DNA from: Bacteroidaceae bacterium | GTDB lineage: Bacteria > Bacteroidota > Bacteroidia > Bacteroidales > Bacteroidaceae | NCBI GenBank assembly: GCA_017938245.1 | Contig: JAGBBX010000045.1 | Span: forward strand, 44,418 to 108,417 | Direction of reading: 5' to 3' | DNA length: 64,000 nt | Shown: piece by piece, positions 1-64,000 of the stretch | How positions within the stretch are numbered: position 1 is the stretch's first letter | Layout of the letters: each line of letters begins with the position of its first letter | Position numbers and translations under genes: made by a program | Notes under the pieces: model-generated | What the model was told of the DNA's origin: nothing | What the model saw: the letters and a program-made list of their open reading frames with translations, nothing else | The model's database searches: none

Positions 1-689
1 TCAACAGCCAACGAAGGCGCGCAAAGCAATCCTCGACCGAGCATAATGCCTTTTATATTCGGATATTTATTCTCGATACGTTTAATATCCTCCAATGTTA
101 CAATATCTCCATTATATATAATAGGATTCCTGCTTTGCCTATAAACTCTTTCGAAAGCGTTGTAATCTACTGTTCCTTTGTACTGTTGTATTCCTGTACG
201 CGGATGCAGTGTAATGTGTCTGAGTTGCACATTATTAAGTAGTTCTATGATTTTTTCACACTCACTTGGATTATCCCGGCCCAATCGCATTTTCACCGAG
301 AATGTAGTGTCGTTGTGCTCTTTTATTCCCTCTATAATCTCGGATACAATATCGGGATGAGCAAGGATGCCACAACCTCGTCCGTGTCGTGCCTGAAGAG
401 GGAACGGACAACCCATATTGAGGTCTATTTCGTTGTATCCCAATGATTTTACTCTGTCTGTGAGATATTCGAACTCTTTACGGTTATTAAATATAATTTG
501 TGGTACAACAGGTACTCCGGAATTATTTTCCGGAGCAATATCACGTTGGTCTTTAGAGCGAACTGCACCCACCTCGACACGTACAAAAGGTGTATAATAG
601 TTCTTTACACCCCCAATATGCTTGTAGTGAATACGGCGGTAAACATCATCGGTATATCCTTGTATAGGGGCAAAAAATATATCTAACAT
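1..689 (-). CDS. dus: tRNA-dihydrouridine synthase, C-terminal part cut off by the window edge
   Basis: Reduces uridine to dihydrouridine in the D-loop of tRNA with an FMN cofactor. About 229 codons are visible; the ATG is at 689 and the frame runs off position 1 without a stop, so roughly the last quarter is outside the window. Seen: an N-terminal FAPIQGYTD motif (family APM-G-TD), the active-site Cys in NMGCP near residue 100, then VKMRLG and HPRT, the lysine and histidine motifs that bind FMN and substrate. Which Dus subfamily it belongs to cannot be decided here. It is divergent from the TlpA-like gene, with a 137-nt AT-rich gap. Confidence 0.9.
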   Translation of the reverse strand, partial: MLDIFFAPIQGYTDDVYRRIHYKHIGGVKNYYTPFVRVEVGAVRSKDQRDIAPENNSGVPVVPQIIFNNRKEFEYLTDRVKSLGYNEIDLNMGCPFPLQARHGRGCGILAHPDIVSEIIEGIKEHNDTTFSVKMRLGRDNPSECEKIIELLNNVQLRHITLHPRTGIQQYKGTVDYNAFERVYRQSRNPIIYNGDIVTLEDIKRIENKYPNIKGIMLGRGLLCAPSLAV

Positions 690-826
690 TTAGAGTTTTA
701 TGAAGTATTGTTTCTATTAAGAATTGGTAAAGTTCTACAAAGATGCTATATTTTTTTTGTTTTACCTCTTATTATTCATTTTTTTTCTATAAGTTTACAA
801 GTTGAATAACTAAAAACAATTATTAA

Positions 827-1411
827 ATGAAACGTATTTCTTATATTCTTTTAGCTTTGCTTGCAGTTGCATGCAGCGGAGCAAGCAAACAGACAAGTGA
901 GACACAAGAGACACCACAGGAGGTAGTAGAAAAGAAAGATTCTGTAGTTGTTTACGAGCACGACTATCTTGTAAAGGTTGGTGACGTTGCCCCCGATTTT
1001 ACTTTGAATTACACCGATGGCAAGGAGTTTACCCTATCGCATATGCGCGGTAAGGTGGTTATGTTGCAGTTCACTGCAAGCTGGTGTGGAATCTGCCGTA
1101 ATGAGATGCCGCATATTGAGAGCGATATTTGGCAGCGCCATAAAGATAATTCCGATTTTGTCCTTGTAGGTGTCGACCGCGAAGAGACCAAAGATATTGT
1201 AGAGGCATATACAAAGAAATTGGGTACCACCTACCCTATGCTGCTCGACGATAAAGGCGATGTTTTTGCAAGCTATGCTGTGCGCAAGTCGGGAATTACA
1301 CGTAATGTGCTCATCGACCGCGACGGACGTATTGTGATGCTCACTCGTAGATATGTCGAGCCCGAGTTCAAGCAGTTGGTTTCGACAATTGACAGCCTAT
1401 TGGCAAAGTAA
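827..1411 (+). CDS. TlpA-like thiol-disulfide oxidoreductase lipoprotein
   Basis: Thioredoxin-fold protein of the TlpA/ResA/AhpC-TSA group, predicted to reduce or exchange disulfides on the periplasmic side of the envelope. 194 residues: a lipoprotein signal peptide (lipobox LAVAC, Cys16), a Glu/Lys/Thr-rich linker to about residue 45, then the thioredoxin fold. The active site is WCGIC with Cys87 and Cys90, and a GITRN stretch further on occupies the place of the family's cis-Pro loop. It stands alone as a + gene and ends in a shared hairpin terminator with the convergent zinc-ribbon gene. The partner protein is unknown. Confidence 0.9.
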   Translation: MKRISYILLALLAVACSGASKQTSETQETPQEVVEKKDSVVVYEHDYLVKVGDVAPDFTLNYTDGKEFTLSHMRGKVVMLQFTASWCGICRNEMPHIESDIWQRHKDNSDFVLVGVDREETKDIVEAYTKKLGTTYPMLLDDKGDVFASYAVRKSGITRNVLIDRDGRIVMLTRRYVEPEFKQLVSTIDSLLAK

Positions 1412-1432
1412 TCTAAACGATTGTATAACAAT

Positions 1433-1467
1433 AAAAAGGCATTTTCTTTTGAGGAAAATGCCTTTTT
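1433..1467. terminator. Bidirectional hairpin terminator
   Basis: A perfect stem of GGCATTTTC (1438-1446) with GAAAATGCC (1454-1462), extended by flanking A5 and T5 runs, lies between the convergent TlpA-like gene and the zinc-ribbon gene. The A and T flanks make it usable on both strands. Confidence 0.85.
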
Positions 1468-1484
1468 ATATTAAAGAGTGTTTT

Positions 1485-2297
1485 TTACTCGGCGCTCTTG
1501 CGGCGGATGCTGCGACGCTTGGGTGCGGGTGCCTCGGGCTGGTCTTGTTTGATACCTGCAAGCTCGGGGTCAATCATAATGCGACCGCAGTTCTCACATA
1601 CGATAATTTTTTTGCGCATACGAATATCCATCTGACGCTGAGGGGGTATCTTGCTGAAACAACCTGCACAAGCATCACGCTCTACATATACGATACCAAG
1701 ACCGTTGCGTGAGTTCTTGCGGATACGCTTGAACGATGTGAGCAGACGCAACTCTATGTTAAGTTCAAGGTTACGTGCCTGTTCGCGAAGCTTCTCTTCC
1801 TCGGCTTTTGTCTCGGCAACAATCTCGTCGAGCTCCGAGCGCTTAAGATCGAGGTCTTTCTGACGCTCCTCGAGCTGATTCTTTGCTCTCTCAAGCTCTT
1901 CGTTCTTCTGCTTCTCCTCGCGACGTGCATCGTTTATTTTTTTCTCGTCGTGCTCGATAACCAGTTTGTTATACTCAATCTCCTTGTTCAGAAGGTCGAA
2001 CTCACGGTTGTTGCGAACATTATTCTGGTCTTCGGTATACTTCTCGATGCTTTTCTGAGCCTGCTCCATCTCGGCTTTAAAACCAAGAACATTTTCGCGC
2101 ATCTTTTTAATATCATTTGTAATATTCTCGATACGTGTACCAAGACCCACAATCTCATCTTCCAGGTCTTTTACTTCGAGGGGAAGCTCGCCACGAAGAA
2201 TTTTTATCTTGTCAATCTCGGTAAGGATTGTCTGCAACTGATACAAACTCTTCAGTTTCTCTTCTACTGTAAATTCAGAAGGATCTTTCTTTGCCAT
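1485..2297 (-). CDS. Zinc-ribbon coiled-coil protein (C4-type zinc ribbon, CdsZ/zf-RING_7 family)
   Basis: 270 residues. About residues 10-195 are a long charged coiled coil rich in Glu, Lys and Arg. The C-terminus has a four-cysteine zinc ribbon: Cys209-x2-Cys212 and Cys233-x2-Cys236. A basic, Pro/Ala-rich tail follows. Proteins of this build are widespread in bacteria and are thought to bind nucleic acid or ribosome-associated targets; the exact job is unsettled. It lies 33 nt downstream of nif3 on the same strand, a common pairing, so the two are probably co-transcribed from the nif3 promoter at 3449-3479. Confidence 0.88.
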   Translation of the reverse strand: MAKKDPSEFTVEEKLKSLYQLQTILTEIDKIKILRGELPLEVKDLEDEIVGLGTRIENITNDIKKMRENVLGFKAEMEQAQKSIEKYTEDQNNVRNNREFDLLNKEIEYNKLVIEHDEKKINDARREEKQKNEELERAKNQLEERQKDLDLKRSELDEIVAETKAEEEKLREQARNLELNIELRLLTSFKRIRKNSRNGLGIVYVERDACAGCFSKIPPQRQMDIRMRKKIIVCENCGRIMIDPELAGIKQDQPEAPAPKRRSIRRKSAE

Positions 2298-2330
2298 TTT
2301 ATTAATTATTTATGGTTAATATCTTTTTAT

Positions 2331-3431
2331 TTATAAATGTCTTATAGGATTTGTGCACACTGTTGTTGTTGCAACCGGAATATCCGGAAAATTGCTTCGC
2401 ATAATTTCGTGCAGAATCTCGGTCGTGTATTGCTCGCTTTCGTAATGCCCTATTATTGCATATACCATTTTATCGGTGTTGTCGAACAGTTCGTGGTAAC
2501 GTGCCTCTCCGGTCAGATAGAGGTCGGCACCCGACGATAGTGCAGCTCCTGCAAATGATGCTCCGGCGCCACCGCATAGTGCCACACGTTTTATCTTTCT
2601 TCCACGAATGGGAGTGTGCATTATCGCATCGGTTGCAAATATCTCTTTTATTCTGTGCAGAAAAGCTACCTCTTCGCACTCCTCGTCAAGTTCTCCTATG
2701 ACACCCGAACCTGCTGCATACCAATCGTTTAGCATTGGGAAAAGGTCGTAGGCCGGCTCTTCGTATGGGTGAACTTTTAACAGAGCGCTCACTACCCTGT
2801 TCTTTAGATACGAAGGAAGCACAGTTTCGATGCGCACCTCATTCTCCTTATGTATCTCCCCTATTTCTCCACAGAAAGGAGTGCATCCCTCGTTGGCTCT
2901 GAACGTACCTGTCCCATCAATATTATAGCTGCAACAGTCGTAGTTGCCAATAGCACCGCATCCTGCTGCAAAAAGTGCATTGCGAACCTCAGAGGCCTGT
3001 GCCATAGGAACGTAGGTAACAAGCTTAAGCAATGAATTTTCTTTTGGAACAAGGATTTTTACATTTTTAAGTCCAAGCTTAGATGCAATATGATAGTTTA
3101 CACCGCCTTGTGCATTGTCAAGATTGGTGTGTGCCGAGTATATGGCAATGCCGTTGCTTAGTGCTTTTATAACGCAACGCTCGACATAATTACTGCCTGT
3201 AATTCTCTTTAGTGGACGAAACAAAAGGGGATGATGCGATATAATGAGATTGTATCCCAACGCAACAGCCTCGTCAATCACTTTTTCTGTTACGTCCAGA
3301 CACAATAATACCCCTGTAATTTCCGCATCTGTTAATCCAATTTGCAGTCCGGCATTATCGAATCCATCTTGCAACGGCAGAGGCGCGAACTTTTCAAGGG
3401 CATTCGCTATCTCTTTTAATGTAGTAGCCAA
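2331..3431 (-). CDS. Nif3-like dinuclear metal centre protein (YqfO/YbgI family)
   Basis: 366 residues, the longer Nif3 form with a central inserted domain (about residues 130-235, PII/CutA-like in family members). Metal ligands are visible: SHHP (His66-His67), SAHTNLD (His101, Asp105) and a C-terminal GHYESE (His329, Glu331/333). Family members form toroidal hexamers with two metals per subunit; proposed roles include GTP cyclohydrolase type 1-like activity, but function is not settled. It has its own promoter (3449-3479) and is followed by the zinc-ribbon gene. FetB ends 75 nt upstream. Confidence 0.9.
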   Translation of the reverse strand: MATTLKEIANALEKFAPLPLQDGFDNAGLQIGLTDAEITGVLLCLDVTEKVIDEAVALGYNLIISHHPLLFRPLKRITGSNYVERCVIKALSNGIAIYSAHTNLDNAQGGVNYHIASKLGLKNVKILVPKENSLLKLVTYVPMAQASEVRNALFAAGCGAIGNYDCCSYNIDGTGTFRANEGCTPFCGEIGEIHKENEVRIETVLPSYLKNRVVSALLKVHPYEEPAYDLFPMLNDWYAAGSGVIGELDEECEEVAFLHRIKEIFATDAIMHTPIRGRKIKRVALCGGAGASFAGAALSSGADLYLTGEARYHELFDNTDKMVYAIIGHYESEQYTTEILHEIMRSNFPDIPVATTTVCTNPIRHL

Positions 3432-3448
3432 ATTCTTCTTATTTTCTG

Positions 3449-3479
3449 CAAAAGTAATGTTTTTTCTCGAAACTTCAAA
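3449..3479 (-). promoter_or_regulatory. Bacteroidota primary-sigma promoter for nif3
   Basis: On the minus strand TTTG (3479-3476), 19 nt, then TACTTTTG (3456-3449), an exact match to the TTTG-N19-21-TAnnTTTG consensus. The predicted transcript start is about 12-14 nt before the nif3 ATG. Confidence 0.7.
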
Positions 3480-3506
3480 ATTTTGTCTCTGTAGCTTTAC
3501 CTCTTT

Positions 3507-4289
3507 TTATTTGAAAGGCTCTATAATCCTTCCCATCGCATCGAAAGAGGCACGTTTCGACAGATAAAGGGTAGACATAAGTGAAATAATAGATGCCGAA
3601 ATTGTAATTACAATTATCATCATCTGATATTTTATCGCAACATCGGGGCTGCTGCCACCAAGAATCTGCCCTATCATTGTGCCGGGAAGTGCAACAAGTC
3701 CCATTACCGCCATATTTGCTATTGCCGGACTGAAGGCTCGTGTAAGTGCCTGACGCACGAATGGCGCTGTCGCTTCATCGATAGTAGCGCCATTGCCTAT
3801 AAGATAGTAGTAACAACTCTTTTCTCGCATCAGATTATAATAGAAAGTATTAAGTCCTATTACATTCACACCAAGCATATTACCCATAAGAATTCCAAGT
3901 ATTGGAATAAAATATTGCGCATCGAATATATTATCGAGTTTTAGCACAATACCAAGAAAATAACCGCCTATCAATAGCGCGGCGGTAATGAAACCAACCA
4001 ATAGCGGAATCATCATCACCGAGCGTTTCAGTTTTGTGCGTGTGAGTGACGTTTCGGTTGCTACTACAACCATTATCAGTACCCAGGCAATATTCAGTAG
4101 TGGGTTGTCCCATAGAAACAGATACTTCAGATACAGACCAACGAGCTGCAGTTGCACCACCATACGCACAACTGCGATAATGGTGCTTTTTACCATCCCG
4201 GTGTTATATTTCCCGAAAAAATATATTGGCAGTGCCATAAGCAGCAGTCCAAGCAGCATACTTATGTTCGATATATCAGTTGTTTGCAT
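3507..4289 (-). CDS. fetB: FetB-like ABC transporter permease (UPF0014/YbbM family)
   Basis: Integral membrane partner of FetA; the E. coli pair is implicated in iron export and oxidative-stress tolerance. 260 residues with about seven hydrophobic segments, beginning MQTTDISNISMLLGLLLMAL and including the family stretches NTFYYNLMREKS and ALPGTMIGQILGGSSPDVAIKYQ. The start overlaps the end of fetA by 14 nt, which indicates translational coupling. The substrate is inferred from family only. Confidence 0.87.
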   Translation of the reverse strand: MQTTDISNISMLLGLLLMALPIYFFGKYNTGMVKSTIIAVVRMVVQLQLVGLYLKYLFLWDNPLLNIAWVLIMVVVATETSLTRTKLKRSVMMIPLLVGFITAALLIGGYFLGIVLKLDNIFDAQYFIPILGILMGNMLGVNVIGLNTFYYNLMREKSCYYYLIGNGATIDEATAPFVRQALTRAFSPAIANMAVMGLVALPGTMIGQILGGSSPDVAIKYQMMIIVITISASIISLMSTLYLSKRASFDAMGRIIEPFK

Positions 4290-4908
4290 AGTTGCTTATA
4301 TTAATACTTTTGTCACACTTTTGTGCGAATACTTTATCGTGTGTCACAGCTATTATCGTCGGGCGATGCTTAAGGGTTGTGAGGAAATCGAATGTTCTGT
4401 GTGTCGACTCGCTGTCGAGTGCCGATGTAGGTTCGTCCAGCAGAATAACATCTTTTTTCAGTAGTGCAGCAACTGCAATCATTACCCTTTGTCGCTGTCC
4501 ACCCGAAATTTCCGATAGTCGTTTTTCTAAAATATCTTTTTCGAGTCCGAGTTTTACGAAATAATCAAGCAACACTCCCCTATTATCGCATCCTTGGTTG
4601 GCTTTAAGATTCAGTGTAAGTTCGATTATCTCTCTTACCCACTCGCAGGGAAATGTCAGTTCCTGGGGCAGATAAGCTATGCGACGTCGATATTCATAGA
4701 CACTTTGTGGCGATAGCACTACCCCATTCAATTTAATAGAACCGCAGTTCATTGGAACAATGCCTATAATCGCTTTCAGCAGTGAACTTTTTCCGCATCC
4801 CGATGCTCCAATAACCGCTACCGATGTTCCACCCTCGGCGCTCATCGAAAAATTGCGCAGTACACACTTTTTATCATATTCAATAGTAATATTCTCTATC
4901 TCAAGCAT
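4276..4908 (-). CDS. fetA: FetA-like ABC transporter ATP-binding protein
   Basis: 210-residue ATPase that pairs with FetB. Walker A GASGCGKSS is at residues 34-42, the Q-loop is in AYLPQE, the ABC signature reads ISGGQRQR, Walker B with the catalytic Glu is ILLDEPTSALD, and the H-loop is VTHD. It is the first gene of a two-gene unit. A 201-nt gap separates it from the divergent symporter gene; a weak -7-like TAACTTCG sits at 4947-4940 on its strand without a clear -33 element. Confidence 0.9.
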   Translation of the reverse strand: MLEIENITIEYDKKCVLRNFSMSAEGGTSVAVIGASGCGKSSLLKAIIGIVPMNCGSIKLNGVVLSPQSVYEYRRRIAYLPQELTFPCEWVREIIELTLNLKANQGCDNRGVLLDYFVKLGLEKDILEKRLSEISGGQRQRVMIAVAALLKKDVILLDEPTSALDSESTHRTFDFLTTLKHRPTIIAVTHDKVFAQKCDKSINISNYANN

Positions 4909-5109
4909 AATGCTTATTCTCCTATTCTGTTTTTCGGCGCGAAGTTAACCAAAAAAATGCTAATCCCAATCTCATTGATAGATAAAGGCAGTTAAAAAGC
5001 TGTTTGAACTAATAAAATACGCTGATAATTCAAGAATTATGTGTATATTCGCAACCCCTTGGCTGAGAATGGCTGTACGGGGCGATTTTATGATTAAGAA
5101 GAGTTTTAT

Positions 5110-6522
5110 ATGAATGAATTAAGATTGTGGATTGAGGGGCTTTTTGCAAGCCTCAATGATTGGGTGCAGAGTATAAACGATGTTATATGGGGATGGCCAA
5201 TGTTGCTTATCCTGCTTGGTACACATCTTTATCTTACTATCAGACTGCGTTTCCCGCAGCGTTATATTTTCAAGGCGATACGCCTCTCTGTAAAGAGTGA
5301 AAAAGGTGCCGAGGGCGAAGTTAGTCCATACGCCGCACTTGTAACTACGCTTGCAGGAACAATTGGTACAGGAAATATCGTTGGTGTTGCTTCTGCACTC
5401 GTTATTGGTGGTCCGGGCGCTCTTGTTTGGTGTCTGCTGACAGGTGTTTTGGGTATTGCCACAAAATATGCCGAGTCGTTGTTGGCGGTAAAATATCGTG
5501 TACAACGCAGCGATGGTACTGTATCGGGAGGGCCAATGTATGTATTGTCGCGCGCACTTAATTTGAAGTCACTTGCTGTAATTTTCTGTGTTTTTACTCT
5601 TATAATGGGCTTCAGTGCAGGAAATTTCATACAGTGCAATGCCATTGCTGAGACACTTAAAGAGGCATATAACATCGATATTTACATTACCGCAACAGTA
5701 CTTACCATCCTTGTCTGCTCGGTTGTCTTTTTTGGTCTTAAAGGTATAGCACGTGTGTGCGAGAGCCTTGTGCCTATAATGACTATTATGTATATGTTAG
5801 GTTGCGTAACATTGCTTATCATAAATTACGAGTATATATGGCAGGCAATTAATCTTATTGTTGATTCGGCTTTTCAGCCTGTTGCATTGGGCGGAGGTGC
5901 CATTGGAGGATTGATGATTTCTTTGCAATATGGTGTCAGTCGAGGTCTTTTGTCCAATGAATCGGGTATGGGTTCGGCTGCCATAATAGCTGCTGCCGCA
6001 AAATCGCGTAACCCTGTTCGTTTGGCACTTATCTCCTCTACTACAACATTCTGGGATACAGTGGTAGTGTGTACAATGACCGGTATCGTGGCTGTTAGCA
6101 GTATGCTCGCCATAGGATTCGATTGGAATCCCTCTTCGGGAGGTTTGGTAATGCAGCACGCCTTCTCGCAGATTCCTTCTTTGGGTTCACATTTGCTTAC
6201 AATTATAACATTTACCTTTGCCTTTAGCACTGTGCTTGGTTGGACATATTGTGGCGAAAAGGCTATTGAATATATATACGGTGGAAAGAGTCGCAAAGCA
6301 ATTCAATCATTTCGTGTTTTTTGGGTTATAGCAACCTTCATCGGTTCTATAATGCCACTTCAGCTTGTATGGAATTTTGGAACGACAGCTGCCGCATTTA
6401 TGATTATTCCCAATATTATTCCGCTGTTTGTTCTTTCAAAAATACTTGTTAAGGATACTCATCACTATTTGTGGAACGATAACCTTGATGAGTATGATAA
6501 TGAAAACAGTCCCGAGATTTAA
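5110..6522 (+). CDS. Alanine/glycine:cation symporter (AgcS family)
   Basis: Sodium-coupled uptake of alanine or glycine across the inner membrane. 470 residues with about ten transmembrane helices. Family signatures include TLAGTIGTGNIVGVA and GGPGALVW near residues 80-110, and SNESGMGSAAIIAAAAKS near residue 285. The length is usual for the family. It is monocistronic and closes with a long hairpin at 6545-6597. The exact amino acid cannot be read from sequence. Confidence 0.92.
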   Translation: MNELRLWIEGLFASLNDWVQSINDVIWGWPMLLILLGTHLYLTIRLRFPQRYIFKAIRLSVKSEKGAEGEVSPYAALVTTLAGTIGTGNIVGVASALVIGGPGALVWCLLTGVLGIATKYAESLLAVKYRVQRSDGTVSGGPMYVLSRALNLKSLAVIFCVFTLIMGFSAGNFIQCNAIAETLKEAYNIDIYITATVLTILVCSVVFFGLKGIARVCESLVPIMTIMYMLGCVTLLIINYEYIWQAINLIVDSAFQPVALGGGAIGGLMISLQYGVSRGLLSNESGMGSAAIIAAAAKSRNPVRLALISSTTTFWDTVVVCTMTGIVAVSSMLAIGFDWNPSSGGLVMQHAFSQIPSLGSHLLTIITFTFAFSTVLGWTYCGEKAIEYIYGGKSRKAIQSFRVFWVIATFIGSIMPLQLVWNFGTTAAAFMIIPNIIPLFVLSKILVKDTHHYLWNDNLDEYDNENSPEI

Positions 6523-6544
6523 GAAAAAAGAGATTGTTTATAAT

Positions 6545-6597
6545 AGTTTTGCGTGAGGAATTTCCAAATAATTATTGGAAATTCCTCACGCAAAACT
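6545..6597. terminator. Perfect 23-bp hairpin between convergent genes
   Basis: The left arm at 6545-6567 pairs without mismatch with the right arm at 6575-6597 around a 7-nt loop. It lies between the symporter gene (+) and pstB (-), so it probably ends transcription on both strands. There is no long U tract on either side, so the stem itself may do most of the work. Confidence 0.75.
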
Positions 6598-6630
6598 TTA
6601 GGAGATATTGTCTACTGCAACAGAGTCTTA

Positions 6631-7407
6631 TTACCCCATTTTTCCGGTAAGGTAGGCTTTAGTGCGCTCGTCCGAAGGATTAGAGAACATAGTTGCAGTA
6701 TCGTCATACTCTACCAGTTCGCCCAGGTACATAAACATCGATTTCGATGATATTCGCATTGCTTGTCCCATATTGTGAGTAACGATAAGGATTGTCACCT
6801 CCTTTTGAAGTTCCTGCATCAGTTCCTCGATGTGAGCCGTTGCGATGGGGTCAAGAGCCGAGGTCGGCTCGTCCATCAGCAATATATCGGGTTTCATTGC
6901 CAACGCACGGGCAATACACAAACGCTGTTGCTGACCACCCGACAGGAATGTACCTTTCTTATTCAATACATCTTTTACCTCGTCCCATAGAGCAACGTTT
7001 TTCAAACAACGTTCAATGGTTTCTTCTTTCTCTGTTTTTGACAAGCGTATGCCATTTAGTGCATATCCCGAAAGTGCATTATCGTAGATGCTCATCGTGG
7101 GAAATGGAGCAGGACGCTGAAAAACCATACCCACCCGACGGCGAACATCAATAGGTTCCATCGAAAGGATATTTTCACCGTTCAATAAGATTTCGCCATC
7201 GACTCGGATATTGGGATATAGGTTGTGCATCAGGTTTACGGCACGCAACAGTGTGCTTTTACCACAACCCGAAGGTCCCATTATTGCGGTTATGGTATTT
7301 CTATCTATGGCTGCTGATACATATTTTACCGCCATTGTCTGCTTGGTGTATGATACACAAGTCTTTTTAAACTCAAGTATAGGTGTTATTGATTCCATTT
7401 TTTGCAA
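6631..7407 (-). CDS. pstB: Phosphate ABC transporter ATP-binding protein PstB
   Basis: Energises high-affinity phosphate import through PstA and PstC. 258 residues. Walker A GPSGCGKST is at 44-52, the signature is LSGGQQQR, Walker B is ILLMDEPTSALDP and the H-loop is VTHN; MVFQRPAPFP is the typical PstB Q-loop region. It is the last gene of the porin-pstSCAB unit, 12 nt after pstA. No phoU follows; the next gene is the convergent symporter. Confidence 0.96.
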   Translation of the reverse strand: MQKMESITPILEFKKTCVSYTKQTMAVKYVSAAIDRNTITAIMGPSGCGKSTLLRAVNLMHNLYPNIRVDGEILLNGENILSMEPIDVRRRVGMVFQRPAPFPTMSIYDNALSGYALNGIRLSKTEKEETIERCLKNVALWDEVKDVLNKKGTFLSGGQQQRLCIARALAMKPDILLMDEPTSALDPIATAHIEELMQELQKEVTILIVTHNMGQAMRISSKSMFMYLGELVEYDDTATMFSNPSDERTKAYLTGKMG

Positions 7408-7419
7408 GATATTAGTTTA

Positions 7420-8283
7420 CTATTGATTATGGGCACGCCATAATTTAGCTGTTAGATTCAATGTAAGAACAAATAATAACAAGAAGAGAGATGCGCCCCA
7501 AATGAGCTCTTGTAGATTGGGATCGTTGAAGAACTCCCATATAAGCAGTGGTACTGCTGATATTGGTTTGTCGATAGCAAAGCGTATAAAAGAGCAACCA
7601 AGTGCGGTAAACATAAGTGGAGCCGTCTCGCCAATTACACGCGAGATAGCCAATAGAATACCGGTAAAAATACCTCCGAAAGCGGCAGGGAGCTGTACTT
7701 TCAGCATTACACGAGCGCGATTACCTCCAAGCGCCAACCCTGCCTCTTTGAGTGACGACGGCAGAATTATCAAAGTCTCCTCGGTGGAGCGGATAATAAG
7801 CGGTAACATCATAATAAAGAGTGCCACGCTACCGGCAATAGCCGAATAGCCTTTCATAGGAACGACTATCCAGATGTAAACGACAATACCAATGATAACC
7901 GAGGGAGTCCCTTGCAATAGGTCGGTAAGATAACTCACTGTCTGAGCAAATCTGTTTTTGGGGTTCTCAGCCAAATATGCACCACATAAGATACCTATTG
8001 GAATAGCTATGACTGCTGCCATACCCAACATAAGCATCGTTCCAATAATTCCATTTGCAATACCGCCGGGAATAGGTTCGCCGGCCTCTATTGCCTTCAT
8101 TGCTTTATATGCTGTCGGGGTCGGCTCGGTAAAGAATGACCACGAAAGTTGGTCGTAACCACGCAGAAAGACCTCTCCCAAAATGGCGAACAGAGGAACA
8201 GCCGTAAGGGTGGCTAATATACACACAGCCCACAGCAACGCCTTATCTTTTGTCAAACGATTTTTAATTTTCGATTTATCCAT
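7420..8283 (-). CDS. pstA: Phosphate ABC transporter permease PstA
   Basis: Inner-membrane half of the phosphate channel. 287 residues, six predicted helices, and the EAA loop EAGLALGGNRARVMLKVQLP that contacts PstB. There are 2 nt between pstC and this gene and 12 nt to pstB, so it is part of one operon. Confidence 0.95.
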   Translation of the reverse strand: MDKSKIKNRLTKDKALLWAVCILATLTAVPLFAILGEVFLRGYDQLSWSFFTEPTPTAYKAMKAIEAGEPIPGGIANGIIGTMLMLGMAAVIAIPIGILCGAYLAENPKNRFAQTVSYLTDLLQGTPSVIIGIVVYIWIVVPMKGYSAIAGSVALFIMMLPLIIRSTEETLIILPSSLKEAGLALGGNRARVMLKVQLPAAFGGIFTGILLAISRVIGETAPLMFTALGCSFIRFAIDKPISAVPLLIWEFFNDPNLQELIWGASLFLLLFVLTLNLTAKLWRAHNQ

Positions 8284-8285
8284 AG

Positions 8286-9143
8286 TTATGCTATTCTTGC
8301 GCGTTTAATCATTATTTTACCAATCAAATTGATAAATGCCGTAATCAGAAACAATATCAAGGCTATGGCAATTAGTGAAGAGAGCCTTAAATCATCGGCC
8401 TCACCAAACTGGTTGGCAATAATAGAAGCCATAGAGTTTCCTGTCGAGGTAATTGAATCGGGAATATTATTAGTGTTTCCAATGAGCATTGTTACAGTCA
8501 TTGTCTCGCCCAATGCACGACCTATTGCCAGAACATACGACGAAAAGATACCCGAACCTGCAACAGGAAATACCACCTTGCGAATAACCTCGGCACGAGT
8601 TGCACCTAAACTGTATGCGCCCTCTTTTAAATCGTTTGGCACCATTTTGATAAACTCGGCACTTAGCGAGGCTGCGTATGGAACAATCATAATAGCAAGT
8701 ACCAGCGAAGCGGTCAATATGCCCGAACCCTGTGGCGAAATGTTGAGTGCCATAATAAGCGGGCGCAAAGTGTAGAATCCCCACAAACCATAGATAATAG
8801 AGGGAATACCCGCCAAAAGGTCGGTTACGGTGCTTAATATGGCGGCAATACGTGTTCCTTTAAAATACTCCCCTACAAATAGTGCGACGGGCAGTGAGAA
8901 CGGTATGCAAAATATAAGAGCCAACAGAGTTGTCATTAGCGTACCGGTAATAAACGGTAATGCTCCATACTGTTCTGCTCCCTCGGTGTAGCTCCACTGC
9001 GAAGAGGTTAGAAACTTAAAGAATCCGAAATGTTCGAAAGCTTCGTATGCGTCAGTGACGAGGGCGTACACTACGCCCCCGCACACTATCGGCATTATCA
9101 ATGCTGCTGCGAACAATAGAATTTTGTATAATTTATCGTTCAT
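8286..9143 (-). CDS. pstC: Phosphate ABC transporter permease PstC
   Basis: Second inner-membrane half of the phosphate channel. 285 residues with six predicted helices; the periplasmic loop after the first helix carries a TSSQWSYTEGAEQYGALPFI stretch typical of PstC, and the EAA loop is EGAYSLGATRAEVIRKVVFP. It lies 9 nt after pstS and 2 nt before pstA. Confidence 0.95.
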   Translation of the reverse strand: MNDKLYKILLFAAALIMPIVCGGVVYALVTDAYEAFEHFGFFKFLTSSQWSYTEGAEQYGALPFITGTLMTTLLALIFCIPFSLPVALFVGEYFKGTRIAAILSTVTDLLAGIPSIIYGLWGFYTLRPLIMALNISPQGSGILTASLVLAIMIVPYAASLSAEFIKMVPNDLKEGAYSLGATRAEVIRKVVFPVAGSGIFSSYVLAIGRALGETMTVTMLIGNTNNIPDSITSTGNSMASIIANQFGEADDLRLSSLIAIALILFLITAFINLIGKIMIKRARIA

Positions 9144-9152
9144 AGCATTTTA

Positions 9153-10214
9153 TTATTGCAATATTGAGATTCCGTTATATGTAACGGCCTTCAAATTTGT
9201 CATACTCAACTCCTTGGCTTTGGCAGGCAGCGGAGCATAATGTACCTCTGAGGTAATCTTTTGTGCCTCGTCCGAGAGGATATATTTCAGTAGGTCGAGT
9301 GTTGCCTCAGCTTGCTCCTTTGTGCGGTCGGAATAGTTCTGCTCCTTGTAGATAATCATCCAGGTAAATGTCGAGATGGGATATGCACCGGCAGCATCGG
9401 CATTGGTAATTGAACAGCGTGTGTCTGTCGGAATTTCGCCCGATGCAGCAGCCGAGATTGTTGCCGATGATGGTTGAACAAATTCACCTCGCTGATTCTC
9501 GACAAGTGCATAAGGTATCTTCTGTGCAAAGGCATACTCCGAACCTACATAACCTATTGTGTTCTTTGTCTGTTTAATTACACCTGCTACACCGGGATTG
9601 CCTTTCGCTGCCTGCCCCGATGGAAAGTTCACCGATTTGCCCGCACCATATTTTGAAGCCCACATCGAACTAACCTTTGTCAGGTAATCGGTGAACACGA
9701 AAGTGGTACCCGAACCGTCCGAACGATAAACAGGGATGATAGCCTCCTCGGGTAGTTTTACATCGGGATTGAGTGTCGCAATACGCTCATCGTTCCACAT
9801 CTTTATCTCGCCTGCAAAAATGTTTGCTATAATCTCACCCGATAACTTCAACTCTTTTACGCCATCGAGGTTGTAGGCAAGAACCACAGCACCCATACAG
9901 GTGGGTATATGCACTACGGGAGCCATCTCTGGCATCTCCTTATCCGAAAGGAAAGCATCGCTACCGGCAAAATCGACAATCTTATCACGCAAATTGCGTA
10001 CACCGCCACCCGAGCCAATGCCACCGTATGCAACCTGGTCGCCATTTACTTGTCCGAACTGCTCGAAAATCACATTGTAGAAAGGTAGTGGGAATGTTGC
10101 ACCTGCACCCGAGAGTTCCTGAGCCTCACGTCCTTCATTATTTGCATTACCGCCACAAGCTGCAAAAGCAATGGCAATCACTAATGTTATTACTGTTGAA
10201 AAAATCTTTCTCAT
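9153..10214 (-). CDS. pstS: Phosphate-binding lipoprotein PstS
   Basis: Captures phosphate in the periplasm and hands it to PstC/PstA. 353 residues, with a lipoprotein signal peptide (lipobox AFAAC, Cys20). The phosphate-binding loops are visible: SGAGATFPLP, a RSDGSGTTFVFTDYL segment and PSGQAAKGNPGV. The gap to the upstream porin gene is 50 nt with no recognisable promoter, so co-transcription with the porin is likely. Confidence 0.95.
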   Translation of the reverse strand: MRKIFSTVITLVIAIAFAACGGNANNEGREAQELSGAGATFPLPFYNVIFEQFGQVNGDQVAYGGIGSGGGVRNLRDKIVDFAGSDAFLSDKEMPEMAPVVHIPTCMGAVVLAYNLDGVKELKLSGEIIANIFAGEIKMWNDERIATLNPDVKLPEEAIIPVYRSDGSGTTFVFTDYLTKVSSMWASKYGAGKSVNFPSGQAAKGNPGVAGVIKQTKNTIGYVGSEYAFAQKIPYALVENQRGEFVQPSSATISAAASGEIPTDTRCSITNADAAGAYPISTFTWMIIYKEQNYSDRTKEQAEATLDLLKYILSDEAQKITSEVHYAPLPAKAKELSMTNLKAVTYNGISILQ

Positions 10215-10264
10215 AATATTTGTGTATTAAATGTTTATTAATTTCGCTTAACAAAAAGGTTATA

Positions 10265-11248
10265 TTACAATCCGAAATAGCAGTTTATATATGCCGAGTA
10301 AACATTCTTTGCACCATCTGCTTTTGGCATACTCATTCTGAAGTTAGGAGCAACCTTTACATATTTACCGAGCTTGAATTGTGCGCCGAGGATTGCAGCC
10401 TGTTCATCCTTTCCGATGTTCCAATCGTCTTTAGAGTATAAATCATCGAATCGTGCATATAGGTCAGAAGTCTTAGATAATTTAGCCGAAGCAAATATAG
10501 AGTAACCACTTTGGTCGGCACCATCTGTATGTGAGGCATTCCACATTTGGTTGTATTCTGCTCCAATAGTAAATTTCTCGTGTTTGTATCCTGCAAATGC
10601 AGCAAAGTTTGTAATATCCTTCTTACCCTCTTCTCCACTCTCGTTCAATCCTCCATAGAGGCGAATTTGAAAGCCCTTGATAGGGGTAAGTGTTATACCC
10701 AAGCCATAGTTGAGTCCATCATTTTTCTGAATCTTTTTGTAACCCTCGCCATTGACGATAATTGCATCGGCAGATACCCAGTCGGCAAACTTATAAGCCA
10801 CAGAAATACCTAAATCGGCGCTGCTGCCAAATTTATATTCATCTTGGAACGACTTCATAATATAGCGGTAGCCCCAGAATTTCTCTTGGAAATTGAACTG
10901 TGTGGTCGAGATTAAACCACCGTTGAGTGTCAGTGCTCCCTTTTTCCAAGATACCATCGCATTCTTGATATAGGCAATACGCTGATAATCGGATACATCG
11001 CTCGATTTACCTATATCCATTACACCCTTAACCGAAAGACCTTTGCCTAGGTTGTACTCATAGCCCAGATAGCTACGCTCCAGTTCGAAGCCTCGGTCAT
11101 CATTTTCTGCTCCAAAACCTGTGTGGAAATTTCCAAACACCTGTACAATCGCTTTGCCCTTAGGCTCCATTGATTTTTTGACATCCTGCGCCTGTGCGCT
11201 GATACCGATGCAGGCTAAAATACCTGCCAAGATTACTTTTGTTTTCAT
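10265..11248 (-). CDS. Outer-membrane porin of the phosphate-uptake operon
   Basis: Predicted beta-barrel channel (OprP/OprO-like in role) that admits phosphate through the outer membrane. 327 residues from the ATG at 11248; this start is chosen because it opens a clean signal peptide (MKTKVILAGILACIGISAQA) and has a purine-rich site just upstream, whereas the longer frame begins in the promoter. The mature part is alternating beta-strand sequence that ends in YINCYFGL with an aromatic near the C-terminus. Position at the head of pstSCAB gives the substrate, which is an inference. Confidence 0.82.
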   Translation of the reverse strand: MKTKVILAGILACIGISAQAQDVKKSMEPKGKAIVQVFGNFHTGFGAENDDRGFELERSYLGYEYNLGKGLSVKGVMDIGKSSDVSDYQRIAYIKNAMVSWKKGALTLNGGLISTTQFNFQEKFWGYRYIMKSFQDEYKFGSSADLGISVAYKFADWVSADAIIVNGEGYKKIQKNDGLNYGLGITLTPIKGFQIRLYGGLNESGEEGKKDITNFAAFAGYKHEKFTIGAEYNQMWNASHTDGADQSGYSIFASAKLSKTSDLYARFDDLYSKDDWNIGKDEQAAILGAQFKLGKYVKVAPNFRMSMPKADGAKNVYSAYINCYFGL

Positions 11249-11276
11249 TCTCTTTAATTGTTTAAAATTGACACTG

Positions 11277-11313
11277 CAAAAGTATCGGGATAACATTTCA
11301 TAAATGTTTCAAA
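11277..11313 (-). promoter_or_regulatory. Porin-pst promoter with a PHO-box-like direct repeat
   Basis: On the minus strand a -7 element TACTTTTG occupies 11284-11277. No TTTG is present at the -33 position; instead the + strand shows TTTCATA (11296-11302), 4 nt AATG, TTTCAAA (11307-11313). Two 7-nt repeats with 11-nt spacing at this place are the geometry of a PHO box that replaces the upstream promoter element in other bacteria. Binding by the adjacent regulator is inferred. Confidence 0.55.
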
Positions 11314-11384
11314 AAAATTAGGCTTTTGTGAAATGCAGGCAGTGAGTAAAATATTACATTTTTATTAAATCTTGTTTAAGGCGT

Positions 11385-11414
11385 TTTGTCATTCGTCAAA
11401 TCTCTGTACTTTTG
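11385..11414 (+). promoter_or_regulatory. Promoter of the PhoB/PhoR-like operon
   Basis: TTTG at 11385-11388, 18 nt, then TACTTTTG at 11407-11414. The -7 box is identical to that of the divergent porin promoter. The predicted leader is about 20 nt to the ATG at 11439. Confidence 0.65.
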
Positions 11415-11438
11415 CAGAGTAATTATATAAATAGGTAT

Positions 11439-12137
11439 ATGGCAACAGAGCGTATTTTGATAGTAGATGACGAGGAGACCTTGTGTGAGGTCCTAAAACT
11501 GAATCTCGAGAATGAGGGATATGATGTAGATACAGCCTTCAGTGCCGAACAAGCACTCGGCTATAATTTAAAAGAGTATTCGCTTATTCTACTGGATATA
11601 ATGATGGGTGAAATCAGCGGTATAAAGATGGCAAAAATGCTGAAAGCCGATGTTGCTACCGCCGAAATTCCCATTATATTTTGTACGGCTCGTGACACAG
11701 AGGATGATATGATTATGGGACTGAACCTCGGTGCCGATGATTATATAATGAAGCCCTACACAGTTCGTAATGTTATTGCCCGCGTCAAGAGTGTACTGCG
11801 TCGCACAGCCAACCATAAAATAAATAACGCCCCATCCGAAAAAACAAACCGATTGGTAGTTGAAGGCTTGTGCCTTGATTTGGAATTTAAGCATTGTACC
11901 ATAGATGGTGAGGAGATAAAACTTGCTCGCAAGGAGTTCGAGTTATTGGTATATTTAGTATCGCATCGTGGAAAAATATGTTCGCGCGAACAGATAATGA
12001 GTCGTGTATGGAGCAATGAGGTTGTAGTATTAGACCGCACCATAGATGTAAATATCACCCGATTGCGCTCGAAAATTGGAGCATACGGCTCCTACATTGT
12101 AACCCGTTCAGGTTTTGGTTATGGCTTCCGAGATTAA
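11439..12137 (+). CDS. PhoB-like response regulator (OmpR family)
   Basis: Two-component regulator, predicted to control the divergent porin-pst operon. 232 residues from the ATG at 11439; an upstream TTG in frame lies inside the promoter and is not used. Receiver domain: acidic pocket DDE at 10-12, phospho-acceptor Asp53 in LLDIMMG, and a Lys in MKPYT. A winged-helix effector domain follows (from about residue 130), with the recognition region EVVVLDRTIDVNITRLRSKIG. The kinase gene starts inside its last codons. PhoB identity rests on context. Confidence 0.87.
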   Translation: MATERILIVDDEETLCEVLKLNLENEGYDVDTAFSAEQALGYNLKEYSLILLDIMMGEISGIKMAKMLKADVATAEIPIIFCTARDTEDDMIMGLNLGADDYIMKPYTVRNVIARVKSVLRRTANHKINNAPSEKTNRLVVEGLCLDLEFKHCTIDGEEIKLARKEFELLVYLVSHRGKICSREQIMSRVWSNEVVVLDRTIDVNITRLRSKIGAYGSYIVTRSGFGYGFRD

Positions 12138-13431
12138 AATATCGTTTCATAAACGCCTGTTTCTGATGTTGCTTGCTTTTTCGTGGGCAATAGTACTCTG
12201 TTTTATAGTATTCCAATATCTGCGCGAAAAGGAGTATAAATCGGAGTTTTTGAATGCACAACTTCAACAATATAATCGTCATCTGCTCGATACAGTCGAA
12301 GAGGGACTATCTTATGAAGAATATATCGCTACGCACGACAAACCATTTGACGAATTGCGAATATCTATTATCACTCTTTCCGGTGCTGTGGTTTACGACA
12401 ATATCGTATCGCTCGACTCGCTCGACAATCATCGAAACCGTCCCGAAGTGGCAAATGCTTTGGCAAGGGGTAAAGGGTATAACATCAGCCGACAGTCGGC
12501 AAGTGACGGACGCGAGTATTTCTACTCGGCCACACGAGGCGAGAGGGTTATTGTACGTACTGCCATTCCATATTCAAATACGCTGCGGGATATGCTTGAA
12601 ACGGATTGGTCGTTTCTAATGGTAATGATTTCTATAAGCTTAGCTATGAGTATATTGGCATACTTTACCACTCGCAAACTCGGTAAGGATATCGAGCGTG
12701 TAAATCGTTATGAAGCCGAGCAAGAGAAAAATCGTCTCAAAAGACAACTTACAAACAATATAAACCACGAGCTAAAGACACCGGTAGCATCAATTCAAGT
12801 CTGTCTCGAGACACTGTTGTCGGGGATAACACTAAGCGAAGAGAAACGTCAGGAACTTATCGAGCGTTGCTACACCCACAACGAGCGTCTACGCCGATTG
12901 CTCAACGATGTATCACTTATTACCCGAATGGAGGATGGAAGTGCTTTAATTAGCAAGGAACCGGTTATAATAAACGAAATAATAAATGAGGTTGCCGAGG
13001 AACTGAATGTAATGCCCGAGGAGGAACGATTGACGTTGCACACCGAGTTTTGCGAGGTGGTTACAATTGAAGGAAACACTTCGTTGATAGGTTCAATATT
13101 CAGCAATCTTACAGAGAATGCCATTGCCTATTCCGGAGGTAAAAATATCTATATCACACTGCTCGAAAATTCACAAGAACTGGTTTGTATTCGCTTTGAA
13201 GATGATGGAAAAGGTGTTGGAAAAGAGCAACTGCCACTCCTCTTCGAACGATTCTATCGAGTAGATAAAGGGCGTTCCCGTCAGAAAGGCGGAACGGGGC
13301 TTGGGCTTGCCATAGTAAAACACGCTGTTCTGTTTCACGGTGGCACAATCACTGCCACTAATCGCCCCAGTGGTGGATTAAGGTTCGATTTTACCCTGAG
13401 TAAACATAACATAACACCGACGACCACATAA
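12115..13431 (+). CDS. PhoR-like sensor histidine kinase
   Basis: Membrane kinase partner of the preceding regulator. 438 residues: helix 1 at about 14-36, a periplasmic sensor segment of about 125 residues, helix 2 at about 165-185, dimerisation/phosphotransfer domain with His218 in NHELKTPV, then the ATPase domain with N box NLTENAIAYSG, G1 DDGKGVG and G2 GGTGLGLAIV. The start overlaps the regulator by 23 nt (or 17 if ATG 12121 is used). The sensor domain is larger than in short PhoR forms; what it senses is not visible. Confidence 0.86.
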   Translation: MVMASEIKISFHKRLFLMLLAFSWAIVLCFIVFQYLREKEYKSEFLNAQLQQYNRHLLDTVEEGLSYEEYIATHDKPFDELRISIITLSGAVVYDNIVSLDSLDNHRNRPEVANALARGKGYNISRQSASDGREYFYSATRGERVIVRTAIPYSNTLRDMLETDWSFLMVMISISLAMSILAYFTTRKLGKDIERVNRYEAEQEKNRLKRQLTNNINHELKTPVASIQVCLETLLSGITLSEEKRQELIERCYTHNERLRRLLNDVSLITRMEDGSALISKEPVIINEIINEVAEELNVMPEEERLTLHTEFCEVVTIEGNTSLIGSIFSNLTENAIAYSGGKNIYITLLENSQELVCIRFEDDGKGVGKEQLPLLFERFYRVDKGRSRQKGGTGLGLAIVKHAVLFHGGTITATNRPSGGLRFDFTLSKHNITPTTT

Positions 13432-13475
13432 TTGCAGTCGCCGGTGTCAATCTCCTCTGATAGCTTTTTTATACG

Positions 13476-14645
13476 TTATAGTTTATCGTATGCAGCTTTA
13501 ATCCGGCACATCGCCTTTTCGATAACCGATAACGGACATCCCACATTCATTCGCATAAATCCTTCTCCACCCTCGCCGAACATTGCGCCGTCGTTCATTC
13601 CCACTTTGGCACGTTTTACAAAGAAATCAATAAGCGCGTCGTGCGAGAGTCCTAATCGGCGAGCATCTATAAAAATAAGATACGACGCCTCGGGACGTAT
13701 CATAGAGAGCTTGGGCATATTCTCTTTAATAAACTCCTGAACATAGTCGATATTCTTCTCGACATACTCCAACATCTGTGTCAGCCACTCCTCGCCCTCT
13801 TCGTAAGCAGCAGCAACTGCCTCAGTCGAGAAAAGCGGTGCAAAATCGAGCTCGTTTATACGCAGATATTCACTGTAACGGTGTCGTAACTCGGGATTGG
13901 GGATTATGTGATACGAACTCTTTAGGCCTGCGATGTTGAATGTTTTGCTTGCTGCCATAAGTGTTATGCTGTTCTGTTCTGCACTATCGCTTACCATCGC
14001 AAAGGGGGTATGCGAATAACCTTTTAACAGCATATCGCAGTGAATCTCATCGGATATCACAAGTACATTGTTGGCATTGCATATTTCGGCCATACGCAGT
14101 AGCTCTTCGCGGTTCCACACGCGTCCACCCGGGTTGTGAGGGTGGCACAGAAGAAACATCTTGCACTCTTTTGCTTTGCGCTCAAAATCTTCAAAATCGA
14201 TGTAGTATCTGCCATCGATTAGTTTAAGAGGGTTGGTCACTACCTTGCGTCCGTGGTCGCGTGTGACGTGGTCGTATGGGTGATAAACCGGTGGTTGTAT
14301 AAGTACTCCGTCACCTGGCTTTGTGAAGCACTCTATGGCAAAGGCGAGAGCAGGTACAATGCCACCGACAAAACCAATCTCCTCTTCGGTAACACTCCAA
14401 GAGTATCTTCTCTTTACCCAATTTATTATGGCAGGTTTCCATCGTGGCGCGAGGAATGTATACCCATATACAGGGTGCTCGGCTCGACGGCGTAGTGTTT
14501 CAATAACGCAAGGTGGCGCTGCAAAGTCCATATCGGCTACCCACATAGGTATCACGTCGTCGCATCCAAAAATATCGTTCAGAGCATCGTGTTTTACGCT
14601 TGCAGTTCCACGACGTTCTATTATCTCATCGAAATTGTATCTCAT
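13476..14645 (-). CDS. MalY/PatB-type PLP-dependent C-S lyase or aminotransferase
   Basis: 389 residues, fold type I PLP enzyme of the MalY/PatB family (cystathionine beta-lyase; some members have aminotransferase activity). Seen: VPMWVADMDF near the N-terminus as VIPMWVADMDF, the HPHNPGGRVW segment, SDEIHCDML, and the PLP-lysine motif in ASKTFNIAGLK. Its ATG overlaps the TGA of the ABC ATPase gene (ATGA), so it is translated as the third gene of the S37 peptidase unit. The substrate is likely a sulphur amino acid. Confidence 0.9.
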   Translation of the reverse strand: MRYNFDEIIERRGTASVKHDALNDIFGCDDVIPMWVADMDFAAPPCVIETLRRRAEHPVYGYTFLAPRWKPAIINWVKRRYSWSVTEEEIGFVGGIVPALAFAIECFTKPGDGVLIQPPVYHPYDHVTRDHGRKVVTNPLKLIDGRYYIDFEDFERKAKECKMFLLCHPHNPGGRVWNREELLRMAEICNANNVLVISDEIHCDMLLKGYSHTPFAMVSDSAEQNSITLMAASKTFNIAGLKSSYHIIPNPELRHRYSEYLRINELDFAPLFSTEAVAAAYEEGEEWLTQMLEYVEKNIDYVQEFIKENMPKLSMIRPEASYLIFIDARRLGLSHDALIDFFVKRAKVGMNDGAMFGEGGEGFMRMNVGCPLSVIEKAMCRIKAAYDKL

Positions 14646-15424
14646 AATTTACTTTTTATTTCTATACGATTTTCAGTTGCATTGTACTCTATTCCATCGC
14701 CATCTATAAACCTCTTCAGTGTACCGTTTGCAGCAAGTTCTTCTACTCCTCCTGTATACATCTTTTTATCCTGTATAAGCCATACTTTATCGGCAAGTTG
14801 CAGCACAAGTTCAAGGTCGTGAGTCGATACGAGTATCGCTTTTCCTGTTTCGTGTGCCAATCGTTGCAGTAGTCGGAATAGTTGTACGCGGCTGTTGAAA
14901 TCGAGAAACGCGGTAGGTTCATCAAGCATAATCACCGGAGTCTGCTGTGCGAGTGCTTTTGCTATCATTGCCTTTTGTCGCTCGCCATCGCTCAGTGTCT
15001 CTACCCTTCTCTCGGCAAGTTGTGTTATACCTACCATTGTGAGTGCCTCGGCGATAATCTCTTCGTCGTGTTTGCGCAAACGTCCCAGGAAATTGGTATA
15101 TGGCGACCGCCCCATTGCGACAACCTCGCGCACTGTGAGATTTTGTATATTACCGTTTCCTGTGAGCACCACTGCCAACTGTGTCGATAGTTCCGATGCT
15201 GTGCGGCTATCGCTCTTGCCATCGGGATATGTTATGCTGCCCGATAGCGTCTGTTGGAAAGCCGATAGTGTGCGCAGCAGTGTCGATTTTCCGGCACCAT
15301 TGGCACCTATCAGCGCAACAAGTTCTCCCCTCTCCAGTGTAGCATCAATTACACCCATAACAGGCATTTGTTGCCTGTTATGGGTGTAACCAATTGATAA
15401 TTTATTTAGTTCTATTGCTGCCAT
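14642..15424 (-). CDS. FecE-type ABC transporter ATP-binding protein, without visible permease
   Basis: 260 residues from the ATG at 15424, chosen because it forms a TAATG stop-start overlap with the peptidase gene upstream. Walker A GANGAGKST is at 40-48, the signature reads LSDGERQKAMIAKALAQ, Walker B is VIMLDEPTAFLD and the H-loop is STHDLE. It resembles the ATPases of siderophore, haem or cobalamin importers (FecE/BtuD group). No permease or binding protein is encoded next to it, so the membrane partner must be elsewhere. Confidence 0.85.
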   Translation of the reverse strand: MAAIELNKLSIGYTHNRQQMPVMGVIDATLERGELVALIGANGAGKSTLLRTLSAFQQTLSGSITYPDGKSDSRTASELSTQLAVVLTGNGNIQNLTVREVVAMGRSPYTNFLGRLRKHDEEIIAEALTMVGITQLAERRVETLSDGERQKAMIAKALAQQTPVIMLDEPTAFLDFNSRVQLFRLLQRLAHETGKAILVSTHDLELVLQLADKVWLIQDKKMYTGGVEELAANGTLKRFIDGDGIEYNATENRIEIKSKL

Positions 15425-16725
15425 TAACGATACTGCATCCACTCGTTCAGTTTATTCAGTATCTCGGTCTGTGTAGCAGCCGGCATTGTGCCAATGCGTG
15501 CCTTGTGGCTACCGTTAGGCTCAATGTAAATGTGTATGTTCTTCTTGTTACGGTCGCGCAACCAAGTAACACCGCTGGCTGTCCAGGGGTCCCACTCGCC
15601 ATAGATGAATATCATCTTCGGGTCGTTCTCGGTAAGGAAGTCGGTAACGAAACGATAGTTGTAGTCGTCGAAAACAGTGTTTGCCCACTGCGAGGGAAGC
15701 ATTACTCGTTTGTAATAACCCTCGACATCCTCTACATTGATATAATCTTTGAAGGGGTCTACATTGTAGCCATAGTAACCGAAATCTTTTACTGCCTGAA
15801 CCGAGAATGACTCGAGGTCGTTTTTGCGTGAGAAGTAGTTAGGCTCACATTTTCTTATGAAATACTCGAATTTCTCCTTGTCGCTTGCTGTTGCAACGGG
15901 AATCTCAGCTACCGACTCACCCCACTGCCAGAAAGAGAACTGATACTCTAGAACACACAGGTCATAAATTGTCTCAATGGGAACATAGAATGTGTACTCT
16001 TTGTCGGCGCAGTATTTGCTGAACATTGGCAACAGCGCCTCCTTACGCTCTAACAGCTGAAACTGGAAGTTACGAATGGCATCGCGATTGGCTTTTGTCG
16101 ATGCTTGCTCGAGGAACGACTCGTGACGTCCATCCTCCAAAGCGCGGCTCAATGGTGCAACGTAGGGAACAGAAACATCGACATCCTCGGGATAGTAGGC
16201 GCGGTAGAAGATTGTTGTCGAACCACCCTTGCTGATACCTGTTGCAGCCCACTTACCGGTGTAGTATTTCTTGAATGCTGTAGTAATTGCGTGATAGTCG
16301 TGCATTGAGTTTGCTATTGTCATATAGTCCCAATTAAGATTCTCGGGCTTTGACTTTGAGAAGAAGCGGTACTCCACGAATAAGATGTTTGCATCGAGGA
16401 TGCGTGTGAGTTCCTCCATATAACGTTTGCTGCCAAAAGCATAGTCACCACCGTAACCCTCGGTGACAATTACTGTGGGACGGTCGAAGCCTTTGTGTCC
16501 CAACATTACACGCTGCTCAAAAGTACCGACTTCGGCATTGTTAGGGTCGATTAGCTGGGTGAATTTCATAAGATAATAGCTACGTGTGGTATCGGCTTTT
16601 TCGAGCTTTTCATATCCCGAGATTGCCGATATTTTGCCGAGCATCGCCTCGACACCGTCGTTGCTTGCAAATGCTGTAGTCACTGCAAACAGCATCATTG
16701 CAATAGTGAGAATGTGTTTACGCAT
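15424..16725 (-). CDS. Peptidase S37 (PS-10 tripeptidyl aminopeptidase family)
   Basis: Secreted or periplasmic alpha/beta-hydrolase peptidase. 433 residues, cleavable signal peptide to about residue 20 (AFA-S). Catalytic triad candidates: Ser165 in GISKGG, Asp379 in YGEWDPW and His407 in NGSHKAR. First gene of a three-gene unit with the FecE-type ATPase and the MalY-type lyase, coupled by TAATG and ATGA overlaps. A -7-like TACCTTTG lies at 16803-16796, with a degenerate second copy beside it. The peptide substrate is unknown. Confidence 0.87.
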   Translation of the reverse strand: MRKHILTIAMMLFAVTTAFASNDGVEAMLGKISAISGYEKLEKADTTRSYYLMKFTQLIDPNNAEVGTFEQRVMLGHKGFDRPTVIVTEGYGGDYAFGSKRYMEELTRILDANILFVEYRFFSKSKPENLNWDYMTIANSMHDYHAITTAFKKYYTGKWAATGISKGGSTTIFYRAYYPEDVDVSVPYVAPLSRALEDGRHESFLEQASTKANRDAIRNFQFQLLERKEALLPMFSKYCADKEYTFYVPIETIYDLCVLEYQFSFWQWGESVAEIPVATASDKEKFEYFIRKCEPNYFSRKNDLESFSVQAVKDFGYYGYNVDPFKDYINVEDVEGYYKRVMLPSQWANTVFDDYNYRFVTDFLTENDPKMIFIYGEWDPWTASGVTWLRDRNKKNIHIYIEPNGSHKARIGTMPAATQTEILNKLNEWMQYR

Positions 16726-16843
16726 AATTTTTATTTTTTGTGTTAATTGATTGCACTGAATACAAAAAACCTTTGCAAATGAAAGGTATCAAATGCAAAG
16801 GTAATTAAATTTAATAAGATGCAGTTTATCTTTCTTTTAAAAA

Positions 16844-18802
16844 TTACTCAATCACTGCTGCATAACCACCGTTTCGCACCATTTTAATGGTGACGGTATC
16901 GCCTTTGCGCACTTTTGCGACTTTTTTTACATAGTGCATGGCCTGACGGTCGGCATTTGAACCATCTTCGAACGAAGTTAGTGTAAACTCTTTGCCCTCG
17001 GGTAGGAAATCGAGTGTTATCTCTTTTACGAGCGGCTCTTTCTGCTCGGCTGACATTCCACCAACGAACCACTTCTCACCGCTACGTTTGGCAACTATAA
17101 GGTGGTTACCCAGCTTTGCCGAGAGTGCCTTTGTCTCGTCCCACAAGAGTGGTACCGATGCAATGAATCTCGTACAATCGTCGTTGTTATAATAAAGTGT
17201 GGGATTATCGGCAAGCATTTGAAGACCCGATTCGAATATTACAAACAGTGCCATCTGATAGGCGCGTGTACCGATACTACCCGAGTTGGGACGACGTGCC
17301 GAGTAGTTATCGGGCTGCATACTGTTCATTGCTCCCGGGGTATACTCCATAGCTCCAACTACATTGCGTATAAAGGGCAGATATATGCTGTTCTCGGGTC
17401 GACAGTTGCCCATCTGTTCCATTCCTGTAACACCTTCATAGGAGAGCAGATTGGGGTACGTATATTCCAATCCGGCAGGCTTGTATGCTCCGTGGAAATT
17501 TACAAAAATCTTATGACGTGCAGCCTCTTTAACGGTTCTTTCGTAGAAGTTTACCATCCACTGGTCGCTACGGTCCATAAAATCTATCTTCACACCTTTA
17601 ACTCCCCACTCGGCAAATTTCTCGAAGAGGCCGGGGTTCTCCTCGACGCAGCGCCAAGTAAGCCACAGGATAATACCCACATTTTTTTCTTTGCCGTGAG
17701 CAATAATTTTATGTAGGTCGCAGTCGGGATTGGGTGTGTATGGGTCCATATTATCTTTTGCCCAACCCTCGTCCATTACAATGTATTCAATGCCATACTT
17801 CGATGCAAAGTCAATGAAATAATTATATGTTTCTACATTCAGTCCGGCTTTAAAAGTGATTTCGGGACCGTAAGGAACAGCGCCGTTCCACCACTCCCAG
17901 CTTGCTTGTCCGGGCTTAATCCACGATACGTCCTCTAATTTGCTATCCTGTGCAAGACGGCATCCCATTGTAGTCTCTATAAGGTTGCCTTCGTCCTTTG
18001 TTATCACAAAATAGCGCCAGGGGAACTCTCTTGTGCCATTGGTCTTTGCTATGTATCTGTGACGCATAAGCACGTCGTTGCTTTTGTCGCTGCGTGGTTT
18101 CTCTTTTGAGGGTACTTTAGGAAATACCGATGAAAATCCATTGGCATCGTTGCTGCGGAAGAACGGTGCAGGATAGTCTCTTAAATCCGATTCGCTCATA
18201 AGAATTTTTGTGCCACCGGCTGTGATGGCAAGTATCGGATAATGTGCCATCTTCTGATAACTGTGCCACTCACTCGATTTTACAAATGAGTAACGCTCTT
18301 CGTACGATGTTCTGAAACGGTCGCTCTGTTGAAGAACAAGATTTGCTTCCTGGGGAAAGAAGAGGGTTATATCCTCGTCGTTAACCTCAATCGTCTTTCC
18401 TAAATTGGTAACGAAACGATAGGCAATTCCGTCGTCGTATGCACGAAATTCCACCGAGTAATTTCCTTTCATTTTTAGTAGCATCTCGTTGTATATGTTG
18501 GGTACCTCGGCATATTTCAGATGAAGGAAAGGTCTTTTAATTTCGTTTACCGACCTGCGCTGTGTTCCTTTCAGCTGTGGTTGCGAACCCAATACATTTC
18601 CTGCAACGTCAAGCGACATACGACAGTTGTCGAGAATCTGTTCACCATCGCAGAATACATCATACGTGATGCCGTCGGCAAGTTCTACCTCTATTTTAAT
18701 CTTTTCGTTTGGCGAAACAAGTGTGTGTTTTGTCTGCGATAAAACTGTTGTTGCGCAGAATACCGCAACTAATAATAGTACCGAAAATCTTTTCATATTC
18801 AT
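16844..18802 (-). CDS. Glycoside hydrolase family 97
   Basis: Exo-acting alpha-glycosidase (alpha-glucosidase or alpha-galactosidase group). 652 residues; a second Met two codons in (18796) is an equally good start. Signal peptide about 1-24, then the N-terminal beta-sandwich, the catalytic barrel with DEGW and KGVKIDFMDR, and a C-terminal sheet. The Asp in KIDF (about residue 407) lies where retaining GH97 members have their nucleophile, which favours an alpha-galactosidase-like retaining enzyme over the inverting SusB type; that is inference. Last gene of the GH125, EEP-SGNH, GH97 unit, 4 nt after its neighbour. Confidence 0.9.
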   Translation of the reverse strand: MNMKRFSVLLLVAVFCATTVLSQTKHTLVSPNEKIKIEVELADGITYDVFCDGEQILDNCRMSLDVAGNVLGSQPQLKGTQRRSVNEIKRPFLHLKYAEVPNIYNEMLLKMKGNYSVEFRAYDDGIAYRFVTNLGKTIEVNDEDITLFFPQEANLVLQQSDRFRTSYEERYSFVKSSEWHSYQKMAHYPILAITAGGTKILMSESDLRDYPAPFFRSNDANGFSSVFPKVPSKEKPRSDKSNDVLMRHRYIAKTNGTREFPWRYFVITKDEGNLIETTMGCRLAQDSKLEDVSWIKPGQASWEWWNGAVPYGPEITFKAGLNVETYNYFIDFASKYGIEYIVMDEGWAKDNMDPYTPNPDCDLHKIIAHGKEKNVGIILWLTWRCVEENPGLFEKFAEWGVKGVKIDFMDRSDQWMVNFYERTVKEAARHKIFVNFHGAYKPAGLEYTYPNLLSYEGVTGMEQMGNCRPENSIYLPFIRNVVGAMEYTPGAMNSMQPDNYSARRPNSGSIGTRAYQMALFVIFESGLQMLADNPTLYYNNDDCTRFIASVPLLWDETKALSAKLGNHLIVAKRSGEKWFVGGMSAEQKEPLVKEITLDFLPEGKEFTLTSFEDGSNADRQAMHYVKKVAKVRKGDTVTIKMVRNGGYAAVIE

Positions 18803-18806
18803 TTGG

Positions 18807-20339
18807 TTATTTCTTTAGAATTTTCTGTATAATCTCTTCCATCACTAAGTATCCTGCTTTATTGGGGTGCACAGCATCCTCTTGATACTCTTTCTTAAGC
18901 GCCATATTCTCGTCGACCATTGCCGAGTAGAAATCGGCATACTGAAGCTTGTTTTTCTTTGCATACGTGCGCAGTTTCTCATTAAGAGTCTTAATAGACT
19001 CTATTGCACGTTCGCGGTCTATCTCCCACGACCAACCGTAACGGTCGGCGGGAAGTACCGAGCAAAGAACAACTTTAATTCCGTTGCATTTGGCAAGCTC
19101 GGCCATAGAGACAATATTCTCGTATATATGTTCAATGGATACATATCCCTGGTTCATTGCAATATCATTGGTTCCTGCAAGAATAACCACCTTTTTGGGG
19201 TGCAGATTTATTACATCAGAACGGAAGCGGGCGAGCATCTGTGCAGTAACCTGTCCGCTGATGCCGCGACAAAGATAACCTTCGTTCTCGTTGAAAAACT
19301 CGGGACGATAGCGGAACCAGTTCCGTGTTATTGAATTACCCATAAAAACAACTTTTGCCTCTTTGCACTTCTCATTGTCTTTACTATAAAAGTTATACTG
19401 CGCCCAATCCTGCGGTGCACGCAGTCGGGGTAGTTCAACCACTGCGTCTATGGGATAATGATCCGATAGTACGCAAGACTTATGCAGCGCAACACCTTCT
19501 GCTCCTTCGGCAATAGCTTTTAGTTTCTCGGGAGTAGCCTCAATGGGTTGCCAATAGTTATATGTGTTAAGGCCGAATTTATGCACCTTGAAATGTGGCG
19601 ATAGGAAAATGTGGTCAATGCGGCTGTCGGTTTTATACTCGGGGTTGAAATAGTTCATCGAACCCGTTTCGCACATCCTATGCTTGGCAACAGTGTAAGA
19701 GTCGATAAGCATCTTCGAGCTTGTGAGTATTGTATATACGCTATCGTTCTGGTCGACATTAAAATCACCGGTAACAATATAAGGCGCATCGCCACACATC
19801 TCTTTTATTTTTCTTAGCACCAGCTTGGCACTCTCGCATCGTGCTACCTTGCCTATGTGGTCCATATGAAGATTGAAGGCATAGAAACGCCATTTGCTGT
19901 TTTTGTCCTCGAACTCTCCCCAGGTGCATATACGGCAAAGTGCTGCGTCCCAACCGCGCGAACCAACCGAGTCGGGTGTCTCCGATAGCCAGAAGTTACC
20001 GTTTTTAATACAACGCAGTCGGCTTTTCTTGTAGAAGATAGGGGCAAATTCACCCTTTTTTGCTCCGTCGTCTCGGCCTACACCTATATAGTCGTAGCCG
20101 TCGATGTTTGCTTTAAGGTCGTTAATCTGATTATATAGTACCTCTTGTGCACCAAAAATATCCCACCCTTTATAATTGATTAAGGAGTATATTTCGGGTG
20201 AACGGACATCCCAGCCATTACCGGCTTCTCTGTCCTGTTTCTTATCGAAACGGATATTGTACTGCCCTATCGACAATGTCTGTGCCGCTGCCGATACTAC
20301 AAAAACAAATAATGAAATTATAAAAAATGTGCGTTTCAT
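18807..20339 (-). CDS. Two-domain secreted protein: EEP phosphatase/nuclease fold fused to an SGNH/GDSL esterase
   Basis: 510 residues with a signal peptide (cleavage near SAAAQ-T). Residues about 22-290 are an endonuclease/exonuclease/phosphatase fold: GAQEV (Glu66), GDFNVDQ, RIDHIF and LSDHYP. Residues about 325-510 are an SGNH hydrolase: block I GNSIT with the nucleophile Ser, block III GTNDI, block V DAVHPN with Asp and His. Such parts would remove a phosphodiester or phosphate and an acyl ester. It lies between GH125 and GH97 with 4-nt gaps, so it probably clears decorations from the same glycan. Confidence 0.87.
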   Translation of the reverse strand: MKRTFFIISLFVFVVSAAAQTLSIGQYNIRFDKKQDREAGNGWDVRSPEIYSLINYKGWDIFGAQEVLYNQINDLKANIDGYDYIGVGRDDGAKKGEFAPIFYKKSRLRCIKNGNFWLSETPDSVGSRGWDAALCRICTWGEFEDKNSKWRFYAFNLHMDHIGKVARCESAKLVLRKIKEMCGDAPYIVTGDFNVDQNDSVYTILTSSKMLIDSYTVAKHRMCETGSMNYFNPEYKTDSRIDHIFLSPHFKVHKFGLNTYNYWQPIEATPEKLKAIAEGAEGVALHKSCVLSDHYPIDAVVELPRLRAPQDWAQYNFYSKDNEKCKEAKVVFMGNSITRNWFRYRPEFFNENEGYLCRGISGQVTAQMLARFRSDVINLHPKKVVILAGTNDIAMNQGYVSIEHIYENIVSMAELAKCNGIKVVLCSVLPADRYGWSWEIDRERAIESIKTLNEKLRTYAKKNKLQYADFYSAMVDENMALKKEYQEDAVHPNKAGYLVMEEIIQKILKK

Positions 20340-20343
20340 ATTC

Positions 20344-21750
20344 TTATTTTATTTCAATGCTGTTAAGCAAATCCAACTTGCCATCGTCAATTATCTTAAG
20401 TACCATCTCGCCAAAAAGACCATTCACCCAGGCAAACCACGAGCGAGTATATTTCTGTGGATTATCAACATTGAACGACTCGTGCATAAAACCTGTTCCG
20501 GCATCGGTGTTCATAAGCATCTCGACACACTCTTTTATCTCGGCGTCGTTGGTAGATGTAAGTGCTCTCATAATGATGCTCATAGGCCAAGCCATATTGT
20601 AGCCTACGTGTGGGCCTCCGATTCCCTCGGCAACCTTTCCCTTAAAGAAATAGGGGTTGCTGTCGCTCCACACAAATTTGCGGGTATTGTGGTAGATTGG
20701 GTCGTTGGCAAAATCCTTGTCGAGATATGACAAAGCAAGCAGGCTGGGTACATTGGCGTCATCCATAAGCAGATGGTTTCCGAATCCGTCAACCTCGAAG
20801 GCATATATCTTTCCAAAGCGAGGATGGTTGTATACGGCATACTCCTTCAGTGCATCTTCAACCTCTTTGGCAAGTTGCAGACACTCATTGGCAATATCTT
20901 CGCGTTTGTTTACTTTGTTTAATATTTCGGCAGCTTTTCTCAGTGAACTTACTGCAAAGAAATTCGATGGAACAAGGAACTGCAACACTGTAGCATCGTC
21001 CGAGGGGCGGAACGAAGAAACAATCAGTCCTACGGGTTTTACCGGGGCGCCTTTTCCGCCGTTGTTCAGCGTGTCGAAAGCGCGTGCCGTGGTGCGCAGG
21101 AAGGTGTAAGGCCCTACTCCATCCTTGCGTTGCTGTTCGCGGAATGTCTTTAGTGTAAGTTGTATACACTGTATCCATTCGTCGGCAAATATAGACTCGT
21201 CGCCCGATAGTTTCCAATATTTGTATGCCAAACGTATGGGGTAGCAATGAGAATCTATCTCCCATTTTCTTTCGTGTACACCGGGAAGCATTTTTGTCTG
21301 GTCGCTTGCCCACTCGCCCACCTTATCGGGCTCTTTATAGAATGCATTTGCGTATGGGTCGATTATTATGCAACGCATCTGACGTTGTATTACGCCTGCA
21401 ATCATCTTACGCAGTTCTTCATCCTCGGTGATAAATCGCATATATGTCCATACCTGTGCGCCCGAGTCGCGAAGCCACATCGCGGCAATATCGCCTGTGT
21501 AGACAAAGGTATCTCCCTCACCGTTTGGATAGACTGTTGTATCCAAAGTATTTGGGAAACAGTTGGCAAACATCCACGCAAGTTTTTTGTTTTTCAGTGC
21601 AGCTGCTGTCTCAACAATCTTTTTCTCGACAGATTGCGATACAAAATGTCTCTCGCTAATTGGAGGACGTTTCGACACATACTCTTGTGCTTTACTTTGC
21701 ATTGCCATAAGTGGCAACATTAGCAGTAATAAGGTGCTTAATCTTTTCAT
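20344..21750 (-). CDS. Glycoside hydrolase family 125, exo-alpha-1,6-mannosidase
   Basis: Metal-independent exo-alpha-1,6-mannosidase that trims mannose from mannan or N-glycans. 468 residues with signal peptide (about 1-21). Family blocks: TFVYTGDIAAMWLRDSGAQ, PYANAFY, KWEIDSHCYP, SSFRPSDDAT, and MHESFNVDNP near the C-terminus, where the acidic catalytic residues of the family sit. First gene of the operon with the EEP-SGNH and GH97 genes. A -7-like TATATTTG lies at 21808-21801 on its strand. Confidence 0.92.
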   Translation of the reverse strand: MKRLSTLLLLMLPLMAMQSKAQEYVSKRPPISERHFVSQSVEKKIVETAAALKNKKLAWMFANCFPNTLDTTVYPNGEGDTFVYTGDIAAMWLRDSGAQVWTYMRFITEDEELRKMIAGVIQRQMRCIIIDPYANAFYKEPDKVGEWASDQTKMLPGVHERKWEIDSHCYPIRLAYKYWKLSGDESIFADEWIQCIQLTLKTFREQQRKDGVGPYTFLRTTARAFDTLNNGGKGAPVKPVGLIVSSFRPSDDATVLQFLVPSNFFAVSSLRKAAEILNKVNKREDIANECLQLAKEVEDALKEYAVYNHPRFGKIYAFEVDGFGNHLLMDDANVPSLLALSYLDKDFANDPIYHNTRKFVWSDSNPYFFKGKVAEGIGGPHVGYNMAWPMSIIMRALTSTNDAEIKECVEMLMNTDAGTGFMHESFNVDNPQKYTRSWFAWVNGLFGEMVLKIIDDGKLDLLNSIEIK

Positions 21751-21858
21751 ATTAAAACAGTATTATTTAACGTGTACAAATTAAGTAATTTTGTTTAACG
21801 CAAATATATATACTATTTTTTATAATAAAGAGAATTCACCTTTTTTATCTTCCATCAA

Positions 21859-21892
21859 TAAAAAACAGACAGTAGCGCGCTACTGTCTGTTT
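21859..21892 (-). terminator. Terminator of the GH43-like/nagB unit
   Basis: A 14-bp perfect stem, 21863-21876 with 21879-21892, has a 2-nt loop, and on the minus strand is followed by a run of six T. It lies 25 nt after the nagB stop. Confidence 0.85.
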
Positions 21893-21916
21893 ACGAAATT
21901 TGTTGATGTTATCTGA

Positions 21917-22729
21917 TTACTTCAGGTTCGAGCAGGGGCAAAGGTTGTCGCGCTCAATGTCTTTGAAGTAGTTTACAGTACCAACCTTAAGCTCGGCTGT
22001 TGCAGCATCGTCACAAACGATGATACCGTGCTGGTGCATCTGAAGGATGCTGATAGTCCACATCTGAGTGATGTTACCCTCAACTGCGTGATAGAGAGCC
22101 TGAGCCTTGTTGTGACCGTTAACGAGGATAAGAACCTCCTGAGCATCCATAACTGTACCTACACCAACTGTAACCGCTGTCTTGGGCACCTTGTTGATGT
22201 CGTTGTCGAAGAAGCGTGAGTTGGCAATGATTGTGTCGGTTGTAAGAGTCTTGATACGTGTGCGTGATGCAAGTGAAGAACCCGGCTCGTTGAATGCGAT
22301 GTGTCCGTCGGGACCGATACCACCGAGGAAAAGGTGGATACCACCATAAGACTTAATCTTCTCCTCGTAGCGAGCGCACTCGGCAACGAGGTCCTCGGCA
22401 TTACCATTGAGGATGTTTACATTCTCCTTCTTAACGTCAACGTGGCTGAAGAAGTTATTCCACATAAATGAGTGGTAGCTCTCGGGGTGCTCCTCGGGAA
22501 GACCAACATACTCATCCATATTGAATGTTACAACATTCTGGAAGCTGACCTTACCCTCATTGTAGAGTCTGATAAGCTCCTTGTATGTACCAAGAGGAGT
22601 ACCACCTGTGGGGAGACCAAGAACGAAAGGTTTCTCGGGTGTGGGGTTAAACTCGTTAATTCTCTTTACAACGTAAGTTGCTGCCCAGCTCGAAAGCTGC
22701 TGGTAGTTAGGTTCAATAATTAAACGCAT
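21917..22729 (-). CDS. nagB: Glucosamine-6-phosphate deaminase
   Basis: Converts glucosamine-6-phosphate to fructose-6-phosphate and ammonia in the cytoplasm, feeding amino sugars into glycolysis. 270 residues, close to the E. coli length. The active-site residues align by number: Asp72 in NMDEYVGL, and Asp141, His143, Glu148 in [12 protein letters not shown]. It lies 21 nt after the GH43-like gene and before a strong terminator. Next to GH125 and GH97 it suggests use of host N-glycans or amino-sugar-containing glycans. The start gives [10 protein letters not shown]. Confidence 0.96.
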
Positions 22730-22750
22730 AATTGTTTATATTTAAAGGTT

Positions 22751-23764
22751 TTAAAAATTGTATTTGCCTTTTATCTTTAACTGTGCAAATTGGTTGTCTA
22801 CCTCAATTAATTGTGGAATGTTTTTTCTTTTTCCATTTACTATGGTATCTTTATGCAGCACCATCACAAGCGAACCATCAAAATCGTTGAACAGCATTGC
22901 CTGTCCATAGCCGCCTGTCAGCAAGGGACCGGGCATTATATGCCAGGGGCCGTTCAGACCGTGATCTTTTTCGCTGTATGCCACTCCCAAAGCGCCTTTT
23001 CCGTCAATCTCGGTTGTGAATAACATTCCAAGTTCGCGCTCTTCGGTATCGAAGAGCCAGGGGCCATCCATAATCGGTGAAAGTTGACCATCTATGTTCT
23101 TAGACCAACTATTCTGCGATGCCTGAAACATAATATATGGCTCACCAATCTGTCGTGAAAGTTCCTTGGTCATAAGTATTATTTGTGTTGTCCCCTCGCG
23201 ACTCTGAATCCAATCGTGGCTATAGATAAGATACCCCGAGTCGTACTCATCTGTAATGAATGTTGCACCGCGAGCAGCCTGGTCGGCGCGCAGAAGTGGC
23301 ATCTCTGCCGGGATAGGCTTGTATGGGCCCTCTATGCTGTCGGCAACCAAAAGCTGGCACGAACGACGTGGAACATCATTGCCATCAACATTCTCGATAG
23401 TGACATCGGGGCGTGTAAATGTAGCTACGTAGTAGTATTTATCGTTGTATTTATGAATTTCGGGAGCAGTAATCTGCGGGTTGGCACCCATCCACTCCAA
23501 AGAGTCAAGTGCAAGAACATTATAAGGGCCGTTCCACTTATGCAGGTCGTTGCTTTTCCACACATAGCCACCATCGCCCGTCATATAGTATGTTAATTTG
23601 CTCTTGTCGAAGATGATAAAAGGATTACTCATCTCCATAGTGTCTATGGAGATGGTACGAGCATCTGAGCCGTCGGGGGTGCGCAACTCCCAATTCTCAG
23701 CTTTATTATTGCCACACGCTGCCAATAACAGCGCTACAACGTATGTAAGAAGATGTCTCTTCAT
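22751..23764 (-). CDS. GH43-like five-bladed beta-propeller lipoprotein
   Basis: 337 residues from the ATG at 23764, chosen because it opens a lipoprotein signal (LLLAACG, Cys17). The fold signature is GH43-like: SNPFIIFD in blade 1, TAPEIHKYNDKYYY in blade 2, and MDGPWLF further on. Where the family usually has an Asp as general base (DPF), this protein reads Asn47, so it may be inactive or use another residue. A -7-like TATCTTTG lies at 23811-23804. It is co-oriented with nagB (21-nt gap). Substrate unknown. Confidence 0.75.
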   Translation of the reverse strand: MKRHLLTYVVALLLAACGNNKAENWELRTPDGSDARTISIDTMEMSNPFIIFDKSKLTYYMTGDGGYVWKSNDLHKWNGPYNVLALDSLEWMGANPQITAPEIHKYNDKYYYVATFTRPDVTIENVDGNDVPRRSCQLLVADSIEGPYKPIPAEMPLLRADQAARGATFITDEYDSGYLIYSHDWIQSREGTTQIILMTKELSRQIGEPYIMFQASQNSWSKNIDGQLSPIMDGPWLFDTEERELGMLFTTEIDGKGALGVAYSEKDHGLNGPWHIMPGPLLTGGYGQAMLFNDFDGSLVMVLHKDTIVNGKRKNIPQLIEVDNQFAQLKIKGKYNF

Positions 23765-23940
23765 TCCTATTATTCTAATGTGCCTAATAGTATCGCTAAA
23801 GCGCAAAGATATATAATTTTATGTAATTGAAAAACGGTTTTAGTAAATATTACAACATTTTTAATGGCATACTTCCCTTTTCATTTGTTTTAACCGAAAA
23901 AAGTGTTGTTACAATAAAGTATGTTTTAAAATTATCGCTT

Positions 23941-24549
23941 ATGAGAAAGTATCTTTTTTTAGTATTGCTGTTTACATTTAGTTGGCAGATTAGTGTACTC
24001 TCGCAGAGTAGTAAAAAGATGACAAAGGCCGAGCGCGAAGCAGCCTGGCGAGCCGAGCGACTCAGAAAAAAAGCCGTCGAGGAACGTCGCGAACATCAAG
24101 AGGATTCTATTGCATACGTTCAGGCAGTAGAGGCGTTGCGTAGTGGCTCGTGGGCACTCGAAGCATCCAATGTCACCTTTAACAATGGTGTAACACGATT
24201 CGTCACACAAAGTACAAACTATGTATCTATCAACAACGGACAAGGAACTGTGCAGACAGCCTTTAATAACTCCAATGTATACTCCCCAAACGGATTGGGT
24301 GGTATTACCCTCGAGGGCAACATCAGCGGCGAACGTATGTCGCAAGATAGCGAAGGTAATATTTTTTACAGCTATGTTATTCAAGGAGGAAATTTCTCGG
24401 CAACGGTGTATGTAACCCTCACTGCGCATACCAATCAGGCGACAGCGCGAGTCGACCCGAATTTCAGTGGGCAGCCTATCACAATGAGCGGTTATATATA
24501 TCCTTACGACACTGCCGGAGTCTTCGAGGGAACCGCATCGTACTACTGA
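23941..24549 (+). CDS. DUF4251 protein, possibly truncated by an in-frame TGA
   Basis: 202 residues from the ATG at 23941; the upstream frame is not used because this ATG opens a signal peptide. After the signal comes a charged helix (about 25-60), then a beta-rich DUF4251 domain with NGLGGITLEG and ARVDPNFSGQPITMSG. Function unknown; family members are small exported Bacteroidota proteins. The gene stops at TGA 24547-24549, but the same frame stays open for 57 more codons with a proline-rich sequence, up to TAA 24721-24723, right before a terminator. Confidence 0.78.
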   Translation: MRKYLFLVLLFTFSWQISVLSQSSKKMTKAEREAAWRAERLRKKAVEERREHQEDSIAYVQAVEALRSGSWALEASNVTFNNGVTRFVTQSTNYVSINNGQGTVQTAFNNSNVYSPNGLGGITLEGNISGERMSQDSEGNIFYSYVIQGGNFSATVYVTLTAHTNQATARVDPNFSGQPITMSGYIYPYDTAGVFEGTASYY

Positions 24550-24723
24550 CTGACAAGATACGACGACGATTGGCGATATATTTCGCCACCGCCTCCACCA
24601 CCCCCGTTCGGCTTTTATCCCCGACCCTATCCGCCGATGTTCGCAGGCCCACCGATTCATCGTCCTGTAGCACCGCCCCCTGCTATGCGTCCTTCATCGG
24701 GACCACCGAGTTTCAGACCATAA
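24550..24723 (+). other. In-frame proline-rich extension after the DUF4251 stop codon
   Basis: 57 codons in the same frame as the DUF4251 gene, from CTG 24550 to TAA 24721. It begins LTRYDDDW and then has a run of seven Pro and several PP and PRPYPP motifs, ending SFRP. No start codon with a ribosome site begins it. The terminator hairpin begins at the second stop, so the transcript covers it. It reads as the old C-terminus of the gene, lost by one base change (for example TGG to TGA) or reached by readthrough. Confidence 0.55.
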
Positions 24724-24763
24724 ATAAAGCAGAGCCTCTTTGCAAAAAGGCTCTGCTTTATTT
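24722..24763. terminator. Bidirectional hairpin terminator
   Basis: A 15-bp perfect stem, 24722-24736 with 24749-24763, has a 12-nt loop and A/T flanks. It separates the DUF4251 gene (+) from the convergent yebC-like gene (-). Confidence 0.85.
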
Positions 24764-24783
24764 TACTTATAAATAGGAAAATA

Positions 24784-25506
24784 TTATTCCAGAGGACGCA
24801 TATTGGTATATACATTCTGAACGTCATCATCCTCCTCGAGGCGCTCTACAATCTTGTCGATTGTTGCACGCTGCTCGTCGGTAACATCTTTAAGGTCGTT
24901 GGGGATGCGTGTAAACTCGCTACCGGTAATCTCGTAGCCCTGCTCCTCGAGCCATTTTTGGATAGCGCCAAAAGATTTGGGGTCACCGTAGATTGTTATC
25001 TCGTTCTCCTCCTCATCGTACTCGTCCTCTACACCAAAATCGATAAGCTCAAGTATCAGCTCGTCCATATCAAGACCCTCTTTCTTTGTGAATGTGAAGA
25101 CGCTCTTGTGTGTGAACATAAAGTCGAGACTGCCCGATGTACCCAATGAACCGCCGTGCTTGTTGAAGGCTGCACGAACGTTAGCAACGGTACGTGTGGT
25201 ATTATCGGTTGCTGCATCCACGAAAATAGCAATACCAAAGGGGCCGTATCCCTCGTATGTTACCTCCTTATAATCTTTCTGGTCCTTACCCATTGCGTTC
25301 TTAATCGCACGCTCGATATTGTCCTTAGGCATATTCTCGCGCTTTGCATTGGCGATGATAGCTCTTAGGTGTGAGTTTGAATCGGGGTCGGGACCGCCTG
25401 CCTTTACTGCAATGGCAATCTGTTTTCCGATACGTGTAAATGTGCGGGCCATATTGCCCCATCTTTTCAATTTCGCTGCTTTGCGGTATTCAAATGCTCT
25501 ACCCAT
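24784..25506 (-). CDS. YebC/PmpR family protein
   Basis: 240 residues of the YebC family (TACO1 in mitochondria), described as a transcription regulator and, for some members, a factor that helps ribosomes through proline stretches. Seen: GRAFEYRKAAKLKRWGNMAR at the N-terminus, then FTRIGKQIAIAVKAGGPDP, NMPKDNIERAIK, YEGYGPFGIAIFVDAATDN and NKHGGSLGTSGSLDFMF. Full length for the family. It is the next gene downstream of pheT with a 56-nt gap. Confidence 0.95.
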   Translation of the reverse strand: MGRAFEYRKAAKLKRWGNMARTFTRIGKQIAIAVKAGGPDPDSNSHLRAIIANAKRENMPKDNIERAIKNAMGKDQKDYKEVTYEGYGPFGIAIFVDAATDNTTRTVANVRAAFNKHGGSLGTSGSLDFMFTHKSVFTFTKKEGLDMDELILELIDFGVEDEYDEEENEITIYGDPKSFGAIQKWLEEQGYEITGSEFTRIPNDLKDVTDEQRATIDKIVERLEEDDDVQNVYTNMRPLE

Positions 25507-25562
25507 AGTATATTTTTAGTTATTAAATTTATAAACTTTTTGGTTTCTGTTGATGTAAAGAA

Positions 25563-28028
25563 TTATCTCTGCTTTGCACCAAGGCGTTTCTCGAAGTTCT
25601 CCATAAGACGTGCCATCACCTTGTCAATCTGTTTGTCGTTGAGTGTCTGATTGTCGTCCTGAAGAATGAAACTTACAGCATAGCTCTTTTTGCCCTCTTC
25701 GAGGTTCTTACCCTCGTAAACGTCGAACAGTGTAACCTCTTTCAAAAGTTTCTTCTCGGTCTCACGTGCAATCTGCTCAATCTGTGCAAATGTCACGTCA
25801 CTGTTCAGAAGCAGTGCAAGGTCGCGGCGTACTGCGGGATATTTGCTTATCTCGCTGTATCCGACCTTTGCATTACGTATCACGCGCATCAGTTCACTCC
25901 AATTTATGTCGGCAAAGAACACGTTACTCTCAATATCGAAGCGCTTTGTGACCTTCTTGCGCAAGATACCAAGCTGTGCAATTACTTTTTTGTTGCTCTG
26001 TGCCTGAATCTGAAGGCCTGCGGCAAAAATATCATTTGTAAATGTGCTGATGAGTCGTGCTGCAGGTTTAAAACCGAGACGGTCGAAGATGTGCTCGACG
26101 ATTGCTTTAAGGTCGTATACGGTAACGGGGCGTCCTGCATCAATCCACGATGCCGCAACGCTGTTTCCTGTCATCCACAATCCAAGATGGTTGGCCTCGC
26201 TGTAAGGACTCAGAATCTTCTCCTCGGTACGTTTGTCGGCATCGAAACGGTAGCAGTTACCAAACTCGAAGAATGAGAGGTCGCTGTATTTACGAGCCAC
26301 ATTGCGCTGTATGCTCTCGAGACCGCCGAACAGCAGTGTCTGACGCATTACGTTAAGGTCGGCGCTTAGGGGATTCATAAGGCGCACAAGGTTGGCGCTT
26401 GCGTATGTCTCAAGCTCGTCGTAATATGCTGCTGCGGTGAGCGAGTTGTTCATTATCTCGTTAAAACCGCAACCTACCAACTGCTCCGAAACAATATTCT
26501 GTAATTTGTGCGAACGATCCTCGGCACCTTTTGTTATAATGGATGAGTGCAGAGTTGTATTAATCTCTACATTATTATATCCATATATGCGTAAGATGTC
26601 CTCTACTACGTCGCAGGGACGCTGAACATCAACGCGATAAGGAGGAACAGCAAGTGAAAGACCCTTGTCTGTCTCATTGGTTATTTTCATCTCGAGCGAC
26701 GACACGATGCTCTTAACTGTCTCGGGAGCAATATCGGCACCGATAAGGTTATTTATATATTTATACTCGATGTCAACGGGGAAATCGGCAACAGGAGCGG
26801 GATAAATGTCTTTTATCTCCATTGCAATCTCGCCACCGGCAAGCTCCTTTATGAGCATCGCTGCCTGCTTAAGTGCATATATTACACAGTTGGGGTCGGT
26901 ACCGCGCTCAAAGCGGAACGAAGAGTCGGTCTGCAAGCCGTGACGACGTGCTGTCTTACGCACCCAGGTAGGATGGAAGTAAGCGCTCTCGAGGAATACG
27001 TTTTTTGTCTCCTCTGTTGTTCCCGAGTCGAGACCGCCGAATACTCCGGCAATGCACATAGGCTCCTCGGCGTTGCAAATCATAAGGTCGCGCTCCGATA
27101 GTTTACGCTCTTCGCCGTCGAGTGTTACAAAGGGAGTACCCTCGGGCATTGTACGTACAACTACTTTACCGCCTTTAATCCTATCGGCGTCGAAACAGTG
27201 CATAGGCTGTCCGTATGCGTGCAGAATGTAGTTTGTGATGTCGACAATGTTATTTATGGGGCGCAGACCTATAATCTGCAATTTATTCTTCAACCATTCG
27301 GGGCTCTCTTTTACCGTTACACCCTTTACTGTTACTCCTGCGTAACGCAAGCAAGCCTCGCTGTTCTGTACCTCAATATCGATGTTAAGGTCGTTGTTAT
27401 CTACTTTAAAATCGTCGGTCGAGGGGCGGTGCATTGCGCTGCTACCCTTTGCCTGCATTGTGTAGGCATAAAGGTCGCGTGCAACACCATAGTGTGAACA
27501 GGCATCGGCGCGGTTGGGTGTAATATCAACGCCAATTACATATTCGCTCTTTATGTTATAATACTCCTTGGCGGGTGTTCCGGGAACTGCGCTGTCGGGA
27601 AGTACAATTATTCCATCGTGGCTTGTTCCAATGCCAATCTCATCCTCGGCGCATATCATTCCGTGCGACTCGGCACCGCGAATCTTACCTTTCTTTATTG
27701 TGAAGCAGTTCTCGCCGTCGTACAATTTAGTACCGATTGTAGCAACCACAACTTTTTGTCCGGCTGCCACGTTGGGAGCACCGCACACAATTTGCACAGG
27801 GTTACCATCGCCCAGATTCACAGTTGTAATGTGCAGATGGTCGCTATCGGGGTGGTCGATGCAGGTAAGAACCTCGCCAATAACCAATCCCTCGAGGCCG
27901 CCTTTAATTGTCTGCACCTCTTCTACTCCGTCTGTTTCCAAACCAATTGAGGTCAGCGCTGCCGAAACCTCCTCGGGAGTCATATCAAAATCGACATACT
28001 CTTTTAGCCAATTATAGGATATATTCAT
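25563..28028 (-). CDS. pheT: Phenylalanyl-tRNA synthetase beta chain
   Basis: Beta subunit of the alpha2-beta2 enzyme that charges tRNA-Phe. 821 residues, with the domains in usual order: N-terminal EMAP-type tRNA-binding domain (about 40-150), B3/B4 editing domain, B5 domain, catalytic-like core (FEFGNCYRF, about 600) and C-terminal anticodon-binding FDX-ACB domain (SKYPAVRRDLALLL, about 730). The alpha subunit gene pheS is not in the window. A -7-like TAATTTCG lies at 28078-28071. Confidence 0.97.
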   Translation of the reverse strand: MNISYNWLKEYVDFDMTPEEVSAALTSIGLETDGVEEVQTIKGGLEGLVIGEVLTCIDHPDSDHLHITTVNLGDGNPVQIVCGAPNVAAGQKVVVATIGTKLYDGENCFTIKKGKIRGAESHGMICAEDEIGIGTSHDGIIVLPDSAVPGTPAKEYYNIKSEYVIGVDITPNRADACSHYGVARDLYAYTMQAKGSSAMHRPSTDDFKVDNNDLNIDIEVQNSEACLRYAGVTVKGVTVKESPEWLKNKLQIIGLRPINNIVDITNYILHAYGQPMHCFDADRIKGGKVVVRTMPEGTPFVTLDGEERKLSERDLMICNAEEPMCIAGVFGGLDSGTTEETKNVFLESAYFHPTWVRKTARRHGLQTDSSFRFERGTDPNCVIYALKQAAMLIKELAGGEIAMEIKDIYPAPVADFPVDIEYKYINNLIGADIAPETVKSIVSSLEMKITNETDKGLSLAVPPYRVDVQRPCDVVEDILRIYGYNNVEINTTLHSSIITKGAEDRSHKLQNIVSEQLVGCGFNEIMNNSLTAAAYYDELETYASANLVRLMNPLSADLNVMRQTLLFGGLESIQRNVARKYSDLSFFEFGNCYRFDADKRTEEKILSPYSEANHLGLWMTGNSVAASWIDAGRPVTVYDLKAIVEHIFDRLGFKPAARLISTFTNDIFAAGLQIQAQSNKKVIAQLGILRKKVTKRFDIESNVFFADINWSELMRVIRNAKVGYSEISKYPAVRRDLALLLNSDVTFAQIEQIARETEKKLLKEVTLFDVYEGKNLEEGKKSYAVSFILQDDNQTLNDKQIDKVMARLMENFEKRLGAKQR

Positions 28029-28173
28029 ATTGTTATTATACCTTTTATATGCTTTTATTATTTCAACTTGCGAAATTACAGTTTTTTTTGCAAACTTTAA
28101 AGCCTAAATGCGAAATATTATCAGAATATGGATTTTTATTATTAAATTCGCTGCATCAGAAGAGAATAAGAGA

Positions 28174-29163
28174 ATGATTGAGGCAAAAAAACGTATAGAA
28201 TTCATCGACCTTGCAAAAGGTATATGCATACTGCTTATTATTGTGGGGCACTCGGGTGTAGAGGTTGATTATCCCGGTCTTTCGGCTATGCGTACACCAC
28301 TCTATCTCACTCTCTCGGGACTGTTCTTTAAGGATTATGGAGGATTCACCAATCTCCTTATCAGAAAAACAAATAAGATTCTCATTCCGTTTCTCTTTTT
28401 TTATATAGCAAGTTATCTACTTTTTTATCTCTTCAATGCACTCTTCCCGGGACTTATTGTAAGCGATGCAAAAGGTATCTTTGATGTCTTCACGCAGATA
28501 CAGTATTTCAACGGGCCACTTTGGTGCCTGTTGGCAATCTTTTGGGATAATATTATTTTTGGTGCTATTCATCTGAATATTAAAAGTGAGTGGATACGTG
28601 CAGTGGCGGTGCTTCTCATTGGAGTTAGCGGAATTATTATCTATAATAAAAACGTGTTGCTCCCCTGCTGCTTAGATGCTGCTTTTGTATGTCTGCCCTT
28701 CTTCTATTTTGGCTACCTGCTTAAACGTAGCGACATCCTTTTACCGAGTCGATACGACCGTTACAATCCTCTCTTTGCACTCGCTCTGTTTGCAATGGCA
28801 TATCTCATCGACACATACTCACATCCAGTGCTTTTTTTCCACGACCGCGAGATTTCGGGTAATATGTTTGCGATTATATTCCTTCCTTTAACAAGCGTTG
28901 TAGGTTTGTTGATGCTGTGCAAGGCGATAAAGCGACTGCCAGTCATCTCGTATTTCGGACAATACTCCATAATTCCTCTTTGTACACATCATCTTATCTA
29001 TCGTCCTGTGCAGTTGGTTGTTGCAAGGTTTATTCCTATCGATAATGGTGGCGCATATATCGTTGCTGTAACAACAGTCATTATATGTTTTTTCACAATT
29101 CCCTTGTTTGTAAAATATCTACCCTACGTTACTGCTCAGAAAGATATTTTTCAGGTGAAATAA
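28174..29163 (+). CDS. Acyltransferase 3 family membrane protein (OafA/fucose O-acetylase-like)
   Basis: 329 residues from the ATG at 28174, chosen because of a purine-rich AGAGAATAAGAG upstream and because family sequence begins there (RIEFIDLAKGICILLIIVGH). About ten transmembrane segments. The conserved His of the HSG motif lies at the end of helix 1, as in membrane O-acyltransferases that acetylate surface sugars. It is alone on the + strand between pheT and a convergent lipoprotein gene and is richer in A and T than its neighbours. Target sugar unknown. Confidence 0.82.
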   Translation: MIEAKKRIEFIDLAKGICILLIIVGHSGVEVDYPGLSAMRTPLYLTLSGLFFKDYGGFTNLLIRKTNKILIPFLFFYIASYLLFYLFNALFPGLIVSDAKGIFDVFTQIQYFNGPLWCLLAIFWDNIIFGAIHLNIKSEWIRAVAVLLIGVSGIIIYNKNVLLPCCLDAAFVCLPFFYFGYLLKRSDILLPSRYDRYNPLFALALFAMAYLIDTYSHPVLFFHDREISGNMFAIIFLPLTSVVGLLMLCKAIKRLPVISYFGQYSIIPLCTHHLIYRPVQLVVARFIPIDNGGAYIVAVTTVIICFFTIPLFVKYLPYVTAQKDIFQVK

Positions 29164-29213
29164 CCAACAGAAAGAAGTTAATTCATTAGTATAAAGCATA
29201 TTACAATAAACCT

Positions 29214-29254
29214 CAACAGACAAGCCGAAATCTTATCATTCGGCCTGTCTGTTG
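29214..29254. terminator. Hairpin between convergent genes
   Basis: CAACAGACA and GCCGAA on the left (29214-29229) pair with TTCGGC and TGTCTGTTG on the right (29239-29254), with one mismatch. No clear T tract follows on either strand, so termination is inferred from the position between convergent genes. Confidence 0.55.
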
Positions 29255-29284
29255 AACCAATTGTTCGCAGAAAACTAAATACTC

Positions 29285-30238
29285 CTAAAAACGAAAACCT
29301 AAAGAAAGTCCTATACTCTCTAAGCCCTCTTTACGTTTTTTATTATTACCCCACGAGTCAACATATTCAAAAGGATACGCGTGCTGCCTTAAATAACGTA
29401 TTGCGAGATCTACATTACCTATACTATAACCCATTGAAAAGCCGAAGAAAATACAATCCTCGGGATCATTATCTTCACACAAGTACGCACCAAACATAAA
29501 CTCGGTAAACATTGTATTTTTCGTCTTTGAAAAATCTACACGGGCCTTATAATAGAATGGGAAAGAAATGTCGTAACTACCGTCATAATCTCCCCAATTC
29601 AATCCGGTTCCCATACCCACAAAGAAATGAGAGTTTATTCTGTAACCGTAATTAGCCAAGATATTCAGTGAATTTTCACTTACCCTATCACAATCACCAT
29701 AACGGTCAAACCTGTCATACCAAGAATATGACGGTGCAATACTTACATATCCCTCAAACCCTCTCTTACGAAATAAAGAGGAATGTGTTGTGTTTTTCTT
29801 AGCTACGCCGTTTTTAGTAGTTCTATTGGCTTTTGTTTTAACGCCACGGAACACAGGGTTACTCCACACCGAATCGCTCAATGAACGGTAATTTTTATAA
29901 TATGCCGGGCGACCACTTACTGTAACCGATTCAATTTTCTTACCGAAAAGGGTACGTTTTTCGCTTACCACATAACGCGGTTCAAGCAAAACATCGGCAT
30001 TATGCTCTTTAAGCACATCGGCTTCGGCAGCTCGTTTTACATTTTCAAATCCACCGCGTTGCACCTCCTTGTTTGGTCTCAAAGTATAAGTAACACGTTT
30101 GTCGGCCGCCTCAAGGTCAACAACTGTTGCACTTTGCAATTGTGAACCGACATTGGCAGTGCGTGATGTCTTAATCACAGTTTGACAAGAGGTTAACAGC
30201 ACAGTCGTCAGTATCAAAAGACCTAAAGACTTTTTCAT
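29285..30238 (-). CDS. Lipoprotein with paralogous N-terminal domain and beta-barrel-like C-terminus
   Basis: 317 residues. A lipoprotein signal with TSC (Cys18) is followed by about 115 residues shared with the next upstream gene, including TLFGKKIESVTVSGRPA and SLSDSVWSNP. From about 165 the sequence changes to alternating beta strands and ends in SLGLSLGFRF with a terminal Phe, as in outer-membrane barrels. A lipobox in front of a barrel-like domain is an unusual pairing. Family not recognised; 22 nt after its paralogue. Confidence 0.75.
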   Translation of the reverse strand: MKKSLGLLILTTVLLTSCQTVIKTSRTANVGSQLQSATVVDLEAADKRVTYTLRPNKEVQRGGFENVKRAAEADVLKEHNADVLLEPRYVVSEKRTLFGKKIESVTVSGRPAYYKNYRSLSDSVWSNPVFRGVKTKANRTTKNGVAKKNTTHSSLFRKRGFEGYVSIAPSYSWYDRFDRYGDCDRVSENSLNILANYGYRINSHFFVGMGTGLNWGDYDGSYDISFPFYYKARVDFSKTKNTMFTEFMFGAYLCEDNDPEDCIFFGFSMGYSIGNVDLAIRYLRQHAYPFEYVDSWGNNKKRKEGLESIGLSLGFRF

Positions 30239-30260
30239 AAATGTTATTATTTAGAAACAA

Positions 30261-30713
30261 TCAGAATAATTTTTTCAGGATGCTTTCATTGTTATTTGCA
30301 TCATTCTCGTAGCTATCACGGAATGTAGGATTACACCACACCGAATCATTTAACGAATGGAAATTATTATATTTTGCAGGACGGCCGCTTACCGTAATTG
30401 ATTCAATCTTTTTTCCGAACAATGTCCATTTACTTGTGGTTACATACTGCGCCTCCAATAATACATCTGCATTGAATTTCTGCAAAACCTCATTCTCGAC
30501 CGCTCTTCTTACATTTGCACTACCTCCACGGCGCACCTCAGCAGTCGGTGTCATTGTATAACTAACACGCTCGGGGGTAACAGCCTGAAGATCGGCAACA
30601 GTAGCCGAAAGTAACGATGCGGGCGAATCAGCTGTTTTTGAAGTCTTTACGATTGTTGTACACGAAGTAACCGACAAAAGAATTGTTCCCAAGATTAAAA
30701 TACTCTTTTTCAT
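30261..30713 (-). CDS. Short paralogous lipoprotein
   Basis: 150 residues. Signal peptide with TSC (Cys18), then the same domain as the downstream gene: ADLQAVTPERVSYTM, EVRRGGSANVRRAVE, FNADVLLEAQYV and TLFGKKIESITVSGRPA. It lacks the barrel-like part and ends in a polar tail. The two genes are 22 nt apart, so they come from a tandem duplication with gain or loss of the C-terminal domain. Function unknown. Confidence 0.75.
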   Translation of the reverse strand: MKKSILILGTILLSVTSCTTIVKTSKTADSPASLLSATVADLQAVTPERVSYTMTPTAEVRRGGSANVRRAVENEVLQKFNADVLLEAQYVTTSKWTLFGKKIESITVSGRPAKYNNFHSLNDSVWCNPTFRDSYENDANNNESILKKLF

Positions 30714-30847
30714 AATTATTTTTTATTATATGAGAGGACTACAAATTAAGTATTGTAACGGGCACCCTCTCGACAGCCTGTACAATAAATTAAACTATCG
30801 AATGCAAAATTAGGATTATTTCACATAACACTTAAGCCTGATGCGTA

Positions 30848-31093
30848 TCATAAATGATACATATCTGTATCATTCTTATACACGCCTTTAGTTTCAATAT
30901 CACAAGAGTATTCTTTAAAAAAATCGTGATTAAGGATTACCGATATACGCTCCAGAAGCGCCGTATCTATACTGTTTTTACGCAAAATACGATACACGGC
31001 AATACGATTACAACCTAATTTGTTTGCCAACCAACTAATACTGCGTTCTTGTTTTTGAAGCTCGTTCTTTATGCTCTGACCAATGTTTATCAT
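30848..31093 (-). CDS. Small helix-turn-helix protein (XRE/Cro-like)
   Basis: 81 residues. Residues about 6-55 form a five-helix Cro/XRE-like DNA-binding domain; ISWLANKLGCNRIAVYRILR is the helix-turn-helix. A short polar tail follows. It has no toxin-like gene or phage gene beside it. It starts 36 nt after the T run that ends the candidate 6S RNA on the same strand. Target unknown. Confidence 0.75.
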   Translation of the reverse strand: MINIGQSIKNELQKQERSISWLANKLGCNRIAVYRILRKNSIDTALLERISVILNHDFFKEYSCDIETKGVYKNDTDMYHL

Positions 31094-31128
31094 AATTTGC
31101 GAATGCTTAAAACAGCCTATACGATAAT

Positions 31129-31304
31129 AAAAAAATGAGGGCGGGGACTGCTATATGCCTGTTCACAAATCCGGTCAACCGCCAAGTAAACCTCTTACAC
31201 AAACAAGCACAAGCAGCCCGCGCCCCATTGGGAACGCGAACTTCAATTTGCTTGTTCTCGTGTAAGTGAATATTTTGGCGGTTATTCGATTTGTGAGAAC
31301 AATT
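31129..31304 (-). ncRNA. ssrS: Candidate 6S RNA (rod-shaped structured RNA)
   Basis: About 176 nt that fold almost completely on themselves. Outer helices: 31161-31171 with 31288-31300 (2-nt bulge), and AACCGCCAA 31177-31185 with TTGGCGGTT 31275-31283. Then a symmetric 8x8-nt open bubble (31186-31193 against 31267-31274). Then CTTACAC 31194-31200 with GTGTAAG 31260-31266, AACAAGC 31202-31208 with GCTTGTT 31250-31256, and an apical CGCG/CCC hairpin at 31219-31238. A seven-T run at 31135-31129 marks the 3' end on the minus strand. A long rod with one central bubble is the 6S architecture, which mimics an open promoter. Confidence 0.55.
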
Positions 31305-31440
31305 GAAAATTCCTAAAATGTTAAAGAGAGCATATATACATCACTCTCGGATTTTTTGTCCATTATGGACAATTCCTCTTATGTTTACTATCTGTTTCGT
31401 CTGTCTGAATATTTATTAAGTATTATATATTTTTAGTAAT

Positions 31441-31487
31441 AATAGAAGAAGGCGACCACATTTGTTTAGCCGTCCTCTTCTATTTTT
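31441..31487. terminator. Hairpin with T tract
   Basis: AATAGAAGA at 31441-31449 pairs with TCTTCTATT at 31476-31484, with weaker pairing inside, followed on the + strand by T5. On the minus strand the complementary A/T flanks could also serve. What transcript it ends is unclear. Confidence 0.5.
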
Positions 31488-31555
31488 AAAAGGGCAAATA
31501 TACTAACATATTACAAGAGCCGATGTTACAAGTATAAAGCAACAAGCTCACTCTT

Positions 31556-31590
31556 CAACATAATAATGACACACTATTATGTTGTTTTTT
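31556..31590 (+). terminator. Hairpin with T6 tract, plus-strand polarity
   Basis: CAACATAATA (31556-31565) pairs with TATTATGTTG (31575-31584) and is followed by six T on the + strand. It lies just after the trpS stop, but trpS is on the minus strand and the T run is on its upstream side. It therefore would stop a + transcript from entering trpS. Confidence 0.5.
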
Positions 31591-31593
31591 CAA

Positions 31594-32682
31594 TTAGCGG
31601 CCACTGAACTTACGAGCCTGCTCGGCAATGAGCTCGGTATCCTCGAAATAGTTTATCTTCATTGCTCGACGAACATCGGCAAGAGTGTCGGCAGCTACTG
31701 CACGAGCAGCATCACTACCCTCTTTTAGCAGACGATATACCTCGGGGATATTCTGCTCCCACTCCTTGCGACGTGCGCGTATGGGGGCAAGCTCCTCCTC
31801 AAGAATTGCAATGAGGAATTTCTTTACCTTAACGTCGCCTAAGCCTCCGCGACGATAATGCGCTTTAAGTTCGTCGAGGTTGGGATAATCGGGCAGATAA
31901 GCTGCAAAATGCTCGGGCTTGCAGAAAGCGTCAAGATAGGTAAATACGGTGTTACCCTCTACCTTACCTGGGTCTTGTACACGCAGATGGTCGGGGTCGG
32001 TATACATTCCCATCACGTGCTGACGAAGCTCCTCGGCTGTATCGGAGAGGTAGATACAGTTGCCGAGTGACTTACTCATCTTAGCCTTTCCGTCGGTTCC
32101 CGGCAGACGCAGACAGGCTGCATTATCGGGCAAAAGAATCTCGGGCTCAACGAGTGTCTCGCCATAGATACCATTGAAACGACGGGCAATTTCACGCGCC
32201 TGCTCAATCATAGGCTGCTGGTCCTCGCCCGCAGGTACTGTTGTTGCGCGGAACGCTGTAATATCCGATGCCTGACTGATGGGATAAGTAAAGAATCCAA
32301 CAGGGATGCTTGTTTCGAAATTACGCATCTGAATCTCGGTTTTTACAGTAGGGTTACGCTGCAAGCGCGACACAGTCACAAGGTTCATATAGTAGAAAGC
32401 AAGTTCGCAAAGTTCTGCCACCTGCGACTGTATGAAAATTGTACTCTTTGTGGGGTCTATTCCCACCGACAGATAGTCGAGTGCCACCTCAATTATATTC
32501 TGACGTACCTTTTCGGGGTTATCGGCATTATCGGTAAGAGCCTGCGCATCGGCAATCATAATGAAAATTTTATCGAAGAGTCCCGAGTTCTGAAGCTCTA
32601 CTCGGCGGCGCAACGAGCCTACATAGTGTCCAAGATGCAAACGTCCTGTGGGACGGTCGCCTGTAAGTATTATTTTACCCAT
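31594..32682 (-). CDS. trpS: Tryptophanyl-tRNA synthetase
   Basis: Class I synthetase that charges tRNA-Trp. 362 residues. The HIGH-type motif appears as [16 protein letters not shown] at residues 7-22 and the KMSKS loop as AKMSKSLGN near residue 204. The PAGEDQQ and [11 protein letters not shown] stretches are typical. A -7-like TATATTCG lies at 32728-32721. No trp biosynthesis genes are nearby. Confidence 0.96.
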
Positions 32683-32785
32683 ATTTTATCCTTTTTATAT
32701 TCTATATTTATTTCAAGCCGCGAATATACAAAAAACGAGCGAGAAATATGAAGTTTACTTCAATATTTTTCACAGCGAGTGCAGT

Positions 32786-33097
32786 AGTATATCGGTCGCA
32801 AGACCAATATAGCTACAACCGAGCAAGAAACAAAGTTTACTTTGATTTTTTACAGCGACGACGCGAATGAGCGTTGTTTGCTTGCCGCCAAAAAAGTATA
32901 TCGGTCGTTAGACAAATATAGTTACAACCGAGCGATTAGAAATAGTCGGTTAAGCGAGAGCAAAGGGAACTTGTTTAATGTGCAAACATTTCGGGCGATT
33001 AGAAATCGCCCCTACAAGCAATGAAAAGCGAGAAAATAAGCAGCTTGTCGCCAAAAAAAGTATATCGGTCGTAAGACCAATATAGCCACTCTCCGAG
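32786..33097. repeat. Second palindromic repeat family, three copies
   Basis: Three copies of a unit of about 39 nt at 32786-32824, 32895-32933 and 33059-33097. The core is TATATCGGTC, a 4-nt loop, then GACCAATATA, an imperfect 10-bp hairpin, followed by a GCTACAACCGAGC-like tail. Copies 2 and 3 are preceded by CTTGyCGCCAAAAAA. The spacing is irregular, so this is not CRISPR. Copy 3 lies within the end of the short frame at 33306. Confidence 0.8.
32943..33023 (-). repeat. REP unit joined to a diverged long-form fragment
   Basis: A complete REP in minus orientation at 32993-33015 (GGGCGATT, 3 nt, AATCGCCC, then CTAC). On its left, 32946-32975 resembles the right half of the 62-nt insert of the long REP form (TTAAGCGAGAGCAAAGGGAA against TTAAGCGAGCGCAAAGGCAA). 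It looks like a decayed composite. Confidence 0.75.
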
Positions 33098-33306
33098 AAA
33101 TGAAATTGCATCTGTTCCCACACTGCAATGGGATTCTGTTTTGCGTAATGTGTTTCTATGTATTGGTGATAATCATAAGGGTTCAATTTGGTATATACTT
33201 CTTTACGTATCTCCTCCATTTGGCTATGATTGTCGGCAAAGCGTTTGTCTCTTGATGTCTTACGTCGCTTGGCAGCCTCTGCCTTCCAGTATTCGCTAAA
33301 GCTCAT
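32950..33306 (-). CDS. Small hypothetical protein whose C-terminus is made of repeat sequence
   Basis: 118 codons. The first about 70 (to near 33098) look like a real small hydrophilic protein: MSFSEYWKAEAAKRRKTSRD, then KEVYTKLNPYDYHQYIETHY and NPIAVWEQMQF. From SGYIGLTTDILF on, the frame runs through the second repeat family and then the REP unit, so the natural end was lost. It lies 31 nt after the frameshifted gene 33338-33575. Family not recognised. Confidence 0.5.
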   Translation of the reverse strand: MSFSEYWKAEAAKRRKTSRDKRFADNHSQMEEIRKEVYTKLNPYDYHQYIETHYAKQNPIAVWEQMQFHFSESGYIGLTTDILFLATSCLFSRFSLLVGAISNRPKCLHIKQVPFALA

Positions 33307-33337
33307 TGTTTGTTATAGGTTATAACAAGTAGGTATT

Positions 33338-33575
33338 TTATCCGAATATCTTTTTCACCTCTTCGGCATTTACTTCGCCATAGAAATTGTTCACCTCTTC
33401 CTCTGTGCAATCGGCCCATTTAATTTCCTTGTCTGTTACTGTAACCTTTTTGAGCAGAGTTTCACCTGCGCCTTGATATTCGGTTAAAATACCGTGAAGA
33501 TTACAATCTATCCTCTACACTTTCGATAATTTTTCCGATAGCTTGCAGCAGCGTTACATTTTTTTCCTTTTTCAT
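33338..33575 (-). pseudogene. Small gene broken by a one-base frameshift
   Basis: Starts at ATG 33575 and reads MKKEKNVTLLQAIGKIIESV, then meets TAA after about 22 codons. One base later the frame reads CNLHGILTEYQGAGETLLKK, KVTVTDKEIKWADCTEEEVN and ends EEVKKIFG at TAA 33340-33338. The total of 238 nt is one more than a multiple of three, so one inserted base (near the GATAGATTG stretch) explains it. The intact protein would have about 78 residues. Family not recognised. Confidence 0.65.
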
Positions 33576-33772
33576 TTCTACTCTTTTTTTATATATAAAA
33601 TAGACACAAAAGGAAAAAATTTCAAAAAATGGGTGAACTTTTTTTTCAATCGCTCATTTTTCGTGCTGTAAAATAATATATATCAGCAAATTAGCGCATA
33701 GAAAATTTTTGCACAAATTTACTGATATATGTTCATTATTTGCATTAAAGCAAAAAAGACTCGGCTGAGCTA
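33576..33772. other. Very AT-rich spacer with a distant inverted repeat
   Basis: No gene seen. ATATATCAG at 33678-33686 is repeated inverted as CTGATATAT at 33722-33730, 35 nt apart. It could be an operator pair or a weak stem. Confidence 0.4.
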
Positions 33773-34426
33773 TCAAGAGAATATTGGAATTCCAAAGAGA
33801 TATTTTAATGCAATTATTATAACTGCTACAACTATATAAAAGATAAGCTTGTTGGTGCTTCTTTGCTCTTTCTTTTCGTTATTGATTATACTTTCCTTTT
33901 TATTCAACAATAAATCAGGGTTACTCTTTTTATAATCACAGAATGCCTTTTTTATAGCCTCTTCTACCTCGGTAATAATATGTCCTCTTATATTAAATTT
34001 CTCCTCTTTACCCTGTGTCGTATTGATATAGAGATAAGGTACATAAGTTTTATAAGAACGAACTCTTTCGATATAGCACCATTCAACACAGTCCCACTGA
34101 AAAAACTGAATTCTATTATTCTGTTTTATATATATTCCCTTATCTGTTATCAGAAGTTCTTTCTCCTCTTTTTTGAATGCTTTTTTTACGAGATATATAA
34201 AAGAAAATAATAATATTGTTGGAACGGCTATAGCTACTGCAAATTTGACATTCTCAAATAGGGCTTTAAGTAACCCGAATTTTACTATAAGATAAAATGA
34301 CGAACCTATCGAAAAAAGCATAAAAGCAATTGCAATTACCATTAAATAAGTATTATCCTTAATTACTTTTTGATATACAATCTGTTCGTCCTTTGCAAGT
34401 TCAATGTTCTGTTGTCTGTTTTCCAT
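33773..34426 (-). CDS. AT-rich membrane protein of unknown function
   Basis: 217 residues. Two hydrophobic helices lie at about 27-48 and 62-83, a soluble PH-like segment (LLITDKGIYIKQNNRIQFFQ, then WDCVEWCYIERV) at about 92-165, and a C-terminal helix at about 193-215. The arrangement recalls small membrane proteins with a bacterial PH-type domain, but no family is claimed. Base composition is clearly more A+T-rich than trpS and dnaB on either side, which suggests acquisition by transfer. Confidence 0.7.
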   Translation of the reverse strand: MENRQQNIELAKDEQIVYQKVIKDNTYLMVIAIAFMLFSIGSSFYLIVKFGLLKALFENVKFAVAIAVPTILLFSFIYLVKKAFKKEEKELLITDKGIYIKQNNRIQFFQWDCVEWCYIERVRSYKTYVPYLYINTTQGKEEKFNIRGHIITEVEEAIKKAFCDYKKSNPDLLLNKKESIINNEKKEQRSTNKLIFYIVVAVIIIALKYLFGIPIFS

Positions 34427-34574
34427 AATATTTACCAGTTACCTAAATTACCTAAATTTATATATATTGTTATAATTGCACGCTTTTCATCGCCCGCACT
34501 AATATATTTATCATCTGTACTTTTATTTGTCTTGTAACATTGTTTAGCTGTTTGTAGCTCAAATTAAACCAATT

Positions 34575-36158
34575 TTAGAAAGGCAGCGGCTCGTTACCGC
34601 CGGGTCCCGGGATTATATCCGTAGGAGTGGAATCTTGCAGATAATCGGGAAGCGGTGGCAGAGTATTATTCCCCATCGGTTCGTACGAGGCAACATTCAG
34701 CTTCGAACCACGCATCACGGGAATATCTGTGGGAATTGGAGGCAACGATTCGTCGTCGAGGTTCATAAATCGTGCATACTCCTTGCGGAAGATAAGCGGA
34801 ATATTGTCGAGTCCACCGTTACGATGCTTGGCTATAATAATCTCGGCCTTTCCGCGCCAGTCGAAATCTCCGTCCTTGTATATGTGGAAATATTCGGGGC
34901 GGTTCACGAACATTACTATATCGGCATCCTGCTCAATGGCTCCCGACTCGCGAAGGTCGCTCAACTGCGGACGCTTACCCTCGACACCCTCGCGGCCTTC
35001 GAGGTTACGGTTCAACTGACTAAGAGCCATTATAGGAATATTAAGCTCCTTTGCCAATCCCTTTAACGAACGCGAGATTGTACTAATCTCCTCTTGTCGG
35101 CTACCCTTTCCTGTGTTGGCTGTCATCAGCTGCAGGTAGTCGATGAAAATCATTTTTACGCCATACTCGTGTACCATACGTCGAGCCTTTGAGCGAAGCT
35201 CGAACACCGATAGCTGCGGTGTATCGTCGATGTATAGCGGTGCACCCTCCAGGGCGGTTATCTTGCTGTCGAGTTGTCCCCACTCGTAGCCTTCGAGCTG
35301 TCCGCTACGAATCTTATCGCCCGGAATCTGACAGACGTTACAGATAAGACGCTGCACAAGCTGCACGTTACCCATCTCAAGGGAGAACATTCCAACAGGA
35401 ATGCCCTGGTCGACTGCCATATTACGTATGAGCGACAGCGCAAACGCCGTCTTTCCCATCGCTGGACGGGCTGCAAGGATGATAAGGTCGGTTGCCTGCC
35501 ATCCCGACAGAACCTTGTCCAAACGATGGTAACCGGTGCTTAATCCGCTGATACCGCTTGTATTCTTTGACGCTGTCTGTATCTGCTGATAAGCCTCTTT
35601 AATGACGGGGTTTATCTGTGTAAAGTCGCGCTTCATATTGTGGCGCGAAATTTCAAAAAGCTCCGACTCGGCCTGCTGCATAAGTTCGTTAACATCCTGT
35701 GTCTCGTCGAATGCCTGCTCCTGAGTCTTGCTGGTGAATTTTATAAGGTCGCGAGCGAGTTTCTTTTGTGCGATAATATTTGCGTGATACTCGATGTTTA
35801 CCGACGAAACCACCTTGCTTGTGAGCTGCGCAATATACATCGGGCCGCCTACCTCTTCGAGTATGCCTTTTAGTTTAAGAAATTCGGTAACGGTGAGAAT
35901 ATCTATGGGACGATCCTCGAGATCCATCTCCTGTATAGCACCAAAGAGAAGCTGGTTGCGCTTATCATAGAACGACTCGGGCTTAAGCATATTTCCTAAA
36001 CGACCGATAGCATCGCTATCGACCATAAGGGCACCAAGCACAGCCTCTTCAAGCTCGGGAGCCTGTGGCTGCAAATGTCCATACTCGCTTATCAGTGGTG
36101 CCGTACTACTCTGCTGGCGGCTGCGTGTTCTTCTTTTAGGTGTATTGTTATCTTCCAT
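34575..36158 (-). CDS. dnaB: Replicative DNA helicase DnaB
   Basis: Hexameric helicase that unwinds DNA at the replication fork. 527 residues: N-terminal domain with QAPELEEAVLGALM (about 32-130), linker, and RecA-like core with Walker A ARPAMGKTAFAL (about 232), Walker B IFIDYLQLM and SQLNRNLEGR. The C-terminal tail (PPIPTDIPVMRG to the end) is longer and Pro-rich, as in Bacteroidota. A consensus promoter is at 36185-36217. Confidence 0.97.
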   Translation of the reverse strand: MEDNNTPKRRTRSRQQSSTAPLISEYGHLQPQAPELEEAVLGALMVDSDAIGRLGNMLKPESFYDKRNQLLFGAIQEMDLEDRPIDILTVTEFLKLKGILEEVGGPMYIAQLTSKVVSSVNIEYHANIIAQKKLARDLIKFTSKTQEQAFDETQDVNELMQQAESELFEISRHNMKRDFTQINPVIKEAYQQIQTASKNTSGISGLSTGYHRLDKVLSGWQATDLIILAARPAMGKTAFALSLIRNMAVDQGIPVGMFSLEMGNVQLVQRLICNVCQIPGDKIRSGQLEGYEWGQLDSKITALEGAPLYIDDTPQLSVFELRSKARRMVHEYGVKMIFIDYLQLMTANTGKGSRQEEISTISRSLKGLAKELNIPIMALSQLNRNLEGREGVEGKRPQLSDLRESGAIEQDADIVMFVNRPEYFHIYKDGDFDWRGKAEIIIAKHRNGGLDNIPLIFRKEYARFMNLDDESLPPIPTDIPVMRGSKLNVASYEPMGNNTLPPLPDYLQDSTPTDIIPGPGGNEPLPF

Positions 36159-36184
36159 CGTTACATTATTTTTTTAACCGGCTG

Positions 36185-36217
36185 CAAAGTTATGCAACAT
36201 CATCAACAGCACACAAA
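36185..36217 (-). promoter_or_regulatory. Bacteroidota primary-sigma promoter for dnaB
   Basis: On the minus strand TTTG (36217-36214), 21 nt, TAACTTTG (36192-36185). Predicted leader of about 20 nt. Confidence 0.7.
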
Positions 36218-36266
36218 AAAGAGGAGAATCATTATTAACAAAAAGAGGAAACTTATAAACATCTTT

Positions 36267-36298
36267 TTGTAACCCTCGCAATAAAGTTGTATCTTCGC
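36267..36298 (+). promoter_or_regulatory. Promoter for the ABC-F gene
   Basis: TTTG at 36267-36270, 20 nt, TATCTTCG at 36291-36298. The TTCG ending is a common variant of the -7 box. The ATG follows at 36331. Confidence 0.7.
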
Positions 36299-36330
36299 AA
36301 AATAATTATAAAACAGACAAAAAACAAAAT

Positions 36331-37968
36331 ATGGTTTCAGTTGATGGACTCACCGTTGAATTTGGCGGCACCACCCTATTTAAAGATATTTCATTTGTAA
36401 TTAACGATAAAGACCGTATTGCCCTTATGGGTAAGAACGGTGCGGGAAAAAGTACTCTGCTGAAGATTCTGGCAGGTGTGCGCACCGCTACACGCGGACA
36501 GGTGTCGGCACCAAAAGAGACCGTTATTGCCTATCTTCCGCAGCACCTTATGACCGAAGATGGTCGCACTGTCTTTGAGGAGGCATCGCAGGCCTTTGCT
36601 CATCTGCACAGGATGGAGGCCGAGATTGAGGAACTGAACCGCCAACTTGCCGAGCGCACCGACTACGAGAGCGACGACTATATGGCGCTTATCGAGGAGG
36701 TAGCCACCAAGAGCGAGAAATTCTATGCCATTGATATGACACACTTCGAGGAGGACGTCGAAAAGACACTCCTCGGCTTGGGATTCGAGCGCAAAGATTT
36801 TACACGTCAGACAAGCGAGTTCAGTGGTGGATGGCGTATGCGTATCGAGCTTGCAAAAATGCTTCTGCGCAACCCCGACGTACTACTTTTGGACGAGCCT
36901 ACGAACCATCTTGACATTGAGTCAATCGTCTGGCTCGAAGAGTTTATAATCTCCAACGGAAAGACAGTTGTTGTCATCAGCCACGACCGTAAATTTGTCG
37001 ACAATATCACCACACGCACCATCGAGGTGACTATGGGACGCATCTACGACTACAAAGTCAACTACTCGCAGTATCTTCAACTGCGCGCCGAGCGCCGTCA
37101 GCAACAGATGAAGCAGTACGAGGAGCAGCAGAAAATGATACAGGAGACAAAGGATTTTATCGAGCGTTTCAAAGGAACATATTCAAAGACTCTTCAGGTG
37201 CAGAGCCGTGTAAAAATGCTCGAAAAGCTCGAACTCATAGAGGTTGACGAGGAGGACACATCGGCACTGAGACTGAAATTCCCACCCTCGCCCCGCTCGG
37301 GACAGTATCCTGTTATTGCCGACGGCGTGGGCAAGGCATTCGACGAGAAACGTATCTTCTCGAATGTAACACTCACCGTCGACCGAGGCGATAAAATAGC
37401 TTTTGTGGGACGTAACGGCGAGGGAAAATCGACCTTTGTGCGCTGCATAATGCAAGAACTCGAGCACGAAGGTTCGTTGCAGTTGGGACACAACGTACAA
37501 ATAGGTTATTTTGCACAGAACCAGGCCTCGATGCTCGACGAGAATCTCACCGTTTTTCAAACCATAGACGACGTTGCAAAGGGCGATGTGCGCAACAAGA
37601 TACGCGACCTTTTGGGTGCTTTTATGTTCGGTGGCGAGGCAAGCACAAAGAAGGTAAAAGTTCTTTCGGGTGGCGAGCGTACACGTCTGGCGCTGCTCAA
37701 ACTGCTGTTAGAGCCGGTGAACCTGCTCATCCTCGACGAGCCAACCAACCACCTCGACCTTAAGACAAAAGATATTCTTAAACAGGCACTGCGCGACTTC
37801 GACGGCACGCTCATCTGCGTAAGCCACGATCGCGATTTTCTCGATGGCCTCGTAACAAAAGTATATGAGTTCGGTCACGGACGTGTGCGCGAACATCTGT
37901 GTGGAATATACGAATTCCTCGAAACAAAAAAACTCGAAGGATTGCAAGAACTCGAACGTAAAAACTAA
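36331..37968 (+). CDS. ABC-F family ATPase
   Basis: Soluble twin-ATPase protein that acts on the ribosome rather than in a transporter. 545 residues with no membrane segments: first ABC domain with Walker A GKNGAGKST (about 36-44) and signature SGGWRMR; a charged linker (about 240-310, the P-site tRNA interaction motif region of the family); second domain with GRNGEGKST and SGGERTR. The length fits YbiT-like or Uup-like members. ispE follows after 16 nt. Whether it confers antibiotic protection cannot be told. Confidence 0.9.
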   Translation: MVSVDGLTVEFGGTTLFKDISFVINDKDRIALMGKNGAGKSTLLKILAGVRTATRGQVSAPKETVIAYLPQHLMTEDGRTVFEEASQAFAHLHRMEAEIEELNRQLAERTDYESDDYMALIEEVATKSEKFYAIDMTHFEEDVEKTLLGLGFERKDFTRQTSEFSGGWRMRIELAKMLLRNPDVLLLDEPTNHLDIESIVWLEEFIISNGKTVVVISHDRKFVDNITTRTIEVTMGRIYDYKVNYSQYLQLRAERRQQQMKQYEEQQKMIQETKDFIERFKGTYSKTLQVQSRVKMLEKLELIEVDEEDTSALRLKFPPSPRSGQYPVIADGVGKAFDEKRIFSNVTLTVDRGDKIAFVGRNGEGKSTFVRCIMQELEHEGSLQLGHNVQIGYFAQNQASMLDENLTVFQTIDDVAKGDVRNKIRDLLGAFMFGGEASTKKVKVLSGGERTRLALLKLLLEPVNLLILDEPTNHLDLKTKDILKQALRDFDGTLICVSHDRDFLDGLVTKVYEFGHGRVREHLCGIYEFLETKKLEGLQELERKN

Positions 37969-37984
37969 ATTTTTTCTGATTACT

Positions 37985-38815
37985 ATGATAACATTTCCCT
38001 GTTGCAAAATAAATCTTGGACTCGACATCGTATCCAAGCGTCCCGACGGTTACCACAATCTCGAAACACTCTTCTACCCCATCCCTCTTGAAGATGCTTT
38101 AGAGATAACAATTAACCCAAAGAGTGACGCACCCGACTACACATTCACAATGCACAATGCCACCTTCGAGGGCGACGATAGCGACAATCTTGTTGTAAAG
38201 GCTTATAAAATTCTTGCGGCCGACCATAAACTGCCAAAGGTTATAATGAGCCTCTATAAAAACATCCCCACAGGAGCAGGATTGGGTGGCGGTTCAAGCG
38301 ACGCTGCCTTTGCTCTTAAGATGCTGAACGAGATTGGAAAGTTAGGACTCGGTGACGAGCAATTAGAGGAGTATGCCGCACGCATCGGAGCCGATTGTGC
38401 ATTCTTTATAAAGTGTCGTCCCGCCTATGCAACCGGGATAGGAAACATCCTCACACCTGTCGAGTGTTCACTCAAAGGATATCATCTTGTGCTTATAAAA
38501 CCTAATCTGCACATATCAACCAAAGAGGCCTATTCACTTGTTGTCCCTGCACATCCCGTTGTTCCGCTTATGGATATTATTCAGCGTCCCATAAATATGT
38601 GGACAAGTTCAATGAAGAACGACTTTGAGCGAAGCGCCTTTGCCAAATATCAGCAGATGGAGACTATAAAGAGTGAACTCTATCGTTTGGGAGCGCTCTA
38701 TGCCTCGATGTCGGGTTCAGGTTCGTCGTTCTATGGCATTTTCGAGAAGGCGCAGGACGAAAAAGAGTTAGAAAGACTCTTCCCCGACTGCTTCCGTTGG
38801 CAGTGTGAGTTATAA
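37985..38815 (+). CDS. ispE: 4-diphosphocytidyl-2-C-methyl-D-erythritol kinase
   Basis: GHMP kinase of the MEP isoprenoid pathway. 276 residues from the ATG at 37985; the frame is open further upstream but that part overlaps the ABC-F gene and has no family similarity. Seen: CKINLGLDIVSKRPDGYHNL at the N-terminus, the ATP-binding loop PTGAGLGGGSSDAAF (about 95-109), and the C-terminal MSGSGSSFYGIF. Second gene of the ABC-F unit. Confidence 0.95.
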   Translation: MITFPCCKINLGLDIVSKRPDGYHNLETLFYPIPLEDALEITINPKSDAPDYTFTMHNATFEGDDSDNLVVKAYKILAADHKLPKVIMSLYKNIPTGAGLGGGSSDAAFALKMLNEIGKLGLGDEQLEEYAARIGADCAFFIKCRPAYATGIGNILTPVECSLKGYHLVLIKPNLHISTKEAYSLVVPAHPVVPLMDIIQRPINMWTSSMKNDFERSAFAKYQQMETIKSELYRLGALYASMSGSGSSFYGIFEKAQDEKELERLFPDCFRWQCEL

Positions 38816-39140
38816 AAAAAGACGATTGCCCCGTGATTCACATCAGGGGGCAACCTTAACACAAACACAAAATAAAACACGACAAAACTACTATGCAATT
38901 CATTGGCCTGTTTATGCATTAAACATAAAGCACTCGAAGCAGGTATTCACATATCCACATAGAGTATCAGGTGATTTGCAATAATAAAACAGCCCACTTG
39001 GGCTGTTTGTTTTTTATTTTCTGTTAAATAATGTGAAAATAGAAGTAAAACTTGTTTTTCAAGTTTCGAAAATATAAAAACGAATATTAACGTTCAGTTG
39101 TTCGTGAAAAAGAAATCAACAGTTTATAATAAATTCCAAG
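38816..39140. other. Intergenic stretch with a 5' hairpin and a terminator
   Basis: No protein gene seen. A hairpin TTGCCCC (38826-38832) with GGGGCAA (38847-38853) follows the ispE stop. About 130 nt without clear structure come next, then the terminator at 38987-39018, then AT-rich sequence up to the convergent kinase gene. The distance from ispE to its terminator (170 nt) leaves room for a small RNA, but no family is recognised. Confidence 0.45.
38987..39018 (+). terminator. Rho-independent terminator after ispE
   Basis: AAACAGCCCA (38987-38996) pairs with TGGGCTGTTT (38999-39008), then G and TTTTTTATTTT on the + strand. Confidence 0.85.
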
Positions 39141-40454
39141 CTACTTAAACTCTATTGTGAAACGGGTATAACCATCCTCATCGGTCTTTAGAGAGAATTT
39201 ACATCCGTGTGCAGCAAGAACCTCGCGAGTGAACATAAGACCTATGCCTTGCCCATTGCTTTTTGTCGTAAAGAAAGGCGTAAAAATCTGTTGCGCCGCA
39301 TCGCTGCCGATGCCTCGTCCATTGTCGCAGATAACGATAGTTGCAGGTTGCGCTGTTGTTGATATTATAATCTCCCCACCCTTCTCAATACTCTCTATCG
39401 AGTTTTTCACAATATTCACAAGCACCTGTTCGAAGAGAGTAACATCGATATTCACAGGAACTGAACCGTTATGCAGATTCATTGATAGCGAGATACCTTT
39501 CTCTCGACAGATACCTTCCATAAAACGCGTGCAATAACGGGCGCTGTCGTTAAGGTCGCATTGTTGCAACTGTGGTGCAGGAATTTTTACAACATCGGCA
39601 AAGCGGGTAATGAAACTGCTGAGCATAAGTCCACGCTCCTCGCACACCTGCATTGCCTCGCCAATCTCTACAGTATCATTGGCAAACGTTTCGTTTGTAC
39701 TGGTTTGCAACATATCTTTTGCAGTCTCCAGGATAGATGTTATTCCACCCATAGTGTTGTTTACCTCGTGGGCAATCATACGTATAACTTTCTCGTAGGC
39801 ATTGCGTTCGGCTTTGTGCAACTGTTCGGTAAGGCGTTCTATGAGCACAAATGGGTGAGGAAATCCTCGGTCTTGAAACGACAGACGCGAAATGCTGTAA
39901 ACCTCGATACCGCTGATTTTTATGATGCGTGTTTCGCCCTGTTTTGTCGATACAATTTCCTGCATAAGCGGTATATCGATATCGGCAATATTTCTGTCAA
40001 GACAGCTATCGTCACAGTTTAACATACCCTTTGCCGAGGGATTTATCATTGTAACCCTGTTGTCAAAATCAAGAATTATAACTCCCATCGGCGAGGCTTG
40101 TATAAGAAGGTCGAGAAAGTGATTCTGCTCTCTCAGACGCAGACGCTCATCTTTCAGCTGAGCCATCATACGGTTGAAAATATCGACAATCTTGTCGGCC
40201 TCGCGTTGTCCCACAGGCGATAGTCGGCTGCTGAAATCCTGCTCGCGCAGCAGATTAAGTCCTGTCGCTATTGTATCGAGCGGCGTTATTATTTTACGAT
40301 AGAAATAGACAAGAAAAAACATACTGAAGAGAGCTACCCCTTCGGTTGCATAAAAAAGTTTTATGCTGCACCTGTCATATACTATAACAAGCAGCACTGC
40401 CCAGGCAAGCACAAGCAGCGCCGATATGGCAACGAATATGTTTTTCTGTCTCAT
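39141..40454 (-). CDS. NtrB-type sensor histidine kinase with PAS domain
   Basis: 437 residues: two N-terminal transmembrane helices (about 7-50) with almost no periplasmic loop, a HAMP-like segment (about 55-110), a PAS domain (about 120-220), the phosphotransfer His in MIAHEVNNTMGG (about 242), then ATPase boxes NIVKNSIES, DNGRGIG and GQGIGLMFTREV. Partner of the sigma-54 activator gene 7 nt upstream. With so little outside the membrane, it probably senses within the membrane or the cytoplasm. It ends the export locus. Confidence 0.87.
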   Translation of the reverse strand: MRQKNIFVAISALLVLAWAVLLVIVYDRCSIKLFYATEGVALFSMFFLVYFYRKIITPLDTIATGLNLLREQDFSSRLSPVGQREADKIVDIFNRMMAQLKDERLRLREQNHFLDLLIQASPMGVIILDFDNRVTMINPSAKGMLNCDDSCLDRNIADIDIPLMQEIVSTKQGETRIIKISGIEVYSISRLSFQDRGFPHPFVLIERLTEQLHKAERNAYEKVIRMIAHEVNNTMGGITSILETAKDMLQTSTNETFANDTVEIGEAMQVCEERGLMLSSFITRFADVVKIPAPQLQQCDLNDSARYCTRFMEGICREKGISLSMNLHNGSVPVNIDVTLFEQVLVNIVKNSIESIEKGGEIIISTTAQPATIVICDNGRGIGSDAAQQIFTPFFTTKSNGQGIGLMFTREVLAAHGCKFSLKTDEDGYTRFTIEFK

Positions 40455-40461
40455 TATTTTT

Positions 40462-41805
40462 CTATTTTAATCCAAATTTCTCTAATCGCCGATAGAGCGC
40501 CTGACGGCTTATACCCAACGATGCTGCAACCTGCGTCATATTACCGTCATACTTTTCCATAGCCTCGATAATGCGCACACGCTCGGCCTCGTCGAGTGTC
40601 ATAGCAGTGGTTGCAACACTCTTTGGCGATGTTGGTACAATATCATTTGCCAAACGAAAATCCTCGGTGGTGAGCAGGCTCTTTCCACTCATAAGAATAG
40701 CGCGCTCGACAAGATTTTTCAGTTCGCGCACATTTCCCGGGAAAGGCTGACGCATAAGATACTCCATCGCTTCGTCGGCAACATCAATCTTTTGCAGATT
40801 ATTATTCTCTGTTGCGAGCGACGCAAAATGTCGCACAAGCAAAGGAATATCCTCGCGACGTTCGCGCAGCGGTGGCAGATGCAGAGTAATAAGATTTATT
40901 CTGTAGTATAAGTCCTCGCGGAAAGTGCGCTCGGCAACCATTTTTGTGAGGTCGGCATTTGTTGCGCACACAACGCGTATATCCACCTTGCGCGGACGGC
41001 TCTCTCCAAGCACCTCGAAAGTCTGTTCCTGCAACACACGCAACAGTTTCACCTGGCAGGCAAGGTCGAGCTCTCCAAGCTCGTCAAGAAATATTGTACC
41101 CTTGTCGGCAAGTTCGAAACGGCCCACCCTATCGGACGAAGCATCGGTAAAGGCCCCCTTCTTGTGTCCGAACATTTCGCTCTCGAAAAGAGTGTGAGAT
41201 ATTCCACCTAAATTAACCTTTACAAACGAGTTTTTTGCACGACGGCTGTTGCGATGGATTGTCTCGGCAATCAGCTCTTTTCCCGTACCGCTCTCGCCTG
41301 TGATAAGTACCGAAGCATTTGTCTTTGCAATACGTTCAATGGTTGACAGAACATCCGAAACAGCCTTGCTGCGTCCAATTATCAAGCTGCGGTCGAAACC
41401 GCCCTCTTTCTGTTGGATATTCACCGTCTCCTTGCTGTGCGAAAGGCTTAGAGCGGTCTCAATGCGTTGCATCAGCACCACATTATTCCAGGGCTTTGTA
41501 ACAAAGTCAAATGCTCCTGCACGCATTCCGCGCACAGCAAGGTCGATGCTGCCCCACGCCGTGATTAGTATCACAGGCGTATCGGGGCAGAAAATCTTTA
41601 CCTTCTGCAACAACTCAATGCCATCGTCGCCACTTGTGGTGAGCGAGAAGTTCATATCCATAAGAATAAGTTGAGGGGTTGTCGCACGCACAATCTCCAT
41701 TGCCTCGCCCGGCGAAGCAACTGCCTTAACATCGTACCGCGCACGTTTGAGCATAAGTCCCAAGCTGTGGCGTATTGCTATATCATCGTCAACTATAAGA
41801 ATCAT
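40462..41805 (-). CDS. NtrC-family sigma-54-dependent response regulator
   Basis: 447 residues: receiver domain with Asp in LILMDMNFS (about 51), AAA+ domain with Walker A GESGTGKE (about 171), the sigma-54 contact loop written GAFTDA instead of GAFTGA, Walker B GTIFLDELGELD, and a Fis-type helix-turn-helix at the end (MTQVAASLGISRQALYRRLE). The G-to-D change in the loop is found in other Bacteroidota activators as far as I recall. It is downstream of the export genes and likely drives them from the sigma-54-like promoter at 50878-50893. Its own promoter abuts the ATG. Confidence 0.9.
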   Translation of the reverse strand: MILIVDDDIAIRHSLGLMLKRARYDVKAVASPGEAMEIVRATTPQLILMDMNFSLTTSGDDGIELLQKVKIFCPDTPVILITAWGSIDLAVRGMRAGAFDFVTKPWNNVVLMQRIETALSLSHSKETVNIQQKEGGFDRSLIIGRSKAVSDVLSTIERIAKTNASVLITGESGTGKELIAETIHRNSRRAKNSFVKVNLGGISHTLFESEMFGHKKGAFTDASSDRVGRFELADKGTIFLDELGELDLACQVKLLRVLQEQTFEVLGESRPRKVDIRVVCATNADLTKMVAERTFREDLYYRINLITLHLPPLRERREDIPLLVRHFASLATENNNLQKIDVADEAMEYLMRQPFPGNVRELKNLVERAILMSGKSLLTTEDFRLANDIVPTSPKSVATTAMTLDEAERVRIIEAMEKYDGNMTQVAASLGISRQALYRRLEKFGLK

Positions 41806-41809
41806 AATT

Positions 41810-41840
41810 CAAAAGTAGTACAAAATCTATTCTCGACAAA
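41810..41840 (-). promoter_or_regulatory. Consensus promoter abutting the regulator start codon
   Basis: On the minus strand TTTG (41840-41837), 19 nt, TACTTTTG (41817-41810). Only 4 nt separate the -7 box from the ATG at 41805, so the transcript would begin at or next to the start codon. Confidence 0.7.
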
Positions 41841-41874
41841 AAAGAAACACAAATTTAAACAGTTTCTTTATTTA

Positions 41875-43221
41875 TTACTCTTCGCGTAATGCCTCCGATG
41901 GTTGTATCTTCACAATTCTGCGTGTCGGTATTACAACACCTATTGCAGCAACAAGCAGCATAAAAAGATAGGTCATAACACTCACAATAACAAAATGTGC
42001 CATTGGCTGATTGTGCAGATAATCGCTGTTTTTCGCAAGCATAAGCTCCTGCCACATCATCGATGTAAATTTCTGCAACGGGTCGGAAAAGCCCATACTG
42101 TAAACTTTATGCATTAGCAACGGAAGAGCAATTGCAAAAGCAACCGATACTATCAACCACCCTTCGAGGATAAACTGCCACAGTACACGGTTTGATGTGG
42201 CACCCATACTGCGCATAAGTCCAATATTCATACGTCGGTCGGATACACGCACCCAATAGGTCGACATTATTCCCAAGAAGGCACAGAAGAGAGCAAATCC
42301 CGACAGTATTATCTGCACGCGATAACGGTTAGTTATTCCAAATATATTTGCATTCTTTTCGGCATTGCTGCTGACAGCGGTCATAGAGTAGAATTTTCGA
42401 TATTTAAAGTCGAGTTTAGGAGCTACCTCGGCTTGGAAGCGTTTTGTAAACTCATCTACATCTACCCCATCTTTCAGTCGCAGGAATATCCTGTAATTTT
42501 CGAATATATAGCGTTTATCCATATATTTGCAAATCTCGCTGCGGTCTTGTATGTGCATAACAAGATACATCGGCTCTATGTACTCCGTTGTCTGAACGGT
42601 TGAGAACATCCCTGCAACAGAGTATGTTACACCCTCATCGGGGTAAGATATTTTTTTACCAATAACATCGGTTGTGCCAAATGCCTTAAGCGCAAGATTC
42701 TCCGAAACATATATGCCGTGTCCGTTGTTTATCGGTGCTTTCTTCATAATTTCCCCGTCCGGGCCCTCTATTTGCATTGTAGCAAAATAGTCACTCGCAG
42801 GATAATCGTAAATATCGTATGTGGCAACGTGCATCGAATGGTTCTCTCCTTTTATATTCATCGTGCTATCGACTGCATATTTAGGACAGTTGGTGCTCAT
42901 ACTATTCGGGAAGTTATTGCTGCTTGCAACACTATATGATTCAATCTCGGGCAACACACGCACAATATTCACTGCCTGCTCAAAATCATTTAAGCACACT
43001 TCGCCTGCATTCTCTTCCTCTTTTACATTACTCTTTACCTCGAATTCAAGATAATAGACATTATCGTCATTGTATCCTTCGTGGATATATTTGTTGCTGA
43101 AGAGAATAAAAAGCGGGTCTATCGCAATCCACAAAAATATGGCAATGGCAACGAGTTCCACAAATAGCCAACCGTTCTGACGGCGCTCGTTCCAAATCTG
43201 GTGCAAAATTGTCTTTATCAT
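41875..43221 (-). CDS. FtsX/MacB-type ABC permease (copy 2, long type)
   Basis: 448 residues with the MacB layout: one N-terminal helix (about 19-42), a large periplasmic domain (about 45-300) and three C-terminal helices, ending RIVKIQPSEALREE, the usual close of this family. It is paralogous to 46978-48282: both begin MIKTILHQ-WNERR-NGWLF and share GLMRS/GVMRS-GA and HKVY-MGF-DPL. 7 nt after the 420-residue permease. Probably forms a heterodimer with it and uses the ATPase at 46059. Confidence 0.88.
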   Translation of the reverse strand: MIKTILHQIWNERRQNGWLFVELVAIAIFLWIAIDPLFILFSNKYIHEGYNDDNVYYLEFEVKSNVKEEENAGEVCLNDFEQAVNIVRVLPEIESYSVASSNNFPNSMSTNCPKYAVDSTMNIKGENHSMHVATYDIYDYPASDYFATMQIEGPDGEIMKKAPINNGHGIYVSENLALKAFGTTDVIGKKISYPDEGVTYSVAGMFSTVQTTEYIEPMYLVMHIQDRSEICKYMDKRYIFENYRIFLRLKDGVDVDEFTKRFQAEVAPKLDFKYRKFYSMTAVSSNAEKNANIFGITNRYRVQIILSGFALFCAFLGIMSTYWVRVSDRRMNIGLMRSMGATSNRVLWQFILEGWLIVSVAFAIALPLLMHKVYSMGFSDPLQKFTSMMWQELMLAKNSDYLHNQPMAHFVIVSVMTYLFMLLVAAIGVVIPTRRIVKIQPSEALREE

Positions 43222-43228
43222 AACGCTA

Positions 43229-44491
43229 TTATTTTTTATGGTTCAATGATACGGTTATACTGTGACGCAAAGAGTATATTGTAGGTATCAGTGCCGATAC
43301 AACATTAAGCAAAAGGATAAGCACTATTGTAACGCCTACGACTGTTGGATTAAAGAGCATCTCCACTGTTACAGCCGTAGGATAATTGGCATTCATATTA
43401 ACCGAGTCGAGCAGCGTAACAATCCACTCCTGCGTCATAAGAGCAAAGATATATGCCATCAGCAGACCCAACAGCGCACCTATTGCCGTAAACAACAGAT
43501 TCTCGAAAAGCACCTGCGATACGAGTATGCGGTTTGTGGCTCCGAATGCTTTACGCACCCCAATCTCCTCCATACGGCTGTTCATACGCGATGCAATCAT
43601 TCCGCTAAGGTTCAGTGCCGGAATAAAGAGCAGTGTCATAAACAGCAGAAGCACAAAACCAAAATCCTCGGTACCATATTCGTTACCCAACATATATTTA
43701 AGATGAGTATTTATATAAGGCTCGTACTTATTGCCCTCGCGCTGCTCCTGCGCAAATCGCGAGAATATATCCGATATACGTCCCTTTACAGTTTCCATAT
43801 CCTCACCTTTCGACACAAGGAAAAAGAGTTTGTATTCTCCAAGAATCTGTTCACGAGTGTGATAACGCTCGTTTTTCAAACGGCTGTTTACCGGTATCCA
43901 GCAATCGGCATAGACGCTGGGAGTACTTCCGCTTACCCCCTTAACCACTCCTACAACCTTGTGGGGAATATTCTGTATTTTCACCTCTTTTCCAACAGCG
44001 TCCACTGTCGCAAAGAGTTGTCGAGCTACATTATCGCTTATGACAATAACGGGAGCAGCAATATTATTCTCTTCGTCCTGTTGTGTAAATGCCTTTCCGG
44101 CGATAAACTCAAAGTCGAATATCTGCCAAAAGGTGTGCGAGGTAAAAAGCAGTGTGCTGTTTTTAAGCCCCTCCACCGATAGTTGTCCTCCGACGGTGGA
44201 TGTTGCAACAGCATCGCATCCCTCGACACTTTTTAGTTTCTCGTAAAGATGGCGCGATGCACCTGTGTACCCTTTACTGTTGCCATCGTTTATCTCGAAA
44301 TGTATAAGCTCCAGATACAACATTCTATCGCGGTTATACTCGGGATATATCGGGCCTAATTTTATGTATATGATAATGAAAAATATCATTACAATGGCTA
44401 TTGTCACTGCTGTTCCCAAGATATACATCGACGAGAAGAGACGGTTGTGACGCATCATAGCCCACGCTTGTCGTAAATATAATGTTATCAT
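43229..44491 (-). CDS. FtsX/MacB-type ABC permease (copy 2, short type)
   Basis: 420 residues, one N-terminal helix (about 20-45), periplasmic domain, three C-terminal helices. LNLSGMIASRMNSRMEEIGV and RKAFGA mark the FtsX-type core. It is the paralogue of 48285-49550, with which it shares MI-YLR-AWAMMR-NRLFS and KLGPIYPEYNR/KLGPVYPEYNR. It lies 7 nt before the long permease and 6 nt after the TolC gene. Confidence 0.88.
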   Translation of the reverse strand: MITLYLRQAWAMMRHNRLFSSMYILGTAVTIAIVMIFFIIIYIKLGPIYPEYNRDRMLYLELIHFEINDGNSKGYTGASRHLYEKLKSVEGCDAVATSTVGGQLSVEGLKNSTLLFTSHTFWQIFDFEFIAGKAFTQQDEENNIAAPVIVISDNVARQLFATVDAVGKEVKIQNIPHKVVGVVKGVSGSTPSVYADCWIPVNSRLKNERYHTREQILGEYKLFFLVSKGEDMETVKGRISDIFSRFAQEQREGNKYEPYINTHLKYMLGNEYGTEDFGFVLLLFMTLLFIPALNLSGMIASRMNSRMEEIGVRKAFGATNRILVSQVLFENLLFTAIGALLGLLMAYIFALMTQEWIVTLLDSVNMNANYPTAVTVEMLFNPTVVGVTIVLILLLNVVSALIPTIYSLRHSITVSLNHKK

Positions 44492-44497
44492 AGTCTT

Positions 44498-45970
44498 TTA
44501 TTCGTTTTTAAGCAGCCTGTCAAAGTCGGCGTTAATATTACAATTATTCTCATAGTCCCACAGAGTGATGCTGCGCAGACGGTACCAGTAGTACCAATAG
44601 TACATAAGCTCTGATATTCGGCTGCGACGTGCCTGGTCTTTGCTCACCTGTGCATCGTTAAGGTCGAGAGTGCTTATTTTACCTATTTTAAAAGTCTCTA
44701 CGTTGCTGTTGTATCGACGTGTGGCAATGGTATCGGCCTCGATGGCAATCTCCATCTGCTGACGCTGATTATTGAACTGCTCGACAAGGATAAAGATATC
44801 CTGTTTAAAGCTGCGCATCTCCAGCTCCAAGCGACCTGCGGTAATCTCGCGACTGCTCTTTGCCACACGCAAACGTCCGCGACGCTTGCCCCAATCGAGC
44901 AGAGGAATCTGCACACCCACCTTTACATACTGATTGTCGTTAAGCGGATTATAGGCCTCGGAAAGATGTTGTCCCGTTCCGTCTATTCCCACCTGCGCCG
45001 TAAGGTTTATGCTACGCATATTTCCGCGTGCCGAGGCGACATTATAATCGGCCTCCATTCTTCGACGTGCCAGATTCTTTGTGATGGAGTTATTTTGCAG
45101 TGCCTTCTGCAACACATCTTCGTAGATGAGCGTGGGAGTAGAGAATGTCTCGGGCATAATGGGGATAATCTCGGTCTCCTCGTCCATCATAAGAAAAGAA
45201 CGCAGACTAAACATATTGCTTTTCAGGCTGCTCTCGTTGTCGGTGAGCGAGGCACGTGCATTCAGCACATTCAGTCGCAGTTGCAACAGGTCGTTGTCAC
45301 TTATTATTCCCATCTTGTGTTTGCTCTGTGCCACAATGTAAAGGCTCTCGGCATTCGCAAGATTCTGCTTGGCAATATTTACATTCTCCTGTGCCAGCAA
45401 CAGATTAAAAAAGTAGCTGATTGCATTTATTGTAACCTGTTCGGTGGCCGAAAGGAACGATGCCTGTGCCTCGGCATAGCGCACCGGCTCTATGCGTCGG
45501 TTCCACTTAGCATTATTCACTCCAAATATAGGTTGCGTGAATGTAAGTGCAAGTGGTACACTCATATATCGTTCCTGCTTGTTACCGCTGAACATCTTAA
45601 GGTAGTCGAGCGAGGTAGATAGCGACAATGTACCTCCTGTTGCCCAAATACTCTGCTGCACCGAGAGACCGCCATTCATCTGCATATAGTTATTGCGCAC
45701 AAATGTGTAGGAGCCGTCGCTGTTCTGGTAGCTGCTGTAATTTCGGCTGTAGGCAGGCAACGTAGCCGATAGCTGCACCTCGGGCAACAGCCCTGCGCGA
45801 TAGATGCGGTACTGCCAATAGGCCGAGCGCAACTCGTCGAGCGCCACCGCAGCATCGAGGCTCTGCAAGCGCGCAATGTTTATTGCCTCCTCGAGTGTGA
45901 GGTGACGCACCTTGCACTGCGCAGCCGATGTGCATAGCAAAAAAGATATGATAATAAGAATTACTCTCAT
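44498..45970 (-). CDS. TolC family outer-membrane efflux protein
   Basis: 490 residues with signal peptide (about 1-19, CTSAAQC). Two repeats of long alpha-helical hairpins and short beta segments, as in TolC: LTLEEAINIARLQS at the N-terminus and a second block near 285. Forms the outer-membrane exit duct for the tripartite exporter. The signal contains a Cys, but at a position that does not make a good lipobox. 88 nt downstream of the ATPase gene, a gap that holds a REP remnant. Confidence 0.9.
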   Translation of the reverse strand: MRVILIIISFLLCTSAAQCKVRHLTLEEAINIARLQSLDAAVALDELRSAYWQYRIYRAGLLPEVQLSATLPAYSRNYSSYQNSDGSYTFVRNNYMQMNGGLSVQQSIWATGGTLSLSTSLDYLKMFSGNKQERYMSVPLALTFTQPIFGVNNAKWNRRIEPVRYAEAQASFLSATEQVTINAISYFFNLLLAQENVNIAKQNLANAESLYIVAQSKHKMGIISDNDLLQLRLNVLNARASLTDNESSLKSNMFSLRSFLMMDEETEIIPIMPETFSTPTLIYEDVLQKALQNNSITKNLARRRMEADYNVASARGNMRSINLTAQVGIDGTGQHLSEAYNPLNDNQYVKVGVQIPLLDWGKRRGRLRVAKSSREITAGRLELEMRSFKQDIFILVEQFNNQRQQMEIAIEADTIATRRYNSNVETFKIGKISTLDLNDAQVSKDQARRSRISELMYYWYYWYRLRSITLWDYENNCNINADFDRLLKNE

Positions 45971-46028
45971 TTTATCTCTGTTGTTTTTAATTGTTTTTTA
46001 TGACTTTGTTAAATCGCTTATTGACAAT

Positions 46029-46044
46029 CATTGCTTGTAGGGGC
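46029..46044 (+). repeat. Half-REP remnant
   Basis: CATTGCTTGTAGGGGC matches the head of a REP unit (CATTGCGTGTAGGGGC) with one change, then the match stops. It lies between the ATPase and TolC genes inside the export operon. Confidence 0.6.
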
Positions 46045-46058
46045 TACAAAGAAGAAAA

Positions 46059-46724
46059 TTATTCTACCTGACGTCCGTCGAAAATCCTTACGATGCGCGA
46101 TGTCTGACGTGCCTGCTCCTCGTTGTGAGTAACCATCACAATAGTGCGACCATCCTCCTTATTCAGTCGGTGCAGAATATCCATCACCTCGCGTCCCATC
46201 TTTGAGTCGAGGTTACCGGTAGGCTCATCGGCAAGTATAATCTCGGGGTTACCAACTATGGCACGTGCAATTGCCACACGCTGGCACTGACCACCCGACA
46301 GTTGTGTAGGCAGGTGAGTCATTCGGTGTGTGAGGCCCACTCTCTCGAGCACCTCACAGGCGAGACGACGGCGCTCACTGCCCGACATCTTACGGTAAAG
46401 CAATGGTAGCATCACATTATCCAATACATTAAGTGAGTTTATCAAGTGGAAACTCTGGAACACAAATCCCAGATTTTGGTTGCGGAAAGCAGCCATCTGC
46501 ACATCACTAAGGCCAACGAGTTTTTTACCTGCAATCTCGATGGTTCCGCTTGTGGGGTTATCGAGCAATCCCATAATATTCAGAAGGGTCGATTTTCCAC
46601 AACCCGAAGGACCCATAATACTCAAAAACTCACCTTTTGCTACTGTAAGATTGATATTCTCCAATGCCTGTGTCTCAATTGTGTCGGTTCTGTAAACCTT
46701 GTTAATTTCGGTCAAAGTAATCAT
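46059..46724 (-). CDS. MacB/LolD-type ABC transporter ATP-binding protein
   Basis: 221 residues, soluble ATPase for the FtsX-like permeases of this locus. Walker A GPSGCGKST (about 39-47), Q-loop VFQSFHL, signature LSGGQCQR, Walker B ILADEPTGNLDS and H-loop VTHN. It is the only ATPase gene among four permease genes, so it probably serves both pairs. The 253-nt gap upstream contains a long REP. Confidence 0.93.
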   Translation of the reverse strand: MITLTEINKVYRTDTIETQALENINLTVAKGEFLSIMGPSGCGKSTLLNIMGLLDNPTSGTIEIAGKKLVGLSDVQMAAFRNQNLGFVFQSFHLINSLNVLDNVMLPLLYRKMSGSERRRLACEVLERVGLTHRMTHLPTQLSGGQCQRVAIARAIVGNPEIILADEPTGNLDSKMGREVMDILHRLNKEDGRTIVMVTHNEEQARQTSRIVRIFDGRQVE

Positions 46725-46851
46725 AATTCTATTTTTTTATTTATTTAGTTTGTTAATATTATTCCTGTTTAGGACGGGTAAATATTTAAATTTTGTAGCG
46801 GGCTATATTCTCGTCGCACCCATTATAATACTCATTCACAATTCATTGCGT

Positions 46852-46945
46852 GTAGGGGCGATTTGACAAAGTCCAACAGCCTTTCGCTCGGCAAAGTAAG
46901 TAAACTTGCCTTTGCGCTCGCTTAATCGGCAATTTTCAATCGCCC
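46852..46945 (+). repeat. Long-form REP inside the export operon
   Basis: GTAG at 46852-46855, GGGCGATT 46856-46863, an insert of the same kind as at 51029 and 52128, and the closing AATCGCCC at 46938-46945; 94 nt. CATTGCG precedes it. It separates the first permease pair from the ATPase gene. The right 9-nt repeat has decayed (GGCAATTTT). Confidence 0.85.
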
Positions 46946-46977
46946 GCAATATTCGCGGACAACGCCCGTATAACATC

Positions 46978-48282
46978 TTACTCTTCGCGCAATGCATCCG
47001 AGGGTAATATTCCCGCGATGCGATGCGCCGGGATTGCAGCGCCAACAACTGCCACCAATAATATTATAATGTAAGTAATGAAGCTGACGGCAGCAAAGTG
47101 CATCCACGCAATGTCGTGAATATAATCGCTTTTTTCGTCGTGGCGACTGAGAAAAGAGTCCAAAGGGTCGGCGAATCCCATTGCATATACCTTGTGCATA
47201 AGCAGCGGCAGCACCACGATAAAAGCAGCGGTAACAAGCATCGAGGCCTCGGTTACAAACTGCGCCACAATCCTACCCGACGAAGCACCCACGCTGCGCA
47301 TCACTCCAATATCCCTGCGACGCGCATTTGCACGCATCCAGAAGGTACTTACAACACCCAAGAAGGCACACAGCATAGCAAACATTGTGAGTGCACTTTG
47401 CAAACGATAGGTATTTCCGTAACCTCGCCACTCAATGAAATTTTTGCGCTCATCCTCGTTGCTCACAATGCCTTTGCAATAGAAGTTTCCACCGGCCAAC
47501 CGTTGCGCATACTCCTCCTTAAAACGCTTCTCGAACGCCTCTCTATCTACCCCATCTTTAATGCGGAAGAGTAAAGAAAAATCATTCCTCAGTGCAGGTT
47601 CAATTTCAATTACGCTGGCAGCCGGGTTGGCATAAATCTCTCTTTGAATATCCTCATATATACCGCAGATATTGTACTTATCTTCCTGTCGTCCAATTTT
47701 CTCTCCGGTGACATTTATCCTGCCTAATGCCTCCATTGCAAAAGCACGCGAGACAAGCAGATTTTTTACATTCTCGTTGCGCACAATGTGCAGTGGCTCT
47801 CCCGTTTGCGCATCGATAAGTCCCAATGTGGCAGGCCAATCGTCTCCTTCGGCCATCGAGGTGGAATATTTTACACAAAAGACCTCTTTCTCCTTACCAT
47901 CCGCAGTCTGCGTGCTATCAACAGTGTAATAGGTACTGCTAAAAGCGCCGCCACAGGGGTAATTACCCATCAAACAGGTACCCACAGACTGCACCTCGGG
48001 AATTTTGCGCACCGTCTCGAATGCGTTGCGAAAGACAGCAGCATTAACCGAGTCATTATCGGCCTCGGCACGATATTTAACATTCGTTTTCTTGTATGCT
48101 ATCATTTCCACCTTATAAAGATTCTCGGCACGATAGCCCGGGGGTATTCTGTCGCGGCTAATAAGTATGAACAGCGGGTCGATGGCCAGCCACAAGAAAA
48201 CAGTCACAGCCATAAGCTCAAGGAAAAGCCAACCGTTCAAGCGGCGCTCGTTCCACATTTGATGTAATATTGTCTTTATCAT
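46978..48282 (-). CDS. FtsX/MacB-type ABC permease (copy 1, long type)
   Basis: 434 residues, one N-terminal helix (about 19-40), a periplasmic domain to about 290, and three C-terminal helices ending RIAGILPSDALREE. Paralogue of 41875-43221. Starts 2 nt after the end of its short partner. The periplasmic halves of the two copies differ far more than the membrane parts, so the pairs may handle different substrates. Confidence 0.88.
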   Translation of the reverse strand: MIKTILHQMWNERRLNGWLFLELMAVTVFLWLAIDPLFILISRDRIPPGYRAENLYKVEMIAYKKTNVKYRAEADNDSVNAAVFRNAFETVRKIPEVQSVGTCLMGNYPCGGAFSSTYYTVDSTQTADGKEKEVFCVKYSTSMAEGDDWPATLGLIDAQTGEPLHIVRNENVKNLLVSRAFAMEALGRINVTGEKIGRQEDKYNICGIYEDIQREIYANPAASVIEIEPALRNDFSLLFRIKDGVDREAFEKRFKEEYAQRLAGGNFYCKGIVSNEDERKNFIEWRGYGNTYRLQSALTMFAMLCAFLGVVSTFWMRANARRRDIGVMRSVGASSGRIVAQFVTEASMLVTAAFIVVLPLLMHKVYAMGFADPLDSFLSRHDEKSDYIHDIAWMHFAAVSFITYIIILLVAVVGAAIPAHRIAGILPSDALREE

Positions 48283-48284
48283 AA

Positions 48285-49550
48285 TTATCTTTTATTATAG
48301 AGCGAATAGGTTATACTTTTTCGTAACGCAAAGAGTGTGGGCACGATGGCTGCCATTAGATTAAGCACCAACGTAAGCAGCATTGTTATTGCAATTATAG
48401 TGGGGTTGAACAACATTTCCACCGTGATTACATTCTCGGGAGCCATCTTGTTTATCTTGCCGTCGAACAGCGCCAGAATCCAGTTGCTTGCACCAAGCGT
48501 TATTAAGTAAGCGAGCAAAAGCCCGAATAGCGCTCCTAATGCAGTGAGTAGAAGATTCTCGCACAGCACCTGAAAAAGTACGCTTCCATTGGTGGCACCA
48601 AATGCCTTACGCACACCAACCTCGTCCATACGGCCTGCCATACGCGATGCAATCATTCCTCCAAGATTAAGCGAAGGGATAAAGAGCAGTGCCAGCAGAA
48701 TGTAAATGTATTTCGAGACGGCATCCAATAGTGTAGCCTCTTCATCCTCTATATTAAGCGCCTTTTTCCAATGCTCACCAATTTTAGTACCGAAGCTATT
48801 GCCCTCGGGCTGTTCCTGTGCAAGGCGCTCGATGATGCTCTTCACCTCGGCTATGACCGAAGAGGTCTTATCGGCCGAGCTACAGAGAATAGCTGCACGA
48901 AAACCTCCTATGATAGGATGATTGTCACGCGCATCGTCACACTGAGTATGTGTTATAGGTAACCAGAATTGTGCATAACACTCGGGGGTGCAGCCGCTGG
49001 GACTCTCTACCACTCCGATAATACTGTTACGTGTATTATTTATGAAAATCTCTTTTCCAACAACATCGGTTGTAGCAAAAAGCTCCATTGCAAAATCGGC
49101 ACTGACAACCACTGCTGTCGATTGTGTATCGCCAAAAGGCCCTCCGGCAACGAATTTAAAATTATAGACACGCCAAAAGTCGTTGTTGACAAAAAGTCCT
49201 CTACATTCATTCAGTTCGTTCACCGAAAAATCGTAACGATAATTTCCTGCCACCATAGCAAGAGCCTCGCAACCCTCAATGGTACGCAGACGCTCACAAA
49301 GGCTTTGCGAAGCGGCTCTGCCCATTGCTGTGTAATTGTTACCGTGCTCTATAACGTGGGTTATACGGTCTAAATAGACTATCCGACTGCGATTATACTC
49401 GGGATAGACAGGCCCCAATTTTATGTAGAAGATAATGAACAGCGTCATTGCAAGTGCCACCGAGAGTCCTGTTCCCACAATATATATTGCCGAGAACAGA
49501 CGATTCTGCCGCATCATTGCCCACGCCAATCTCAAATAGTGTCGTATCAT
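48285..49550 (-). CDS. FtsX/MacB-type ABC permease (copy 1, short type)
   Basis: 421 residues, same layout as 43229-44491: N-terminal helix (about 20-45), periplasmic domain, then LNLGGMIASRMAGRMDEVGV and RKAFGATN at the start of the C-terminal helices. 21 nt after the adaptor gene and 2 nt before the long permease. Confidence 0.88.
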   Translation of the reverse strand: MIRHYLRLAWAMMRQNRLFSAIYIVGTGLSVALAMTLFIIFYIKLGPVYPEYNRSRIVYLDRITHVIEHGNNYTAMGRAASQSLCERLRTIEGCEALAMVAGNYRYDFSVNELNECRGLFVNNDFWRVYNFKFVAGGPFGDTQSTAVVVSADFAMELFATTDVVGKEIFINNTRNSIIGVVESPSGCTPECYAQFWLPITHTQCDDARDNHPIIGGFRAAILCSSADKTSSVIAEVKSIIERLAQEQPEGNSFGTKIGEHWKKALNIEDEEATLLDAVSKYIYILLALLFIPSLNLGGMIASRMAGRMDEVGVRKAFGATNGSVLFQVLCENLLLTALGALFGLLLAYLITLGASNWILALFDGKINKMAPENVITVEMLFNPTIIAITMLLTLVLNLMAAIVPTLFALRKSITYSLYNKR

Positions 49551-49571
49551 ATTTTTATCTTTTGTTTATGA

Positions 49572-50819
49572 TTATTTTAGTTTTATTCTCTCTTTTCCCG
49601 AATATTCGTGCATATCGCTCACAACAACCTCTTCACCCTCGGCAATACCCTCCTCGACCTGCACAAAATCGTAGTTGCTCACACCCAAACGCACCTTGCG
49701 TAGTTCAACCTCGCCGCTGCCGTTCTTTACGTACAATTTATATTCGCCCGGGCCGATATAGTAGCTGCGGTTGCTTATTCGCAACACATCATCGTGAATC
49801 TCGTTCATTATATATACGTCGGTGCGCAGTCCCTGACGCAGACGTGCGTGATTGCTCTCTTTCAGTGTAACGTCGAAGTTTATTATTCCGTTGTTGCTTT
49901 TGGGCGATACGTTGCTTATAACACCCTCCATCTTCTCTTTTCCCACTGCGGCAATGATGCGCTTACCAACCTTTACATATTCGGCCATTGCGTCGGAAAT
50001 TTGTGCTGTAATCTTGAAATTGCTAAGGTCGGATATTACGGCAATCCTCTCGCCTGCACTCACACGCGCACCAATCTGATTATTTATGAATGTAAGCGTG
50101 GCAACTCGTGGCGACAAGATACGCGCCTCGTCGAGTGTACGTTTCATCTCGCTCAGTTTCTTCTCGAAGATATTGTACTCCAGCTCTCTCACCCTTACAT
50201 CCGACTCCTTTATGCGTGTGTCGTTGGCATACTGTGTACGTTGCTGGCCGAGTCGCATCTGTGCTGTTGCAACGGCAAGCTCGGCCTGACGCACTCGGTC
50301 GGCTGTTCCCGAACCTATGCTATCGAGGTAACGCTCGTTTCGCAGTTCGGTTTGCAGGCGCTCAAACTCAATCTCGGCAATTGCAATGCTCATCTTCTGA
50401 TTTTCGAGCGATGTCGCATTATTCAGTCGCAACTGTGTCAACTGATGCTGTTTAATCTCCTTCTCGTCGAGCATATTTCTGTAATTATTGAGCGTATTCT
50501 CAAGGTCGAGACTAAGAAGCGGTGTTCCAATAGATACCGTATCGCCCAACTGTTTATATACCTCTAATATACGTGAGGAGATTGGAGAATTTATCACCTC
50601 CTCGAATGCAGGGTGCACCTCGCCCGATGCCGTTACACTCGTCTCGATGCTACCGCGTGTCACAGTGCAGATTTCGAGATGTTTTTCATATACACTGTCG
50701 CGAGATAAGGAGACAACGGCAACCACCGCAAGCACCACCGCTACTGCTGCGCCTGCAATCTTCAGCAGGCGCAGCGCCGTCTTTTTTCTTTGAACCTCTT
50801 TTGGAATTGTACGATCCAT
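49572..50819 (-). CDS. MacA/HlyD-type periplasmic adaptor
   Basis: 415 residues: one N-terminal membrane anchor (about 17-42), lipoyl-like half (about 60-90), alpha-helical hairpin (about 105-200), second lipoyl half and beta-barrel, and a C-terminal domain ending GKERIKLK. It joins the inner-membrane permeases to TolC. First gene of the export operon, 49 nt downstream of the predicted sigma-54-type transcript start. Confidence 0.9.
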   Translation of the reverse strand: MDRTIPKEVQRKKTALRLLKIAGAAVAVVLAVVAVVSLSRDSVYEKHLEICTVTRGSIETSVTASGEVHPAFEEVINSPISSRILEVYKQLGDTVSIGTPLLSLDLENTLNNYRNMLDEKEIKQHQLTQLRLNNATSLENQKMSIAIAEIEFERLQTELRNERYLDSIGSGTADRVRQAELAVATAQMRLGQQRTQYANDTRIKESDVRVRELEYNIFEKKLSEMKRTLDEARILSPRVATLTFINNQIGARVSAGERIAVISDLSNFKITAQISDAMAEYVKVGKRIIAAVGKEKMEGVISNVSPKSNNGIINFDVTLKESNHARLRQGLRTDVYIMNEIHDDVLRISNRSYYIGPGEYKLYVKNGSGEVELRKVRLGVSNYDFVQVEEGIAEGEEVVVSDMHEYSGKERIKLK

Positions 50820-50877
50820 AAAATTCTTAACTACTTATTAACTAAAACTCTAATGTGTGTTTATACACCGATATAAT

Positions 50878-50893
50878 ATCAAAAAGCGTGCCA
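50878..50893 (-). promoter_or_regulatory. Sigma-54-type promoter of the export operon
   Basis: On the minus strand TGGCAC (50893-50888), 5 nt, TTGAT (50882-50878). Consensus is TGGCAC-N5-TTGCW; only the C of the -12 GC differs, and the GG to -12 spacing of 10 nt is exact. The transcript would start near 50868. The locus encodes its own sigma-54 activator. Confidence 0.55.
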
Positions 50894-50905
50894 AAAAATT
50901 AGTTT

Positions 50906-50961
50906 GTTGATAATCAACGTCATAAATAAAATTCCGAGTGTCCGTTTTCGGACACTCGGAA
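50906..50961. promoter_or_regulatory. Palindromes upstream of the sigma-54-type promoter
   Basis: GTTGA-TAA-TCAAC at 50906-50918, and a 13-bp perfect palindrome, arms 50932-50944 and 50949-50961, loop TTTT. A further CGGACA half-site is at 50969-50974. They lie about 40-100 nt upstream of the predicted start, where sigma-54 activators bind. The large one could instead be a terminator on the minus strand, since TTTTATTTAT follows. Confidence 0.5.
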
Positions 50962-51028
50962 TAAAATCGGACAATATTTTTTTGCGGTGTGTTACGGGCT
51001 TAATATTCATTGATGAAACCCATTGCGT

Positions 51029-51379
51029 GTAGGGGCGATTTGACAAAGTCCAACAGCCTTTCGCTCGGCAAAGTAAGTAAACTTGCCTTTGCGCTCGCTT
51101 AATCGGCTATTTGTAATCGCCCGCATCATTGCTTTATCCATCACCTCGGTTTCGGACGATTGAAAATCGCCCCTACTATTTGCGGTAATCATTCATTAGC
51201 TACTCCAAATTCATTGCGTGTAGGGGCGATTTGTAATCGCCCGCATCATTGCTTTACTCATTACTTCGCGGTTGCGGGCGTGTTGCGGGCGATTGAAAAT
51301 CGCCCCTACTGTTCGCGAAATAAACACTTTGTATTCGTTGATAAAACTCATTGCGTGTAGGGGCGATTTTCAATCGCCC
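51029..51379. repeat. REP cluster downstream of the RAYT gene (five units)
   Basis: Units alternate in orientation: + long form 51029-51122, - 51154-51176, + 51220-51242, - 51287-51309, + 51357-51379. Each short unit is 23 nt: GTAG, 8-nt stem GGGCGATT, 3-nt loop, AATCGCCC. The - unit at 51154 has one stem mismatch (GGACGATT). Spacers are of two recurring kinds, CATTGCTTTAnnCAT-like and a TCATTCATTAGCTACTCC-like type. The last unit ends 28 nt from the RAYT stop codon. Confidence 0.9.
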
Positions 51380-51407
51380 GAATCATTGCATGAAAATAGA
51401 TTCGCAG

Positions 51408-51896
51408 TTAATAAAAGCAGTCACTTTCCCACGCAAGAACATTATTTGAAATATAGTCGGAAATATTATTAAGGTCATCAATTCCACGAATGAAATGGTC
51501 GTGATAACTCTTTTGCCAAGCAAATTCTATTTTTTCTTTATTTGCCAATTTTGTTATTGATGCTTTTACTCCTTTAATGTATTTCGAGAGCACATTGTCT
51601 CGCTGTGTTTCTATCGTATCACGATAAGAATCAACATCAGATACCTTCAATATTGCATGAAAGTGATTTGGCATAATTACATATTGGAGAACTTTTATAC
51701 AGGATTGATATATTGAAGCTTTCTCTAATTCCGATGATAAATATATGCCCAATGAGGATAGAAATATCTCGCCATTATTTATCTCTCCGAAATAATGCTG
51801 TTTGTTGCGTGTACAAACTGTTATGAAATACATACCTTCGTTGTAATCTAACCATTTTGCTCGCAATGGCTTACGTTGTGGTAAGTTGTTTTCCAT
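51408..51896 (-). CDS. REP-associated tyrosine transposase (RAYT, Y1/HUH family)
   Basis: 162-residue single-strand DNA transposase-like protein of the IS200/IS605-related RAYT group. The HUH motif is HFH at residues 78-80 in VIMPNHFHAIL; the candidate catalytic Tyr is Tyr148 in DYISNN, preceded by the WQKSYHDHFIR segment typical of TnpA-REP. No inverted ends, no TnpB and no second transposase are present; instead REP units flank the gene on both sides (nearest at 51357-51379 and 51936-51958, both with GTAG on the outer side). That fits a domesticated REP-mobilising or REP-binding enzyme. Confidence 0.92.
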   Translation of the reverse strand: MENNLPQRKPLRAKWLDYNEGMYFITVCTRNKQHYFGEINNGEIFLSSLGIYLSSELEKASIYQSCIKVLQYVIMPNHFHAILKVSDVDSYRDTIETQRDNVLSKYIKGVKASITKLANKEKIEFAWQKSYHDHFIRGIDDLNNISDYISNNVLAWESDCFY

Positions 51897-51935
51897 AATT
51901 AATTTGTTTAGTTACTTTTAAATATTGCGTGTTGC

Positions 51936-52323
51936 GGGCGATTGGAAATCGCCCCTACTGTTCGCGAAATATAAACGCTTAATATTCATCGATATAATTC
52001 ATTGCGTGTAGGGGCGATTTGTAATCGCCCGAACCATTGCTTTACCCATCACCTCGGTTGCGGGCGATTGAAAATCGCCCCTACTATTTGTGCTAATCAT
52101 TCATTAGCTACTCCAAACTCATTGCGTGTAGGGGCGATTTGACAAAGTCCAACAGCCTTTCGCTCGGCAAAGTAAGTAAACTTGCCTTTGCGCTCGCTTA
52201 ATCGGCGATTTGTAATCGCCCGAATCATTGCTTTACCCATCATCTCGGTTTCGGGCGATTGGAAATCGCCCCTACTGTTCGCGGTAATCATTCATTAGCT
52301 ACTCCAAATTCATTGCGTGTAGG
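51936..52323. repeat. REP cluster upstream of the RAYT gene (five units and a half unit)
   Basis: Alternating units: - 51936-51958, + 52008-52030, - 52062-52084, + long form 52128-52221, - 52253-52275, and a broken + unit at 52319-52323 that loses the match after GTAGGGC, next to the asparaginase gene. The long form has perfect 9-nt direct repeats GGCGATTTG at 52133-52141 and 52204-52212 around a 62-nt insert. Confidence 0.9.
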
Positions 52324-52362
52324 GCGGAAATAAGGAACACAATCCTTATCGTGTGTATAACA

Positions 52363-53406
52363 TCAATTACAGGTAATCTCCCCTGCAAGGTCTTTCTTCA
52401 TAAGCTTGCGCACATCTTCGACGGGTAATTCCTGACCAAGCAGGAACATCATCTTTGTGAGAGCCGCCTCGACCGTCATATCGCGACCGCTGATTATACC
52501 GGCCTCTAACAGTTGTAATCCGGTCTCGTAAAGACGCATCTTTACGCTGCCTGTGCTGCATTGGGTAATGTTTACTATCACCTTGCCCTGACGGGTTGCA
52601 TTTGTAAGCGCCTCGACGAGCCACTGAGCCTGCGGCGCATTTCCCGCTCCGAATGTGCGGAAGATTATTCCTTTAAGTTCTTTCCCCGAGAGAATTTTTT
52701 CTACGATATTTGGCTGTATTCCCGGAAAAAGGGAGAAAATAATAATGTCGCTCGACATCTTGTATTTAGGTGTCAGTTTCACCTGTGCATCGTATGGTTT
52801 TATTATGTGTCGATTATACTGAATCTCCATTCCTGCCGTTGCCAGATAGGGGCAGTTGGGCGAATTGAATGCATTAAAGCTATCGGCACTTGTCTTTGTG
52901 CAACGGTTGCCACGCATAAGTTTCTGATGGAAATATATGCACACCTCGGGAACAACGGGTGTACCATCGTCGTTCTTTGCCGCTGCCATCTCAATGGCCG
53001 CAAGAAGATTCTCCTTGCCATCGGTGCGCAGAACACCAATAGGCAACTGACTACCGGTGAGAATAACGGGCTTCATAAGTCCTTCGAGCATAAAACTAAG
53101 GGCCGATGCTGTAAAAGCCATTGTATCGGTTCCATGCAGAATTACAAAGCCGTCGAACTTATCATAGTTGGTGTGTATCATCTCAACTATTCTGCTCCAC
53201 AGCGAGGGATTCATATCCGACGAGTCTATGGGAGGATTAAAGGCACGTGACGAGATATTCAGATTGAACTGACGAAGCTCGGGAACGTGACGCAACAGAT
53301 GGTCGAAGTTAAACGACTCCAATGCTCCGGTAACCGAGTTACGTATCATACCTATGGTACCACCGGTATATATAATAAGAATAGATGCCCTTTTTTCGTT
53401 GCTCAT
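52363..53406 (-). CDS. ansA: Type I L-asparaginase
   Basis: Hydrolyses asparagine to aspartate and ammonia in the cytoplasm. 347 residues without a signal peptide. Catalytic threonines: Thr in IYTGGTIGM near residue 15 and Thr in LHGTDTMAF near residue 90, with the Lys in GKEN further on. The C-terminal domain is full length. The REP cluster ends about 40 nt after its stop. A -7-like TAATTTTG is at 53436-53429. Confidence 0.94.
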   Translation of the reverse strand: MSNEKRASILIIYTGGTIGMIRNSVTGALESFNFDHLLRHVPELRQFNLNISSRAFNPPIDSSDMNPSLWSRIVEMIHTNYDKFDGFVILHGTDTMAFTASALSFMLEGLMKPVILTGSQLPIGVLRTDGKENLLAAIEMAAAKNDDGTPVVPEVCIYFHQKLMRGNRCTKTSADSFNAFNSPNCPYLATAGMEIQYNRHIIKPYDAQVKLTPKYKMSSDIIIFSLFPGIQPNIVEKILSGKELKGIIFRTFGAGNAPQAQWLVEALTNATRQGKVIVNITQCSTGSVKMRLYETGLQLLEAGIISGRDMTVEAALTKMMFLLGQELPVEDVRKLMKKDLAGEITCN

Positions 53407-53536
53407 AATTCCTTTACCTATGAAAATGCAAAATTACAAAAAAATGCGAATAATAATGGTACACAATTAAAATGTATTTTGATTTTCCATTTTTTATACG
53501 TTCCTTTGCCTAAAATAACTTCAAATAAACAGCATT

Positions 53537-54667
53537 ATGGAAAAGTCAAAAGTATATTTCACCGATTTTCGAACCAAGGCCAATGGCGACGGTCTGCCCA
53601 CAAAGCTAAAGAAGCTGATGAAAAAGGCAGGCATTGCCAATCTCGACCTCGATGGTAAATTCGTTGCCATTAAACTGCATTTTGGCGAGCTTGGCAACAT
53701 AAGCTATCTGCGTCCCAACTACGCACGAGCAGTTGTCGACGTAGTCAAAGAGCTTGGCGGAAAACCATTTCTAACCGACTGCAACACTATGTATCCCGGT
53801 AGCCGAAAGAATGCTCTTGAACACCTTTATTGTGCTTGGGAGAATGGTTTTACTCCGCTCACAGTGGGCTGCCCTATTCTCATTGGCGACGGACTGAAAG
53901 GCACAGATGATGTTGAGGTTCCCGTTGTAGGTGGCGAATATGTGCAGAATGCCAAGATAGGTCGTGCAGTGATGGATGCCGATGTGTTCATCAGCCTTAC
54001 ACACTTCAAAGGACACGAGATGACCGGCTTCGGCGGTGCTATTAAGAACATTGGAATGGGCTGCGGTTCGCGGGCAGGAAAAACCGAGCAACACATCAGC
54101 GGACAGCCTGTGATTGATGCCGACCTTTGCCGAGGATGTAAAAAATGTATGGCACAGTGTGCAAACAATGGTCTTGTATTTGATGAGACAACAAAAAAGA
54201 TGCACATCGACAAAGAGCACTGCGTGGGCTGCGGACGATGCCTGGGCGCTTGTAATTTCGACGCAATAAATTTCGAGAATTTCCACGCACCACAACTCCT
54301 GAACCGCAAAATGGCCGAATATGCCAAAGCGGTTGTCGATGGTCGCCCGCAATTCCACATCTCTCTTGTCGTTGACGTATCGCCCAACTGCGACTGCCAC
54401 TGCGAGAACGACGCTCCCATCCTACCCAATATTGGAATGTTCGTCAGCACCGACCCTCTTGCGCTCGACCAAGCTTGCGTCGATGCTTGTCTTGCTGCAA
54501 CACCGATGCCCGGCAGCCAGCTGCACGAGCATATACACGCACCGGGATTCTGCGACCGCCACGACCACTTTACCAATTCAACCCCCGAGTCGGAGTGGAA
54601 ATCGTGTCTCGAACACGCTGCAAAGATAGGGTTAGGCAATCGCGAATATGAACTCATAAAGCAATAA
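53537..54667 (+). CDS. DUF362 protein with two 4Fe-4S clusters
   Basis: 376 residues. The N-terminal half is a DUF362 domain (FGELGNISYLRP, then THFKGHEMTGFGGAIKNIGM). Two ferredoxin motifs follow in a cluster: CRGCKKCMAQC near residue 198 and CVGCGRCLGAC near residue 228. The C-terminal part has another conserved Cys set (CDCHCEND). Likely a cytoplasmic iron-sulphur protein; the reaction is unknown. LicD follows after 3 nt. Confidence 0.9.
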   Translation: MEKSKVYFTDFRTKANGDGLPTKLKKLMKKAGIANLDLDGKFVAIKLHFGELGNISYLRPNYARAVVDVVKELGGKPFLTDCNTMYPGSRKNALEHLYCAWENGFTPLTVGCPILIGDGLKGTDDVEVPVVGGEYVQNAKIGRAVMDADVFISLTHFKGHEMTGFGGAIKNIGMGCGSRAGKTEQHISGQPVIDADLCRGCKKCMAQCANNGLVFDETTKKMHIDKEHCVGCGRCLGACNFDAINFENFHAPQLLNRKMAEYAKAVVDGRPQFHISLVVDVSPNCDCHCENDAPILPNIGMFVSTDPLALDQACVDACLAATPMPGSQLHEHIHAPGFCDRHDHFTNSTPESEWKSCLEHAAKIGLGNREYELIKQ

Positions 54668-54670
54668 ACA

Positions 54671-55465
54671 GTGACAGGGAAAATTATCGGCACCGAGGAG
54701 TTGAAAAAGATTCAGTTGCAGATTCTCGACGACGTTGCACAGTTCTGCGAGGAACGTGGAATAAGATACTATCTTGCGTACGGTACCCTTCTGGGTGCTG
54801 TGCGCCATAAAGGATATATCCCCTGGGACGACGATATTGACATACACATTCCACGCCCCGATTACGAGCGTTTTTTAAGGGAGTACAATAATACCGAGTC
54901 GCCCTACAAAGTAGTATCACCCGAGAGCGAGAGCCGCTATCGCGTACCCTTTGCCAAAGTACACTACCCCAAAAGTATTGTAAGAGAGTTTCATTTTAAA
55001 CCCGATGTTTTTGGAGTATATATCGATATTTTTCCTCTCGATGGTGTCGAGTCGCAGGCACAAGCTAAAGAATGCGGAGAACTTCGCCGTCTTATGCACG
55101 TAAAAAACTCTGTTTTTCTAAAGAGTATGCCCTTTAAGCGTAAGCTGCGCCTTACAGTAACCAAGCTGATACTGTTACCCTTATCATTATCGAAACTACT
55201 CAAACGAATAAAATCTACAGCCACACGTTGCATATATGACAAGAGCGATAATGTGTGCAGTTTTATGTCGCGCACAGCAGCACGTGAGATACTGCCACGC
55301 ACCGTGTTCGAGAACTATATAATGTTGCCATTCGAGGGAAAAGAGTATCGCGCACCAAAGGGGTACGACAGCTATCTGAAAGCCAATTATGGCGATTATA
55401 TGCAGCTACCACCCGAGGAGAAACGCATATCGCACCACAATTCCGAGGCAAGATGGAAAGAATAG
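54671..55465 (+). CDS. LicD family phosphotransferase
   Basis: 264 residues, starting at GTG 54671, 3 nt after the upstream stop; no nearer ATG fits the family start. LicD signature: GIRYYLAYGTLLGAVRHKGY, then IPWDDDIDIHIPRPDYERF with the metal-binding acidic residues. In other bacteria such proteins transfer phosphocholine or similar groups to surface glycans. The acceptor here is unknown; a membrane-associated surface-glycan role is inferred. Confidence 0.9.
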   Translation: MTGKIIGTEELKKIQLQILDDVAQFCEERGIRYYLAYGTLLGAVRHKGYIPWDDDIDIHIPRPDYERFLREYNNTESPYKVVSPESESRYRVPFAKVHYPKSIVREFHFKPDVFGVYIDIFPLDGVESQAQAKECGELRRLMHVKNSVFLKSMPFKRKLRLTVTKLILLPLSLSKLLKRIKSTATRCIYDKSDNVCSFMSRTAAREILPRTVFENYIMLPFEGKEYRAPKGYDSYLKANYGDYMQLPPEEKRISHHNSEARWKE

Positions 55466-55486
55466 TCAAATTAGAGAGTTAAATTG

Positions 55487-55518
55487 TTGCATATTACCGA
55501 AAAAAGCAGTACTTTTGC
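55487..55518 (+). promoter_or_regulatory. Promoter for rpsP
   Basis: TTG at 55487-55489, 21 nt, TACTTTTG at 55511-55518. The leader then contains a small hairpin CCGATA-CGAGA-TATCGG at 55524-55540. Confidence 0.65.
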
Positions 55519-55576
55519 GCCGCCGATACGAGATATCGGATAACTCAAATCATTAACCCATTAAAACAATTAAAAA

Positions 55577-56122
55577 ATGGCAACAAAGATCAGACTTCAG
55601 AGAAGAGGTCACAAACACTACGCATTCTATTCAATCGTAGTTGCAGATTCGAGAGCTCCACGTGATGGAAAGTTCGTTGAGAAAATCGGTACTTACAACC
55701 CCAACACCGACCCCGCTTCAGTTGAACTCAACTTCGAGCGCGCACTTTATTGGGTGAACAACGGTGCTATTCCCACCGACACAGCACGCAACATCCTCTC
55801 TCGCGAGGGCGTTTATCTTATGAAGCACCTTCAGGGTGGTGTTAAGAAGGGCGCATTCGACGAGGCTGCTGCACAGGCTAAGTTCGACGCTTGGAAGAAC
55901 GAGAAGACAAGCGTTCTCAACGGTGTAAAGAGCAAGAACGAGCAGGCTAAGCGTGATGAGAAAAAAGCTCGTCTCGAGGCCGAGAAAGAGGTTAACGCAG
56001 CTATTGCAAAGAAGGTTGCTGACAAGAAGGCAGCCGAGGCTCTTGCAAAAGCAGAGGCTGAGGCAGCTGCTGCAGCCGAGGCAAATGTAGAGGAGACAAC
56101 AGAGGCTCCCGCAGAGGCTTAA
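55577..56122 (+). CDS. rpsP: 30S ribosomal protein S16 with long charged tail
   Basis: Small-subunit ribosomal protein. 181 residues: a normal S16 core ([20 protein letters not shown] to about residue 85), then a tail of about 95 residues rich in Ala, Lys and Glu that is predicted helical. The tail roughly doubles the protein; extended S16 is usual in Bacteroidota. Codon use is strongly biased, as in highly expressed genes. Its promoter and terminator make it a single-gene unit. Confidence 0.97.
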
Positions 56123-56172
56123 TAGAGCATACCTCAAATAAAGTGCCGTAGAAGGCACAAGCTCAAAAACTT

Positions 56173-56221
56173 ACAGACAGACTAAAATCCCTTTTTCAGG
56201 GTTTAGTCTGTCTGTTTTTTT
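56173..56221 (+). terminator. Strong terminator after rpsP
   Basis: A 14-bp perfect stem, 56173-56186 with 56202-56215, has an inner CCC/GGG pairing and is followed by a run of T to 56221. Confidence 0.9.
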
Positions 56222-56305
56222 GTGCCCGGTGGCAAGCGCTCTTTGATATTTTGAAAAAAAATGGACTAATTGATTAATACTCCATAGTACTAATGCAAGA
56301 TTATA

Positions 56306-56323
56306 TAGCCCTACATAGGGCTA
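56306..56323. promoter_or_regulatory. Palindrome in the leader of the 118-residue protein gene
   Basis: TAGCCCTA-CA-TAGGGCTA, an 8-bp perfect inverted repeat about 50 nt before the ATG at 56372. It could be an operator or leader hairpin. Confidence 0.4.
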
Positions 56324-56371
56324 AACTATCTCGCTTGTAAAAAACAACTAACCATTTAACTTATTTATAAT

Positions 56372-56728
56372 ATGAACAACAAGAAACAACAATTGGTAGC
56401 ATCAGCAACAAAAGGTAAAGTAAAAATCTATGGGTTGACATTGTCGCAGATGATTGAAGAGCAAACAAGTGAAATAGTATCACATCTACACGATACGAAC
56501 CCACTGCAATTTGCCGTTGCCTCGCTCTCACACGCCAAGTTTGTTATAGAGCAGCGAGAGAACATCATCGATTGGCAACAGCACTACACACTAAACTATG
56601 CAGCAATGTGTTGTCTGCACTCAATCTTTCGTCCATCGCACACAAGATTGCGTAACAGAGGTTTAAGAAGAGAGATTACAGAGACACTCGACACACTTTA
56701 TTTAATTATTGATGATATAGCAGCATAA
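56372..56728 (+). CDS. Hypothetical protein
   Basis: 118 residues, cytoplasmic, without signal or membrane segment. Composition is mixed helical, with KIYGLTLSQMIEEQTSEIVS, a Cys pair in MCCLHSIF, and a basic RPSHTRLRNRGLRRE stretch before a C-terminal helix. A purine-free upstream region with AACTTATTT is typical of Bacteroidota. I do not recognise the family. It stands alone between rpsP and the S41-like gene. Confidence 0.7.
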   Translation: MNNKKQQLVASATKGKVKIYGLTLSQMIEEQTSEIVSHLHDTNPLQFAVASLSHAKFVIEQRENIIDWQQHYTLNYAAMCCLHSIFRPSHTRLRNRGLRREITETLDTLYLIIDDIAA

Positions 56729-56753
56729 AACGAATATTTTTTATGCACCACAT

Positions 56754-56784
56754 TTTGCAGGTATTTTAAAATGGCGTATCTTCG
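56754..56784 (+). promoter_or_regulatory. Promoter for the S41-like gene
   Basis: TTTG at 56754-56757, 19 nt, TATCTTCG at 56777-56784, with a leader of about 20 nt to the ATG at 56811. Confidence 0.65.
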
Positions 56785-56810
56785 CAAAAATAAGAAGCGT
56801 TTAAATTTCT

Positions 56811-58034
56811 ATGAGACTACTTAACCGATTAGGCCTGCTCGTCGCAGCAATTCTTTTTATAGCTTGTGGCGAGGACAGAACATACGAATACTATAAACTC
56901 ACCGAAGAAAATCAATGGATTTTCTCGCAGATGCAGAGCAACTATTTTTGGGGCGACACAATGAAACAGCCGGCCAGAAACAAATTCTTTGCATCGGGTT
57001 CCTCATTCTTTGAGTCGCTATTAAAGAAGGGCGACAAGACATCGTTCTTCTGTGATTCGACATTCAGAACCAGCTACGGAATAACCTTCTCCATTGTGCG
57101 CGACCCGCTTGCCATAAAGGCCAGCAAAAGCTATGCTGCGGTACTTTTTGTAGAGCCGGGTTCATCGGCCGACAAAGCAGGAGTTAAGCGAGGAATGTGG
57201 ATTTCACGTATCGGCAAGAGCAATGTCACAGCAAACAATTATGGCTATTTGGAGCGTGGCGAGACAACAACAGTTTACACCTCGGAGATTGTCCCCGACA
57301 CAATAGAGGGTTCTTTCGTTTGGGCCGATGGCGACACAATCACCCTTGCTGCTGCCACAACAGTTGAGCCGACCACCCTACCGCTGGATACTGTTTACAA
57401 TATCCCCGACCACAAGGTTGGATATATGCTGTGCAACAGATTAGAGAACATCGAAGAGATTAGCCCAATACTCTCACGCTTCTCGGCCGAGGGTATAACC
57501 GACCTTATCGTCGACCTGCGTTACTGCAACAGCGGCTCATTGGAAACAGCCGCCAATTTTGCATCGGCTATTGCCCCCGAGGCTGCGGGTAACATTTTCT
57601 GTAGCCTTAAGCACAACGAACCGAACAGCAGCAAGAATCGCGATATTCTTTTCGGCACACAACCCGCCGCTCTTAATTTGTGGCGAGTATACATTATTAC
57701 AACATCGGCAACACGCGGCACTGCCGAGGCGTTTACAGCCGCACTAAGAATGACAATGGGCGGCGACAGAGTTCAGCTTGTAGGTACAACATCGGCCGGA
57801 GAGAATATGCACACACAAAGCATCGAATCGCCATTCGATTTTACAATAAATCCCGCAGTAGCCTATATCTACACCCCCGACGACGCTCCCCTATCGTATG
57901 ACGGTCAGACGGTCGACTACGAGATAAGCGAACTATCATTGCCCGTTATTCATAAGCTTGGCGATATTAACGAGACACTGCTTTACAGCACACTCTATTT
58001 AATACTAAACGGAACTGTACCACCGACTGAATAA
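56811..58034 (+). CDS. S41 peptidase-like lipoprotein lacking the Ser-Lys dyad
   Basis: 407 residues. Lipobox FIAC (Cys19), a helical N-terminal part, PDZ domain at about 88-185 (FVEPGSSADKAGVKRGMW), and an S41 fold from about 195 (DLRYCNSGSLETA at 235-247). Where C-terminal processing peptidases have SAxE with the catalytic Ser, this protein reads GTAE (Gly303); where they have GK with the catalytic Lys, it reads GE (Glu331). It is therefore probably a binding or scaffold protein, not a protease. Confidence 0.83.
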   Translation: MRLLNRLGLLVAAILFIACGEDRTYEYYKLTEENQWIFSQMQSNYFWGDTMKQPARNKFFASGSSFFESLLKKGDKTSFFCDSTFRTSYGITFSIVRDPLAIKASKSYAAVLFVEPGSSADKAGVKRGMWISRIGKSNVTANNYGYLERGETTTVYTSEIVPDTIEGSFVWADGDTITLAAATTVEPTTLPLDTVYNIPDHKVGYMLCNRLENIEEISPILSRFSAEGITDLIVDLRYCNSGSLETAANFASAIAPEAAGNIFCSLKHNEPNSSKNRDILFGTQPAALNLWRVYIITTSATRGTAEAFTAALRMTMGGDRVQLVGTTSAGENMHTQSIESPFDFTINPAVAYIYTPDDAPLSYDGQTVDYEISELSLPVIHKLGDINETLLYSTLYLILNGTVPPTE

Positions 58035-58182
58035 CAGCAAATAAAAATAGCAATATGTGGATGCACTTTTAAAAGCAGGTGCATCCACTTTTTTATTTTA
58101 TTAAACAGTTTTTAAGCAACTTATAAAAACCCGCCGCACTCTTTATCTGTTATTTTGCTAAATAACCATAAAATAAAGAGAA

Positions 58183-58701
58183 ATGAAAAAAATTGTATCA
58201 TTGGCAGCAATGGCTGCAGTGCTGACCTTTTCAGCTTGTAACTCGTGCGGAGGCACACAGCAACAACCCCTTGTCATAGAGAGCGAGACCGACAGCATTT
58301 ATATGCTCAACGACTCGACCATCGCCGACAAACAGACATTCATTTTCGAAGGACTTATGCCACTTGACAACGGTGCAGTGGGAAACACTGTACTTACAGT
58401 GCAGACCCTCAGTCTGAACGACGACGGTACATACACCCTCAATACCTCGTACATCGACGAGAGCAACAACACCGTAAACAACAGCGATAGTGGCGAGACA
58501 ATGGTGCTCATAGGTATCCCCAATGACAGCACCGCCATTATATACGAGCTTGTATCGTACAACAATAATCCCAAGATAAATCTGATGGTAAACAGCGACA
58601 GCTCGCTCACCCGCTTGGATGGCAATATGCAACCCGCCTCGGCAAGTCCCAAGCATCGTCTTATGCATCGTCCCGTTAAGAAAAACAATGTAGCAAAATA
58701 A
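58183..58701 (+). CDS. NlpE-like lipoprotein
   Basis: 172 residues. Lipobox FSAC (Cys19) with a CNSCGG start, then a small beta-barrel-like domain of NlpE type: FIFEGLMPLDNGAVGNTVLT and LSLNDDGTYTLNTSYID. NlpE proteins monitor the envelope or bind metal in other bacteria. A basic tail (KHRLMHRPVKKN) closes it. It is first of three envelope genes with 31-nt and 13-nt gaps. Confidence 0.8.
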   Translation: MKKIVSLAAMAAVLTFSACNSCGGTQQQPLVIESETDSIYMLNDSTIADKQTFIFEGLMPLDNGAVGNTVLTVQTLSLNDDGTYTLNTSYIDESNNTVNNSDSGETMVLIGIPNDSTAIIYELVSYNNNPKINLMVNSDSSLTRLDGNMQPASASPKHRLMHRPVKKNNVAK

Positions 58702-58732
58702 CCATTTGTATTAACCAATTAACAAAAGTCTT

Positions 58733-59368
58733 ATGAAAAAGAGTGCAATCCTTACCCTTTTTGCAGCCTGTCTGTTGGGAGTGGTCTCTTGCGAGAAAGA
58801 CCCCGATACCGACAAGCTCGACAACGACTATCTGGTGTATACCAATTACGACAAGGGCACACAGTTCAACACCTTGGAGACATTCCACGTGATTGACAGT
58901 ATCCTAATCATTGGTAACGAAACGAAGCCCACCTATTGGAACAACAACAATTCCGGGACTATCATCGACGCATACGTAAGCAACCTCGAAGAGCGCGGTT
59001 ACATCCCTGTCGGTAGTGCCCAAGAGGCCGATATGGTGTTGCAGCTAAGCTACATCAACAACACCTATTATTTCAATAACTACGGTCCCGGTCCCTGGTG
59101 GAACAGCTATCCCGGCTATTGGAACTGGGGAGGATGGGGCTGGTACTACCCCTACTCGTTCTTCTATAGCTACAGCACCGGCTCCATCATCGGCGAGCTT
59201 GTGAACACAATTCCTTCGGCAGTGGAGAAAGACAAACTCACCGTTATATGGAACTCCTACATTTGCGGCTTGCTCAATGGCAACACGCTTAGTATGTCGC
59301 GCACACTAAGCGCCATAAACCAGGCATTCGCGCAGTCGCCCTATCTCACAACATCTACCAACAAATAA
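58733..59368 (+). CDS. DUF4136-type lipoprotein
   Basis: 211 residues. Lipobox VVSC (Cys20), then a DUF4136-like alpha/beta domain (TIIDAYVSNLEERGYIPVGS, EADMVLQLSYI). A Gly/Trp/Tyr-rich loop at about 117-145 (NWGGWGWYYPYSFFYS) interrupts it and is typical of Bacteroidales members. Ends with VEKDKLTVIWNSYICGLLNG. Probably in the outer membrane, partner of the next gene. Function unknown. Confidence 0.8.
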   Translation: MKKSAILTLFAACLLGVVSCEKDPDTDKLDNDYLVYTNYDKGTQFNTLETFHVIDSILIIGNETKPTYWNNNNSGTIIDAYVSNLEERGYIPVGSAQEADMVLQLSYINNTYYFNNYGPGPWWNSYPGYWNWGGWGWYYPYSFFYSYSTGSIIGELVNTIPSAVEKDKLTVIWNSYICGLLNGNTLSMSRTLSAINQAFAQSPYLTTSTNK

Positions 59369-59381
59369 ACAGTATAAGAGT

Positions 59382-60002
59382 ATGAAACGACTAAGGAATA
59401 TTATATGCGCGGTACTATTTGCTGCCGCAGCAGCGATGCCTTCGACCGGCAAGGCACAAATATCTTTGGATACCTATTATAATATCGACTGGCAGTTCAA
59501 CATCCCATTGGGCAACGATTTTTCGAGCACCGCCAGCGGTTGGGGTATGAATTTCGAAGGTGGATACTATGTCACTCCCGAGATTGCAGTTGGCGGATTT
59601 CTGAGTTTCCACACCAACAACGAGTATTTCTCGCGCCGAACCATCGCCATCAACGAGACCCTGTCGATGAACAGCGACCAGCAGCACCAGATGTTCACCC
59701 TGCCATTCGGATTGCTTGCCCGCTACCGTTTCCAAGAGGCCGATTTCCAGCCCTACGTAGGAATGAAACTTGGTATGTGCTACTCGCAGTTCAGTAACTA
59801 CTACTACATCTTTCTGACCGATGAGAATCGATGGGGATTCTTTATGTCGCCCGAGATTGGTTTCAACTACTACCCCTGGGCCAATGGCATAGGTTTTCAT
59901 ATGGCAATCTATTATAGCTTCGCCACCAACAAATGCGACCTTATGAGCTATAAACAGAGTACACTGAACAACATCGGTTTCAGGTTAGGTCTTGCTTTTT
60001 AA
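59382..60002 (+). CDS. Outer-membrane beta-barrel protein
   Basis: 206 residues. Signal peptide to about residue 25 (TGKAQ), then eight or so amphipathic beta strands: GWGMNFEGGYYVTPEIAVGG, FGLLARYRFQ, FQPYVGMKLGM, MSPEIGFNYYP. It ends GFRLGLAF with the terminal Phe that directs barrel assembly. Third gene of the NlpE-like/DUF4136 unit. The OmpX/OmpW-like size fits a small barrel without a pore. Confidence 0.82.
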   Translation: MKRLRNIICAVLFAAAAAMPSTGKAQISLDTYYNIDWQFNIPLGNDFSSTASGWGMNFEGGYYVTPEIAVGGFLSFHTNNEYFSRRTIAINETLSMNSDQQHQMFTLPFGLLARYRFQEADFQPYVGMKLGMCYSQFSNYYYIFLTDENRWGFFMSPEIGFNYYPWANGIGFHMAIYYSFATNKCDLMSYKQSTLNNIGFRLGLAF

Positions 60003-60093
60003 CGTTGCACAATAAAATAAAAAATATTGCATCCAGTTTAATGGGTGCAATATTTTTTAATACACATATATGTTATTAGCATAGAAATGATTC

Positions 60094-60390
60094 GGGCGAT
60101 TGAAAATCGCCCCTACACGCAATGAGTTTTATCGATGAATATTAAGCGTTTATTTCGCGAACAGTAGGGGTGATTCCTAATCGCCCGCAACACGTCAGCA
60201 ACCGCGAAGTAATGAGTAAAGCTATGATTCGGGCGATTTTCAATCGCCCCTACACGCAATGAATTATATCGATGAATATTAAACGTTTATTTCGCGAATA
60301 GTAGGGGCGATTTCTAATCGCCCGCAACACGCCCGCAACCGCGAAGTAATGAGTAAAGCTATGATTCGGGCGATTGAAAATCGCCCCTAC
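60094..60390. repeat. REP cluster between the barrel gene and the GDPD-like gene
   Basis: Five units, alternating: - 60094-60116, + 60164-60186, - 60231-60253, + 60301-60323, - 60368-60390. The + unit at 60164 has one stem mismatch (GGGTGATT). The spacer and unit pair repeats as a block of about 137 nt, so a two-REP module has been duplicated in tandem. A partial spacer copy runs on to about 60440. Confidence 0.9.
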
Positions 60391-60462
60391 ACGCAATGAA
60401 TTATATCGATGAATATTAAGCCCGCAACCGAGGTAATGAGCAAAGCCCACACAAGTCCATCA

Positions 60463-61230
60463 TTATAATCCCAAACTATCGGTATAAATATAGTCTATGC
60501 GTTTTTTTAGCGCTTCGGGAATCTCATTTGTATCGTTAATAGTAAAAAGCGCGACACGGTAGTCGCAAAGAGCATCGATAATTTTAAAAGCGGTATAATC
60601 GACTGCGCTTGTGTGCAGTGCCAATGTCTCTATCTTATCGCCAAAAAGACCGTGCAAAAGCATATGCTTTACAAGTGTTTCATCAATATCTGTTGCAAGG
60701 CACGAGTACATCACCTTGCCGAATCCCCTACTCTGCAAATTCACGTAATCCTCGTGTGTGAATGCCTCGACTATCATACGAGATTTTATCGGAGCAAAAT
60801 AGCGCTCCAGAACAGCGGCATCCGAGATTTTGTCGGTTACAAGGGTAAGGTGGTCGTTTGCAAGAAAAAACTCACAAATGTCGGCGGCGGTCACAGGGGT
60901 GTAACTGTTGTATATGCGTCGCGACAGAAATTCTTGCAGTGTGGGTGCGGTGTCTTTTTTACACGCGTAACCGCTGATGGCATTGAATTTTTCCCAATCG
61001 TAGGCTGCAACAAGAACACTGTCGGCAGTCATTGCAAGGTCGAGTTCAATGAAGCGGTAACCCCTCTCGGCAGCCTGCTCCATTGCCTCGCGACTGTTGG
61101 TATATATATTTCCCTCTATTGCTCCACCGGCGTGTGCAATAAGCTTGTATCCGCAGGATACCTCTTTGTCGCTGCACGAGAAAAGCATCGGCAGCAACAG
61201 AAGCATAAGTGTCTTTAAATCGGTGCGCAT
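60463..61230 (-). CDS. Glycerophosphodiester phosphodiesterase-like lipoprotein
   Basis: 255 residues from the ATG at 61230, chosen because it opens a lipoprotein signal (LPMLFSC, Cys19); the longer frame has none. PI-PLC/GDPD-superfamily barrel: IAHAGG with His33, FIELDL with Glu62 and Asp64. The second catalytic His of the family (in HD, after VLV) is Tyr77 here (AAYDW), so activity is doubtful. It overlaps the end of the aminopeptidase gene by 16 nt. Substrate unknown. Confidence 0.78.
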   Translation of the reverse strand: MRTDLKTLMLLLLPMLFSCSDKEVSCGYKLIAHAGGAIEGNIYTNSREAMEQAAERGYRFIELDLAMTADSVLVAAYDWEKFNAISGYACKKDTAPTLQEFLSRRIYNSYTPVTAADICEFFLANDHLTLVTDKISDAAVLERYFAPIKSRMIVEAFTHEDYVNLQSRGFGKVMYSCLATDIDETLVKHMLLHGLFGDKIETLALHTSAVDYTAFKIIDALCDYRVALFTINDTNEIPEALKKRIDYIYTDSLGL

Positions 61231-62996
61231 TGCATCTTTAAAAAGTCGAACATCTCGCCCTCGAAATAAGGCGATAGCAACTCGAACACCCAAGCGTGAT
61301 AGCTGTTGAGATACTCTATTGCCTCTATTCCCAAAATCTCGGGCACGATGGGAGTCTTATCAATGGGGCATATTGTAAGTGGTTGCAGTGCACAATACTC
61401 GCCAAACTCGGTTGTGCAGTGAGGCACTACAAGCATTGTATTCTCTATGCGTATTCCGTGACGGCCGGCCTTGTAGAGTCCCGGCTCGTTGGTAACGGTT
61501 GTTCCGGGAATAAGCGGTGCAGGCATATAGTTCATACGAATCTGATGGGGGCCTTCGTGAACATTGAGGAAATGTCCCACTCCGTGACCTGTTCCGTGCA
61601 GATAGTTCTCGCCCGCTTGCCACAACCACTGACGTGCAAGCACATCGAGCTGTGTTCCGCAGGTGCCTTTGGGGAACTTTGCCATTGCCAATGATATATG
61701 TCCGCGCAAGACACGTGTGTAGTCCTCGCACTGTTCGGGTGTGAGGTTACCAAGAGCTATTGTGCGTGTTATGTCGGTTGTTCCTCCGGTATATTGTCCG
61801 CCACAGTCGAGCAGTAGGAATCCCTCGGGATGCAAGGGAGCATTGCTCTCCTCTGTTGGTTCGTAGTGTACGATGGCTCCGTTCTTTCCGTATGCCGATA
61901 TTGTTGCGAAACTCAATCCGCGGAACGATTCATCTTCGCAGCGAAGTTCGGTCAGCTTATGGTCTACGTCAAGTTCACTTACTCCACCCTTCTCTACTGC
62001 AGGTTTCAGCCAATGCAATAGTTTTACCATTGCAATACCCTCGGCAAGCATCGCCTTTTTGAAGCCTTCAATCTCGGTGCTGTTTTTCACCGCTTTCATT
62101 GCAGCAATGGGTGATTCGTCAAATAGCTGTTCAACACTGCTATTCAGAATTCTACTCACCGCAGCATTGCATCGCAGGGGTTGCACAAGAATTGTTGCCT
62201 TGTCGTAAGTCGCGAGTGCATCCCAAACTTTCTCGTATGGTAAAACAGATATTCCCTCGGCTGCAAGATATTTGGCAACTGCTTTATCTATCTTCTCACT
62301 GCCGACAAAAAGCGTGGCGCTGTCGTTTGTCACCAGCATATAAGATACAACAACGGGATTGTATTCTACATCGCTACCGCGCAGATTGGTGAGCCAGGCA
62401 ATCTCATCGAGCATAGTCACCAACATTCCATCGGCACCCTTTTCGGATAGTCTATTGCGCAGACGGGCAAGTTTATCCTTTGCCGACTCCCCGGCCACCT
62501 CAATAGGCATTATCTGCGCCTTACCCGTGGGGATAGAAGGACGGTCGTTCCACAACTGTGCGAAGGGGTCTTTGCTCTCGTCAATATCTATACCTTTCTT
62601 CGACAGAGTATCGAACCAGGTACTAACCTCGGCAATTGTGCACACTGTACCATCTACACCAACAGTATTACCCTCGCCTAATGTGCTGCATAACCATTCA
62701 ACTATAGAGGGCGTGTCGGCATCGCCATCTTTCATAAGGGTGTAACCTGTGCCGTTTAGTTGTTCTTCGGCAGCAAGCCAATAGCGCGAATCGGTCCACA
62801 GACGTGCATCGTCAAGGGTTATGACCGCCGTTCCTGCCGAGCCATCGAAACCGCTTATCCATTCGCGCGACTTCCAATGATTGGCCACGTACTCGCTGCT
62901 GTGTGCATCACTGCTCACTACTATAAATGCCTGCAAAGAGTTCTCTTGCATATATGCGCGCAACTGCGCCAAACGCTCAACTATATTGTTTTTCAT
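61215..62996 (-). CDS. pepP: Xaa-Pro aminopeptidase (aminopeptidase P, M24B)
   Basis: Removes the N-terminal residue before proline. 593 residues, the long three-domain form: two creatinase-like N-terminal domains (about 1-300) and the pita-bread catalytic domain. Metal ligands are visible: the Asp in LLDCGGQYTGGTTDITRT, the His of HGTGHGVGHFLNVHEGP, and the Glu in TNEPGLYKAGRHGIRIEN. Cytoplasmic, without a signal peptide. Its stop codon is overlapped by the GDPD-like gene. Confidence 0.93.
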   Translation of the reverse strand: MKNNIVERLAQLRAYMQENSLQAFIVVSSDAHSSEYVANHWKSREWISGFDGSAGTAVITLDDARLWTDSRYWLAAEEQLNGTGYTLMKDGDADTPSIVEWLCSTLGEGNTVGVDGTVCTIAEVSTWFDTLSKKGIDIDESKDPFAQLWNDRPSIPTGKAQIMPIEVAGESAKDKLARLRNRLSEKGADGMLVTMLDEIAWLTNLRGSDVEYNPVVVSYMLVTNDSATLFVGSEKIDKAVAKYLAAEGISVLPYEKVWDALATYDKATILVQPLRCNAAVSRILNSSVEQLFDESPIAAMKAVKNSTEIEGFKKAMLAEGIAMVKLLHWLKPAVEKGGVSELDVDHKLTELRCEDESFRGLSFATISAYGKNGAIVHYEPTEESNAPLHPEGFLLLDCGGQYTGGTTDITRTIALGNLTPEQCEDYTRVLRGHISLAMAKFPKGTCGTQLDVLARQWLWQAGENYLHGTGHGVGHFLNVHEGPHQIRMNYMPAPLIPGTTVTNEPGLYKAGRHGIRIENTMLVVPHCTTEFGEYCALQPLTICPIDKTPIVPEILGIEAIEYLNSYHAWVFELLSPYFEGEMFDFLKMQCAPI

Positions 62997-63025
62997 AACA
63001 CCTGATTTCTTTTAAACTTGTTTAA

Positions 63026-63496
63026 TTAACGAAATACATTCTCATTCCAGAACTGCTGAATATTCGAATCGCTGTTTGTGCGGTCGTTATCCATAATAAC
63101 TTTAAAATTTATGGGTATCGTCAGTTCTGTACGCACCTTTTTGCCGTTTTTCTTTCCCGGTTTCCAGTCGGGCATATTCTTTACCACACGAACCGCCTCG
63201 GCATCAAGTTCCTTCGATACCGAGCGTAATACTCTGACACCTGTTATAACGCCATTCGCCTCTACCGTAAAACCCACGATTACCTCACCGACGACACCAT
63301 TGCGACGAGCCTCGGGCGGAAATTGCGCCTCCTCTAAAAGATATTTCTTCAGGCCACGCTGTCCTGTTGGAAATTTCGGCATCTCTATCTTGTCTTTCTT
63401 TTTCTTCTGAATCTCGGGCAAGAAAGATGCAGAGTTAGCAGTTGCTACAACCATAAGTGCTGCAAGCAACAAGAAAAATATTCTCTTAATACTCAT
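63026..63496 (-). CDS. TonB C-terminal domain protein
   Basis: 156 residues. A signal or anchor helix at about 8-24, a short Lys-rich linker (KKKKDKIEMPKFPTGQRG), then a TonB C-terminal domain at about 55-145: GVVGEVIVGFTVEANGVITG and MPDWKPGKKNGKKV. It lacks the long Pro-rich periplasmic spacer of true TonB, so it may be a short periplasmic relative. 29 nt after its stop lies the aminopeptidase gene. Confidence 0.85.
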   Translation of the reverse strand: MSIKRIFFLLLAALMVVATANSASFLPEIQKKKKDKIEMPKFPTGQRGLKKYLLEEAQFPPEARRNGVVGEVIVGFTVEANGVITGVRVLRSVSKELDAEAVRVVKNMPDWKPGKKNGKKVRTELTIPINFKVIMDNDRTNSDSNIQQFWNENVFR

Positions 63497-63599
63497 ATTC
63501 AGTTGTTTAGGTCATTTATAGTGCGAAGATAATAATATAGTCAGATAGAAAAAAGAAATTTCCTCAATAATCTTTCGATTATCAAGGAAATTCTTTTTG

Positions 63600-63674
63600 G
63601 GTGACTAGTGGGATTCGAACCCACGACATTCAGAACCACAATCTGACGCTCTAACCGACTGAACTATAGTCACC
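63600..63674 (-). tRNA. tRNA-His (GTG anticodon)
   Basis: 75 nt on the minus strand. The acceptor stem GTGACTA pairs with TAGTCAC, with an extra 5' G at position -1 opposite the C discriminator, the hallmark of tRNA-His. The anticodon loop TTGTGGT gives GTG. D and T arms (GTTC/GAGC, GTGGG/CCCAC with TTCGAAT) are normal. CCA is not encoded. Confidence 0.97.
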
Positions 63675-64000
63675 ATCTAAAATGTCTGCTTTTCTGTGGA
63701 AAAGCGATGCAAAGGTAGGAACAATTTTCCACATTTGCAAGTGTTATGAACATTTTCTTAAAGAAAATATTGCAAAAAAGTTATTTTGGACAATTTACAC
63801 ACTATGTTTTTTATATCTTTTTTATTGGTGTCCGGTAAAACTTTTCAGTCTCTCATTTAGGCTTGTTTGCTAAATTCAGCCTTTTATTGTTCTTTTTCTC
63901 CTACTTTTCGTGCCGACGAAAAGTAGGCAAAAGGCTCTGCGCACGAAAATCTTAACGTAAAATGCTCACGATGTTTTTTGGGTGCTGCGGAACTCGCTTC
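63675..64000. other. Gene-free end of the window with a palindromic repeat
   Basis: No gene seen. Up to about 63890 it is AT-rich. From 63898 a palindromic element begins, described separately, and the following sequence runs off the window. Confidence 0.5.
63898..64000. repeat. Palindromic intergenic repeat, cut by the window edge
   Basis: A 12-bp perfect stem, CCTACTTTTCGT (63900-63911) with ACGAAAAGTAGG (63916-63927), loop GCCG. It continues with GGCAAAAGGCTCTGCGCACG and a GGGTGCTGCGGAACTCGC stretch. From memory similar sequence occurs in many intergenic positions of Bacteroidales genomes; only one copy is in this window. Confidence 0.5.

Follow-up and report, generated by a model that had tools for sequence, protein, structure and literature searches.

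The 64,000-nt stretch of DNA analysed here (the window) very probably carries a REPtron, that is, a RAYT (TnpA-REP) gene, closest to subclass 2.4 / group 4, together with the population of REP repeats that it serves. We describe the anatomy of the locus, the number of repeats genome-wide, the predicted fold and conserved positions of the protein, the lineage-specific pairing of gene and repeat, and the REP sites that differ between relatives. A sequence-only reading had proposed a REP/RAYT module at this place, and a GTAG-tagged repeat present throughout the genome, its BIME/REPIN layout and the one RAYT gene found bear this out. The source draft genome (G000) comprises 2.70 Mb in 63 contigs and is 86% complete; contamination is 6 to 7% in this draft and in that of the sister species, G015.

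The gene (51408-51896, minus strand, 162 aa), annotated as an HUH Y1 single-strand nuclease, lies in the middle of a REP array. In 51029-52323 the pattern GGGCGATT-NNN-AATCGCCC was found as ten hairpins at <=2 mismatches, five on each side of the gene, and at <=3 mismatches it had 17 matches in the whole window, against 0.24 expected from shuffles. Ten REP units, five per side, had been read here before. The ten hairpins stand, but those at 51104 and 52203 each close a composite unit, the GTAG-tagged arm of which is at 51029 and 52128, respectively, and an additional truncated unit brings the array to 11 GTAG tags (eight plain units, two composite, one truncated). To the left of the gene lie a composite REP with a GTAG-tagged 5' arm, an insert of ~64 nt and a degenerate second hairpin (51029-51122, +), and plain units at 51154-51176 (-, hairpin with one mismatch plus CTAC), 51220-51242 (+, GTAG plus hairpin), 51287-51309 (-) and, adjoining the gene, 51357-51379 (+). 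To its right follow the other adjoining unit (51936-51958, -), plain units at 52008-52030 (+) and 52062-52084 (-), a composite REP with the same insert (52128-52221, +), a plain unit at 52253-52275 (-) and the truncated unit, GTAG and the start of an arm (52319-52326, +). Read from the side of the GTAG, the orientations run +,-,+,-,+,(gene),-,+,-,+,-,+; the alternation reported earlier thus holds across all 11 units, and the two units adjoining the gene both point GTAG away from it, again as had been noted. The units at 52008-52030 and 52062-52084 pair as a 77-nt REPIN with tags outward, which folds as a single hairpin (-26.7 kcal/mol, z -8.6; single REP unit, -8.6, z -6.0). The whole gene is bracketed by a pair of 210-nt direct repeats (51016-51225 and 52115-52324, both +) that are 96% identical, and the hairpin search of the window found no REP inside the gene. 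A promoter/terminator scan detected no clear RAYT promoter (three promoter-like sites, 5.4 in shuffles), and an Rfam search of the window returned only one tRNA.

Elsewhere in the window the family is represented by a unit at 32993-33015 (-), a third composite REP at 46852-46945 (+, hairpin match at 46927) and an array of five alternating REPs at 60094-60390 that is absent from the sister G015. A 64-nt stretch is identical in the three composites (46852-46945, 51029-51122 and 52128-52221), all on one contig, and G015 has one composite. At <=3 mismatches, G000 has three occurrences of the 40-nt core of the insert, none of them outside the window, and G015 has a single one. Other fetched stretches hold weaker relatives of the insert that are 78 to 97% identical over 32 to 48 nt. 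Since the core is limited to 2 of 101 genomes, we rejected, on this evidence, the idea that the insert is a separate widespread mobile element.

The ORF carries NHFH at residues 77-80, WQ at 127-128 and Y148..N152, in agreement with the earlier description of a 162-residue Y1 transposase-like gene with an HUH motif. It matched the NCBIfam model NF047646 (REP-associated tyrosine transposase, REP_Tyr_transpos) at E 1.4e-18 and 67.2 bits, under the curated cut-off of 80, and Pfam Y1_Tnp at E 6e-4 and 20.3 bits, under the cut-off of 23. Of 14 control genomes, six also match the NCBIfam model at E 0.001, one of them above the cut-off, so that the model is not RAYT-specific at that level; in the genus, scores passed the cut-off in just 2 of 44 genomes. 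A further RAYT type of the genus, above the NCBIfam cut-off and outside our tree, was seen in G004 (C79, 69099-69560) and G018 (C1, 1527-1991).

A single-sequence search of solved structures gave nothing relevant. The profile of a 36-row alignment (the window protein and 35 named loci) matched PDB 4er8, the E. coli TnpA-REP, at E 1.2e-10. An AlphaFold model of the window protein (pLDDT 87.3, pTM 0.81) also found 4er8 first in a fold search (E 7e-7, TM 0.59, 19% identity in the fold alignment), with IS608 TnpA a close second (E 1.3e-6) and ISDra2 TnpA also among the runners-up. N77, H78, H80, Q128, R137, Y148 and N152 were invariant across the 36 rows, so that the alignment, with the fold matches to 4er8 and IS608 TnpA, gives an HUH motif and a single catalytic tyrosine in a Y1 fold. 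The E. coli residues that contact GTAG are W94, Q95, E100, H101 and R104 in the available text of PMC6006769; W127, Q128, D133 (E to D), H134 and R137 of the window protein align with them, as WQ....DH..R. Proteins were extracted from 62 of 110 RAYT loci (24 of the 30 in L031-L060, 38 of the 80 in L065-L144), and 60 were left after L080 and L135 were dropped; WQ....[DE][HR]..R was present in 46 of these and NHxH in 57. Judged by alignment and modelled fold, the window gene is a RAYT/TnpA-REP gene.

The Y1 fold is common to RAYTs and to IS200/IS605 transposases, and IS608 TnpA is the second fold match, which would suit an IS200/IS605 insertion sequence of the ordinary sort, whose ends form hairpins. 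We consider this extremely unlikely: the profile matches are of RAYT type, 4er8 came first in the fold search, one gene match stands against 167 repeat matches, and other sites have hairpins without the gene. Such an element should be present as several copies that each bear the gene and share their ends, and one match was found in the 86% complete G000.

These 167 matches (83+84) are to GTAG-GGGCGATT-NNN-AATCGCCC at <=1 mismatch in G000, a count in which a unit tagged on both sides enters twice; the reversed-pattern control gave 0. This threshold was used because a symmetric hairpin with three mismatches can match from both sides, and the count at <=3 mismatches (157+158) was set aside for such double counting. 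The sequence-only reading had made its case depend on the repeat occurring elsewhere in the genome, where it is indeed abundant. No second RAYT gene was found in G000 (one match in the 86% complete draft). The genome thus combines a single-copy gene with a multi-copy, intergenic GT[AG]G hairpin repeat, as RAYT systems do.

The arrangement of the repeats was surveyed in 21 stretches (197 kb), namely the window and 20 others chosen for carrying the repeat. They held 110 hairpins at <=3 mismatches; the tag lay to the left in 53, to the right in 48 and on both sides in one, and eight had none. Among 61 neighbouring tagged pairs less than 400 nt apart, 47 were inverted (28 -+ and 19 +-, with 9 ++ and 5 --). 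Spacing was 69-86 nt in 24 of the 28 -+ pairs, while the +- pairs were more spread, with 9 of 19 at 48-63 nt. The +- pair with tags outward is the usual REPIN form. Inverted REP pairs at regular spacing, a feature of REPINs and BIMEs, are therefore present in the surveyed stretches of G000. Only 7 of the 110 hairpins fell inside ORFs of >=120 aa, against 91 expected from 83% coverage, although these ORF calls were mechanical and crude. REPs lie within ~300 bases of a contig end on G000 C6, C7, C13, C15, C17, C22, C23, C34 and C38 and on G015 C133 and C257, and they seem to break the assembly.

Both neighbouring genes lay within the stretch for 26 of 36 REP clusters, which divided into 16 tandem, 10 convergent and 0 divergent gaps. 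The lack of clusters in divergent gaps among those classified would fit a role at the 3' ends of genes, with REPs that now persist as RNA hairpins or terminators and owe their spread to recombination, the RAYT being a bystander or a relic. The sister G015, which keeps REPs without a RAYT match, also speaks for this. We regard this explanation as quite unlikely, because the ORF is intact with all catalytic residues present, REP and RAYT lineages are paired, and some REP sites are present in one sister only. A RAYT serving its REPs remains our preferred reading.

The pairing was followed through 101 genomes of relatives, of which 28 have RAYT relatives; within the genus the family model matches 8 of 44. 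The window REP was found in 2 of these 44 genomes, G000 and its sister G015 (24+31 = 55 matches at <=1 mismatch), and in the same two among the 101. The link between repeat and transposase that had been claimed holds to the extent that 42 of 43 other genomes of the genus lack the repeat at <=1 mismatch, but G015 has its 55 matches and yielded no RAYT match by protein or family model (86% complete, ~380 contigs). It is an exception that argues against a strict RAYT-REP link.

Six congeners with another RAYT lineage have none of the window REP, and five of the six carry another GTAG repeat. A repeated hairpin of the GTAG-GGGCGGGG type lies near the RAYTs of G004, G011 and G026. In the genus this type has 39 matches in G004, 23 in G019 and 3 to 5 each in G011, G026 and G035, and 0 in G000 and G015. 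In G036, which has a RAYT of the other lineage, there is no GGGCGGGG-type REP, and other GTAG hairpins lie near the gene. Among the 14 congeners carrying the GGGCGGGG-type REP, nine have no RAYT match, with 1 to 8 REP matches each. The nearest relatives of the window RAYT have REPs of their own type (174 matches in G060 and 54, 19 and 6 in the genomes of L068, L067 and L065) with 0 in G000. As far as can be read from these sequences, RAYT and REP change together, lineage by lineage.

A search that presumed GT[AG]G gave repeated hairpins at 75 of 110 RAYT loci, an upper bound since the tag was presumed and single sites tagged on both sides were counted as repeated. When no tag was presumed, a repeated hairpin lay <=1 kb from the RAYT at 29 of 59 loci (L047, 110 aa, was left out). 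Of 21 distinct stems, 16 were preceded most often by GTAG on the 5' side and five by another tetranucleotide. Repeated hairpins of any kind turned up in two of 55 distant control stretches, in one case with a GTAG tag. REPs also occur inside RAYT genes at recurring positions (L065 ~5296, L067 ~5237/5308, L076 ~5117/5310, L081 ~5114/5307, L039 ~1783), and in L067, L076 and L081 they form an inverted pair inside the gene.

In a tree of 58 rows, from which L047 (110 aa) and L045 (no HUH) were left out, the window protein grouped with L065-L068 and G060 (support 99/93). L065-L068 come from Bacteroidales, Paludibacteraceae and Bacteroidaceae MAGs and are its nearest RAYT relatives. The six congeneric RAYTs form a separate clade (support 100/98), and the position of the window RAYT apart from them would reflect either horizontal arrival or old paralogy.

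The array lies between an HlyD-like gene (49572-50819) and an asparaginase gene (52363-53406). In G034 these genes are ~175 nt apart with no repeat between them (asparaginase gene, 81% DNA identity). In G015 (87-88%) the distance is ~380 nt and takes in a single composite REP as well as a second unit that is cut off, and the same gap in G000 holds eleven units and the RAYT. The asparaginase gene was matched in 38 of 44 genomes; among the 30 loci listed, the HlyD neighbour adjoins it only in G015 and G034, where it should be noted that the HlyD gene of G000 lies beyond the fetched flank and that several loci stop near a contig end. As the array is absent at the G034 locus, it most likely arose after the split from G034. 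If the DNA between the flanking direct repeats were deleted, roughly the state seen in G015 would remain, and loss of the RAYT by this route is perhaps the simplest account of the sister, the alternative being a gain in G000 alone.

The empty site in G034 and the tree, which places the RAYT with other genera and not with the six congeneric RAYTs, could also be explained by a mobile unit, in which a REPIN with outward tags holds the RAYT in its spacer and the gene with its bracketing REPs moves as an autonomous element. Consistent with this, the units at 51357(+) and 51936(-) enclose the gene, and on both sides of it the spacer ends found in the 52008-52084 REPIN, CATTGC and TTGCGGGC, are preserved. 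However, one gene copy was found in the genome, and the direct repeats offer a simpler route for gain or loss, so we hold such a unit to be rather unlikely. The same degree of doubt attaches to a fuller version of events, in which an autonomous REPIN with its own transposase arrived horizontally, seeded the REPs and was then lost from the sister while the REPs persisted.

Other sites differ as well. REPs present in G000 are missing from G015 at 60094-60386 of the window, at ~12.5 kb on C8 (a pair) and at ~16.7-17.1 kb on C31 (five hairpins); other REP sites are common to G000 and G015, several of them at contig ends. The borders of the insertions are not exactly readable, as the sequence beside the differing sites has diverged. 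Recent activity had been suggested before, and the comparison of sites between related species agrees with it: because REP sites differ between G000, G015 and G034, a recent spread in this lineage is supported.

Upstream of the HlyD/ABC export genes we observed a palindrome, GTGTCCG-NNNN-CGGACAC, at 50938-50955 (within 50880-50962). G015 and G034 retain it, and the changes in its outer stem are paired. It has one exact match in the window; 1.3 matches are expected at <=3 mismatches, so that the count alone is uninformative. Beside it, on the minus strand, is a TGGCAC-N5-TTG stretch that resembles a sigma-54 promoter. The gene series of the same strand includes a response regulator of NtrC type (40462-41805) along with a sensor kinase (39141-40454), both named from sequence, and the palindrome may be a site of this NtrC-like regulator.

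The pairing described here is textbook in kind; it is the known RAYT-REP partnership and not a new kind of system. The sequence-only reading had hinted that the GTAG grammar is new to this phylum, which does not hold, as the available text of Quentin 2018 (PMC6006769) already names Cyanobacteria and Bacteroidetes as phyla rich in TnpA-REP of subclass 2.4. The same portion places GT[AG]G REPs near a large majority of subclass 2.2, 2.4, 2.5, 2.7 and 2.8 genes, includes RAYT group 4 in subclass 2.4 and describes in-gene REPs for that subclass. In the accessible part of De Nocera 2013 (PMC3733652), GTAG repeats are reported from Proteobacteria, Cyanobacteria, Chloroflexi and the PVC group, with only CGTC repeats from Bacteroidetes, and none of five Bacteroidetes taxon terms occurs in PMC2817692. 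The window RAYT resembles subclass 2.4 in its NHFH, WQ and YIxNN motifs and in the GTAG-tagged REPs near the gene. Against the signature NH[IFV]H, WQ, YIxNNP it has YISNNV, a V for P that recurs in the tree neighbours L032, L034 and L065-L068. It differs in having no internal REP, whereas its relatives L065-L067 have one between HUH and W. With the E. coli TnpA-REP (group 2 / subclass 2.2, 4er8) it shares the fold, HUH and Y, the GTAG-contact W/Q/[ED]/H/R and the alternating REP layout, but identity in the fold alignment is low, and the REPs of subclass 2.2 mostly have longer stems with bulges in the available text of PMC6006769. The REPtron Sm of Stenotrophomonas maltophilia, in the part of PMC8266576 available, has REPs of the same 23-nt build, an 8-bp perfect stem closing a 3-nt loop and GTAG immediately in front of it, although its protein belongs to another group (group 3) and the likeness is one of geometry. 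That part describes biochemical tests for RAYT groups 2 and 3.

Most probably the protein binds REP DNA in single-stranded form, recognising GTAG as a guide together with the 8-bp, GC-rich hairpin, and cuts beside the hairpin through tyrosine Y148. REP pairs (REPINs, tags outward) would then be moved or copied into intergenic DNA, presumably while that DNA is in single strands, as on the lagging strand, where replication may play a part.

The genus thus offers a natural series at one gap, from no REP through REPs without a detected RAYT to REPs with a RAYT, and holds two RAYT lineages with different GTAG repeats. The origin of a REP family, the loss of a RAYT with its REPs persisting, and the specificity for REPs therefore become directly testable in a subclass 2.4-like RAYT.
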